A stretch of DNA of 64,000 nucleotides from Ascidia mentula (lineage: Eukaryota > Chordata > Ascidiacea > Phlebobranchia > Ascidiidae): NCBI GenBank assembly GCA_947561715.1, contig OX387203.1, positions 4,712,001-4,776,000 on the forward strand, written 5' to 3'. Positions 1-64,000 of this stretch are shown here, piece by piece. Position numbers and translations under genes: made by a program. A model generated the notes under the pieces. The model searched no databases. It saw only the letters and a list, made by a program, of their open reading frames with translations, and was not told the origin of the DNA. Positions within the stretch are counted from its first letter, which is position 1. Each line of letters starts with the position of its first letter.

Positions 1-807
1 TGGTCCTTAGCCTGATTTGAGTGAGTTAACAGGGGTAAGGGAGATAATTACCGAATTACTTTTACCCATCCGTGACAGGCACACACACGGAGAGGTGACA
101 CCAGCGTTAATTTAGTTAGAGTGGGACAAGTCCGAACCCGATGTGAATTAACGGTTACCGGGAAAGATGTATTAACTTTACCGGGGTTCGAACTGTGGTG
201 CAGAGCATCAATAGAGGGGGGCGTTAACCTCTACACCACGGCTGGTGACGATAGTTTGGTAACCTAATTGCCCTTTTAGATTTCTTATTGCATATGTTTT
301 TGGTAAAAAACAATTGGGACAAGCCCTACTTGACGGGGGATGGAACTGTGGTGCAGAGCACTTTTAGGTGGGAACTGTAACCTCTACACCACGACTGATG
401 ACGATAGTTTGGTAACCAAATTGCCCCTTTAGCTTTCTAATTGCAGAGGGTTTACCGAAAATGACATGGGACAAGTCTATCTTAACCGGGGTTCGAACTG
501 TGGTGCAGAGCATCAATAGAGGTGGGCGCTTACCTCTACACCACGGCTGGTGACGATAGTTTGGTAACCTAATTGCCCTTTTAGCTTTGTTATTGCATAG
601 GTTTTTGCCCAAAAATAATTTGGTCAAGCCCAACTTGACGGGGTTTCGAACTGTGGTGGGTATCACTATCAGATGGGAATTGTAACCTCTACACCCAGGC
701 TGGTGACGGTGACTTGATGAATTAATTGCCATTTTATATTCCTTAATGCAAATATATTACCTTAAAACGATTTGAGGTATAAGAACAATTAAATGACGAG
801 ACAAACC

Positions 808-890
808 GTCGCCAGTTGTGGTGTAGAGGTTAAAGTCACATTCTTGTAATGCTCTGCACCCGAGTTCGAACCCCGGTAAAGGTAACTTTC
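808..890 (+). repeat. tRNA-like head of macro-unit, copy A
   Basis: This is a plus-strand tRNA-derived segment with an A-box-like TGGTGTAGAGG and a B-box-like GAGTTCGAACCCC about 45 bp apart. It is opposite in orientation to the satellite units around it. I cannot draw a complete cloverleaf with a normal acceptor stem, so I call it tRNA-derived and not a working tRNA gene. Near-identical copies lie at about 5971 and 63075. Confidence 0.65.
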
Positions 891-1498
891 CCAATAACCG
901 ATAAGTCACGTCGGGTTCGAACTATTCCCATTCACCGATAAACACTTACTGGCGACCCTCCTTAATATGGAGGTCTGTCCCAATAAATATCTTAACCCAT
1001 GCTTCATAACAGGCAAATTAATAAATCCCTGAATAACAATGTAAGTCTCTGGGATTAATTGCTCCGTGTTAGTCTAACCTTCAGAAAGCTCCGGGCATAA
1101 CCCAGGGCTAATAAAGCAAACTACTCATATGTCCCGCCCCGGTGATAAACCAAGAGCGTTAATTATAACTCCATCTCACTGACATCAACTCCCGGTAATA
1201 AACCACGAGCAAAATATGTGTCCTGCACTGCTTAATAACATCACAACTAGGTGACTTCATCTCTAGATCATAGTCAATAGTTATCATAACATAGTCTAAC
1301 CCCCAATAAGTCACGGGCTCAGTAAGTCCAGGTAATAAACCGTAAACGAAATAGCTCCAGATGCCCCCAGCTCCTATATCGTTAATGGTAAGCAAAACCC
1401 TTACCCGACTTAAACAAAATATCCAGAAAAAGCGAGGGGACATACACAAATTTTTCTTCAATTTTATAAAATCATTAGCTGACTAATCTCCTTATGCA

Positions 1499-1618
1499 CC
1501 CGCTTCTGAGTTGGCCACCTGCCTATGCCCCCTGATGGGACACTTGCCCCCTGGTGGGGCGCTCCCTGATGGAGCATAAAGTGTGTATTCGGACCTCGGT
1601 GGCCAACTCAGAAGCGGG
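1499..1618. repeat. 120-nt hairpin with cloverleaf-like loop, copy A
   Basis: The arms at 1499-1519 and 1598-1618 are perfect 21-bp reverse complements. TATG at 1524-1527 can pair with CATA at 1575-1578. Between these lie three small hairpins with CTGAT or CTGGT loops: CCC/GGG at 1529-1539, GCCCC/GGGGC at 1546-1560 and GCTCC/GGAGC at 1561-1575. The design could form a DNA cruciform or a folded RNA. It is kept in all three copies in the window. Confidence 0.85.
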
Positions 1619-1829
1619 GACTTCTTAGCCTGACTAAACGCAGGGCTACCTGGCCTTGGTCCTTAGCCTGATTTGAGTGAGTTAACAGGGGTGAGAGAAA
1701 TAATTACCGAATTACTTTTACCCATCCGTGACAGGCACACACACGGAGAGGTGACACCAGCGTTAATTTAGTTAGAGTGGGATAAGTCCGAACCCGATGT
1801 GAATTAACGGTTACCGGGAAAGATGTATT

Positions 1830-4800
1830 AACTTTACCGGGGTTCGAACTGTGGTGCAGAGCATCAATAGAGGGGGGCGTTAACCTCTACACCACGGCTG
1901 GTGACGATAGTTTGGTAACGTAATTGCCCTTTTAGCTTTCTTATTGCATAGGTTTTTGCCCAAAAATAATTGCGACAAGCCTTACTTGACGTGTGTTCGA
2001 ACTGTGTTGCAGAGCATTATGAGATGGGAGCGTTAACCTCTACACCACGACTGATGACGATAGTTTGGTAACATAATTGTCCTTTTAGGTTTCTTATTCT
2101 ATAGGTTTTGCCTAAAACAGTTGGGACAAGCCTTACTTGACGGGGATTCGAACTGTGTTCCAGAGCATTACGAGATGGGAGCGTTAACCTCTACACCACG
2201 ACTGAAGACGATAGTATGGTAACATAATTGTCCTTTTAGGTTTCTTATTCTATAGGTTTTGCCTAAAATAGTTGGGACAAGCCTTACTTGACGGGGATTC
2301 GAACTGTGTTCCAGTGCATTATGAGATGGGAGCGTTAACCTCTACACCACGGCTGGTGACGATAGTTTGGTAACATAATTGTCCTTTTAGGTTTCTTATT
2401 CTATAGGTTTTGCCTAAAATAGTTGGGACAAGCCTTACTTGACGGGGATTCGAACTGTGTTCCAGTGCATTATGAGATGGGAGCGTTAACCTCTACACCA
2501 CGGCTGGTGACGATAGTTTGGTAACATAATTGTCCTTTTTGGTTTCTTATTCTATAGGTTTTGCCTAAAACAATTGAGAGAAGCCTTACTTGACGGGGGT
2601 TCGAACAGTGTTGCAGAGCATTATGAGATGGGAGCGTTAACCTCTACACCACGACTGATGACGATAGTTTGGTAACATAATTGTCCTTTTAGGTTTCTTA
2701 TTCTATAGGTTTTGCCTAAAATAGTTGGGACAAGCCTTACTTGACAGGGATTCGAACTGTGTTCCAGAGCATTATGAGATGGGAGCGTTAACCTCTACAC
2801 CACGACTGATGACGATAGTTTGGTAACATAATTGTCCTTTTAGGTTTCTTATTCTATAGGTTTTGCCTAAAATAGTTGGGACAAGCCTTACTTGACGAAG
2901 ATTCGAATTGTGTTCCAGAGCATTATGAGATGGGAGCGTTAACCTCTACACCACGACTGATGACGATAGTATGGTAACATAATTGTCCTTTTAGCTTTGT
3001 AATTGCATATGTTTTTGGAAAAAAACGATTGGGACAAGCCCTACTTGACGGTGGTTCGAACTGTGGTGCAGATCATTACGGGATGGTAGCTGTAGCCTCT
3101 ACACCACGACTGATGACGGTAGTGCGGTAACCTAGTTGCACTTTTAGCTTTCTAATTGCATATGTTTTTGGTAAAAAACAATTGGGACAAACCCTACTTG
3201 ACGGGGGTTCGAACTGTGGTGCAGAGCACTTTGAGGTGGGAACCTTAACCTCTACACCACGACTGAGGACGTTAACATAATAACCTAGTTGCCCTTTAAG
3301 CTTTCTTATTGCATATGTTTTTGGTAAAAAAACAATTGGGACAAGCACTACTTGACGGGGGTTCGAACTGTGGTGCAGAGCACTTTGAGGTGGGAACTGT
3401 AACCTCTACACCTCGACTGAGGACGTTAACATAATAACCTAGATGCACTTATAGCTTTCTAATTGCATATGTTTTTGGTAAAAAACAATTGGGACAAACC
3501 CTACTTGACGGGGGTTCGAACTGTGGTGCAGAGCACTTTGAGGTGGGAACATTAACCTCTACACCACGACTGAGGACGTTAACATAATAACCTAGTTGCC
3601 CTTTAAGCTTTCTTATTGCATATGTTTTCGGTAAAAAACAATTGGGACAAGCACTACTTGACGGGGGTTCGAACTGTGGTGCAGAGCACATTGAGATGGG
3701 AGTTGTAACCTCTACACCTCGACTGAGGACGTTAGAACGGTAACCTAGTTGCCCTTTCAGCTTTCTAATTGCATATGTTTCTGGGAAAAAACAATTGGGA
3801 CAAGCACTACTTGACGGGGGTTCGAACTGTGGTGCAGAGCACTTTGAGGTGGGAACTGTAACCTCTACACCTCGACTGAAGACGATAGTACGGTAACCTA
3901 GTTGCCCTTTCAGGTTTCTAATTGCATATGTTTTTGGGAAAAAACAATTGGGACAAGCCCTACTTGACGGGGGTTCGAACTGTGGTGCAGAGCACTTTGA
4001 GATGGGAGTTGTAACCTCTACACCTCGACTGAGGACGGTAGTACGTTAACCTAGTTCCCTTTCAGCTTTCTAATTGCATATGTTTTTGAGAAAAAACACT
4101 TGGGACAAGCCCTACTTGACGGGGGTTCGAATTGTGGTGCCGAGCATTATGAGATGGGAGTTGTAACCTCTACACCACGACTAATGACGACAGTGTGCTA
4201 ACCTAATTGCACTTTTAGCTTTCTAATTGCATATGTTTTTGCTAAAAAACAATTGGGACAAACCCTACTTGACGGGGGTTCGAACTGTGGTGCAGAGCAC
4301 TTTGAGGTGGAAACATTAACCTCTACACCACGACTGAGGACGTTAACATAATAACCTAGTTGCCCTTTAAGCTTTCTTATTGCATATGTTTTTGGTAAAA
4401 AACAATTGGGACAAACCCTACTTGACGGGGGTTCGAACTGTGGTGCAGAGCACTTTGAGGTGGGAACATTAACCTCTACACCTCGACTGAGGACGTTAAC
4501 ATAATAACCTAGTTGCCCTTTAAGCTTTCTTATTGCATATGTTTTTGGTAAAAAACAATTGGGACAAGCACTACTTGACGGGGGTTCGAACTGTGGTGCA
4601 GAGCACTTTGAGATGGGAGTTGTAACCTCTACACCTCGACTGAGGACGGTAGTACGGTAACCTAGTTGCCCTTTCAGCTTTCTAATTGCATATGTTTTTG
4701 GGAAAAAACAATTGGGACAAGCCCTACTTGACGGGGGTTCGAACTGTGGTGCAGAGCACTTTGAGATGGGAGTTGTAACCTCTACACCTCGACTGAGGAC

Positions 4801-5960
4801 GGTAGTACGGTAACCTAGTTGCCCTTTCAGCTTTCTAATTGCATATGTTTTTGGGAAAAAACAATTGGGACAAGCACTACTTGACGGGGGTTCGAACTGT
4901 GGTGCAGAGCACTTTGAGGTGGGAACTGTAACCTCTACACCTCGACTGAGGACGGTAGTACGGTAACCTAGTTGCCCTTTCAGCTTTCTAATTGCATATG
5001 TTTTTGGGAAAAAACAATTGGGACAAGCCCTACTTGACGGGGGTTCGAACTGTGGTGCAGAGCACTTTGAGATGGGAGTTGTAACCTCTACACCTCGACT
5101 GAGGACGGTAGTACGGTAACCTAGTTGCCCTTTCAGCTTTCTAATTGCATATGTTTTTGGGAAAAAACAATTGGGACAAGCACTACTTGACGGGGGTTCG
5201 AACTGTGGTGCAGAGCACTTTGAGGTGGGAACTGTAACCTCTACACCTCGACTGAGGACGGTAGTACGGTAACCTAGTTGCCCTTTCAGCTTTTTAATTG
5301 CATATGTTTTTGGGAAAAAACAATTGGGACAAGCCCTACTTGACGGGGGTTCGAACTGTGGTGCAGAACACTTTGAGATGGGAGTTGTAACCTCTACACC
5401 TCGACTGAGGACGGTAGTACGGTAACCTAGTTCCCTTTCAGCTTTCTAATTGCATATGTTTTTGGGAAAAAACATTTGGGACAAGCCCTACTTGACGGGG
5501 GTTCGAACTGTGGTGCCGAGCATTATGAGATGGGAGTTGTAACCTCTACACCACGACTAATGACGACAGTGTGGTAACCTAATTGCCCTTTTAGCTTTCT
5601 TATTTAAAAGGTTTTTGCACAAAAATGATTTGAACATGCCTTACTTGCCTGGGGTTCGAACTGTGGTGCAGATCATTACGAGATGGGAGCAGCAACCTCT
5701 ACACTACGACTGATGACGATAGTTTAGTAACCTAATTGCACTTTTAGCTTTCTTATTGTGTAGGTTTTTGCACAAAAACAATTTAGACCAACCCAACTTG
5801 ACGGGGTTTCGAACTGTGGTGGGTATCACTATCAGATGGGAATTGTAACCTCTACACCCAGGCTGGTGACGGTGACTTGATGAATTAATCGCCATTATAT
5901 CTTCCTTAATGCAGATATGTTACCTTAAAACGATTTGAGGTATAAGAACAATTAAATGAC
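1830..5960 (-). repeat. 27-copy tandem array of 153-bp tRNA-like units
   Basis: The B-box-like motif recurs at about 1839, 1991, 2145, 2297, 2449, 2598, 2750, 2901, 3053, 3206, 3359, 3511, 3666, 3818, 3970, 4125, 4276, 4430, 4582, 4736, 4888, 5041, 5193, 5346, 5498, 5652 and 5808, a mean spacing of 152.7 bp. In many units the segments GTGGTGCAGAG and CTCTACACCAC are near-perfect inverted repeats, so a transcript could fold. Units from 4.5 to 5.4 kb alternate between two subtypes, which suggests recent amplification of a 306-bp dimer. Pol III activity cannot be judged from sequence alone. Confidence 0.88.
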
Positions 5961-5970
5961 GACACAAACC

Positions 5971-6053
5971 GTCGCCAGTTGTGGTGCAGAGGTTAAAGTC
6001 ACATTCTTGCAATGCTCTGCACCCGAGTTCGAACCCCGGTAAAGGTAACTTTC
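5971..6053 (+). repeat. tRNA-like head of macro-unit, copy B
   Basis: This is the second copy of the plus-strand tRNA-like head, 5163 bp after copy A. It carries one A-box change (TGGTGCAGAGG). It is followed by the same body and hairpin as the other copies. Confidence 0.65.
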
Positions 6054-6666
6054 CCAATAACCGATAAGTCACGTCGGGTTCGAACTATTCCTATTCACCG
6101 ATAAACACTTACTGGCGACCCACCTTAATATGGAGGTCTGTCTCGATAAATATCTTAACCCATGCTTCATAACAGGCAAATTAATAAATCCTTAAATAAC
6201 AATGTAGGTCTCTGGGATTAATTGCTCCGTGTTAGTCTAACCTTCAGAAAGCTCCGGGCATAACCCAGGACTGTTAAAGCAAACTACTCATATGTCCCGT
6301 CCCGCCCAGGCGATAAAACAAGAGCGTTAATTATAACTCCATCTCACTGACATTAACTCCCGGTAATAAACCACGTACAAAATATGTGTCCTGCACTGCA
6401 TAATAACATCACAACTAGGTGACTTCATCTCTAGATCATAGTCAATAGTTATCATAACATAGTCTAACCCCCAATAAGTCACGGGCTCAGTAAGTCCAGG
6501 TAATAAACCGTAAACGAAATAGCTCCAGATGCCCCCAGCTCCTATATCGTTAATGGTAAGCAAAACCCTTACCCGACTTAAACAAAATATCCAGAAAAAG
6601 CGAGGGGACATACACAAATTTTTCTTCAATTTTATAAAATCATTAGCTGACTAATCTCCTTATGCA

Positions 6667-6786
6667 CCCGCTTCTGAGTTGGCCACCTGCCTATGCCCCC
6701 TGATGGGACACTTGCCCCCTGGTGGGGCGCTCCCTGATGGAGCATAAAGTGTGTTTTCGGACCTCGGTGGCCAACTCAGAAGCGGG
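6667..6786. repeat. 120-nt hairpin with cloverleaf-like loop, copy B
   Basis: The arms are at 6667-6687 and 6766-6786. The inner three-hairpin arrangement matches copy A, with a single-base difference in the 3' linker. Confidence 0.85.
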
Positions 6787-7540
6787 GACTTCTTAGCCTG
6801 ACTAAACGCAGGGCTACCTGGCCTTGGTCCTTAGCCTGATTTGAGTGAGTTAACAGGGGTGAGAGAGATAATTACCGAATTACTTTTACCCATCCGTGAC
6901 AGGCACACACACGGAGAGGTGACACCAGCGTTAATTTAGTTAGAGTGGGATAAGTCCGAACCCGATGTGAATTAACGGTTACCGGGAAAGATGTATTAAC
7001 TTTACCGGGGTTCGAACTGTGGTGCAGAGCATCAATAGAGGGGGGCGTTAACCTCTACACCACGGCTGGTGACGATAGTATGGTAACGTAATTGCCCTTT
7101 TAGCTTTCTTATTGCATGGGTTTTTGCCCAAAAATAATTGCGACAAGCCTTTCTTCACGGGGGTTCGAACTGCGGTGCCGAGCATTATGAGATGGGAGCG
7201 TTAACCTCTACACCACGACTGATGACGATAGTTTAGTAACATAATCGCCCTTTTACATTTCTTATTGTATAGGTTTTTGGCTAAAATAGTTGGGACAAGC
7301 CTTACTTGACGGGGGTTCGAACTCTGTTCCAGAGCATTATGAGATGAGAATTGTTACCTCTACACCACGACTGATGACGATATTTTAGTAACATAATCGC
7401 CCTTTTAGGTTTCTTATTCTATAGGTTTTTGCCTAAAATAGTTGGGACAAGCCTAACTTGACGGGGGTTCGAACTGTGATGCATAGCATGATGATGTGGG
7501 AGTTGTAATCTCTACACCACGAATGGCAACGTTCGGCTAG

Positions 7541-8709
7541 TTACAAACAGTTACTTGCATCACGCCGCTTCCTTAATGGCAAACCTCACGCTCAACATTC
7601 CCCACTTCTTTTGAAAGCTGTCACGTGAAATACTGACGCAGTGGGGATTTTAATTCACAGCCCGACTTGACCCAGACATAGAGAAATTCTCCATAACTCT
7701 CCATACAGCTGCCAGTAACAACAATAAATGTTTTTCACGGTCTTTGAGGAAGTTCACTCGAATGCCTTATTTAAAACCACACAACGTTCTTTGGGGTATT
7801 GTTGCGCAAAGAATGTGCCAGTTTACAATAACATCAAAACTTTTCGTGTGTCAACCTTTGCGCACAGCAAAATTCGTTCACCTTTTTTTGTCAAAACTGG
7901 GCAACGACAGCTTCATCAAATGAATTTCAACAGACACTTTTGAACTTTATTCCTGACACAACGCAAAGTATTGGAACCTCGGCATCAATATTAGGCGTGT
8001 CAACAATAGTCACTTTTACCGACCCTATCGTATACCGTCGAAAGCCCTAGCGGTATATATGCACTGATAAACGGAATCGATGTGATGTGTGTTTGGTATG
8101 TCAAAAAACAGCAAATGCAGTATATCATAACGACAATTCCACTGTAAGCGGAATTCGGCTAGGTCAGGAAAATGACAACAAAACTGTTCACAATCAAACC
8201 CGTACAAAGAGCAAAGTTTATTCAGTGGGACAATGAAATGAAAAAGCATCACAAGGCACACGCATAAGCACATGAAAGAACCAAGCAATGTACATGTAAC
8301 TTGTAAGGCAACACGTAAGAGCAAATTACTAAAGAAAACTACCCGTATAACACCAGGCATTAAAACATAGAAATGACTATTTCGACATGTTATCATCTAT
8401 TGTCTTCCTGCTGATAAAGAAATGACTGATTTTTGATTTGGATATTATAAAACAGACAATGGTACATTGAACAGTGAATCTATCCAACCAAAAATTAACT
8501 TGTAATTACAAATGCTTCGCACACACAATTTTGACGAAACAAAATGGATAGGACCACAAAAACAACTTGGCAACGTAGGTCGTGACGTCAATGCAGTGCT
8601 TTTGTGGACACATATGCACAAACAAACGACATTTCACACAACGAACAATGAAGAAAAAACAGACAAAATATAGGTGAAGCACAGAGAAAAGCGGAAAAAC
8701 ATTTGGTCC
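7541..8709. other. Gene-free flank between satellite and gene end
   Basis: This is AT-rich unique sequence between the satellite and the 3' end of the minus-strand ZNF598-like gene. The open frames on the minus strand (8025-8396 and 8506-8814) show no recognisable domain. The second overlaps the probable 3' untranslated region. Confidence 0.5.
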
Positions 8710-8715
8710 TTTATT
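8710..8715 (-). terminator. Poly(A) signal of ZNF598-like gene
   Basis: AATAAA on the minus strand, about 100 nt past the predicted stop. It supports the choice of exon 25 as the last exon. Confidence 0.6.
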
Positions 8716-8813
8716 ATACTTACCAAAATACAAAAAAACTGTACAATGGGTTGCAACATTCTTATATGTGTCAGCATGATTTTCGGCAACCCAATCTTCA
8801 CAATCCAGTTGCA

Positions 8814-11800
8814 TTACTTAGTGTAGTGAACGGTAAGTGACTCCACCGCCCCCTTCGCATTTCTATGCAAGCTGTTCAGAAAAATAAGTTGCAATAAAAA
8901 CAACTTTATATAATAAACTGCTAGCTTGTCACCCCGTGATGAACCTGATGAAGCGAGATAAAGCTAACGAAAGCTCGTGCAAATAAAGTTTTTAAACAGT
9001 AAGTCTGCCAGAAACAGTACAACACCAATTATTAAAGTTATAGACCTAATACTGACACGGCGTATTGGAGAAATAGCTTTAATAATATAGATCATATTTG
9101 AAAGGATAAACAATGACGATGCTTTTTAAAGCAGTAGTAAGAAAGTCGATTTTACCCAGAAAATAAATGCTTACATTATTGCAATATAAAACTACTGGAA
9201 AATATATTTGCAACTATACTGCTATTAATATGAGAGGTTTACAAAAGCCTATTTGGGTAACTGCCTACAATTTGGCTTTCTGTTAACACTTAGTGTTATT
9301 GACTTATTTGTCTGTAACGGACTTTAGTACACAATATACGATCACAGGGCTATAATGAATATCTGACACTTTAAATGCCTTATGCTGCTCTTTAAACACA
9401 TTCCCAACTCTAAAATGTCACCTAAAAACAACGTAATTACTTACAGAACGTAGTGTGATGATCCAGTAACATTCATGACGTCCTGCACAGCACAGGAAAG
9501 TACTCCACGCATTATCAAACCCCCAACAACGTTTTCGTCGAACCCAGAACAACCGCAGTCCACATTCATGATAGGATCGACGTTCGTGCCCGCTCCGACA
9601 GGTGGCGACAGACTGCGGAAGTAAATATTTCGTGAAAATCTTCTTTCGGAAAGCATGAATACCGAGGTTTTATTTAATTGAATCGACTTTTCCATTTTGT
9701 GGGTAACACATTAAAACGTTTTCATAATGCCATATTTGGTATAAGGATTTCAACATTTTAATATCGGATAGTTCCCTTGTCGAAGGTTTTTAGACAAAAT
9801 GCAAAATTTTAGATTTTAAACAACTGTACTTACAATATCTGGGTTTTCCCCCGACGCGAGAACTCCACAAAGAGACAACTGTGACCGATCTTAAGCGAGG
9901 TTGTCAGAAGTGCGGTGACTTGGGTAGCGTATTTGCCACTGATGTCCGCTGCCAGAGAAAGACATTTGTTTATTTAAAGACCAGTATTTCATATATAGGG
10001 AATTGGAGTTACACCATATAGGGATGTGTAGGACTGCATCCGATCGAAATAATGCACGTGTATGTTTTATTATTCGTCCGGGTCCGAATATTGCCGGCGA
10101 ATCCCATATGAAATGTGAATTTAAACATTACCGAGACTCGCTTATTGTCGTTGTGATGATTTAAGCACAAAAACAGAAATGAACAAAACAAAAATAGCAA
10201 AATTATCGAACAAAAGCGACACTAAACAATAGAATTATTTCGCCACAGCGAAAATAAAAAATAGTGTTTTTTATGGCCGTAAACGAATGAGGCCGAAAAT
10301 TGAATGAAGATATTCGGATTTGGCGCTAAAAAATTAAGCACCGTTTTTTTGCTAAAAATTCCAAGGCAACTTACTAAGAATGTCACAAAACGATTTTAGG
10401 GCATCTTTTGAATGCTGATCTTCTGCTGCTATTCCATTATGATGGGAATAATCTAATTCTTCGAAGCCAGAAATGTCTCCATTCCCACCATTCACTGTGA
10501 TGAAAATAAGTTCAAAATGAGCTTCCTAAACTGTTGTATCCATAGTATAAATGTTTACAAATAAGCTTTGACAAGCCTTACCATTAAAATTAAACCTACC
10601 GGATTCATCATTACTAGCGTTGAATTTGTAATATTCTTCGTCGGATGAGTTGTACACAAAATCTCTTTCGTCGGACGAATTTGATCCAAGCAAAAGGAAA
10701 TCTTCACTGTAACGAAATGAGTAGAGTGTAGAAATAAAAGCTCAAATAAAGTAACAACACATGTTACGCTGGTACCTCATTGTTATAAGACATGCGTATT
10801 TCTTTCGTTTTTAACCAGGACTGGTCTTTTGGCATAAACTAACGTGCTTTATTCTTCCGATGTTTCGTCTGCCATACAGCAAGACTTCATCAGGGTTTAA
10901 CATCGCAATTCAAACGCAAATCACACAATATTGTGCTTTTGAATGCTGTATAGCAGACGAAACAGTGGAAAAATAAAGAACGTTAATTTATGCCAGAGGA
11001 GCATTCCTGTTTAAACTGTAGTTTGTCTGGCAGCAAAAGTAGCACAGTAATATAATAAGCGTTTTGGGATACCCAGGTATGTTGGCATGCAAGTACGATT
11101 TATTTGGTTTATATCTTGATTATTTGCTGCACTTTGTCTCCAAAATCTAGACATTAATCATAATAGTACGGTTTGCATTGTACAGAAATAACTTCTTTAA
11201 AAACAAAGGACTTTTACAATGCATGGATCATTTTAAGTAAGGTATATCATGCGTTTGCTTTACGATGGCACTTTTAGCTATCAATCTCCATCATTACAAC
11301 ATGTTCGCCTGGTACATATTATCTGCATCTTTAACAATAAAGTCTAGTTATTGTGATGCGCCACAAGCCTAACAATCATCTATTTGTAAAGGTGGAAAGA
11401 AACTGTATGCAGTTTATGTTGTTTTGCTATGGTTTAGATAAGCGAACATCATCGGAAACACGTATTTATAAACATCGAAAGTTGCCATAAATATCATACA
11501 CAGAGTAGACGGCTCTTACCTGTAGAAACTACCGTTTTGTATGGGTTGGTTAAGAGCATCTCTTTGTGCAACTACAAGTTGGTCAGTTGGGTCGTTTTCA
11601 TCCGGTGGTTGGCGCGTGGTTGATGTTGATTGGAAAAGTTCTTCGACACTAACTTTCTTGCGCAATTTGTCTGCAATGTGGATTGGTATCGTGAGAATAC
11701 GGTATGGATAGCTACTTTTTTGATACTGTTAATATAACCTACACTGTTTTCAATGCAAAAGTCTCTAAATTTGTCAATATGTACTTTAAAGTATTTTGAC

Positions 11801-12112
11801 AACTAAAGAACATTTTATAAACGTTATTTTACCCTTACAACTCCACAGTACGACCAAAAAAATTAATGCTACTAAATTAAAAAAAGGTATTGGTCTGAAA
11901 ATAATGGGAATAAAAAACTAGCGGTCAAACGGGTTTATTTGTTTCGAAGATCCATGGCCAGAACAACACCAAGAAAGTCTGTAATTGTCTTACCTGTAGG
12001 TGGCGCAGGTGAGGCCGTATTATCTTTTCTATCGCTAACCGAACCAGAACCAGAACTAGCTTGACTAATTTTTCTACTTTCTTGTCCTTGAGGAACGTTG
12101 TTTTCATCATAT
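8814..12112 (-). other. C-terminal tail of ZNF598-like protein (exons 19-25)
   Basis: Residues about 690-968. Exons 19-22 are low-complexity and acidic (Ser/Gly-rich linker, repeated 'NSSDE' motifs), typical of disordered linkers. Exons 23-25 (856-968) look folded, with 'TTSLKIGHSCLFVEFSRRG' and a 'VDCGCSGFDENVVGG' stretch, but I do not recognise a family. If the strong donor at 9445 is skipped, a stop follows after one more codon. If it is used, exon 25 adds 18 in-frame residues before TAA at 8814. Confidence 0.7.
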
Positions 12113-15100
12113 CTGTAACACAGGGATAAGATCATGTTGTGTTTCTCTTAGGGGAATCCAAAAGGGTTTACACAAAAGGGCAATGAAGCCGGTGCAACGC
12201 ATTAGGGCCATGCGTGTCCAGGGGCCCATTAACATGAAAAAATGCCCCATTATCATTGTTTCGTTTAAAACTAAGGGATTTCTACTGTATAGGTTTAGTC
12301 ATAGGGAAATTATTGTATTTTTGTGGATTGGAATACTAAAATAGCAAACGTTCCAGAAATGCTATAAATTTATTGTGAAAGCTAAAAATTCCAGTCGCAC
12401 GGTCACGTGATGGCTTTATGTCAATAAGTGGTTTACATGATTCAACCCAAAATTCTTTAGCTACGAAACAAAATGATTTGCAGACCCAGTCATTTCAAGT
12501 TATATGGAAAATGTTCCCAAATGATCCCATTGCATACTTTTTAATTCAAACGATCCCATATACCAGCCATAACGCAAACACCAGAATAAATAGCTATACA
12601 TTGATTCACAAAAGGGATATTAACATTATAAGGTCAGGACATGTTAAATAGATTTTGAATATATGTGAAATACCTCCATACTCGTTGTGCTCTGTATTTT
12701 GCAGACACATCAGCACCAACTTCACGTCTATCGAATATAAACCGCACCTGAAAAAGAAAAAATGGTGTTTATTTTAAGTTTCGTATGTTCAAAGCGGGGG
12801 TATTTCCCATCTGTACAATCAAGTATCAGTATCGATTATTACGTCACAATGGCATCACATCCATAGATCTTACAACCACAAATAATACGAAGTCACTAGA
12901 GACTGAAAACAAGTTCTTTTGATTTAAATAATCAATAAGCTTCTCCTTATGAGCGCTGAATTTTTACCAAAACAAACCTTTTGATTCTTGGAATCATAAA
13001 CTTGTATGTGTGATAGGGTAAAAAATTCAGCAATTGTATATTTCCATACCTCTGTTCCTATTTTTAACTCGGAGGTGAGATTGAAACTCTCAAAATCCAT
13101 GTCTGTGCGTCCTTTCAAATATGCGCCCTTGTTAAAGTAAATGGACTCTCTGCCTTCCCACACTATGAACCCAAAAGCATCGGATACTTGAGAGATTTTT
13201 CCATTCCCACCTGTAAAAAAGGTGTTTATGATTATTATAATAAACATGGTTTGTGTATTATTAGTTTGGAGACTTTTACACCTTAGCTCCACTTGTTGTC
13301 CACGACGCTAGCCATGTTACACAATGGAAATGGGGTTTTCTGGGTTTATTCGTTATTTTGCGTTTCATACGCAATGCGACTGATGTGTTATTATAATTAC
13401 ATAGGAGCGTTAGGCAAAATCAACTGAAATTGCAAACGATGCCTTTCAAATGCTTCGACATAAACATAATTGCGTTTGAAACGTAGAAATGGCTACATAT
13501 GTTAGTATTGGAACTCAAACCTTAACCGTTACAAACGAAAAAATGCTGTAATACATCTTATAGCAGTGGTTCTTAACCTTTCATATTCGAAACCACTAAC
13601 CAATTCTCGCATGCCTTCTAATATAGAGGTAATGCAATATAATGTATAACCAAACCTAAAGACTTAGGTTCCCACCCCCCCTAGGAATCAATCTCAGAAA
13701 CCCAGTAGGAACGACCACCCCTGGTTTCTTGTGGCAATATTTTTACATACCAACTATTAACAAACGCAATACAAATATGCAGCGAAGAAGCTTTGACATT
13801 TATTCTGAAACATAAGCTTATTAGAACAATTACTGTTAGTTGCTATTTAACCTTTTACCTATGGGAGGGTCATTAGGTACGTTAGTGCTTGAAGTTTGCG
13901 GCGTTTCATTTTTCTTGTCAGCGCTTTGCTCCACCCTAAAACGAGAAAACAGAAAAGGAGTTTTTTAACATCCTGAAAAAGGCTGCTCCATGGTGGCCGA
14001 AACGTCGATATAATAAAATAATTGCCAGAAGAGCCGAATTGCAGCAATAAAACATGCCTGGCAGCATCAGTAGTATTTTATCAGTAGTAAGGTTCAAGTC
14101 ACACGCTTGCAAAGAACACTCACACTTTAATCCACTGAGCTCTGTATTTCGACTTGACCCCGTTTGCATGGGGCTTTCTGGGGTCCAATTTATATTCTAC
14201 CTGGAAATAGAAAACGCATTTGGAAACACAAATTACGGTTTTACAAAGTTTCAACCACAATGCTTATCCGAATCTCTTTCTAATACATATTTTCTTAACA
14301 TGCAAAAAAACTAGAAAAATGTTGAAAATCATTGTTTATTACAAAAATGGAGCCAATAATATGAATTGTGTAAGCTGCATACTGATGGCCACTGTTTCGA
14401 CCTACCAAACGGCCATAGGTTGCACATAGTTTGGGGCCCAACGAATGACGGTAATTGTATAGTCACCACAAAGTGGAAGTTATTGCTTGGAGTTTTGTCG
14501 GCAAAGTTGTCTGAAAGTCACACCAGCTGCAATGATGAGACCTTATAGGTCGAAACAGTGGCCAATTTTCTGCAGCTTACACAATTCATAGTTGTTTATA
14601 CCTAAACTTGTTCACTACGCCAAATATATTCTAAAATGTAAGTCTTATCTAGCAAGACTTAAATAAAAATATGCGTAAAATTGTACCTTAACACCAATGC
14701 GTAGAGTTTTATCTGTAAGAAGGTTGCTGCAATGTCCGTTGCCCTCCAAACCCTCTACGTAAGCCATACGATGGAAGTAAATGTTGTCACAGAAGTCTTT
14801 GGCTCCTTTCCATACGATGAACCCGAATTCGTTGCGCAAGTTGTGGTGAACGACGCCAAACCCGGCTGAAACAGACCAAATTTATATCTAAAAATTAATT
14901 TCTGAAGAGATAGATACCAATGCTTGTGAATTGATCTGGGAAATCATTTCCCATTCTGCTAGTGGCCCTGACGATCTCCACCTATTTTTTAAAATATGAC
15001 CACATATCTTAGAAACATTAGTTTCAGGATGAATTCTGTACAATATATACAAATCGTTGCTAAAGTGCAGTGCAGTGGTTCACCAACTTCTTCAACGACG

Positions 15101-18100
15101 CACTCGGGAAGATTTGACTTTAATTATAAATCTGTCAGGACGATTTGTTTCCCTGTTACCAATTCATTGAAATTTTGAATTTTTTTATATTTGAAATATT
15201 AAAATTGTTACGCGACGCCCTTGGAAGTTAAAAACAACGCACACAGTTTGAGAACCTCTGTTATAGTGCAGACTTTTTTGTCCGCGAAACCTTTCAAGGT
15301 TATGTAAGTTCACAAGAGACCCCTATAACGCAAGAAACGTCAGTTAAATCCAAACGTTATTCACCAAAATTGTCGAAATTATTTTTCTTTAGGCTGTTTT
15401 GTCATGCTTTTGCTTTTCAAAGGCTTAACGAACGTATTTACCAACTTATGCCTTATATTAGATATAGTACCTGATTTAATCCTTTGCATTTATTATAAAA
15501 GCCTATAAGGTTCCACGGAACCCAGTTTAATAATCGCTGGTATCGTTGCGGGCCGTAACTGTCCACCATGAAATTTTTTATACATAATGGCTTTTATAAC
15601 AAAAGTGTACGTTGATGTTTTGCTCCATGGACGACCTTCCCTGGGTACGTTGAATCAAAGGTATTGACGAAATTTTTGTATGCCAGATTTACTGAAAACA
15701 CGAGGAAACTACGGCGACGAAAGAGACTTTCTTGCTACATTGGATAACAGGCGTTTTCGAATATATAGCATAAGATTAAAGTCCCACTTACTTTCAGGAC
15801 AAGCTCCATGCTTTGAAATGTTGGTTTCGACACGTGGACTTAACGACGAAGTTGATGCAGACGGCTTATACGAGACTTTCAGTTTAACGTGCTTTTGGAG
15901 ATTATTCCATGACCTAAAATAAAAGCACAGGGGTTTCGAAACAATCCGGAATTTTACTGAAAGAAAACGTGGTTATTTGAAGTTCCAGCGTTTTTTTACG
16001 GTTTAAGCTTTTAAACCAAATCCTGCTTACGCATTTCTCTATTGGAACTGAATTATAAAGGAGGTCCAATATTATTCACGAAGAGTGACAGACAATCAGC
16101 GTCAGTGCGATCTTTTACTATGAGGTATACAGGTATAATAATTTCGCCTAAACAACATCGCCAGTTCCAGAATTTGGTTTTATATATGCTGATAGTCCGC
16201 CACTCTTTGTGAGTAATTTTGGGTATCTGACAGAGACAATTATTCCGTCTGCAAAGGCCATCAACAAGCTAAACGGACGGAAAGATTTCTAAGATCTTTA
16301 CGAACTTTTCTCTCATAATAAAAAATAATTTAAATGGATTTGCCAAATCTGTCTAAATTTTTGATGTAACAAAATTATTGCCAGAAGCACTGTAGTGCAT
16401 GCAAGTAAAGAAAAGGCTGGAAACGTACGTAGTAACTGGGAGAGGAGTAGCAACTGAATCCAAGGCTGGAAACTGGTCTTCACGTTGAAGTGACGCAGAT
16501 CTGCAACAATACGCCAGAAATTGTAAAGGTCGCTTTTAGAATGTTGCTTAACCTGACAGGTCAGTGACATACCATGGATTCGAATGAGCTACCCAATACT
16601 TTTACTCTTTATTTCTGATTGGTTTGAATTTATCTGCTTTGTGCAACTGCATTGCGGCTTAAACTTGTATGGCGATGGTACTAGAACGAAATAATCGCTT
16701 TTTTTGTCAAAACACGGATTACAGTCAAATAAACATTTTTGGACAACTTGTTGATCAAGCTTAGTGGAGGCAACATTTTGTAATCATTTCAAAATAACAA
16801 AAATTTGTTGAACAGGAAGAGCATCGCGCTCTATTATCACATATATACGTATCGCAAAAACATAAGAAGCCCTCCTGATGATATACTGTTCTAACACAAG
16901 CACTTAAGCATTGATTGCTTATCAAAAATTGTTATTGCTACCTTTCCAATTAAAAGCGGGTACACAAATACGCATAAAAATAGAAATAAGAAATAGGAAG
17001 GTTGGCTCATTTCATCAATATGATCCACAATTGCAGCGAAAAGGCTTTAAATAAACTTCATTAATGGATGTCTATTGTGTAATGATTACGTTGTTTTTAA
17101 ATTGTCTTTATTCAGATTAAACGAAACTGAACTCAGATGTTTCCCTATCCGAAATCTTATACTTTCCAAAATCAAGTTTACTCAAGTACAGAGAACCAAT
17201 TCTCCAACGAGGTGCTTTCCCACCATCGAAAGAAAACGATTGCAATTACGTAAGCGAGATGGCGCAACACTCCAGAACAAACCTTTTTGATGCAAAGATA
17301 CATGCGGGTTTGTATATATGCATCCGCCATCAAATAAAGTGGAAAAGCCCGATTCTGTCACAATGTAAAAGTACGGCCTGTTTCGAACAAATGCGGTTTT
17401 GGAAAACGTTCCATTATTGCAAGAGGGCAGTGTAGGTTTATACAAACAAATGAGATGTGACAAGGGCAGTAGCAGTACGTTCTGAACCAACGGGAACCTT
17501 ACACTAGCATTCACAATAGAAATCATGTTACAGTCTTTGTTAGGCCAACAGCGAGTTCCCAGCTCTGGTAGCACAATGGCAATAACAAACACCAACACAC
17601 CTTCGGCCGCCAAATGAAACAAAACTATTTGTCCTTTGGAAGTTGCGTCACAACGTTCAATCGTTGGTTGGCTGTTGCCAAATATTTACAAAGGATGCAT
17701 TTTAACTACACATTTTAACGTTTGTTGTTTATGAATGATTTTATGTACAGCTATAAATGCACAGTTTTCCGCTTTCCACCTTTAGGGTAAAATTTACTAC
17801 AACAGAATATGTTGTTATACTGAAAAAATGCAATGCTGATGCAACATTGTCAGTCAACCTGCAATAAGCCCTATAAGAGGTTGTTGTACGTTATCTAATT
17901 CACAACATTTTCTTTGGTTTTGGCGAATTGGTTGTGAAACATATACATAAAGGTGTGAATGCCAAACAAAATCATTCATTATCTAATCAACCAGTTAGTT
18001 ATACTCCACTTATTATCAACGCCATTCTATTACCGTGCTCGCTACGCAGACTTTTAGTTCCGCCTATGAACTGTTCACGATGGCGCAACCACATGATTTT

Positions 18101-21100
18101 AGGAAACAAACTTACGAAATATCAGACGATTCGGAGGTGGTGTAAGTCCTTTGTATGCGTAGGGGAGCAGTAGCTGCAGTGATTTTCTCAACAGTGATAG
18201 CTCTCCATTTTGAACGCTGGTGGTCGGCTCTCTGGGCACGGACGCGAACTCTGTTGACACACAAAAGTCATTTGAGGTTGTTAAGAGTTGGATAAACGGA
18301 TTAAAACAATTTTATGATGACATGTTGGTTCGTTGCATGTGGTAGGCAATAGTATGCGAAGCGACGAGAAGTGTTTCTAAGGCACCTAAGTTAAATAAAT
18401 GTCAATGATGTCATTTGAAAATTCTTAAAAAGTGTTCACATATACAAATATAAAGGCAATAAGCAAAAAAAGGAAAAATGAAGGCAGATATAAGTTCCAA
18501 ACTGGTACAACGAAGCCATGAACCAATTTCATCATTCAGTCTGGTTCCAACATACTTAACTGGAAAGTTTCGTCCAATCGTCTGCGTTTTTGTACCAGTA
18601 TAACCATGTATGTTATTACTACAACATAACTAGAAGTTGGCCATATGTTTGTAAAGTTTGTATTCAAGTAATTAATTTGGCTATGGGTCGTACTTGAAAA
18701 CCGCCAAGAAAAGGAAGCGAGTTCCAAGAAGCCTACTCCACTGGCAAATAAAAGGCCAAAGTACAATATTCGAGAGAAATTTCCCAGGTTAAGTAAACAT
18801 ACGGAACCACAGCCATTTCAGTTCCCAATCGGTAATTTAATTCAAGCCCAAAGCTTTATGTAGAGTTTGATTAATCATTGTTACGTCCGACAGGTTTAAC
18901 GTGATTTTGGGGTAAAATGAACAACATCTCCTGGTAAAAAAGGACGTATATTATTAAACAAAAGCTACAATTGAATGTCAATGCCCGCAGACTTGTGGAC
19001 GTTTCAATTGAAGGTCAATAAGGTCGTAACTCGACACAATTTCACGCTTGACTGCAGATGTGACGTACATAAAATATTACGACACTTAATGGTTGCGAAA
19101 CTTTCTTAGCAAAGGAACTGAAACCGATCGTCACAGGCGTGCCCTTATACCTATCATATAAACGCAAACTCCATTGACAGGTCGTCATGTGCGGTTTCGT
19201 GAAAGAATCTTGGGCGCCTTTTGTCATGTGGCTTACTCCAGTAAAACTTGCATTTGTGCCTTTTTTAAGGTTCGTCAAAAATGGATAAGTAAATTTCACA
19301 CATTTTTAATACACAGCTGAAATTTTATACAATAAGAATTTAAAAAAAAATACATAATAAGCAATATCAGCCTTGTGACACTAAACTGTACTTTTCTAGA
19401 TTGGCACTGTTTAAAGAGACTGGTTTTTATTTTTTAAAACACACGGGCTATCGCGAGATCTTCTCACTTTAACAGATGTAAATACAAGACATTTATTTTT
19501 TTTGAACAGTTCTAAACCAGAAAAGTACAGTTGTGTACATATATATACAGGGAATTGCCCTACACTCATCACATAAGCCTAGACGTTGTCGGGCATTCAT
19601 GCTTAAAAGAGCATGAAATGGAACAGTCATGAATGCTTGGGTGGATTCACTTGATCTGTACAATGTGGACTTTTGCTAAATTTCTAGAGTTTTGTCCAAA
19701 AATTTTAAGTTTCACAACATGTAATGGTGCAAATGCAAAATGTTAGTAAACCTTCCATTTCAATCAGAATAAGGGCATGATTATTGCTTTATTGGAGGTA
19801 ACATTCATATATACAAGGTTCCTAATAGCTATTTTTATTGTACAATCACTCACCTCTCTCCATGGGAAAAGTGTGAGGACAAATGCTCATCAAAATCCAA
19901 ATCACAAGCTTGCTGGTTGAAGAAAATGTTGTCGTTAAAAGATAGATCATCACCATCAGGTTCAATAAAACCATAGTTCCATTTCAGGTGTTGTCCAAGC
20001 ACGGTGCCTGTTGATATATATCAAAATGGCAACATGGTCAACTATGTAGATATCATATTTGAGACTGTATTGAAAATATATCATATTTTGAGGATGTCAT
20101 ATTCGAAGATGTTGCTGTGAAAGACATACTTGGTTCTCAACAAATTACATTTAATTGATGAATCCTTGAACAAGAATAGAAATATTGCGTTTTAAACTTT
20201 GCTAGTATACAACTTTTTCTGAAGAAATTTAATAAGAAAACTAAAAATCAGTTCATTTAGAACCAACACACTGAGTTATAAAGTTTTATTAGGTACCCAT
20301 TACAGTTGGAGCACTTACCATCACACAAAATACTCCCATCAGGTTGGTAAATTATTGGGGCATCTTTCTGCGGTGAGGTAAATTCAAACCCTGAAAAAGG
20401 AAAAAATTATGACCATGTAAAGGTGTTGTGTACTACGGCGTTTCACCAATTAGAGCGACTGAGAAAAATGAATGCCACGCTCACCCCGGCTATGTTGCCT
20501 GTCAAACATTCCTGGAATTTGTAGCTGCTGTTCCTGTTTTCTTACAAACTTGTTACTCATATTTGGATGTGATTTCACACGATGAGCCTGAAGAAAATAA
20601 TTCAATACTCCAATAAAATATACATATCTAAAAAATATACATATCTCACAAAAATATGGTATTTCACAAAAACAAAACAAAGCTATTAGCATTTTTTCGC
20701 TGAAAAACTGCATTTGAACAAAAATACAGACTGCTTTGGAGTGATTGTGATAGTAGGGCAATGTGGTCGGCAACTTTACCTGCAAATCAACTTCATTTTT
20801 GAAAGCAGAGTTTAAGTTAAGTTGACAATCCTCAGCATCACAAGCGAAGTGTCTTTCCATGATATGTTCCCACAATCCTTGTACGTCACTAAAGAAGTTA
20901 AGAATCACATACTGTAAGACAACATTATGAGGTGTTTAAAACCTCGCATAGCATAACAAGGTTTATCATACATGAACAAAGTTATTACGATTGTCTTACA
21001 CATAGAAAATGTTGTCAGCATCTTCACAAAGTTTGCAAGTAATGTGATTCATCCTGAGATGACGATAAAGTTCATCTCGATCCAGGTACCGTTGATCACA

Positions 21101-23168
21101 AAACCTTTCGAAAATCAAATGCTAAATAACTATAATATACATCTGGAAATGTGTGAATTGCAACTTGCAAGTATGTATTCTCAGTTTAATGAGATAACAT
21201 ATATTTGTGAAAATGGCAAACTTTGTCAGATAATTTTGTTATCATTTAGCAAGTTTCACATATTTTATGTATATAGAGGATTATTTTCTGTAATCTACCA
21301 TATCTGTTCCTATTCATGTATCAAAACGTCATTTACACCAGGTTTCGAATAAGAGATAATTTGTTACATTTAGATATTTTAATAAATGAGGCTGTTTCCA
21401 CAAGGCTCTGTATACACCACTTAGTCCTTAATTAACCATATTTATTTCAAAATATGTTAATCCAGGGTGGAACAGTGACAACACTGAATTGTACTCACTG
21501 GCACAAGGGGTGGCCCTTATGTGCACTCCCTTCACCGTTGTCACCTTCACTTTGATGATCTTCAAGCTCCGAAGATGAATAAGATTTCCTCTCGGATGTA
21601 AATTTCTGCAAACAAAATCCTGGGTGAACAACTCTTGATGCAGGCAACGTGCACAAAATGTTTTTTAACACACAAAAATGTACAGATTTTACCTTGCACT
21701 GCTTGATACATATTTGACAGAAGTATTCCCTGTGTTTTTCCTTTAGGTGCTTTTCGAGTCGATCAAATTCCTCAAATATAGAGTTGCATTGTGTACAAGG
21801 ATGTTCTAATAGTTGCCTGCATGGATTCAAGCAGAATTAATCTGTGTTATGCAGTTGAAAAGGCTTTATGTGTTAATACCATATTAGAGAAACGTATTCA
21901 TTTTTAGACCCCTAGTTTCCATCACATAAATTTTTCTGCATTATAGAAAAAACACAACAACCTCAATATATGAACATAAAGGGTAAAAAAAACAAGTTGG
22001 GCTTTTTTGTCATAACCCACAAAAGTCAGCTAACCCCAAGTTTTGAATACCCAATGTTAATAAACTTCAACTTACTTATAACTATTCTGTATTTTACGGC
22101 TGTCAAAATATATTCCATACTTTGGCTCCTTGTTAAGATTAGATAAGTCTGCAGTGTTAAATTTCTTGAGATTAACTGTAAATATCACCTGAAAATAAAT
22201 TCAGACAGGTTAATGTGACAATACACAAGAAAGGAAGGACTGTCAGTTTACTGCACCATAATTGAGCTTGTGAAAATGAACATAAACCTTAGTGTGAGAG
22301 AAAAATACCTTAGTAAGTTCTGCTCTGCATACAGGACATTGTTTATCCAAACAAAGAACTCTTAGCTTCGTACAGCATCTAAGCCAAAAAAAATCACATA
22401 AATTGCAGAGAAACAATTTTTTTTTTCAAAAACAAACAAACATTTAAGAGTTAGCATACTTAAAGCATATAGCATGAAAGCAGACCCCATATGCAAAGAT
22501 TTCAATGTCCTCAGAACACACCATGCAGGATGGACTTTTTTTCAACTCTTTAACTGTAAAATATGCAAATTTAATTTTCTATGTATGTAAAGCTTCATAC
22601 TGCCATACTTATGCTGTCCATTGCCAAATCAGCAGGCGGCTTTGGGTGGTTTAACTCGACCACAGGTTGTGGTGGAGAGATGGATACATCACCATTTGTG
22701 AGATTGGAAGGTATGTCACGGTCTTCTAGTAGAAAAACTCTTTCGTCTACGATGGCAAATTTATCAGGATGGTTGTGAATAAACTTCTCAAATCCAACCC
22801 TCTGTAGAACAACAGTTTGTGTCAATATTACTCAACAAAAATTCAAAATAAAACAACAGGTAAAACTGTACACTACGATGCTTTTATTAGAATGTTCATC
22901 TTCTGTGGCAAGTTCACGACTGAGAAAAGAGATCACAAAATATTCAGATCTCTAATAATAATCAATTTGAAGCAAACTCCATTAAAATCATAATTTGCCC
23001 AAAATCAATCCCATAAAACAGCTTTCACCGTACCTTTATGTACTTCTTATTTTTTTTGGTAAGGGTATTCATGTAACTACCCAGACTGTTCAGGATCATT
23101 GATCGTTCCCGTTCTCTTTGTAGACGACTGATAACAATTTGAATGATTTCATTTTCAATTGAACCCAT
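8814..23168 (-). CDS. ZNF598: ZNF598/Hel2-like E3 ligase with three cold-shock domains
   Basis: The model has 25 exons, 2907 nt and 968 residues. Every junction has GT/AG and a matching codon phase. Exons (plus coordinates, in transcript order): 23034-23168, 22609-22801, 22460-22553, 22309-22378, 22076-22188, 21693-21816, 21499-21605, 21000-21104, 20780-20888, 20485-20587, 20319-20390, 19854-20007, 15792-15913, 14687-14865, 14124-14200, 13859-13935, 13050-13210, 12674-12747, 11994-12112, 11520-11670, 10600-10706, 10375-10494, 9834-9948, 9445-9612, 8814-8871. The front half aligns with ZNF598/Hel2, which ubiquitinates small-subunit proteins on collided ribosomes in the cytosol. The back half carries RNA-binding cold-shock domains in place of the usual proline-rich disorder. 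I saw no start codon or promoter-like break between the halves. Two fused neighbours remain possible without cDNA, but the phases argue for one gene. Confidence 0.85.
10805..11018. mobile_element. Fold-back (MITE-like) element in intron 20
   Basis: Two arms of roughly 70 nt are imperfect reverse complements. Both carry GGCATAAA, TAACGT, CTTTATT and GTTTCGTCTGC blocks. The element lies in the intron between 10707 and 11519 of the ZNF598-like gene. No coding capacity is seen, so it would be non-autonomous. Confidence 0.65.
12674..13210 (-). other. Cold-shock domain 3 (exons 17-18)
   Basis: Residues about 613-690 include 'GKISQVSDAFGFIVWEG' and 'SIYFN' (634-638), then 'LKIGTE', a phase-0 intron, 'VRFIFD' and 'KYRAQRVWR'. 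It is laid out like domain 2, with the same intron phase at the same place (phase 0) and the same exit phase (2). Confidence 0.8.
14124..14865 (-). other. Cold-shock domain 2 (exons 14-15)
   Basis: Residues about 502-586 include 'FGFIVWKG' (514-521) and 'NIYFH' (528-532), then 'LRIGVK', a phase-0 intron, 'VEYKLD' and a closing 'KYRAQWIKV'. The domain resembles the paired cold-shock domains of UNR/CSDE1. Its intron position and closing motif match domain 3, which points to internal duplication. Confidence 0.8.
14362..14588. mobile_element. TA-flanked MITE, 227 bp
   Basis: Terminal inverted repeats TGAATTGTGTAAGCTGCA are perfect at 14362-14379 and 14571-14588, and TA dinucleotides flank both ends as in Tc1/mariner-type insertions. 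Internal GGTCGAAACAGTGG blocks form a second inverted pair. It sits in the intron between exons 14 and 15. Related ends recur near 52170, 57360 and 61790. Confidence 0.75.
17107..17112 (-). terminator. Poly(A) signal after intronic open frame
   Basis: AATAAA on the minus strand, about 70 nt past the stop of the open frame at 17182-17671. It would serve an intronic polyadenylation event. Confidence 0.3.
17182..17671 (-). CDS. Possible alternative last exon in intron 12
   Basis: A minus-strand frame stays open for 163 codons inside the 3.9-kb intron. An AACAG acceptor at 17671 would join it in frame to exon 12 (phase 2). A stop at 17182 is followed after about 70 nt by AATAAA (17107-17112). 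Use of it would give a shortened protein with RING and fingers but a broken first cold-shock domain. The new tail has a hydrophobic run (VLVFVIAIVLPEL), eight cysteines after it and two N-glycosylation-type sites. It could instead be a nested gene or chance: there is no ATG at the front of the frame, and the polypyrimidine tract is modest. Confidence 0.3.
20485..21816 (-). other. C2H2 zinc-finger block of ZNF598-like protein (exons 6-10)
   Basis: Complete ligand sets are visible at C209/C212/H225/H230, C278/C281/H294/H299, C302/C305/H322/H327 and C330/C335/H352/H357. A further finger starts at C235/C238. The 'HKGHPLCQFCDQRYLDRDEL' stretch corresponds to the highly conserved finger region of ZNF598/Hel2. 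The usual aromatic in the 'ERKWY' motif is Ser here. This region is known in the family for ribosome engagement. Confidence 0.88.
22309..22553 (-). other. RING-HC domain of ZNF598-like protein (exons 3-4)
   Basis: The eight zinc ligands are Cys119, Cys122, Cys134, His136, Cys139, Cys142, Cys155 and Cys158, spaced C-x2-C-x11-C-x-H-x2-C-x2-C-x12-C-x2-C. The core 'CCTKLRVLC' and 'CPVCRAEL' match the ZNF598 RING. An intron splits the domain at Lys141. All ligands are present, so E3 activity is expected. Confidence 0.9.
22609..23168 (-). other. N-terminal segment, possible winged-helix domain (exons 1-2)
   Basis: Residues 1 to about 109 precede the RING. The first 70 or so look like a small helical domain ending in a beta hairpin: a helix (EIIQIVISRLQRER), a second helix, then FEKFIHNHPDKFAIVDERVFLL. 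The 'fxkFlxxhpdxFxvxxxxVxL' pattern resembles winged-helix modules of LOTUS/OST-HTH or Egalitarian type. Vertebrate ZNF598 starts close to its RING and lacks this. The fold is inferred from pattern only. The start is the first ATG (23168), and the exon ends in a clean donor. Confidence 0.45.
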
Positions 23169-24238
23169 TGTGAATATAAGGTTTGGAATATTTTAGCTCA
23201 ATGCAAATTTGTCAGTTAATTCTGTTGTTCAACTGTAAGCAATATAATCCATGAATTAAAGTAAAATTTATGGCACTAAGTAAATAAAAGCAAAGATGAC
23301 AAATTTTATTTTTGTGGTGATAGAGTTTGTTTTTTAAGTGAAGTATTTTGCTCATGTTTTAAATATACAACATACATAATGTATTAGTTTATATATTGTG
23401 CACGGATTTCGTACAAAATCGCAATAATGTGCGACATTGTCTTCCAATCTGGTATTCTACAGAAGGCACAGTTTATGAGTTGATTAGTTTCATTTTAAGT
23501 TTAAATCCCAACGGAATAAGATTAATAACTTGGCCTAAATTACTACTATCCTTTTAGCGCTGGCGAATCGACAGAATCTAAATTAATGCCCTCGCAGCTT
23601 ACACAACCTAAACAGAATAAAAGTGTTTTTGTGACCTTCAAAACGCCCAGTTAATAAACTTAGATCAAGCTTTGTTATTGCCTGTGCTTTCCCGCAAAGT
23701 AGGACCAGGTGGTAATGTGGGGAAACAACCTACTGGTGGTTTGCGCTAGATGGCGTCAGCGTTGCAACATAAAAATGTACATAAAAAAAATTTCGACAAA
23801 CGGAGAACTGGAATAGTTGTTTGAGAAAATATACTTTAATACAACAAAATTATTATTTTTTGTGTCATCTCCTTGCCCTGTTCACACCTAACCATCAAAA
23901 TATGCTTTCTTTTTTACACGCACTTATGTGTGAATCACGTTTGGCAAAAATTTGTGACTCGGTGTAGTAGTATTTTCCAAGCGTCTGGCGATCATAATCA
24001 GTACGATTTTTATTCAGTTTCAACCCTGAAAGACATACCTTTATTCAATTACATATTGTCGCTGCTTTTGAATACCTGCAAGATAAAAAAACTATTTACA
24101 ATTATCAACTCTCACTGCTTTTGGGCTCTTACGGATGATTGAATTGTGAAGGAAGTACGAAATTGGGTGTTCTTAAACTTGCGTTCCGCTCTGCCTGACA
24201 ATGGGTCAATTTCCTAAGTCGATCCCATCCACGCACGC

Positions 24239-24338
24239 GCTTTGCGCCGGCCGAATCTTTGTTTGCTTTTTACATAAGCAGGCGCGCAAGCACAATTTCA
24301 CGATAATAAAACAAACAAAGATTCTGCTGGCGCAAAGC
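24239..24338. repeat. Fold-back repeat with 32-nt arms
   Basis: Arms 24239-24270 and 24307-24338 are reverse complements with three mismatches (core GAATCTTTGTTTG). This is probably a small non-autonomous element. Confidence 0.65.
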
Positions 24339-24610
24339 CAACTTTAAAGAGTGAAAAGGCACCAAAAATGTCGTAACTTGTCGTAATTTGGATGGTTGTC
24401 GAACCACAAGAATGATAACGATAGCTGTGATCGCCAAGTAAGGACTAGTGTAGTGGGGCGATCTTGCCAATCATGCCATTGCATGAAACGTTACCGCATT
24501 GTCTGATTATAGTGGCAGAGATAACCTACGTTTTTGTAAAGGTAGCCTGGCAAGTTGTGCGCTTGCGCACTAGTGTACCTTGGCCACAATAAACCCCGTG
24601 AAACCGCAAA

Positions 24611-24680
24611 GCTGAAGTAGCTCAGTTGGTAGAGCGTTAGGCCTGGTCGGCCCAGGGTCGGGAGTTAAGCCTGTAAAATG
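24611..24680 (+). repeat. tRNA-like fragment or SINE head
   Basis: It begins with GTAGCTCAGTTGGTAGAGC, a near-canonical tRNA D-arm and A box. The T-arm is degraded (GGGAGTTAAGCCTG in place of GGTTCGAATCC). It reads as a decayed tRNA or a SINE head and not as a functional tRNA. Confidence 0.5.
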
Positions 24681-26560
24681 GCTCTTTTGACCACTAATAC
24701 ACGCATATGCATAGTTCTGTGTTTGTAGAAAGCTTATATTTACCACAGATAAAGTCACAAACAATATTGAGTAGGGCCCCATGTAACAAAAAACTACCCC
24801 CAAAATATTAAAGATAAGATATCTTCTTAGATAAGTTATATATATTGAAACGCTTGCAGAATTATTGGTTGCAGTGACTGCACTGAAGTGTGGTTTCAAT
24901 CTGTCGTGACTTTGCAAGACCACCCGGCTATGCTGACCGAAGCTAAACCAATTGAAGCAAAACGCCAAGACAGTTCATTGCACATTCGGGCTGAAAAGAA
25001 CTGAAGTTCTCGATTTTGTAAACGGTTCTTTAAAACTGCATTCTGCACCTTCAGAGCGATCTTGTTATATCTTCAGAGCGATCCTGTCAATAAATAGTTA
25101 TGGAGCCTGTCAAAACCATCATTGAGGTTTTTAATTGTCATTTAAGTATCATTTAAAATGCAGATCACAGGACACCGACCTCCTATAAATATTTGAAGAC
25201 GGTTTAAATCAATTAAGAAACCTCAAATGGGGATGTGTTTTTCGTATTTCCTGCAGGGATACACAACGTAATCCGTGCCTTCCCTTAAAATAAGTGTAAG
25301 TTGATGAGTGATGGAGGGTAAACTTTACACGGAAAAGAAGGCTGTGCGTTTTTGTAAAGAATTCGCATTGCATGCACTAACTGTGAGCAGACGTATGGCA
25401 GATTTTCGGAAATCAATGCGCACAGTTTTAAAGCAACTATGAATTGTTTTCCCAACTTTTTGAAAAATGTTAATAAAGCATTTCCCGAGCGGGCTTAATT
25501 GCGAGACCAAAAAGCTTAAATTGGTTCAAGTTAATAACGCAGTAGTGGGTTTTATTTCCAGTGTTGCACGCAACGTTATACGTAACGTATTCCCAAACGC
25601 AGCTTGAAAGCGTGAGTATTCATGATAAATACTGTTATTGATGTGTAATTTAAATGCCATTGTTGTTCGGTCTGGCGATGGCATCTGTACGGCGGTCAAA
25701 AGACCGTTGCGTATTGATCAGTTTATGTAATGAGGTATAGAGACGTTAGTATTGATTTTACATAACGCAATAGCAGCTCATTTGCGGGAATTTCAATGCG
25801 GAAGCATAGGGTTTTTTCAAGCCATTTTAGCATTGCGTTGCCAGAAAACAAAAACAGCTTTGCGTAGGAAATCCTGTAATTTAATTCCCCCCGCCATGAG
25901 GCAATGGTGTCGTCAAAGCGCGGAAACCATTTGGCGAGATACGTGTTAGGAAAAGCAAGCGCTGAAACCGAAAGTACTCCAAACTCAAAGGACAAAAGGC
26001 CATTGTACATTACATTATCTAGTGAGCTGTAGGGCCAACGACTTTAATTAGTAGTAGCTTAGACTAATTTGAAATGCAAATTCAGCAACTGTAGCTTTGT
26101 TAAGTCGGTGATGCGCCACACTTGCTAACTCATGCCTTCAGCTGCTTGCATATATATCAACATTGTGGGAAATTTCTCATCGCTTCAACGCACAGGAAAG
26201 CTTATGACGCAACAAAACACAACGCGTAAAAATCGCACAGCGGAAAGCAGACGTACATGTGGCAGCATATATGCATAGCCACTATAACAACAAAGAACAG
26301 CTATAAGCACGATCGTTAGACAATTAGTTCGACCATAGCGTTAGCGCATGGTTTGGAAGCCTTGCTAGGCGATAAAAGGTGTTTTGTGAAGGCTATTTGA
26401 CCGTACAAGCAATATATTTTGCATGTCATTACTCTTTAGTTTATCACTGCCAGCAGCTAGAGTGGAGAAAGTTGCCTTGTTGATACTTTCATAATAAAGT
26501 CGTTCGGTGTTGCCTGTTTCACCGGTCGCTACTGTTGAAAAGAAGACAAACAATTTAGAA

Positions 26561-29500
26561 ATGACTGAGAATACACCAAAACTACAGTTAGATAAAGAGG
26601 TTAATGGCAATATTGGAAAATTAAACTTGGAAGAAAAGACTAATCTCCAGTCAAAAGGTAACTACTGATACTTTGCTTTTTAAGACTTTGTTGCAGGGTA
26701 CCTGGCAGATAGCTGGTACTATAAGGTTCACAATTATAATTGACACCGAAAACACTATTTAAGGCCCCCGGCAAGGCCAACTTTTTGCACAATATGTTGT
26801 TGTGTTAGAGCTGCTGAATCAGCCAGTGCATTACAGGCACGCGTTCCATCACAGTGTGGTGTGATCAATGGGTTCGACATGATTACTTGCGTGTGACGTC
26901 AGTCTTGTCCTCTCTGTGTCAACAAAGTTTGGCGAGCCGGTACGAGCTGATATGTGGCGGCCGGCGAGTTACGGCGCGTTGGGGGCGTGCCAGCTGATAC
27001 GTGCGTAATACCACGCTGTGAGGGCACCGCAAGCTACAAACAAATAACAGTCAATTATGGTTACATGTGGTTGCATATTAGTTTTACTGCCTTCATTGGC
27101 GTTGGATAGCATATGAATAAACTGTAGTCTGTTGTACAAAAATGTGTTTAATGCGTTCAATACAACAGCAATAAATGAGACATTAATTAATTAATATACA
27201 ACTGTTTTGAGTCGCCGACCTTATGCAAGAAGTATAGGCGTACATCAAGATGATATCTCCAACATTAGCTTTACATTATATATAAGATCCACTTTTCGCA
27301 AGGGCAAGGTCGTATTAGCGGCCGAAATGGACTTGAAACCCAATTATAAGAGTACGTTGCAAAAAGGTGTCAAGCCTCCAAAATGTGCCAACAATTCGTT
27401 TCGTGTTTATGTGCTTAGCCATTTATCGAACCTTGAACATATTTTTGCAAATTTAGACCAACCGTCCACCTCAATGCAAGATGCGTATCGGGTCCTATTG
27501 CGTTCTATTGGCGAAGATCCAAACAGACAGGGCCTTTTAAAAACGCCGGATAGAGCAGCGGAGGCTTTGAAGTTTTTCACAAAAGGCTACGAAGAGAGCT
27601 TAGATGGTAAAATATTGTTCAAAGTAATTTGGATATTTGTAAAAGGTTTTGTACGGAAACAACATTTATGGTAACGGTTGCTTTAAGGGTTAAGATCAGT
27701 TGCTTTTGTTTAAAAAATAGTAAAAAAAATATCTATTGCTTTACCATCAGCATGCTCAGTGCCTTTTTTACATATAACTACTATATATATGTACAATGTT
27801 AGTGCCTTCACAGGTCATTTTATATTTTCAACGTTAGTTTTATTGTTACCATTTAACTGGCAAGAGCCTCACCAAAACCAGGGGCATATGTAACAATATT
27901 ATTCCCTGTGTTGAAAGTTTCCAATTATTTGATCACGTACGAAGCCGCTTTGTTCCCTCAGCGTTTGAATAGTTGTAAATTCTAGCATGTCAGACGCGCT
28001 GTGTTTAATTTCCAACCCCTTTCACCGCAGAGCTAGTTAACGAAGCAATATTCGACGAAAATCACGACGAGATCGTCATTGTCAAAGACATTGATATGTT
28101 TTCGATGTGCGAGCACCACCTAGTGCCCTTTGTTGGCAAGGTACGACTAAAGTTTTATTATTTTTGCCACGATATTGCATATAACTATTATAATATATTT
28201 TTTATGTAACAAAATATGTTTCTGGGGTCAAAATCTATTGACCTTCGAGTAAGACAAATATATTTCGCTAAAAAAGCATCGTCAGTGTCTGTAAAAACAA
28301 CGTAAAAAGATCTAAATATATATATATATTGTATGTAGCTATATAAAAGGACAATTTGTTTTATCTTGTTCGTCTTACTGATGATAAATACGCTTGCTTG
28401 TGAAGGTTATCGCTGAAAAACTTAACACACAGTACAATTTCGGGTCACGATATTTCCAATGCTGTTTTTTCCCTAACTATACAATATTTTTTGTCAGAAC
28501 ATAATCTCGTCTTGAAATTTTTTTATTTGCCATTTTTAGAAATTTGTCTTAATTTCTGATAATTTTGTCGTGATTTCAGCATCATAAACCACTCTTTACA
28601 ATTGCCCAATCGATATCAACATCTTTCATCATAATGATTGCATCATTTTGCCTTTTTATTGCAGGTGTGCGTCGGTTACATTCCCAACAAGCGTGTGATC
28701 GGATTAAGCAAACTTGCCAGGTGCGTATATAAGCAACTTGACAGTAGTGTGTTTGTTTTTTGTCAACTCGTACAAACGAACCCTCATGAACTATTTCATT
28801 ATGAGTCATCTGTCGTCTTCGCCATTTTTTTTAGTTCCGTTTGAAAAACACACGTTGGTAAATGCTTTGTTAAAATGCAAAATAATCAGTATTGTTAACA
28901 TTACAATGATAGTGTAAAGTTGCGATACAGTGCAAAAACTAAATTAAGTGTATTTGATTTTATTATCTACGGTGAAAACCTACTATTCTATGAAAGATTT
29001 GCAAAACAAAATGCTTAATTCTGTTCAAAATAAATATACGAAACATATATGACTGAATCATTTGGGACTTAACAATTACCCCTTGTAACTATGCCTTGCC
29101 TGTAGCCGGTGTTGATGTAACCATTTTTATACAGAATCGTTGAGATGTTCAGTCGGCGGTTGCAAGTTCAAGAGCGAATGACGAAACAGATTGCCAATGC
29201 TCTTGTCGAAACTCTGGAGCCAAATGGTGTTGCCGTCGTCGTTGAGGCGTCGTAAGTTTGCTAGCAAGCGTATAGCAACAGAAAGCGTAGTTATATTTAA
29301 ATTTGCGCTATGCCTGCCAGCAACAGCAGTGCAGTATAGCTTTTTTTCTGTACAAAATCACGAATTATGGCAAACCGAAATGTTATTTTTGCAAGCTTGT
29401 ATTGTGCTACTGTTCGGTATATTTGCATAAAAATTTTTAAATTATGGTTAATAAATGTTATATTGATTTGCAAAGACAGATGCGTCGGTTACCGACCTGC

Positions 29501-29902
29501 AAAGGCTGATTCCTGCAGTCAAATTTCTGACGTTTTTTTTCTATGGGTAGAAATAATAAATACAAAAAAATATTTAAACATATCCAGAATAGACGTAATA
29601 GCACAATCGCACAAAACACTGCTTTTTCGCAACTTATTTGCAAAGTTTCATGCCCCCGGAACATTTTCAGCCTGACAAGTTTTAACCCAAATATTAAAAA
29701 CACGAAGGTACTGAGCGAACTCTTCAGATATTCCATTCGACCGAATAAAAGTTTATAAGAACGTATGTATTGCAGGCATATGTGTATGGTGATGAGAGGC
29801 GTTCAAAAACCAAGTTCCAAAACTGTGACAAGCTGCATGTTGGGAGTTTTTCGTGACGACCCGAAAACAAGAGAGGAATTTCTTGTTTTATCGTCCAAGT
29901 AG
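26561..29902 (+). CDS. GCH1: GTP cyclohydrolase I
   Basis: It converts GTP to 7,8-dihydroneopterin triphosphate, the first and rate-limiting step to tetrahydrobiopterin and pteridine pigments, as a cytosolic homodecamer. Exons: 26561-26657, 27457-27606, 28031-28140, 28665-28720, 29135-29251, 29776-29902 (657 nt, 218 residues). All junction phases agree. The N-terminus is short and charged, as in the variable head of the animal enzyme. The catalytic core starts at about residue 39 with '[20 protein letters not shown]'. Zinc ligands are Cys109 and His112 in 'MCEHH' and Cys180 in 'SHMCMVMRG'. The last exon has the conserved '[23 protein letters not shown]'. No key residue is missing. Confidence 0.96.
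26894..26901. promoter_or_regulatory. CRE palindrome upstream of alternative GCH1 start
   Basis: A full TGACGTCA site. Cyclic-AMP control of GCH1 is known in vertebrates. Its role here is inferred from position only, and other TGACGTCA copies occur elsewhere in the window. Confidence 0.3.
27207..27606 (+). CDS. GCH1: GCH1 alternative first exon (read-through into exon 2)
   Basis: The frame of exon 2 stays open upstream across its acceptor, back to ATGs at 27207 and 27327. An RNA starting in intron 1 could therefore make GCH1 with a different N-terminus: about 83 residues from 27207, or 43 from 27327, before Asp33 of the main form. A palindromic CRE, TGACGTCA, lies 300 nt upstream at 26894-26901. 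The exon 2 acceptor at 27455-27456 inside this frame is what allows both forms. Confidence 0.45.
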
Positions 29903-29941
29903 AGATGATGCATTAAAGTGTCAAAAAAACACTTTTTTGAG

Positions 29942-29947
29942 AATAAA
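29942..29947 (+). terminator. Poly(A) signal of GCH1
   Basis: AATAAA, 40 nt after the stop codon. Confidence 0.65.
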
Positions 29948-30232
29948 AACACTGGCCCATACTGTTATTAACATTGTCATGTTTGAAAAACGTTTCGGCA
30001 AGAACTTATGCCATCATCAGTTTGAATGACGCGGTAGGTGTAGCTCCATCATTATAGAGAGCTAACCTGGCCGACGTCACAGACCGACTTTTTATTCTCA
30101 GAATTATGAGTAAACCCTTGATTTGTATTCCTTAACCCCTTATTTGTTCTGAAAAGATAGTAATTTTGAAAATATTTTTGGCGTACAAGTGTATTTGAAA
30201 CTACCTTATTTGCCTACTCTGGTCATTTAGTT

Positions 30233-30302
30233 TCTCTAGCTAAGTCGACAGAGCAAATATTCGGAATGCCCAAGGTCAAGAGTTCAAACCTCACTGGGAG
30301 CG
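30233..30302 (+). repeat. tRNA-like fragment
   Basis: An A-box-like CTAGCTAAGTCGACAGAGC is followed 40 nt later by a B-box-like GAGTTCAAACCTC. No proper acceptor stem is seen, so it is probably a SINE head. Confidence 0.4.
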
Positions 30303-32711
30303 ATTTTTCGTTTTTTTGCTGCAAATTTTTCAGTCACAATGGCCTCGTTACAGCTTGGCTGTGACGTCACTGCTACCGTATTTCCAGAATGTTCGTCGTT
30401 TTGATGATAAAACATCGTGAAACTTTATTGTGGTTCAAATATGCATTGTGTAGACCGAATCTCAGATGCCAAATAGGTAAATTTTACAAGAGTGCTTGAA
30501 AGTTTCAAACCAACCCAAGTACCAGTACAGACCGTGTGTTTTACTCAAACTGCTTGCCTGGAAAACCTTTATATTATTATGTTGAGCAATGTTAGAAAAA
30601 AAAAAAAACGATTTAAAACGCTACCTTGAGTTTGTGTCAAATCTTTTTCAGGCACTTGAAGTATATACGTTTGAAATAGTTGGTCTTCATCGAACGTTGC
30701 AAACATCGTTGTTTACCCTTTCTGCCTTGTATGTTTTTGGGTTTGATTGTCGGTTTTCAAAAACCCCGAGCATTGGTAGTGAACGACAAATTCAACAAAA
30801 ACGTGTTTCCTTCCGTCAGTAATTCTTCATGCATGCTTTCGACAACATTGTCGCCTGGTTTCGTTATTATGTTATCATTATTTCCAAAAGTACAGTGCAT
30901 TTGTGCTGACATGAAACTATTTTACTATTTAATCTTCAAATCCCTTGTATGCACATTCTTATTAGACCTTAATGATGATGTATCTGTGCGAGACACTGTG
31001 GGTCTTGCGTAGTTTCGCAATTACTAAACGTTTTAGTGTTATTTACTATAGAAATTCTCGAGGTCAAAATACTTTTACCTAAAAAGGCGTCACTGTTTGG
31101 ATTGTTATGTATATGAAATAAGAATGTGATTTACAAAATATATTTTATTTTAATCTTATAAGATTTTGTTTACGTCATTTAGAGTACGATTTCTATGCTT
31201 CACGCCTCAAATTCCTTAGTGTGTACAATTTACATCTTGTAAGTTACTCCAGAACAGTGCAAAAAATTGAATTCGCCGTTTAATCACTATCAGTGACCCT
31301 TAAAGTTAGCAATAGCGGGACTACATTCCCAGAGGCATTTTGTTTCTTTCCCAAAAGTATTTCGGTTTCATAATGTTATATTTAAACATTTATGTAAAGT
31401 GTGTTGCCTAAGGTTTAATGTTGTTTTAATTTGAACGACCGTCGTGACTCCATGTGTTTTACTGCGTCTGTGACTTTTTGCAAATCAACTGCCCTTATGC
31501 ACATTTTAACAGCTGCTTTAGAGTAATTTGCAGTCAATTTACTTGTGGTGCCTCGCATTATTGACATGAGCTAATTACGCGGAATAAATGATTTGCACAA
31601 ATTCTAGCCGAAAATGTTCAGAACTTTTCGTGTTCAAGCCCTCACCCTATTTTGTAAATAAGGACATGTTTCGTAATCTTCTTGGTTAAGGCCAGAGGTC
31701 GGCAACTCGCGGTTGTTTATCCTCCTGTACTATGGTTCTATGGAATAAAACCAGTAATGTAAGCAAGAAAAATGCCATTTAGACAACATGAATCAGCCTG
31801 TTTTGCTTGGTGGAACCGATGGATCTGTCCTATCAATACTTCAGTGATATTTTAAAATAGAAGATCCCAATGACGGTAATCGTCAATCATTCTTTGTGAG
31901 TAATTGTGGGTAGTGCAAATAACAATTAACATAATGTGACGCTTTCGTCGAGCTCGGCTGGACATGTACGTTTTGCAAAGTCATAGGAACGCTCATTTTG
32001 TGTCGTGCGTAATTAAAGGTCAAAAATTCCCTGCTAATTTAGGTTCGCTATATCCGAGTATGTTTCAGTTTACTGCAAAAGGGTCTAACCGGTTCTATGC
32101 ATACTATAGACCACTGATTTAGGCCCCGTAACAACCTAACCACGAAATCAGCCAGTAGTTTTTCAATTTTCAGGCAGGAGACAACAAAAAACAATTTTGA
32201 CTTCGAAATAAAATCAGTTGTAGCAAGTTTTACGAAAATATTGTGTTTCAAAGCGACACCAAGACATTAAAATCGGTGAAAACATTACGAGACAATATTT
32301 TAAGTTACAGAAATGCATTCTATAAGTGATATAATGCTTTTTTGTGGGTATTATTTTCTCATATTCAAAAAAATTACCTGATATTTTTTCTTATTGGTTT
32401 GAAACAATAAATGGCGACAAATAGTAAAATGTCAATGAATTGTCAACGGTTTAACGTGAGTATTCACGCGAATGTATGTATATATACATATTATGTGTAA
32501 GATGAACGGATGGCAGAAAGAGAATTTTGGGTTCCTAGCCAGAAGTGTCAGTCTGTGATTTAAAACAATCCCCAGAGGTTGATGAAATGTCTAACTACGG
32601 AGAATCGCAGCCTGTAACTGCACTAGACAAATACACTGGTCAAACTTACTGAGTTATATGACTTTAACAGAGTCGCGATGATAAGAGCTTAGCTGAAAAA
32701 GCATCACTCAG

Positions 32712-33137
32712 TCAACGACAGTATACTGGTATGATTGAAACCAGACGATCAATACTAAATGTAATACAAGTGATTGAGACAGAGGCACTATTATTAAGCC
32801 TCGAAATCACTGAAGCGTTACAAAGTACAATGTTGCTGATTGTATCGTAAAGTGTTCTGGTGAAAATTCGACAGCAACATAAAGGACAGTTGAAATGATT
32901 GGTTTGCTCACATGTGTGTTTAGTTTGAGGTTTCCAGACACAGAATGTTTTGCTAATGCTGTTGTTATAGAAACTCATGTGAGACCATTCCAATGACTGC
33001 CCAAATAAGTGTGTGAGACAAGATAAAAGTTTTTGACATATGCACTGCAGCACTGTAACAGTTACTCCTTTAATTAGCAAGAGAAGCTGGGCGTTTGCAA
33101 TAAAACTATTTGTCAGTACTACGTCCGCAAAGTTCAT
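32712..33137 (-). other. Unassigned 141-codon open frame
   Basis: The frame begins with ATG (MNFADVVLTNSF) and stays open about 17 codons further upstream. It is rich in Leu, Ile, Cys and Ser, with no domain I recognise. It lacks good flanking splice sites or a nearby poly(A) signal that I could see. It may be a relic exon or chance. Confidence 0.2.
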
Positions 33138-35332
33138 TAAAAGTTCAGCACAGGCATTTTCTGGAGTTCGGCGGACATTTTATCTTGTTATGCAAACAGA
33201 GCAGAGCAAACAAGGTATAGTTGTATCTGGTACGTGAAACTGCATTACTTCACGCAGCACCATAAATGCTGGATTAACACGGCAGACTGATAAATTTGGA
33301 GTTTAGTATTCAGCAATACGTCAACTGCTGCCCGAATTAGTGTAACATAGCCAATAAAATAACTGTATGCTTGGATATTTTGTTGCCTTGTTTTAAGTAT
33401 GCAGCAAAAGTTCATAAACAACGAACAATTATATCATGAAACTACGCTAACAGTTGATGGTAAGGTCTGTAGCATACTATAATATAGTAAAACCAAGTGT
33501 TTGCTATCAAATAGAACAGACTTTACCCAGACGCGCCATTGATATTGACGTCATAAAAACCTGTACATGAAATTTACCGTTATAACGATGCGGTTAACCA
33601 GCATTAACCTTCGTTACTTTGAAGGTCGATTACCGTGTACACACTTGCAGTGGAGATGTGTTTGCTAATTGGTGTTGCCTAGTGCTCTGCTTCTGTTTTC
33701 CGTTGCATGGCTGTAAATTACTGTGGTAATTTACGCTCGTGGGTTCATGACGTTTATTTTGGCATCGGATTTCGATGAGACAAGCTGTAAATAGCTTCTG
33801 GTATGATATATTACTGTATTGGAAACTGACCGTATTTGGTATTGCTATTTCTGGTTCTGGAAAGCAACAGCATATTTAAGCATGTTCTGAACAACCAAGA
33901 ATTATCAAGCATAACCTGACCAATAGTATGGTTTTCAAATTGTTTCAAACTGTTTGCATACAAGTTCATTTGCTTAATAACAAATATCTAGTTTTTGACG
34001 TGTCATGGCAGCACAAGCTGCAAGGTAATTATTTGGCGCGATCGTTACATCGGCGACAGCTTTACTGACCTCCTACGCCAGCGACGCAATTGATTTACAA
34101 CAATGCGTGCTGTGCAAGGTCGTTTCGCCGGTTGTGGTCAACAAACGTCCTCCGAGACAATAAAAGTGGAATGTTGGCAGAACCTTCGAATCATGGGAAC
34201 TTGGCAACCGGGATAATTACTGCGTGCTGTGGTTAAATATGCGCTTCCTCATTTGCGGTAAAACACAGCAGTATATAATCAGCACTTGTGGAACCTCTCG
34301 CTTCATACAGAGTTTGCCACAGCGCTCAATTCAAGTGATATGTTAAGTGTATTCTGTAGCAATATACTCTAGTCACCGTTCAGCAACGTAGTTTAATCAA
34401 CTCTTGCCGATTTAACGCTTGGATAAACTCCCACAAAGGCCTGCGCGTTCTTACAGGCCGGTGACAGTAAACAATAGTGCTGATAATCTTTAACACGGTG
34501 TAATAAAAGCTTGTCTGTTTCGCACCAGCGGCTTTGTGTAGGACCATGACGAAGGTCTTTTGGGAAGGACGCTTGACACTAACTAGCCGCAGGGATTGTG
34601 ATTAGTGTTTTATGGATGTATGGAAATGAGTTAACTGACATGCTATGCGTTTTGACATATATTGACAGCACCATGCCGGTCTAGAAGAAGGAAGTGGTTG
34701 CTTTCATGCAGTTCAACGATATAGTTAGGTCGCAGTGAAAGTCGAAATCAAGTAACGTTTTGGGCAGGCTACAGCTATTAGAGTCTGGCTGTTCCTTTGC
34801 GATGTTGCAGACGAATTAATAAATTCTTATTAATTTTCCAAAACCGTAAATGCAATCTTTTAATTGCGGAAAGCGTTTGTAATATTTTATTTTATTCAGA
34901 CCATCTTCCAAATCCACAATAACAACATCGCAAAAGTTATTACGTTTATCAAGTATGATATCAAACAGTTATTACGACCGAGAATATTTGTTACACAAAC
35001 TCAAAGGCAATGAGGAAATCCCTTGAAACGAAAGAATATAACTGCAGGAAATGCTATTCACTGAGTTAGACATAAAAGCGAAGGTCTGGGTCCGTTTCGT
35101 CCTTGCAGCTGTTAGGTGGTTTGTCTGGTTGTCTAATAACAGTGACATTCAAAGTCAAGGTTATCAGTATTGTCTTAGGTTTTGATTTTGGGGACAATGA
35201 TGAGTTTTAAATGTTTGATTTCTTCCAAACAATGCGAGAGACTATTTTGGCATATGTTTTGACTTGTGTATCATTTGTTTAGCCTCCAGATTGTAGCTTT
35301 AGGTACGAGCACTTAACTGAAGCAATTCTGCC

Positions 35333-38300
35333 ATGGCGAAATGGGGTTACAACAAGTCCGATTGTCGTAAGTGAAAGTTCTAATAGAATTCTTGTCCAAT
35401 ATGACTAAAAATATTCCGTATAATTAAAAAAGTGGTTCTGTATATTACAAGGTTGACATTATACGTTAACGTTACAGCATTTACCGCTAGTTGCGGGCAG
35501 TGTATGACAGACCTCTAAAAACTTGATATGTATTAAGCTCCAAGCAGCTGGTCCAGTCTTTTCCCTATTGCCGCCGATGGAAAGTTCCAATCGCCAATCG
35601 ACTTACGTACTTCCTTGGCTGTGGTAAGTCCCAAACAAAATGATATGCTTAAGTGCCAACAGTTGAAATGTAAAGACTATGCGTGACAATTTGGTAATTC
35701 TACGTTTCAAATTAGTTGTTTGTCGCGTTCCGCAATATTGCCGCCGCACTTTACATTTTTAATTTAAGCCGTGCCTATTTGCAGTAATGTTTCATGCTGT
35801 GTTTGGTACGTTCTACAATCACGACTTCTATGCGTTTTGACTGTTGATATACTATGATTAATATTCGACCAGTGCATGATAGTCTAACTAAGACAAACAC
35901 TGTATTTGCCTGCCCGTTTATTATCCTTTCTGTGGTTCGTGTTGATGGATTTTGCATATTTGTATGCAGAAAACTGAACGCCCAAAACTTAGCATGAGCT
36001 ACGTATCGGCGGAAGTGACGTCAGCAACCAACAACGGACATTCGGTGACGTTCCACCTTACCGGAGGACAATCAAGTTCGTAACGCATTAGGCGCATCTC
36101 CCCTAAACAAGTCTGTTCATCTGTGCTTTTGTCAAATATGAATATTTTTTTCCGGCTGAGTTTAGGTTTTTTTTCGGCTAAACTCTAAAGTCAAATGTTA
36201 TCAAAATGTAAGTTTAAATTAGCGAAAGATTGCTTAAATTCCTTGTTTTTCTATTTTCCCCAGCTCTAAGCGGTGGACCACTCACAGGTGAGTACAAACT
36301 GCTACAATTCCACTTCCACTGGGGTTCCGAAAACACGAAGGGTTCTGAACACACATTGGACGGAAAACAGTTTGCAGCCGAGGTAGACCAACCTTTTATG
36401 CACCATTAACGGTCAGTTACAGACTAACGTCCCAAGCCAATGGTTCTGGACGTTTTTGTCATGGCGTACCACCTTATGTATTTTTTTAGTGTTATTTGCG
36501 TACCAACTTATTTGGTCCCTAGCCGAAGTTTAAAACATAATGATACATCAAAACGCATACAACAAACACCGTAAAACACAATTTAATGCAAAAACAAGGG
36601 GAGGTTAAATATGTGCGTATTCACGGTCGATGAGGTATGGCGATAAAAATATGTAACAGTACCACTAATGGTACGCGTGTCACTGGTTGCGAACCACAGC
36701 CCTAAGCTAAACACAATATAATACTGAGTGACCTTTTACGCCGGGGCGGAACCCACGGCCCACCAGCAAAATCATCCGGCCTGCAGCGGTGCTGTGATGT
36801 CATGGTGCAAAAGGAGATAATATGAATATGGTGCAAACGCCTGAGCTATTATACAATTCATTACAAGAACAAACATTTTGAACAACTATTGTTCACCCAT
36901 CTGAATAAAATCACCCAAATTCGCAAGGTTTAACAACACTATAAACCGGAGTTTGCGTAAATGTTACCAGAAAAAATACTACGGTCCGCTGAAACCTATA
37001 ACAGGTTTGGCACGCAGGCCAACTATAGTTGTCGGTCCCTTGCTTACTGTTGTTGTGCAAAGGGGGCAATTCTTTGCGAGGCGGTTCATGTTTGTGACGA
37101 CCACGTCTAATTACTTTACTTTTTCGCAGTTGCATTTGGTCCATCAGAACATGAAATATTCGTCATTTGAGGAAGCTATCAAGCATCAGGACGGACTAAG
37201 CGTGATTGGCGTATTTCTTGACGTGAGAATAACAAATCTAATGTTACAAATAAATTAGTCCTAGAACAAGCAATTATAGGCGTTATACGCAAGTAAAAAT
37301 GATGAGTTTAATTAAACGTGCACGAAAACTACATTATCCACAAACACGAATATATAAGCTTATAGAAACGCCATACTAACAGTCCAAAGTAGGTCTATTT
37401 CCACCCATGCTGTACGTTTCCTCTTATGCTTCAGTCCCATTCCGGTGGATCTGAAGTTCTATTGAACAAAGACAAAATGCATCCACTCTTGGCGTTCTTT
37501 CACAATGCTGTGGACAAAAAGCGTCAGGATACCATGCTTCCTTGCAATCACATAGGGGCGATGATTCGTATCCTATTCAACAAACCAAACAAAAGCATTT
37601 GAAATAAAAATAGTCACAACTTTTTTAGTCTGCGACTACGTAAGGTAATAATTAAGGAGGTGATTGTGACGTGAATCTACCCAATTATCCACTCCGTAAC
37701 AGTGTATGGTAAAAAATCACTCTTCGAAACAATCGGAAGCGATTGCGTCCAATGCAATTCTTGTGAAGTAATGGGGCGCTCTGTACGATTTCTATAAAAT
37801 TCAAGTCAGTGGCGTTCAGGATGTGCCGGAGCGAATTAGAATATCAACCTGGATTCCTTCTATTGAATAAGTTTTAAATTTATGAAGTTTTTGAATATTC
37901 AGATACCAGATTCGGCAGAATGATTGGACTTTGCCTGCGCCGTTAAAATCCATCATGCAATTACTACACTATGTGAAATATGATGTATTTGAGATTCATT
38001 ATACATAACAGTAATCTGACAAAATTTCCATTTGTTAAAGGTTGACAAAATAGTATAATGTGTTAAAACTGTAACTTCGTCACAATTTTGTGCTTTCTAC
38101 AGGTGCAAGGTGCCAACCCCGCCTACGACAGCGTGACAAACGTGATGAAGCAAATTCCAAACAGCGTAAGTTTGACAAGAAACACTTCGGTCAAATTTGA
38201 CAATTAACAATTTGAAAAACACAGGGTGACAGAGCAAAAGTGAGCGGAGGAATCGATCTTATGAGCTTGCTGCCAAACAGTGAGTATGCTTTAAGTACAA

Positions 38301-39982
38301 ACTAACTCAGATAGTGTTTCTTCCAAAATCCGCTTCATTATGCTTGACGTTTCGTTTGCATCCAACGGACCTTCATCGAGACTGCGCGAGGGATATCGAC
38401 AGAAACGTCAAGACTAATAAAGAGTTTTGGGTCAGATGAGCTTTTAGAGTTAATTAAACGTTAATTTGTCTGGCAGCGTCAGCAACAAAATGCTTTGAGT
38501 ATACTTGAACAAAAAAATATTACACGAATTTTTGAGATGCGGTAATCCTCGTCCAAGTGCCAATAAATTAGTAAACAGCATGCAGTTAAAGTTACAAGAG
38601 ACAGATGCATTCATAACAGTTATTCATTTTGTTCAACGTAAGCTCGGTCCAAAAGCAATACATTTAGGAATAATTAAACTCTTCAACATTTACACGGTCC
38701 ACAGCATGTTGCGTTTTTATCGGTTAAACACATCTACAAGGCCTTCTTTTTAATAAAAATATGATACAATTAATTGTGACCATTTTACTTTTACTGTTTC
38801 TAAATGGTCCATGGTGACACGCGTGTATGCACGGTTACAAACGTTGTTTCACTGACAAAATCAGAAAGCATGTGTGGGCATATTGTGTTGAATTTCAGAT
38901 AAGACTTACATCCACTATCTTGGTTCACTGACGACTCCAACTTTGAACGAATGTGTTTACTGGATCAGCATGACCACTTCAGTGCATATTTCGGAGGCTC
39001 AGGTAAAACTTGTGTGAAAAGCCACGACACAGAAGAAAAATTTAAATTCTATTTAGCTCTAATCCAGATTTCAAAAAATGCAACTATCATGCTGATTCTG
39101 CGCGCCACAACATGCTTTATAATCTTAAGGCAATATGGTTATAACCTAGACCTTCGCCAAAATTAGCTAGTAGACATTATTTAGATTTTCGGCACAATGT
39201 GTACAAATATACCCTATGACTCTAAATTTTAAATCACGTATTAGGTATTGGTCTGGTATTTTATCAACAGTTTTGCAAAATAGCCCCGCCTACGAATTGG
39301 CGATTCGCAAAATTACGTTTATGTGTAACCGAAATTAGTTTGTCTTCCATACTTGGTTAATGCCAAGCTACTCTGCACTAACGGTCTATCGCAGAGGCCT
39401 GGAGTCACACGACCAAGGTGGTTATTTTTGTAATAAAATAGAAAAATGCTAATAAGTATGAAAGAATAAAACGATAAAAGCGCGAATAAAACAACGGTTG
39501 TTCTAAAACTCGCACAACTATGGCATTTCACTACCACTAGCGTTCATTACCAAATATCTCATTCGATCTCCCACAAAAACAGTGTTTGTAACCAGCCACT
39601 ACCAGAGAACTGTCTGGCTTTTTACATATTCTTTCTGCCGCCAGCACTTGAACCAATCAACACTGCCCACGTTTGCCACGCAAGCGTGACTGCTCGGGTG
39701 TATAAAAACGAGTAAAACAGCGAAATAATAACAAATATATAAGAAAATGTGAGTGTAAAAATAAACAAAGAAAAACATGCGAGTGAAAGTGAAGTGAAAA
39801 TACCTAAAGAAAAGCGTGAAAACCAAAACGAACAAATACGTTTACATATGTCTATATTCCAGATTCAAGTGTTTCGCAACCTTTTCCACAACGCCAAAGG
39901 CGCAGCCGAGGAACCACTGGTCGACAACTGGCGTCCAGTTCAGCAACTGCATGACCGAAAACTTGAAATATGCCATCACTAG
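35333..39982 (+). CDS. Alpha carbonic anhydrase, cytosolic type
   Basis: It catalyses reversible CO2 hydration. Exons: 35333-35366, 35538-35623, 35970-36075, 36264-36382, 37130-37222, 38103-38165, 38225-38279, 38899-39002, 39863-39982 (780 nt, 259 residues, about the size of human CA II at 260). Zinc ligands are His92 and His94 ('QFHFHW') and His117 ('LHLVH'). The gatekeepers Glu104 and Thr198 are present. The proton-shuttle histidine is at residue 64 ('NNGHSV'), so a fast enzyme is expected. There is no signal peptide: it starts [11 protein letters not shown], like cytosolic forms. The donor after exon 3 is weak (GTTCGT), but only that site keeps the frame, and the paralogue splits the same codon. 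Confidence 0.93.
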
Positions 39983-41294
39983 ACTGCATTCCGTCGAAGA
40001 TATTCCACTGTCTTGATGTGGTGATATGAGCAATAGTCACGTCCTAAAACGTAATGCCTTTTCGTACTGTTGTAACCTTTAGTGCCTTTTACCAAAACAC
40101 TTGTCCATTTCAACAGCATTGTGATTGTTATGTCGCCAGATTGTGTATACTGCTAAAAATGATTTATCAACAGAGCTTATAAATATTCTTGAAGACGACA
40201 CAAAGCATAATAAAAGGACTTTATGCAACATATTTTGCAATGGCATTGGAATTGTATTTTAGATTATTTATGGGTAAGGTTATATGACCCTTTATTTACC
40301 CTTAGTATAGTTCAGGTGAATTACCTCCTCACAGTCTATAATACCCTACTTATGTTATTAATGTTTGTTTAAATTATTGCAACGTTATAGCATCACATTT
40401 GGCAAATCTTGTTTCAATTTCTACATACCTGGCCTGACTAACATAATACTTCGCAACAATTAATCAAATCAACACACATGCCACTATATTAGGTACTTCC
40501 CGGGGTCACAGCAAAAAGGGCACAACTTTTTCCACTTCCTTTCTCGACACCAGGTCTCCCTAAGACTTAAACCACAACAAAACAGCACATAGAGACAGAC
40601 AAAGCTTTGTGTAAAGCTTCAAGCAGTAATTCTGTGGTGTGCGCCCAAGTTGAAGGACGAAATCAATGGGAAAGGACCGCAAATGGTCGTACAAGAAAGG
40701 CAAAGGCATTTGTGGTAAGTGAAGCATCAAGAGGTTACAAAAAAGGGCTACCTTTGTGTTGGAACGAGAAAGAGTGTACGCGAGGTAAGACCACGTGGCC
40801 CCGTTTAAATAGTAAATACGACACCATCAGGGCAAAGGTGATATAGCACGTGGGAAAATATTTGTGCATGTTTTCAAATGCCAGCAATTACGTAAATGCT
40901 GGAAATTAGAAAATTTTAAGTTCAACTACTGTTGTTGCTGTTAGGGACATCTTCACATACATGAGTGGTGGCAACGTATGCGCCAACGTATACCGCATAC
41001 GTTGCAAGATCGTTCAAGACACACAAGCAGCAATGTATACAATGCTGGACAAAGTATAGTGTGTTATAAGCTGTTGTTTACATTACAAGGCATTGCTTAG
41101 TGAAGTGTCAAAGTCAGACTAGTTACAAAGCATTATGAAAATAAGTATTAGCTATATTGCTGAAAGAATAAAAAACCTACCTTGTCTCCCTGTTTTCTGT
41201 CACATCAAGTATTTGTTTTTATTGTAAACAGACATGTTTTTTAATTCTTCCAGTATATTGAGCAAATTGTTTTTTTGATAAACAAAAGATTACT
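39983..41294. other. Spacer between tandem carbonic anhydrases
   Basis: The spacer is 1.3 kb. Strong donor-like sites at 40715 (gtaagt) and 40785 (gtaaga) follow short open stretches, so an upstream leader exon of the second gene may lie near 40.6-40.8 kb. A perfect 11-bp inverted repeat (CAACGTATGCG at 40972-40982, CGCATACGTTG at 40994-41004) sits 290 nt before the second start codon. Confidence 0.4.
40209..40214 (+). terminator. Poly(A) signal of first carbonic anhydrase
   Basis: AATAAA, 227 nt after the stop. Confidence 0.55.
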
Positions 41295-42987
41295 ATGAGC
41301 TGCAGACAACTTTTGCGTGTTTGTGTTTGCAGTGCCAGGTATACAAACGCATGCAGACCAAGGTTTGCAAGTCAAACAAAAGCAATCAAAGCACTGTATG
41401 AAAGTATGTGTTTAGAGTAAAGGTTTTTGTACAAATTGTTGCATTGCTTTGAAATGTTTGTCACAGCTTATATCTTTGTCGTCACTTTGTTGCTCAGCTA
41501 ATTGTGACTTGTTTTGTAGAGCCCAATGACTGGCACCAACTTTATCCCATTGCTTCTGGCAAAAATCAGTCACCGATCGATTTAGTGCTGCATGACACGG
41601 CAATTTGCAAAGTAAGATTTAATTTTTTGATGTACCCAAATGACACCAAGCAACAGTTTTCATAATTTAACTTATATGATAATTTTGTATTTAGAAACAA
41701 AGTTTTCCAAAGCTTTCAATCACATATGAAACCACAGACATAAAATCAGTTGTCAACCAAAACTTTTCTGTGACATTTAACTGTGAAAGCACAAATTCCA
41801 GTAAGTAATGAATTGTAGTTTATCTTCTACTTACATATCACGTATTGTTGTGTAAAATAATATTTACATAATCCGGATCAGTGAATTGTGTTTTCCAGTT
41901 CTTAGTGGTGGACCTCTGCAAAATGATTACATGCTCCTGCAATTTCACTTTCATTGGGGTTCAAAGGACCACTTTGGCTCAGAACACACTTTAAATGGGA
42001 AACAATACTCTGCTGAGGTATTGTATGACAATTGTGTTATCTGGTGTTCCATAAACGTTCAAACATTTTCAATGATAGCTCCACTTGGTGCACAAAAATG
42101 AAAAATACAAAAGTTTTGAAGAGGCTCTCAAACATGCAGATGGCCTTTGTGTCATAGGAGTATTTTTGCAGGTACACACCATGTTATAATAAATTTTAAA
42201 ATTACTTATTGTAAATATATATATATTATATATATATTCGCCCTTTTCAGGTTGGAGAAGATCACAACAAAGCTTACGACTTGGTGGCAGATGCAATAAG
42301 CCACGTAAAAACTGAGGTATTCATTTTTATGACCGAAGTGTGCTGTAGTAGAGTCGATAGTTATTGTAAAGCTATAATAAAAAGTTAAACACACCATTTT
42401 GGGCGACACAGGTGAGGTGATTTAATTTAAATGTGCTAAAGGGTGAACAATACCAGCTAAAGAACGGAATCGATGTTGCTGCACTGCTTCCTAAAGGTCA
42501 GTAGAAAAGCAGCAGTTTGCATGGCGCCATTTAGTGGAAAATAATAGCTCACATACATTTACACAGAGTAATGTGTATTTTGTAAGCTTGTAAAGATACT
42601 GAATGTGAAGATTGTAATTTATTTGCTTCCACTCAGACAAACAATATGTTCACTATGGTGGCTCTCTGACCACACCCCCCCTGAAAGAGTGTGTACAGTG
42701 GATAAATTTTCTCGAACCAATCACAATATCAAAACAGCATGTAAGTACATTTGTACAGTATCATTTGGCTTACAGGCTTCGCAGCCCTTTGCATAGCACA
42801 ATAGCAATAAATATGTCAGTGAGGTTGTATCTAACAAAACAGGTGCATATTGTTTCATAATTTTTAGATTGAAGCTTTTCGATCCCTTTCCTTTAATCCA
42901 TCCGGTGGGTGCCATGAATGCATAATGGACAATTTCAGGCCCGTCCAACCGTTGCATGGCAGGACACTTAAGTTTTGCAATCATTGA
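41295..42987 (+). CDS. Alpha carbonic anhydrase, mitochondrial CA V-like
   Basis: Exons: 41295-41403, 41520-41611, 41695-41800, 41899-42017, 42079-42171, 42251-42316, 42442-42496, 42637-42740, 42868-42987 (864 nt, 287 residues). The catalytic part is complete: His119, His121, His144, Glu131 and Thr226. The residue at the proton-shuttle position is Phe91, not His; CA V enzymes have Tyr there. The N-terminal exon adds about 36 residues rich in Arg and Ser without acidic residues until its end, like a mitochondrial presequence, then '[13 protein letters not shown]'. Exons 3, 4, 5, 7, 8 and 9 have the same lengths as in the neighbouring paralogue (106, 119, 93, 55, 104 and 120 nt). A possible acceptor at 41331-41332 means the first exon could differ. 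Confidence 0.9.
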
Positions 42988-43274
42988 TAATTGTGTTACA
43001 TTGGTGCCGTGATGTTGTAAATTACAAAAACGTTTATTGTTTTGTTTGTCAAATGTAAACCCGTCTATGATTTTTGTTGGAAAGTGTTGCAGGAAATCTG
43101 TTGTGTTTTACAACATAACATGTATATAACTGATAACATACCAGTATCAGTTAAAACTGTGTACCTCTTGTTATACCGTACTCACATAATCCTTCCATCA
43201 TGTATTCGTTATAACCTATAATAAGTACGTTGGTGCAAGATGTATGTAACTTTAGCCTACCTAAATATAAATGC

Positions 43275-43280
43275 AATAAA
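43275..43280 (+). terminator. Poly(A) signal of second carbonic anhydrase
   Basis: AATAAA, about 290 nt after the stop. Confidence 0.5.
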
Positions 43281-45914
43281 TGTTCTAGTTTCAGTTTTTG
43301 TGATTCACGGTCCAAGATTAGAATCATTGTTACTGATTTTAAAATCTTTATCTGGTTCTACTGGAGTTTTAAGTTTTAGTGTCCTACAAATGTGCTAATG
43401 ACCTGTTATCAAATGAAGGTTTCCTATTTGTTTGTCTCGTCATTCTGGAATGTGGCCGTATCATGTAGATTTTCTTACCACCAAGTGGCGCCAGAGGTAC
43501 ATGTGCAAAGGCTGTTGACCCACAAATTCGATTTTGACAAAGAGGTGTCTGTTGAGGACTTTTCTGTAAAGGTTGACAATAAGCTTCAAATTATCATAGC
43601 TCTTTAAATATTACCTAAAGCATAAATCCAACTGGATCCAAAAATTACTAAAGTTCGTGAATAAAAGAAATATTGGTAAGTAGTTAAGGTAGGTATCTAA
43701 TTAAAGCCAAACAGGAACAATTGAGCAGGCTAAAAGTGTGTCCCTGCCTATTGCAACCATGTTTTCTGTAGCTAAAGATTTTTTATTCTGACACGGCAGT
43801 TGCATTGAGACACCGAAACGCTTGAACAAAGTTTTTTGTACAGATCCTATGTTAATGCAGTGGGTAACCCTAGTAGGTGCGGTTTGTAACAGCCCAAATC
43901 TCTGCACAGCTTCGACGCGATTAACAGCGGAATTTCGGGACAAGGAATTTAGCACGACGCTCCGCTGCAGGGTACAGGTGATCGCTTAAAGCGTGCGCAC
44001 CCAACCGTGACCTAAAACCTGCGTCATTTCGCACTGTAACAAAAAACCTGTTCAGTTCGTTCGAAAAGGGGTAATTGTTGATAATAATGAGGATTTGCGA
44101 GTCTCTGACACAATCAGTGGTACTGTGCACTATTTGCTTACGAAGTCTTAAACCAATGTTTGAAAACAGCAAATACACCAATTGGGCTATGCGTATTTGT
44201 TCACGTTGGTACAACCACAACGGCGCTCGCTGTCAATGGTAGTAAGTTGTTTGCCAAGCAGTCGGAGATGTCTGTGTCACAGTATAGGCGCGGCCTTGTT
44301 CAACCGACGCCGGTGCCATAAATATTGCCGGCGTCGAAGAGAGGGCAGTGCAAAGCAATTGAGACTTGTTGATTGCCATACAATCAGGGCAATAGTTGGA
44401 TGATGAGTGGCTTAGTAAGCTGTCAGTAATAAAGTTTTCGTTGCTGTGTACCTGTAAAGAGTAATTAGGTGCTGTCTCAAGAGTAGCTGTATGACTCTTT
44501 GTCTGTTAAAAAAAAGGAACGGAATTCAGAACCGTACGAATGTTTTATTTGCTACAGAAATCCGTTTTTTTTTAGTTAAAAAGCCATTTTAATACGACAT
44601 TTTAAACACAATAAAGCGTATAGGCCTGTACAGCTTTGATTTCTACAGACAGCGTACAATAGCTTTTCTTATCTCCAATGTTTGTACAAGCACCCAAGCT
44701 TCCACACATACTTTTTACTCGGCGTGTTTGTGGTAATTTACCAACATGGGAGAGCGCAGATCACCGTGTCGTGTTTTTGCAACAACTCTCCATAAAAGCG
44801 AACGGCGTCCTACAAATAATAAACCCAGTTTTTGGAGTAAAACGTGATGCGATACCGCAAGAATGTTCATTACACTGCGTGGGTGTGGTTATGAGCAATA
44901 ACTGTTAGGAACACTTTGTTTTGTTCCAAGGAACAGTGATTTTGAACTGTGACGTTCCCACTTCCAAAATCGAGCACTTGAAAAGCTCCCAACTGCGTTG
45001 CGTCATCAGTTGAATGGGCCTTGGTGGTTTGGCTTGAAATGCAAAAGCAAATATTGTCACATTCCTGTTGTGAGAGTGGTGTTATTGTAACGAATCAGCA
45101 GGAGGGCCCGAACGGCCAAATACCGTTGCCTTGTATCAGCAGGAGTGACGGACTAATTGGAAGAAAGATGTTACTTAATCCCCGCCTGTCATGGTCTTGT
45201 ATTTAACCATCAGTAATAACGTTGCAATAGCCAGGTGTTTTATTTGTTTGTGGAAGAATGGCGTAAACTTTCGTTTAAAACTTTTGAGTAAAAAATGCTG
45301 GAAAAACGTACAAGCGTTGAGATGAGTGAAAAGTAAAAAACGCAGTATTAGGCACTTCTTTAGTGCAGTCGTATAAAATTGTAACAATAGGAACGAACCT
45401 ATAAAACGCATCGTAAATTTGGGTACTTCGAGCTAGGAATGCGGGCGCTCGTTTTCCTCTCTGTTTCTTTACTCAGATGTCAGCTCTGCACTCGCATTGA
45501 AATGGCATGAATGAACGAACGACCGGATGTCCCTTGCAATGTCGTGATTTTCATTTCCAGCTGCTTTTGGCCTGGGCGTTGGTCCGTTTTACGGTTTGAT
45601 TCGTTTCGCTTGTTGTTCATTAACATTTGCATAAGGTGGCGCTTTGATTTTGCGCCTGCGATCAGCTTACATGGGGCCAAGGCTAAACAGTGTGTGTATG
45701 ACGTAAGTTGGGTCAGGCCATATAAGCTCATAGGCAGCATAAGCACTGCGGCAAACGTTTAACATCCGGAACACTTAGACTTATACTGCTCATAGCGATA
45801 ATGGGCGAACCCGAGGCGATGTCCAAAAGCGCATATTTTACGAGGAAATATGCGCTCAAGACGAACAGCGCCGGGTCTGGTCGACGGCGTAGACGCTCAA
45901 GAATTCGAGCAACA

Positions 45915-45924
45915 CCATATTTGG
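45915..45924. promoter_or_regulatory. CArG box (candidate SRF site)
   Basis: CCATATTTGG fits the CC(A/T)6GG consensus of serum response factor, which drives many actin-cytoskeleton and muscle genes including tropomyosins. It lies in a CpG-rich patch 2.8 kb before the first tropomyosin-like gene. The same 10-mer occurs by chance at 9730, so weight is limited. Confidence 0.25.
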
Positions 45925-48686
45925 TGTGCGGCGCCGGTGAGGGCGCTTTCCCCGCGATGACGTCAGGACCGGCTCGGTTAAAGTTTTTGGGCACATCAAC
46001 ATTTCGTTTGGCGCGTGCCCGTGCAGTTGCCAGTTTCCAGTCCTAGCGAATGAAGGCGAAATTTCTGTGGTTGTTTGACGTTATTTGACAACTGTTGTGA
46101 CTGCTTGAATTCCATTTTAAACTGTACTAAAAAGAACTATTTTCGGTCAAATACGAGCTTCTCGCAAGCTTACTTCAGGTTAATGATTGTCAGCATTTTG
46201 ATTTCAGCAGGAAACGATAAAAACGACAATTGTGCTGTAAGTTGGCAAACAGTAATGAGTAGATGGGATTTAAAAGTGATTTTGAAATACTGTATCGTAT
46301 GTAATTGTATTGTTATCTTTAGTAGGAACCAGCGTCATAAGTTTTGTCGGAATGAAAGTTTAGCGTTTTTCACGCTTTTACGGTTGGTAGCGGTTTTTGT
46401 TTTATTACAGACTGATCTACAAATTATTATTTAAATACCATCCTTTAGTTCCAGCTACGTGTAAAACCCTTAGAAGCACAAAAAAGCACATTTTGAGTAT
46501 TATAAACATCTTGTAACAGTAGAAACGAAACTGTAATTCGATCTGTCTTATCTAACTTATTTTGTTTCTACAAAGCAAAATAGCAGCAAAGACCTTAAAC
46601 CATTGCATTGGTAACCTGAGACGAACGGACAGGTAAGCTTGCGATTGGAGAGAACTGTTCTGTGCAAATAGAGCGTGACGGTTTGAAATTCTTTGCTCTC
46701 GCAGACTGTTTACTTGCATTGTGGTGTGATATTTGCCATTACTCTTAGTGTAAAATAGTTACGCGTCCTTTGCCAAACGCTGGGTAAACTTTAGGGACGA
46801 TTGACCCACTTGGTAAGATTATAAGGAGGTAAGGACCCTTGAAATAAGGTCGAAACGGTTTTTTTTTCTTGTGAAGATTCTGACCTGATGCTGGTGGGAA
46901 GAATGCACAATTCGCGGAATCCTCATAGGACAGTTGACGATATATTTAAACGTTGTAAATATTGTTGTGAAGGATTGAATTTGATTCGAGTATCGAAAAG
47001 TGTTATTTAACAATTAAGAGTTAACTTAGTTTGAAATTATTGCGATTTGAGATAAGGTATTTACAGTACCCAGAATCTGATTGCGGAGTTTATGTTGTTT
47101 AGGGAGGGGTACGTGAAGTTCTAAGAATTATTATGTTGAAAATCGAACTACTTCCGGTCAAAACTGGCCAGATTTTAGCAGGAACAACCGTTTATTGAAC
47201 GTTTTGGCAATATGTTTGTTTCAAAGGAATGTGTTAGTCATTGTGTTGACTAAAATGTGTATAGGAAGTCAAATAGAATTTAGCGTTTGTAATCAGATGA
47301 ATATTTGCCTACGTAATTCCAAATCCGCTTGGGTGTGAAATAGTGCGATGCGTCACCAAGCTGACTTCCGAAGTCTTGCTGGAGTTAACGGTTAGGTGGC
47401 AAACGCAAACAAAGCCCTGCTGTGTTTAACGTCATTTTATTTTTTCGTACAACCTTCACTCACTACAGTATTATTGGTAGCGTTTCGAATCAACACGCAC
47501 ACAATTGTGTTTTCGCTGCTGCTGATGAAGGTCGTTTACGAACTATTATCGTTAGAACATTTTAACTATATGTTCGTTTTCATATAGCGATAGCAGCTTT
47601 AGAGACAAAACAGCAGCAGTTTCTATATAAACGCAAGAACGTGTATGTACGCTGTCGGGCGTGATGAAAGGCAACGCCTCAGTTTGATGGTTGCCACTGA
47701 AAACCATAACCAGAGTTATTTTTTCTGACAAAGGGTTTGATGCAAACCCGTGCAAAAACAAGTACAGAACAACTTTTTTTATGTAAATTTTTTTTTACTA
47801 GTGAATGAGGTTATAAAGATAAAATAATTTACTTGTTAACTGAAAAAGGCAGGTTTAATGGAATCACCGAACGTTGATACAACTCTAAAACTTGGGCACA
47901 TAGTGTACGAATAAGTTTACTCATATACTGTTTTTGGTTACATGACTGCAGTGGAACCGAACATCGTTTCACGTGGGAGCGATTCAATCTTCAGCGCAGA
48001 AACCGTGTTAACATACAATAGAGCATAACACTAATATAATGATGTGGGCTTAGATTTACGTCTTGAGTTGTAGAGATACCGGGCATTAGTGCAACGGCGG
48101 AGCGGTTATTATCTGCAAAGAGCGGCTCACTACATACTTGTTATGCCCCGGGGTGGCGATTTCTAAAACGCACTCAATGGCTGTATTGACCACGTTCTCG
48201 CGCAAGTTACTTTTACAGCGATTTTAGTGCAGTCGCTTGCGAACCTTGCTGTGTTGTTGCTGTTATTTCGGTTTATTGTCCAAAGGGACAGTTGTATCAA
48301 CAAAAATAACATTGCACTATAACAGGAGCGAGTTATTCAGTATCTGGATTAGCTCCTATGCAAGTTGTATTCTAACGATCGGTATGTTACAATATATCGC
48401 CAAGTAAAAGTGTTCGATATTAGGTTATCTTGCCTTCGTGTATATATAATTTTAATAGGAGCTGAGGATTAAACGAAAGCTTTCTGAAACACTGATTCAA
48501 AGCGCTTTAGTACCTAACCTAATATGGAGTCATTTTGTGTTGTGGTAAAACTATACGGTTTGGTGTGAATGTTGAACTAACACATCGTTGGAACAATCAT
48601 CCTAACATATTACATGATTTGCACAGCTTAGGACCTAACAGTTTGTGATTTAATATCTGCACTAGTCCCCTCTCACCCCCGTCAAA

Positions 48687-50433
48687 ATGGAAAAGGTAAA
48701 GAAGAAGATGCAAGACTTGCGCAACGACATTGAAGACAGAGAAGACAAAATCTCCCAACTCTGCAAGGAGCTGGAAGAGGAAAAAGCAGAGAAACAAGTG
48801 GTAGGCATCCATGTTTTTGCCACTTTTGTGTGATACAATTCTTTGTCACTAAGACAAGGAGAATACATCGTATCTTCACACCAAAGGCCGTTTTACAATT
48901 AGGTGGAAATAAATTCATACGACCCACGCAAAAAAACACGTTTAAACTGTACATGATAAAATACTCACATAGTTAATTGTTTTCCCTTTAGATTTTCTAG
49001 ATACACACTATGTCATTTATACGATAAAATATTGGTAAAGAATTCTTGCTGCGTGTTGTCTGATGCGTGTCTTGCAACTAAAATCTTACAAACCCTCGTT
49101 CTGTATACGTTCAATAAGTTTAACTTTATACTGGCCTTTTTAGCTGGAGGACCAAAACAAAAGTTTGGGATTCAAAATTCAAACCCTGGGTGAGGATCTG
49201 GAAAAAACAGAGTCCCGACTTGATGATGCAGAACGGACAAAATCTACGTTGGAATCGTAAATAAAACTTCTTTTACGTCATAATAACGATGCGTAATGTT
49301 TTCATCACATTGATTTTCTTTCTGTAGGTCGTACACTGATACAACGAACTACAGCAAAAGTCAGGTAACAACAAACCAAGTTATTTTCTTTGATCATATT
49401 TTTGTTGATCTTGCCAGATATATTGATAAGGTTTCGATTCGTAATGAGCCTAATGAAGTAATAGGGGCGTGTCAGACTGATTACGAACATTTGGATTTCG
49501 AATATCCACCGCTAACCCTGCGAGTTTTCTAATAAAACGAATTGAGAATCTCCCATGTTAAAAGTTAAAAAAAAGATCTTTAACTTGTAGTAACTGATAG
49601 GAGTATATTTGATAGTGCTCCCTTTAAATATTAGGAACCTTGTGTAATGTACCTAATTTCATTCTTAAAGCCTTTTTCTAAGCGACTATTTGCTTCGTAA
49701 TTATCTTCAACACGATGTTCTGGTTTTTGATCCAAATTATTTTTCACGTCACAGATTGACACGCTTGAGCGAGATCTGGACAGAGCAAGTGCCGATCTTG
49801 AAAGCTATAAATCCAGATGCCACGAGGCCGAAGAAGGACGAGAAGTAGCTGAGCGGGAAGTGGGCGTTCTGTCAGCAAAAGTGGATGCATTAGAATGTGG
49901 GTTTTTCGTTTATTTACCTAAAACAGGTTTTACGTAGCTTAAAGTAAAGCTGTGAGGAAAGCGCTTTTTTCTTGGAAATCCCACAAGATTTTCGGCCTTA
50001 ATATTTTGTTTCCCACCTTATTGATACACCAGTTGAAACTTTTTCACGTAAGGGATGCTTGAAATAGCAATAAAGATGCGTTTTGTTGAGCCGCACACAA
50101 TATATGACACACACTGTTTTGACCTACTGGTAACTGGCGACTGTTGTACTGGACTTACTCCACTTTGTAGTTGAACGGTCCATTAAGTACACATAATTAG
50201 GTACTAAACAATAGAGACGACAAGGTGGAGCGTACAATGGCTTTTTACTTATGGCTAATATGGCTCCTTTGGTTCTACATAGAGTTCGGAGTCACGTATT
50301 TACGATTATAGTTTCCCAAAACACCATAAAAAGCGTGTATTTTTCCACAGCTCAATTGGACCGGGAAGAATTGAAATTCAGAGAGCTCAAGGCAGATCAT
50401 GACAGAATAATGGAGGAACTTAATTCCATGTAA
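48687..50433 (+). CDS. Mini-tropomyosin-like coiled-coil protein 1
   Basis: Exons: 48687-48800, 49144-49256, 49328-49364, 49755-49896, 50351-50433 (489 nt, 162 residues). It is a continuous heptad coiled coil with almost no Pro or Gly. The first exon is 114 nt (38 codons), as in tropomyosin exon 1, and begins MEKVKKKMQDL (tropomyosins have M-x3-KKKMQ-x-L). Exon 2 starts 'LEDQNKSL', as tropomyosin exon 2 starts LEDE-x2-SL. Exon 4 has 'LERDLDRAS', like the ESDLERAE motif. The last exon is 83 nt and ends with 27 residues ('LKFRELKADHDRIMEELNSM'), matching the tropomyosin C-terminus. The protein is about 120 residues short of the usual 284. Actin binding is possible but unproven. Confidence 0.8.
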
Positions 50434-53400
50434 ACTCTCAGTAGATGAATAAGTAAAGAAAGCTCGTGACTTGTGACAGAAAAAGCAACGTTCAAACGAT
50501 AAAGCCGACTCAAATGGATAGTTACAAACCGATATATGTCGTTGTTGAGTTACCGGGTCCAGATTATCTTACGATTGTTAAAATTGTTGGATTCATTTTC
50601 ATTGTGCCTTCGAACGGTTCTTTTATATATATGACTGCTTTGTATGTACAGAAGCCTTTTTGTAATGTATCATAACCTTGTGTATGTTTATCTGTATCTT
50701 GTGCATACAATTTTTTCGTCAGTCATTGCGAGTGGCTTCCACAGCGCTCGGAGACACGGCCCCGACAAGTTTCATGTCCTTCCACAAAGTGTATGTTAAT
50801 ATGACTTCTATATATCGTTGCATGTTTGTGTGTATGTATGTGATTTTGCTATTGTGTCTGTTAGTGTTGTTAATTTCAAAACCAGCAAGAAATCGTTTTT
50901 TTTTTCACACGTCCTAACGAAAGTTTAACTAGCGATACTTTGTTTACAATTGTGGAAAACGATTTCGAACAGGTTACATTCTTAACAGCAACCACGATAA
51001 GTCTTCTTGTGCACCATTGACTGCAGTTACTCTCTGACCTATCAATTTGCTACACAGTAACGTTCAGCACCCATCTGCCTGATATATCATTCAAAATTTT
51101 TGCTAGCTCGGCTTGCATTAACCGTGTTGTCATTGTGCTTGCTATGCATGCCCATTCTTCGCATTGATTTCGTAAAAATCGTTTGTAAATTTTGAAAAAC
51201 ATGCCGCCCGTCGGGGCTTTTCTGGTACACAGAGTGCTTCGTTGGTGCGCATAATGATTTAATACAATTCATTGTAATAACTATCAGTTGGTGGAGGGAA
51301 CAAATTGATTGGCAATATCTAAATTATGGGTTTTTGTTTACCGACTACAGCCCAAAAACTCGCTCATACAAAGACAAAACATGCAGAATTAGAAAACTAT
51401 GATTAACAATGCACGAACAAATAATAAACAACAATGATCTTTAAACAAAAGTTATTCCCAGGCGGGTCCTAAGTCAATACACTCGAATATGTATGATTTG
51501 TTTCGTCGAGTGTTGACAATCCTTCATACGGAACGGTTCGCGAAAGTTCCCCACAGTCAGGGTTTTTCATGGATCGTTTGACGCCAAAATATGAATTTCT
51601 CAACTCGTTTGGATCCGTGGACTTCCTGGTCGATTAATTTGAATTTATTTAAAGTTTAATCATCTTGTACCTAGAACATTAAATGAACTTCGTCACTGAA
51701 AGTACTATTATTTTGGAAATTCCTGTGCCCCCTCGAGATATAGGTCTCTGTTGACTCTTAGTCAGTTGAGAAACACTGTTCTTAGTGGTTTAACGCAGTA
51801 ATTCTTAATCTTTGCACATATGCATAACCAGAATTGATGCCCAAACATTTTCCGAACCCCAGTTTAATTTACAATATGATACATAGATGATTAAATCCAA
51901 AATCACCCACAGTGATATGAGATGACTTCATTTTCGACTGGATAGATATTTGTGTTGAATGGAACGTGTACCTTATATGCTCATAACCGTATCATAGCCA
52001 ACCTGCAGTAATTGTAATCGCTCGCTTTTGGTATTAGTACCATCTATCTATATTTTTATGGCGAATGTTATAATCCTTTATTAAACTGCAAATCTGCAAA
52101 AAAACTATATTACTGTTTTATTTTGGCCAACTAAGTTATGTCACAAGTAAAATATAAAGTAAGACCTTGCAGGTCGAAACAGTGCGTGTATACACCCTGT
52201 CTGCGGCTCTCATTGATTATTATGGCTCGTTTGCGCATATAAAGTAAGACTGTTATGAACACCTAAATCGAGCCTTTACAAAGAGACCCCCGGAATCTGG
52301 TTAAGAACCATTGGTTTAGAAATGCCGATTTGAAAAAATGCCGATTGAAAATTGGAACTCGCCATAATGCCAACGTATTTAATGCCGACACCCATGCTAA
52401 GTTGGTTAACAGAACAACCGCGCATGTTTGTGTGTCAAGTCAGTCCAACACCGTTCATTGAAGCGCAGGAAACGAGTCTGTCAAACTCTATAGGTCACTT
52501 GTACACCGGAAGACACCGCAGCTCTTTCGTGGGCTTTCTGCCTCCATTGCACGCCGATGAATTAACGTAGATGGCGCGCAATGGAGCGAGATCTGCGGGC
52601 TGCGAGGGGAGGTTAAACGCCCCCGCGAGAAAGCTTTTTAAGCCGGGGAACGATTTGCAATCTTGTTTCGATGGAAGGCGGTATTTTAGTCGTTCGAGCG
52701 TTTGTATATAGCAGGAGATGCGTGGACACTGGGGCTTCTTTTGGCGTTTTGTGACTTCGTAGACTTGTGTATATTGCTATTAGGTTCTTGGAAGTTGTGA
52801 ATAAGAAAAGTCAAGAAAATGTTGCCTCCGTTGTTGCCAGTGCGCCGAAAGTCACTTTAAACCTACTTGTTTTAAAAATCTACCCAAATATTTCGAATAC
52901 CTGTATATGTGATTTTTACCGCCAGTAACTATAGTGACAACGTAGTTTTGTGTTGTAATATAGATGAAAAATGGTCATAATAATTGCTGTGAACTTTTCC
53001 ATTGTAGCGAAGAAATTAAAGGCGCCTTGTACCATTACGAATCGCACTGGGGGGCTTTGATGTTTTCAATACACGATTTTGGCAGCAAGAGGCGATGCGC
53101 ATAAATGACGTCGATGAAACAGGAAATCTTACCACGGTCAAATATGGGCGGTCTCGAGTGGGCTTTTGCGCTCAACGAACTAACATCAGTCACAACTCTG
53201 TTCCAATGTTTGCAATGTATAGGAAAGGGCGAAGAAGCAATGAAAAGTTTGGCAGTCGATGTTCAGAACATTTGGGCCTAATTATGGCATTTATTTGCGA
53301 GAAATATGCATCAAAAAAATGTTAAAGGTAATGTTTTTTGTAGTTGCAAGTCACCATTACGCACAAGTACAAGCTTAACGTGGTTTTATTTTCCAAATGA

Positions 53401-53823
53401 CTCCAGTGCAAGCGCATGAAGTATCAGACGGTTTTCGCAGACAGTTAAACGAAGGTCTAGATTTTGAAAGTGTTTCTATACACTGATAGTTGAATCACAG
53501 CCTACACAGGGTTGAAAATCCAAACATAAATATACTATTTTAAACTCATGCGTCAAAATATTCCACTTATAGCTATTGTTTACCCACCTGTATTGTATCG
53601 CAACAGTATGTGAGTTGAAGGTAGCAATTTGGCAAAGTGAACGTTACCAATTTTGCGCCTATATGCACACCCGGTCAACCATTCGACCGTTAAACAGTGT
53701 ACGTAGGGTAAGAAATTTAAAATCACTGCGCGTTGTTGACACAAGGCGACGGCTCAAGACTCGTTATTTGCGTTTTGAGATACAGGAAACAGTGGGAGTA
53801 GGTATACATACTGAGTACTGGGT
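50434..53823. other. Intergenic region between coiled-coil genes 1 and 2
   Basis: I found no convincing exon here. A solo end of the MITE family (AGGTCGAAACAGTG) is at about 52172. The stretch 52480-52700 is GC-rich, in contrast to its surroundings, and may be the promoter region of the next gene. Confidence 0.4.
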
Positions 53824-55669
53824 ATGGAAGCTGTTCGAAAGAAGATCGCTACTCTAAAGGACCAGGTTGATGAAAAAGACATACGTCTTGATGAACTGAC
53901 CGAAGAGGTGAAATGCAAAGATAAAGAAATTCAAGAGGTAGATCTGTTATTCTACTTCGGAATTGCCTTTTTTGTGTCAACTGGTGAATGAAATAACATA
54001 GCTGAGTGGTTTGCACGCGTATTTGCTCTGTTAGGAGCACAATCGTCATTTCACTTTTTGCCAATGTTTGCTATCGCCTGTATATTTTCCAGCAATATTC
54101 GTAATGTAACCACGAAAATCCCGACAAAGACTTTTTTATCGCAGACAACTTTAAGCAAATATAGTCAGCTTTCTTATCTCCCATGAAAAGTGTCACGGAT
54201 GTGTTCCACTTGTTGTTTATCATGTAAACCTACCGCATACCAAGCACTGACAAACCTGTCCTTGCTACATTTTCACATAATTATTTTTTGTTACCGCATC
54301 GAGATTCCAACCCTAGGCAAGAACCCCGATAGCATGTTTTGTAGTTGTTATATGAGTCACGCGCCTTTAACGGCATTGCCACTCGCTCGCACAGCATTTG
54401 TGCACGATGTACAGAAGCAGCAGAAATTTTTACTTTTTAGTGCCACCTGGCCGTCGATAGCGAAATGAATAGAGCACCCATGTAGAGATAAAGAGTAAAT
54501 ATGTGTTTTCTTTTAAAATGTGTGAAGGTGCAGGAGGATAACGACGCTTTAAAGCGAGAGGTTGAAAAGTTGAAACAACAGGAAGGGAAATTGGAAGGTG
54601 AAAATCCAATTTATAACAATCTGTCTTTTTGTTTGTTAATGGGAAAGATCTATCGAAGCTGTTTCACTGTCTTCGTTTTTACTCTTTTTTTTAACATCAC
54701 TGCCAAAGTGTCAAAATTGCTGGTGCTAGTTTGTTACAATATGAGTTACCTAAGTCTGTTGCTTGTTAGTAAGACTTGTCCAATAACTGTAGATGAATCT
54801 AGCACTCGGTTGGGCATTTTCTATTTCTCTGCGACAGTAAATTAATACAATTGGTATAGATTGTGAAGCAATAAGCCTCTAATATATGTCAGCAGATTTT
54901 TAATTTGAAAAATCGACTTCGCTGATGTAGGCTAAGCTTCGTCAATTCTTGCAAATATTGCATAATAATCTAAGAGGAATTAAACACACATTAAACACCG
55001 CTGCATTTTGTCAATTGAATCTGGAAACTTGTAAGTGTATTTTGGTTTTCAGACGATAGAGACGAGGCTCGCGAGAGAGTAAAAGAGGTGAGTTTGCGTA
55101 AAACTTAAAATCGCATTCGTCAACATGTCTTTCCCTCAAATATGTTACCCTCAGATAGGAAAAAAGTATAACAATAAGGACAATGCAGTAGCATTACCAG
55201 CTGCCGATGCCGTATCAACAAAATTCTAATTTTTTTATCCAATATCTTACAGGTTGAATGTGAGTTACAGAATATGGAACGTGAAAATGCAAGTCTACGT
55301 TCACAGGCTGATGCATTGGAAGGTAAATACAATGAGATTTATGCCTCTTTTAAGTCACGATTGAAAAGTCATTCTAGCGCCTAGTTATAGCGATGGTATG
55401 CGATGTCTAATGAATGGTCCACAATTTTTTAATAAAACTGTTTCGGCAAAAGTCATCAGATGTTAAAGAACCAGCGCTATACGAATGTTAATCTACAGCA
55501 TTTTCCGTGCTGTGACAAGTGCACTTACTTGGTACAAATAAAATAAAAGCCTATAGTAAACTATGATGTTATTTACTTGACAATAGAGCAACTGAAACAA
55601 GCCGGTTTGAGATACGACGCATTGAAGGAGGAACATGACACCACATTATCTGAATTGAGAGAAATGTGA
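53824..55669 (+). CDS. Mini-tropomyosin-like coiled-coil protein 2
   Basis: Exons: 53824-53937, 54528-54597, 55053-55087, 55253-55322, 55587-55669 (372 nt, 123 residues). The protein is entirely coiled coil, starts MEAVRKKIATLKDQVDEKD and ends 'LKEEHDTTLSELREM'. First and last exons are exactly 114 and 83 nt with the same phases as gene 1, while the middle is shorter still. The two share ancestry with tropomyosin exons 1 and 9. An alternative acceptor 6 nt into exon 2 (54534) would drop two residues. At this length it spans only about three of the seven actin sites a full tropomyosin covers, which is an inference from size. Confidence 0.78.
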
Positions 55670-55806
55670 TGAAGGACTTTTGCCACACTGCTAACTGCTC
55701 TGTATGCTTACTCTATTAACATCACATATGTGCGCTTTGGCATTTTGTTGCGTGTGATGGCTGAAAGAGTTTCTTGTTGGTTTTGATTTATTGGTTAGTA
55801 TCCAGC

Positions 55807-55812
55807 AATAAA
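55807..55812 (+). terminator. Poly(A) signal of coiled-coil gene 2
   Basis: AATAAA, 138 nt after the stop. Confidence 0.55.
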
Positions 55813-56586
55813 ATGGAATTTATGCGCGAGAAGAGGTTGCAGCTTCAACCGCGTCGTGTTGTTTCGCAATGCGTTTCGTTATGTTTGCTATGAAAGAAAA
55901 TACAACAATATAATGTTTAAGCGTAACCTTATAAACAGAAACAGTTGTTTGAGATTCATAATCGTCCTCTTTGTTGTTGAAACTTCTTGATCTATGTTGT
56001 CTACAATATATTTGTCCATTATGCTGCCTACAGTATGATAAGATATTATTTTTGGGTCGACAAACAATCCGAATGAAATATGTTCCTGGAACAAAGTGAA
56101 ACTTAGCAATTATACGCATAGAATTTTGTCAAATTTTGCCTTTAGACTATGCCAAATTAAGATGACTATTTTCAACGCTTGTAAAGCAAAAGTCCCGAGA
56201 AATACGTTAGAGGATCAGTACATTCTACCCTTAAGTTAAAACCACATTTTTGAAAGAGATATGTTCCTGAGCTTATAAGTTTGTTGACTTATAGACAAGT
56301 ATATTTCGCTAAAATGCACCGTCAGTGTCTGTAAAAAAAAAACCTAAAAAGGGTACGGCCGAATTTTGTCGCTGCTCTCATTATCATACTGTGTTGTTTT
56401 TAACCGTCTTTGTTTTTGATCTACGTAATCATAGCCACACACAATTGACGTTTTAAAACACACGGAAACGACGAGATGCAGGGGACTGACGAAACTGCAT
56501 CAAACAACAAATATTTTGTGATATATTGCACGACGTTGGCAAGAGAGCACATTTGAGTGAGCAGTATTATAGTCGCAACAATTACA

Positions 56587-58100
56587 ATGGAAGAATTCCT
56601 TAAACGACAAATACAATCTTGGATGTCCAAAGTAAAACAACTTGAAGACGAAATCGAAAAACTGAAGATAGAAAATGGGTTTCTTGAATATGAAATCGAA
56701 CAAGTAAATGAAAAACATTAGACAGCAAATAAACAGTAGAAATATTGCACCAGCAAGCAAACGGCCACGTGAAATGATTATAGTTGGCCTTGACACAAAA
56801 TTTTCTACAAATAAGTTCTGCCAAATAAACAGTAATACCGCAGTAGTACCGAATAACATCTTCAAATTTTTTTTGCAGCTAAAGAAGGAAAATGACAATT
56901 TGAAACAACAAATAGTAACTGGAAAGGACGCCAGTACATCAACGTAATTAGTTTTGCCATAAAGGTTATGCACATCGAATTTAAAAAAGTTTTTTTTTGT
57001 TAGGTCGGAGACCGAAAGTAGAAAGGTAAGCGTGGGATTGCACAAGTGAAGTTTTATTCAACTCACAATGTATAAGCTGTTGCCGAAAAGTCCTAGAAAA
57101 AGTGAACATGAATATATTTTCTGCAATATGGGCCAGCACAATTCAAGTTGTTCTAAAAACCCCTTCGAACCGCACACCACACACGTGTATTTTTCAGTTA
57201 CAAATTCAAGTAAAAAAAATGGACATGAAACTCGTGACGGTGAAGACACAAATCAAAAACCTGGAAGAAGAATTAAAGGCGGTTTCAGCAAAATTGGACG
57301 GGTAATTATGTTTGCGTAGATTTCCGAAATACATGAAATGATTAAAATATTGTGTATAAGCTGCAGACAGATGGCCACTGTTTCGACCTAAAAGGATTAA
57401 AATATTGTTGAAATCGCAATTCGTGTAACAAATAAAATCGAATCACTTTGAGATCTTTTGCGACTTTTATGTGAGAAAATAAATACATTTTTTTTTTAAA
57501 TTTACGCAATGAAAGCCTTAATTGCAAATTCAGCGAAATAAACATGCTTTTTGTTTCAGTGACACTGAAAAACGTGTGCAAGAAGATTCGGTAAGTGTTA
57601 AGAGAAAAAATTACATAAAGTTCGTTTTCAGTTAATCTACAGCAGTAAGAAGATAGTTCTTAACTACAATTTCTTTAAAAAAAACTATTGTGCCCGAGAA
57701 TTTTTCTCACAATTAGCAAAATTTAAATGTTATAACCTTGCATGACTGTTGATATTATACAGTTACTCTATATACCAACTTTCCAAGTATATATTTGTTA
57801 GTTCGCTGTTTCTTGAACACAGACAAAAAAAAGTATTTTAGTCAAACACTTGTAGCAGGACTACCCAAATTCTTTTATTCGGTGACCCTGTTGTGAAAAA
57901 AAAATTTCTTTGCTAACCCCTTGATGTGGTCCAAATAGGATTGTGGTGGATAGTTTAAGAAGTCGTGACTTCCGTTAAAGTCTTACACAGGTGTAGCAAT
58001 GCACGTACGGTCTTGAAAACTTTATATGGGTCTACTTTTGTATTTACAGCCTGGATTGGGACTATTTGATTCACCTTTACCCAAGCTACCAGGTTTATAA
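56587..58100 (+). CDS. Tropomyosin-like coiled-coil protein 3, diverged
   Basis: Exons: 56587-56703, 56879-56943, 57004-57025, 57198-57301, 57560-57590, 58050-58100 (390 nt, 129 residues); all phases agree. The first exon is 117 nt (39 codons) and begins MEEFLKRQIQSWMSKVKQLEDE, a loose match to the tropomyosin N-terminus. Heptads run through 'LKKENDNLKQQI' and 'VKTQIKNLEEELKAVSAKL'. It lacks the 83-nt last exon and ends with a Pro-rich 'PGLGLFDSPLPKLPGL', so the coil cannot overlap head-to-tail like tropomyosin. Tandem position and first-exon size suggest the same family, but it could be an unrelated coiled coil. Confidence 0.7.
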
Positions 58101-58112
58101 ACTGTGTAATAT

Positions 58113-58118
58113 AATAAA
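58113..58118 (+). terminator. Poly(A) signal of coiled-coil gene 3
   Basis: AATAAA, 13 nt after the stop. This is closer than usual, so a later site may also be used. Confidence 0.45.
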
Positions 58119-61100
58119 TATGAAATTATATGGCTTGTTGTTGCAATATGTGCTTGTTTTGTTATTTACGTGTTACCCGGTATAATATGTTGGATGCTTT
58201 TAATACACAGACGTCTTACTTGTATAATTATTTTCGCTCATGACGAAACGAAATAGTTATGTATGCATACTTGACACCTCTCCAATAAACGTGTTTCAAC
58301 GTGTAGCATAGCTTGCATAAATTATTTCATAACCTGCGGCAGATATGCTGAGTATTGATGTCAACACACATGCGTTTATATCACAGGTAATTGCATTCAA
58401 CATATCACACAAAATTAATAATAATGCGGATGTTCACAAAATAACGGCACAATGCAAAAATCACGATGTTTTAAGCAAGCTAGTTATCATTGCTGTGCGT
58501 AATACCAAGGCGTTACAATAACATTTAAAAGGATTGTTTCGGAGAATTATTACAAAAACAGGACCGTATAGAAAAAAAATGTTTCTACTGAAATTTCTTT
58601 GCAAGAAAACCGTCAGTTTATACCACATTTCTGCATACACCGCTAATACAATAGAATGCGTTATAAACAGAACAATAAACACCACTTATACTATACAATG
58701 AAATATACCAGGCCGTCCAGAACGATAAGAAATATGAGTTTGGTCAACGCTATTGTTTCTGATGCGCTGCGTTCACAAAAATTTTATATTTTTTTTTTAT
58801 AATTTTTGAAACATTTTTTTAGCATTTGACTACCAAGTAACGTAACAATATGTGGTGAACTATAAAAGTTTACCTTAACAATACGGATGAACAAGTTTTG
58901 CCTTGCCTTGTGTAAAACCGTAAATGTAAAATACATAATACATGATTATTTTTGTTAAAAATCCGAGAAGAGAGCTTAAGAGAACAGCAAAATTGAATTG
59001 GCGACGATATGTATGAGCCTATTATCGAGTGAGACGCAACGATATAATAGAACTGGATGTGGTTTAGTTATAGCTGATTAAGAAATGCGACAATACACAT
59101 AACAACATGCAGCCAAACAAAAGCACAAATAGACGATCTTGATTAAAATACGTTTTTATTACCGTGCATAGTTTTTCATCTGCCGTATTGTCAGACATAT
59201 ACGCATAACATGAGGCATGCATTGACTTACCCTCGCAGTTTTCGAGACAGTTTCGTTTGCTGCAAAGCACTCGCTTTCGTAAGAGTAGTTGGATAAGCTG
59301 GCGTTAGATGTGGTGTTCACCCGGATGACAAAACATACTATTTATATATACACGTTTTCAGTTTATGCATAGACTACACATATTTACTGTAGGGAATGTG
59401 ACCTGATAAGGCAAAGTGTGTCTCGCGAAATTTCGTTTTACAACAGTTATTCCTTTAATCGGTCTATCTCAGTAAGTGCCGATAATACAATGGAAAAGAA
59501 GGAGTGTTGCTACACGAAATTCAAACCCTTCCTTTAGATTAAGTTTAACACGCCTGATGTAACTTGTTTAGAAATAAGACTAGTGTTGTGCCAAAGCTCG
59601 AAACACGTTGACTTGCCATGGCGAGTATTGCCACGTTAATTCCATTCCTCAGCGAGTATAGACGTTGATAACACCGAAGGTGATCATTCCTACCAGAACG
59701 TATCGTGTCTTCACGTAACAGCCAGGGTTTTCTCCCTGAATTGGAAAATATTTTTAGTTTTCGTAAATTATAATTAGGTTTTTATATCGAGCAAGTGAAT
59801 GTATAAACAGTATTGCAAAGGTCTGCGTGACGTACGTCAGCCATTCATCAACCGTTGCCATACACCAAATTTCAGACTGGAGTTAAAAGAAAAAAATTGA
59901 TGGGTATTTATATGACTCAAAACAGATTATTTTGTAAGCGATTTACAGGTAAACACGAATACGATAACTTCACATTTTCTCCCGCCTGTCTCCTTTTTTT
60001 TTTTCTTCGCAGTGTCCAAACCCAACAAACATTCCTTCAGAGTTGATTGCTCATTGAGAACGCCACAAACATTGCTTAAGGGGCACGGTTTCTTCAAGAA
60101 AAACAGTCACACCCGAAACGTCGGGCAAGGAAATTTTCGTGCTTGTTTGTTTCTTTGATGCTCCTCTATATCAGGGTCCCTGCGGCGCAAATCAAAACGC
60201 TGATGAAAATTGGGAAACGTTTTTCTCTTCGCCTTCAATCCACAGAACGTGTTGCTTCATTCGCTCAAGTTTTTACAACGGAAGGTTGTGTTTGGTTTCA
60301 ACAGGTGAGTGATTAACTTCCCATAATCTATAACCCTTTGTAACATTTAATTAACTGATAGGGCTGGTAAGGTTGTTCTTCAAATCGATCCCAACATATG
60401 CATGTTGCTTGCTGTCTTGTTTTGTGGTGTGACTTTGCTTGTCTTGCATGTTTGTTTGTGTTCCAACATTATCATTAGGAAGCGGAACTTTTAACATGGC
60501 GCCCGATCGTAGTTGGAACACGTGCGTTTTAGTTAGGGTCACGTGATCTCGTTATGTTGGGATCGAATATGATGGAACGACCGTTTTAAATACCTCGTAT
60601 TATAGTGAATTTATAGCAATATTAATAAAGGTGATATATTTTTATTTTACATGCTGCAACCTGGACAATATTATTCAGACCTGGTGAGGCATCTTGAACC
60701 TATTGGTGAGTTGTATCACTGTTTCTTTTGGTTGTATCAAAAAACATAGCAATTTTTTTATCTTCAACTTTTTTTTCAGATTGAAACAAAATCGGACTCT
60801 TGTTTTTCACTGGAATGATAACTGTTGCTTGGCGTTTTTCTTTATTGCTTGGCGTTTAAATTTGACACATTTAAACAGACTTGCCCAGTCTTTTTTTTTA
60901 CAGGTCAGTGTTGCGTTAAATTGACGTAACGTGTTTAATAACAAACCAAATTGAATTTTGTCATTACAGGTATGTGGAATCGTTAATACGGTACTGTAAG
61001 CTTCATATTTACGAAAATGGTTTCAAATCCGGTTTCCTTGTCTCAAAATATTCAGCACAGCAACTACTTCACTTACTCTTGAAAGACCGATGTGTGTTCG

Positions 61101-62925
61101 TGGAAGATTATTTTAACTTTTAATCGTAACGCTTGTGTATTTACTTCGCTGTTGTACGATTTCTTTCGTGGTGGCGCGTCATTGTTTGTGTCGAAAGTTA
61201 GAAAACTACGTTCACGACGTTTATAGCTGGACCACCGGGTGCACACGGCGGTGTTGCTTTCAACGTTGTGAACACAGAGCATAGGATGGTTACGTTTAAC
61301 TTGCGGTATGCGATTTTTAACGGTTCGAAATCGGTTGCGCTAAAAGTAGCGAAAAAACACATCCTGCGCAAATAAAAAGAAAATGGTCAGTCTACTTTTT
61401 GGGAAGTAGTAGTTGGTTTAGAAAAGGGAAGGAAAGCAGTAGACATAATATAATGCAATAAAAGATCCTACACCACAAGCGAGAACAATAAACACCGGTG
61501 AGAAGTAGGAAAACAAAGATGTAAAATTTTAAACGATTAACATGAAACCAATCACCAGGAACATGGGGTTTAGTGCAGCTTGGACCTCTACAAGAAAATG
61601 ATAGTGCCTTCACACAATTTGTGTTGTTTATTGCCCTAACGCTCCGGCACGAACAAAATTAACATCGCGCACCTGATTAGGAAGCAGGAGGTACAAGTGA
61701 GTTATTGAATTTGGATAAATGATTATTTATTAAAACGACCAGGAGACCTTATTTATGCGCAAAAAAGCCATATTATTGGAAAGCTGCAGGCAGGGTGTGT
61801 ACAAGCACTGTTTCGACCTGTAAGGTCTCACCAGTGCAGCTGTTGAGTGGCACTGTGCTAGCTTTTACACTAGCAGGCACACTAATATCCACTTTGTGGT
61901 ACCTTTCAGTCAACGTCGAACTGCAGGGTACTCTGCACTGAGTATCGAAACCTTATACGCATGTGGTATTATGAGGTTTTCACAATGCAAATCGCTGTTG
62001 ATTTTAGGAGTGTTGAAGTGTTGCATCTTAAGTGCGTCTCGGTCACCACTTCAACGGTTTTTCCCCCGTACAACATGCGATAAGGACCCAAAAAAATCGA
62101 AACCTTTTATTCCGCCTAAAGCAAAGTTTAGGAGGACCCACTATTTGCAAACACAATAGGCAGTAATCTAACATTATTCATGTGAGGTCGGGGCACAAAA
62201 AAACTAAAGAGTTATTTTTTGATTTTTCCGTTTTTGATTTTTCGAAAATAGTTAACTTTTTGTCTGTGGTGCCTTGCATGTTCTGGTAAACACATTCTGA
62301 TAAAACATTAATTGAAATTTTCTAGGGTTTTTACCGACTTTTTTTACTAAAACGTCACCGAATTTCTACACGTATGATAGTTGCGAACGATTCTGTGTGC
62401 ATAAAAACACCAAAAGGAGTGTTTTTAAAATATGTCACTTATATGTTCTGGTAGATACATTTTGATAAATCATTCATTGACATTTTATGTATATGTGATA
62501 GTTGCAAACGATTCCAAGTGCATTAAAACGCGTTTGCGACACATTGCGTTTCACATTAACACTTAGACCATTTGCATTGTAAAAATAAATTCCATGTAAG
62601 TTATGTTATTTTGTTTCATTCGTTCATCATTCGCATTTGTTACAGCTTGCACACCATGGTATGAGTGTAGCTTCGCACGACATCCAATCCGTTATCTTTT
62701 ATAGTTCCGTTGATATTCCAGTCAACAATCGACACGCAATCAGGCAGTTCTGAACCTGTAACCTATCGCTCACCTATAACCTTTTGCTGTACAAACTACT
62801 CCAGACACTAACTGACCTGACAAGTTTTCTTGCTTTAAATTCATGCAATTGTTTTTAAGTGTGTCTTGAATCACCCAACGAGGGTAAAATGGATTTATCT
62901 TTAATGAGTAGAAAAGATACAAACG
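58119..62925. other. Gene-poor AT-rich region
   Basis: I assign no gene here. An exon-like piece lies at 60246-60304 (strong acceptor TCCACAG, donor CAGgtgagt, open in all three frames), and pyrimidine-rich acceptors occur near 60012, 60780, 60902 and 60968. This looks like an untranslated or noncoding transcript, or the start of a gene whose body I cannot see. A solo MITE end is at about 61785-61850. Confidence 0.35.
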
Positions 62926-63004
62926 TCTCCCGATAGTCTAGTGGTTAAGATTCCTTGCCATTCGCATTAGGACGAAGTTCTCGGTTCGAACCTCACTGTA
63001 AAAT
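62926..63004 (+). repeat. tRNA-Glu-derived SINE head or pseudogene
   Basis: It starts TCTCCCGATAGTCTAGTGG, one or two changes from the 5' end of animal tRNA-Glu, and has a B-box-like GGTTCGAACCTC. The acceptor stem does not close and the anticodon arm is altered, so it is a derived copy. It abuts the satellite-family copy that follows. Confidence 0.6.
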
Positions 63005-63059
63005 TTGCGCTCATTGTTTTGGCAAAAAAATGTTTAAAAGAAAGATATAACGACAACTC

Positions 63060-64000
63060 CAGCTCCAACGAATCGTCGTCAGTTGTGGTGTAGAGGTTAA
63101 AGTCACTGTAATGTAATGCTCTGCACCCGAGTTCGAACCCCGGTAAAGATAACATCTTTCTCCATAACCGATAAGTCACATTGGGTTCGAACTATCCCCT
63201 CTCAGATAAACTTGAACTGGCGACCCTCCTTAATACGGAGGTCTGTCTAGATTACCGTAATTTCCTTCACTCTGGATACACAAATACCAATAACAATAAG
63301 ATAAAAGTCAGAACCTTGCTCTGCATAAAAATCTAACATGTTGTAAGTGCCATCACTATCGCCGCTGTAACTCTCGGGATTAACCCAAGAACTGTAATGT
63401 AATTCATCTCGTGTCATTAATTAAAGTTAGCAACTGTCCCGGTAATGATGGTAACACGTAAGGCCAGGGATTAACCCATCTGTCACCGCTACCCCCAATG
63501 AATTAATGTTAAGGCCCGGGATTAACCTATCGTAAGGCTCGGGATTACCCCAAGCATCGTCAAGGCCAGGGATTAACCCAATTGCCATGGTATCGTTGAT
63601 GAAAACTAACCGAACCTAAACAAAAAATCAAGAAAAAAACAAGGGGACATACACAAATTTTTCTTAAATTTTGCGAAATCATTGGCTGACTAATCTCCTT
63701 ATGCACCCGCTTCTGAGTTGGCCACCTGCCTATGCCCCCTGATGGGACACTTGCCCCCTGGTGGGGCGCTCCCTGATGGAGCATAAGGTGTGTTTTCGGA
63801 TCTCGGTGGCCAACTCAGAAGCGGGGACTTCTTAGCCTGACTAAACGCAGGGCTACCTGGCCGCGATCCTTAGCCTGATTTTGGTGAGTTAACGGGGGTG
63901 GGAGAGATAATTACCGAATTACTTTTACCCATCCGTGACAGGCACACACACGGAGTGGTGACACCAGCGGGAAGAATTTAGTTAGAGTGGGATAAGTCCG
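63060..64000 (+). repeat. Satellite macro-unit, copy C and start of next
   Basis: This holds the plus-strand tRNA-like head (about 63075-63150), the diverged body, the 120-nt hairpin, and then the macro-unit start sequence (about 63864) that also opens the window. No 153-bp array is reached before the window ends. The orientation is the same as at the left end. Confidence 0.85.
63706..63825. repeat. 120-nt hairpin with cloverleaf-like loop, copy C
   Basis: The arms are at 63706-63726 and 63805-63825. The surrounding body has diverged clearly from copies A and B, but the stem and the three inner hairpins are intact. That pattern suggests the structure is kept by selection or by the copying mechanism. 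Confidence 0.85.

Follow-up and report, generated by a model that had tools for sequence, protein, structure and literature searches.

An ascidian paralogue of the ubiquitin ligase ZNF598 joined to an Egalitarian-type winged helix and three divergent cold-shock domains

The 64 kb window of the Ascidia mentula genome (the whole stretch of DNA analysed here) carries a gene in which a genuine ZNF598-type RING/C2H2 block is joined to three cold-shock domains (CSDs), as the first-pass annotation had proposed. Judging from the comparisons below, this is a real domain fusion common to ascidians of two orders. In it, an Egalitarian-type (Egl-type) winged helix precedes the RING and C2H2 fingers, which are followed by three CSDs and a C-terminal region of no known family. 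We propose, with a probability of roughly one half, that the gene, an ascidian paralogue of ZNF598, now encodes a multi-domain ubiquitin ligase of RNA-binding type, whose core would still act on ribosomes, in a manner tied to RNA and with an outcome that does not pass through GIGYF. The features of the gene are as follows.

8814..23168, minus strand: entire coding region, 1,019 residues in 26 exons, matched colinearly by the Phallusia protein
22715..23168, minus strand: Egalitarian-type winged helix (Egl domain), exons 1-2, residues 1-74
22076..22533, minus strand: ZNF598-type RING and linker, exons 3-5, residues 117-202; RING_ZNF598 (PF25447), E 8e-25, 87.5 bits against a cut-off of 27
20485..21816, minus strand: ZNF598-type C2H2 block, exons 6-10, with 20 Cys/His positions invariant in the same two alignments as the RING
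20319..20390, minus strand: exon 11, linker from the C2H2 block to CSD1; residues identical to Phallusia 17/24, to Clavelina 3/24
18116..20007, minus strand: CSD1, exons 12-13 (exon 13 also holds linker), residues about 407-483; hhalign probability 93.0%, reversed control 2.9%
15792..15913, minus strand: exon 14, linker from CSD1 to CSD2, in phase; 21/41 residues identical to Phallusia
14124..14865, minus strand: CSD2, exons 15-16; hhalign probability 95.6%, reversed control 0.6%
13859..13935, minus strand: exon 17, linker from CSD2 to CSD3, in phase, weakly conserved (6/26 residues identical to Phallusia)
12674..13210, minus strand: CSD3, exons 18-19; hhalign probability 85.1%, reversed control 0.2%
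10375..12112, minus strand: exons 20-23, linker of low conservation; each exon, 40-50 residues long, shares 13-19 of them with Phallusia
8814..9948, minus strand: C-terminal region of no known family (exons 24-26), conserved with Phallusia (63% identity) but perhaps not shared by Clavelina (only 17%)
9445..9612, minus strand: exon 25, absent from the first-pass model, 168 nt, phase 2 to 2; 38/56 residues identical to Phallusia

Gene structure and related ascidian proteins

The gene reads on the minus strand from an ATG at 23168 to a TAA whose last base is 8814; start, stop, strand and domain order in the rebuilt gene are those first annotated. The earlier in-frame model of 25 exons was sound at its introns, all 24 of which are GT-AG with matching phases when the chain is rebuilt between the same ends, but it omitted the exon at 9612-9445, which we found by comparing the window model with the Phallusia mammillata protein. 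Rebuilt and translated with 26 exons, the corrected splice chain has GT-AG boundaries and agreeing phases at 25 of 25 introns. The length given earlier as 968 residues becomes 963 in our rebuilt 25-exon chain, in which small choices differ, and 1,019 in the corrected model. As exon 25 is entered and left in phase 2, the frame is kept when it is skipped. The donor of exon 22 is ambiguous (10582 or 10600, each in phase).

Related proteins combining RING, C2H2 and CSDs were sought and are present in Phallusia mammillata (Phlebobranchia) and Clavelina lepadiformis (Aplousobranchia), which belong to two ascidian orders. The Phallusia protein, whose database entry we take to be derived from a transcript, matches the window model end to end (53% identity over 99% and 54% over 100%; 60% in the alignment). 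A tblastn search with it against all 64 kb produced 22 rows at E < 1. Of these, 18 line up colinearly on the minus strand between 23168 and 8817; the other four are three cross-hits between repeated domains and one match at another site (47401, E 0.51). At 36% identity, the Clavelina protein (LOC143469989) shares the order of domains and gives 10 tblastn rows at E < 1 in the window, two of them cross-hits and none past exon 15, so that its support for the later exons comes from the protein alignment. As far as the sequence goes, we are dealing with one gene and not an accidental join, because the Phallusia protein matches throughout and in colinear order and Clavelina shares the domain order; the earlier view that such a join is unlikely, first argued from intron phase, is strengthened by both proteins.

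Two neighbouring features of the window were also noted. At 3449-5445, and in similar form near 7000-7500, almost identical units arranged head to tail give rise to long open minus-strand frames; ARAGORN and Rfam found no tRNA, and the units are probably a tandem repeat array rather than a gene. Upstream of the fusion gene lies an open frame on the opposite strand (27195-27674, plus strand), whose translation resembles the start of GTP cyclohydrolase I.

The ZNF598-type core and the ordinary ZNF598

The fusion has in common with ZNF598/Hel2 the RING_ZNF598 domain and the C2H2 block. All eight Cys/His positions of the RING are kept unchanged in the alignment of the three fusion proteins and likewise in each of the 7 proteins making up a second alignment, which excludes the window model; the zinc ligands are read from the Cys/His pattern. 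Identity over the RING-C2H2 block is 39% to the ordinary ZNF598 of the same genome, 41% to that of octopus and 35% to that of Varroa. Relative to ZNF598/Hel2, the fusion adds the N-terminal Egl-type winged helix, which was missing from the architecture first described, together with the three CSDs and the C-terminal region of unknown family. At E ≤ 1, Pfam found neither a PAH domain nor the C-terminal ZNF598 finger in the Phallusia and Clavelina proteins or in the window model of 25 exons, and it found neither in the region of exons 24-26. These elements are not universal, the 812-residue ZNF598 frame of the same genome being likewise without a match.

This ordinary ZNF598 lies on a different contig (C67) in a single frame of 812 codons with eight FPxL and two PPGF motifs. 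The frame (L015, 5479-7917) is uninterrupted, and downstream on C67 lie two partial, broken stretches resembling the RING region (L017 865-1128, the same place as L013, and 7441-7701); the C67 gene has the appearance of an intron-less copy accompanied by decayed duplicates. In a tree of the RING-C2H2 block (nine rows, three of the six inner branches open), the three fusion proteins cluster together (100/99), separate from five ordinary ZNF598s, including the one from the same genome, and the window fusion is closer to Phallusia than to Clavelina. The stem branch of the fusion group is long (1.07), which could reflect a loss of ribosome function. The fusion gene is a paralogue and not this genome's ZNF598, since a separate ZNF598 with the usual FPxL/PPGF tail is present; the collision ligase of the species has thus not been replaced. 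The initial identification of a ZNF598/Hel2 ligase fused to CSDs is thus right in core type and fusion, and is to be amended in that the gene is a paralogue beside an ordinary ZNF598 that persists on C67.

The tail motifs differ as well. FPxL motifs of the ZNF598/Hel2 kind also occur in the Phallusia (one) and Clavelina (three) fusions, but there is none in the window protein. A PPG[FLI] motif is found in none of the three fusion proteins; it is present in four of six ordinary or related proteins checked and absent from Varroa ZNF598 and P0007, so that the motif is not universal and the fusion is not alone in lacking it. Because the GYF domain of GIGYF2 binds PPG-hydrophobic motifs, as described in PMC12249416, the missing motif suggests that the GIGYF route has probably been lost in the fusion.

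N-terminal winged helix and C-terminal region

We assign the N-terminal domain to the Egl-domain fold. Against a cut-off of 27 bits, the WH_Egal profile scores 29 in Clavelina, 22.3 in the window protein and 17.4 in Phallusia. Foldseek returned no match at E ≤ 0.001, with Egl ranked 44th, and Egl was not found when a winged-helix profile was searched by sequence against the PDB (choline kinase 0.0022, SF3B1 0.042). Compared to Egalitarian, the fusion winged helix is 18% identical, one such domain is found versus three, and Pfam reported no exonuclease domain in the fusion proteins. Elsewhere in the genome, an open frame of 1,070 residues that contains a winged helix of Egalitarian type (L023, C1:4479707-4479901) was the sole WH_Egal match returned genome-wide at E ≤ 0.1, a search that went exon by exon and missed the domain of the window gene. 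The C-terminal region (exons 24-26) gave no Pfam match and no solved relative by sequence.

Cold-shock domains

Whether CSD folds could be recognized by domain search was a point on which the first-pass annotation depended, and the answer varies with the method: at E ≤ 1, Pfam finds no CSD in the window protein, a negative that is overturned by profile comparisons, which detect all three. The hhalign values given above were obtained with each domain alone against the genome's own CSDs, reversed sequences serving as controls. A profile of nine copies (three domains from three species) matched five CSDs of the same genome at 96.4% (E 1.4e-9), and the C-terminal region, used as control, scored 0.1%. 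These five come from six places found by a genome-wide CSD search (196 Mb, 79 contigs), none of them inside the fusion gene; the sixth (L006) was left out of the alignment, and we take the genome's own CSDs to be YBX-like and CSDE1-like. In a PDB profile search, 24 of 29 sequences at E ≤ 10 were CSD proteins, the best solved matches being YB-1; the others were a cystatin, an uncharacterized protein and three Nab3 RRM entries. The Pfam CSD score of the Clavelina protein is 22.5 bits, below the cut-off of 27. By profile evidence, then, three CSDs appear to be present, but strongly divergent.

Each of the three begins directly after a phase-1 intron, and each is interrupted at the same internal site, before the V of the G-x-x-V step (phases 2, 0 and 0). 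Based on this shared start and cut site, they look like copies of a single two-exon unit. An AlphaFold2 model (mean pLDDT 40.4, pTM 0.25) leaves residues 404-808 unfolded (block pLDDT 24-42); it is a poor test of the CSD fold, as the RING-C2H2 part is also weak (35-76), and lends the fold no structural support, the assignment being made by profile. Several CSDs per chain are also found in CSDE1/UNR, and YB-1 is the best solved profile match; unlike in these proteins, the fusion CSDs are very divergent and attached to a ligase.

Proposed function and alternative readings

If the protein is indeed an RNA-tied ligase still acting on ribosomes, its intact RING/C2H2 core would dock on ribosomes and ubiquitinate 40S proteins like ZNF598, and the winged helix (for structured RNA) and the CSDs (for single-stranded RNA) would add a second reading of the mRNA, thereby linking ligase action to certain transcripts or features of the RNA. 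Lacking a PPG-type motif, the protein would probably not call the GIGYF-4EHP translation block, which would lead to an outcome unlike that of ordinary ZNF598. A lineage-specific change in ribosome quality control, raised in the first-pass annotation, may be involved. The earlier idea of a ligase that also reads mRNA fits the domains, but such reading is not new: PMC5504347 describes human ZNF598 as an RNA-binding protein crosslinking to tRNA, mRNA and rRNA, so RNA reading by the fusion would extend a known property.

RING ligases with RNA-binding domains are otherwise represented by MKRN1 and other RNA-binding ubiquitin ligases. MKRN1 belongs to a different RING family and has CCCH fingers rather than CSDs or an Egl domain. 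According to PMC6805484, MKRN1 is an RNA-anchored RING ligase that acts in ribosome quality control and also on the mRNP protein PABPC1.

The main rival, tentative yet to be taken seriously, is an RNA-binding ubiquitin ligase that has departed from ribosome quality control. Its core would serve catalysis, and the winged helix and CSDs would direct it to mRNP proteins or to certain mRNAs, for example maternal or viral RNA. The long stem branch, the ordinary ZNF598 kept separately, the PPG motif missing from all three fusion proteins and the PAH domain not reported in them all agree with such a departure, as does the action of MKRN1 on PABPC1 (PMC6805484). Against it, the C2H2 block retains 20 of 20 Cys/His positions, and the RING-C2H2 block is still 35-41% identical to ordinary ZNF598s (octopus, argonaut, Varroa and the same genome).

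A more elaborate version of the ribosome-acting reading seems to us rather unlikely: the fusion may constitute a second, RNA-gated branch of ribosome surveillance in ascidians, in which two signals would be needed at once, one from the ribosome through the RING/C2H2 block and one from an RNA feature through the winged helix and CSDs. If so, stalling on selected or foreign transcripts would be handled apart from the general ZNF598/GIGYF route.

It is improbable that the CSD-like repeats act as scaffolds of OB type and bind no RNA, in which case the protein would be a structural ZNF598 variant. In known CSDs, the G-F-I and I/V-F/Y-F-N/H/D segments bear aromatic residues that stack on RNA. These aromatic segments are conserved in part only, the KWF motif of YB-1 is kept in no copy, and divergence is such that the Pfam CSD matches just one of nine pieces even at E ≤ 10; yet both segments are retained in all nine copies. 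Hardly credible, finally, is a ZNF598 fragment wrongly joined by the model to a neighbouring CSD gene: introns of about 0.9-2.2 kb do separate exons 12 to 15, but Phallusia and Clavelina each have a single database protein with the same domain order, exon 11 is conserved with Phallusia, and phase is preserved at every intron.

Significance

Our literature search, covering open-access literature, found no description of this fusion in the titles and abstract openings returned. ZNF598 has been called a uniquely conserved sensor for translation that has stalled (PMC5504347). A chordate paralogue in at least three ascidians, with domains of RNA-binding type flanking the core, would be a natural experiment on the RNA needs of that core. 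Ascidian embryos are experimentally tractable, and the fusion would offer a route to transcript-specific ribosome quality control.
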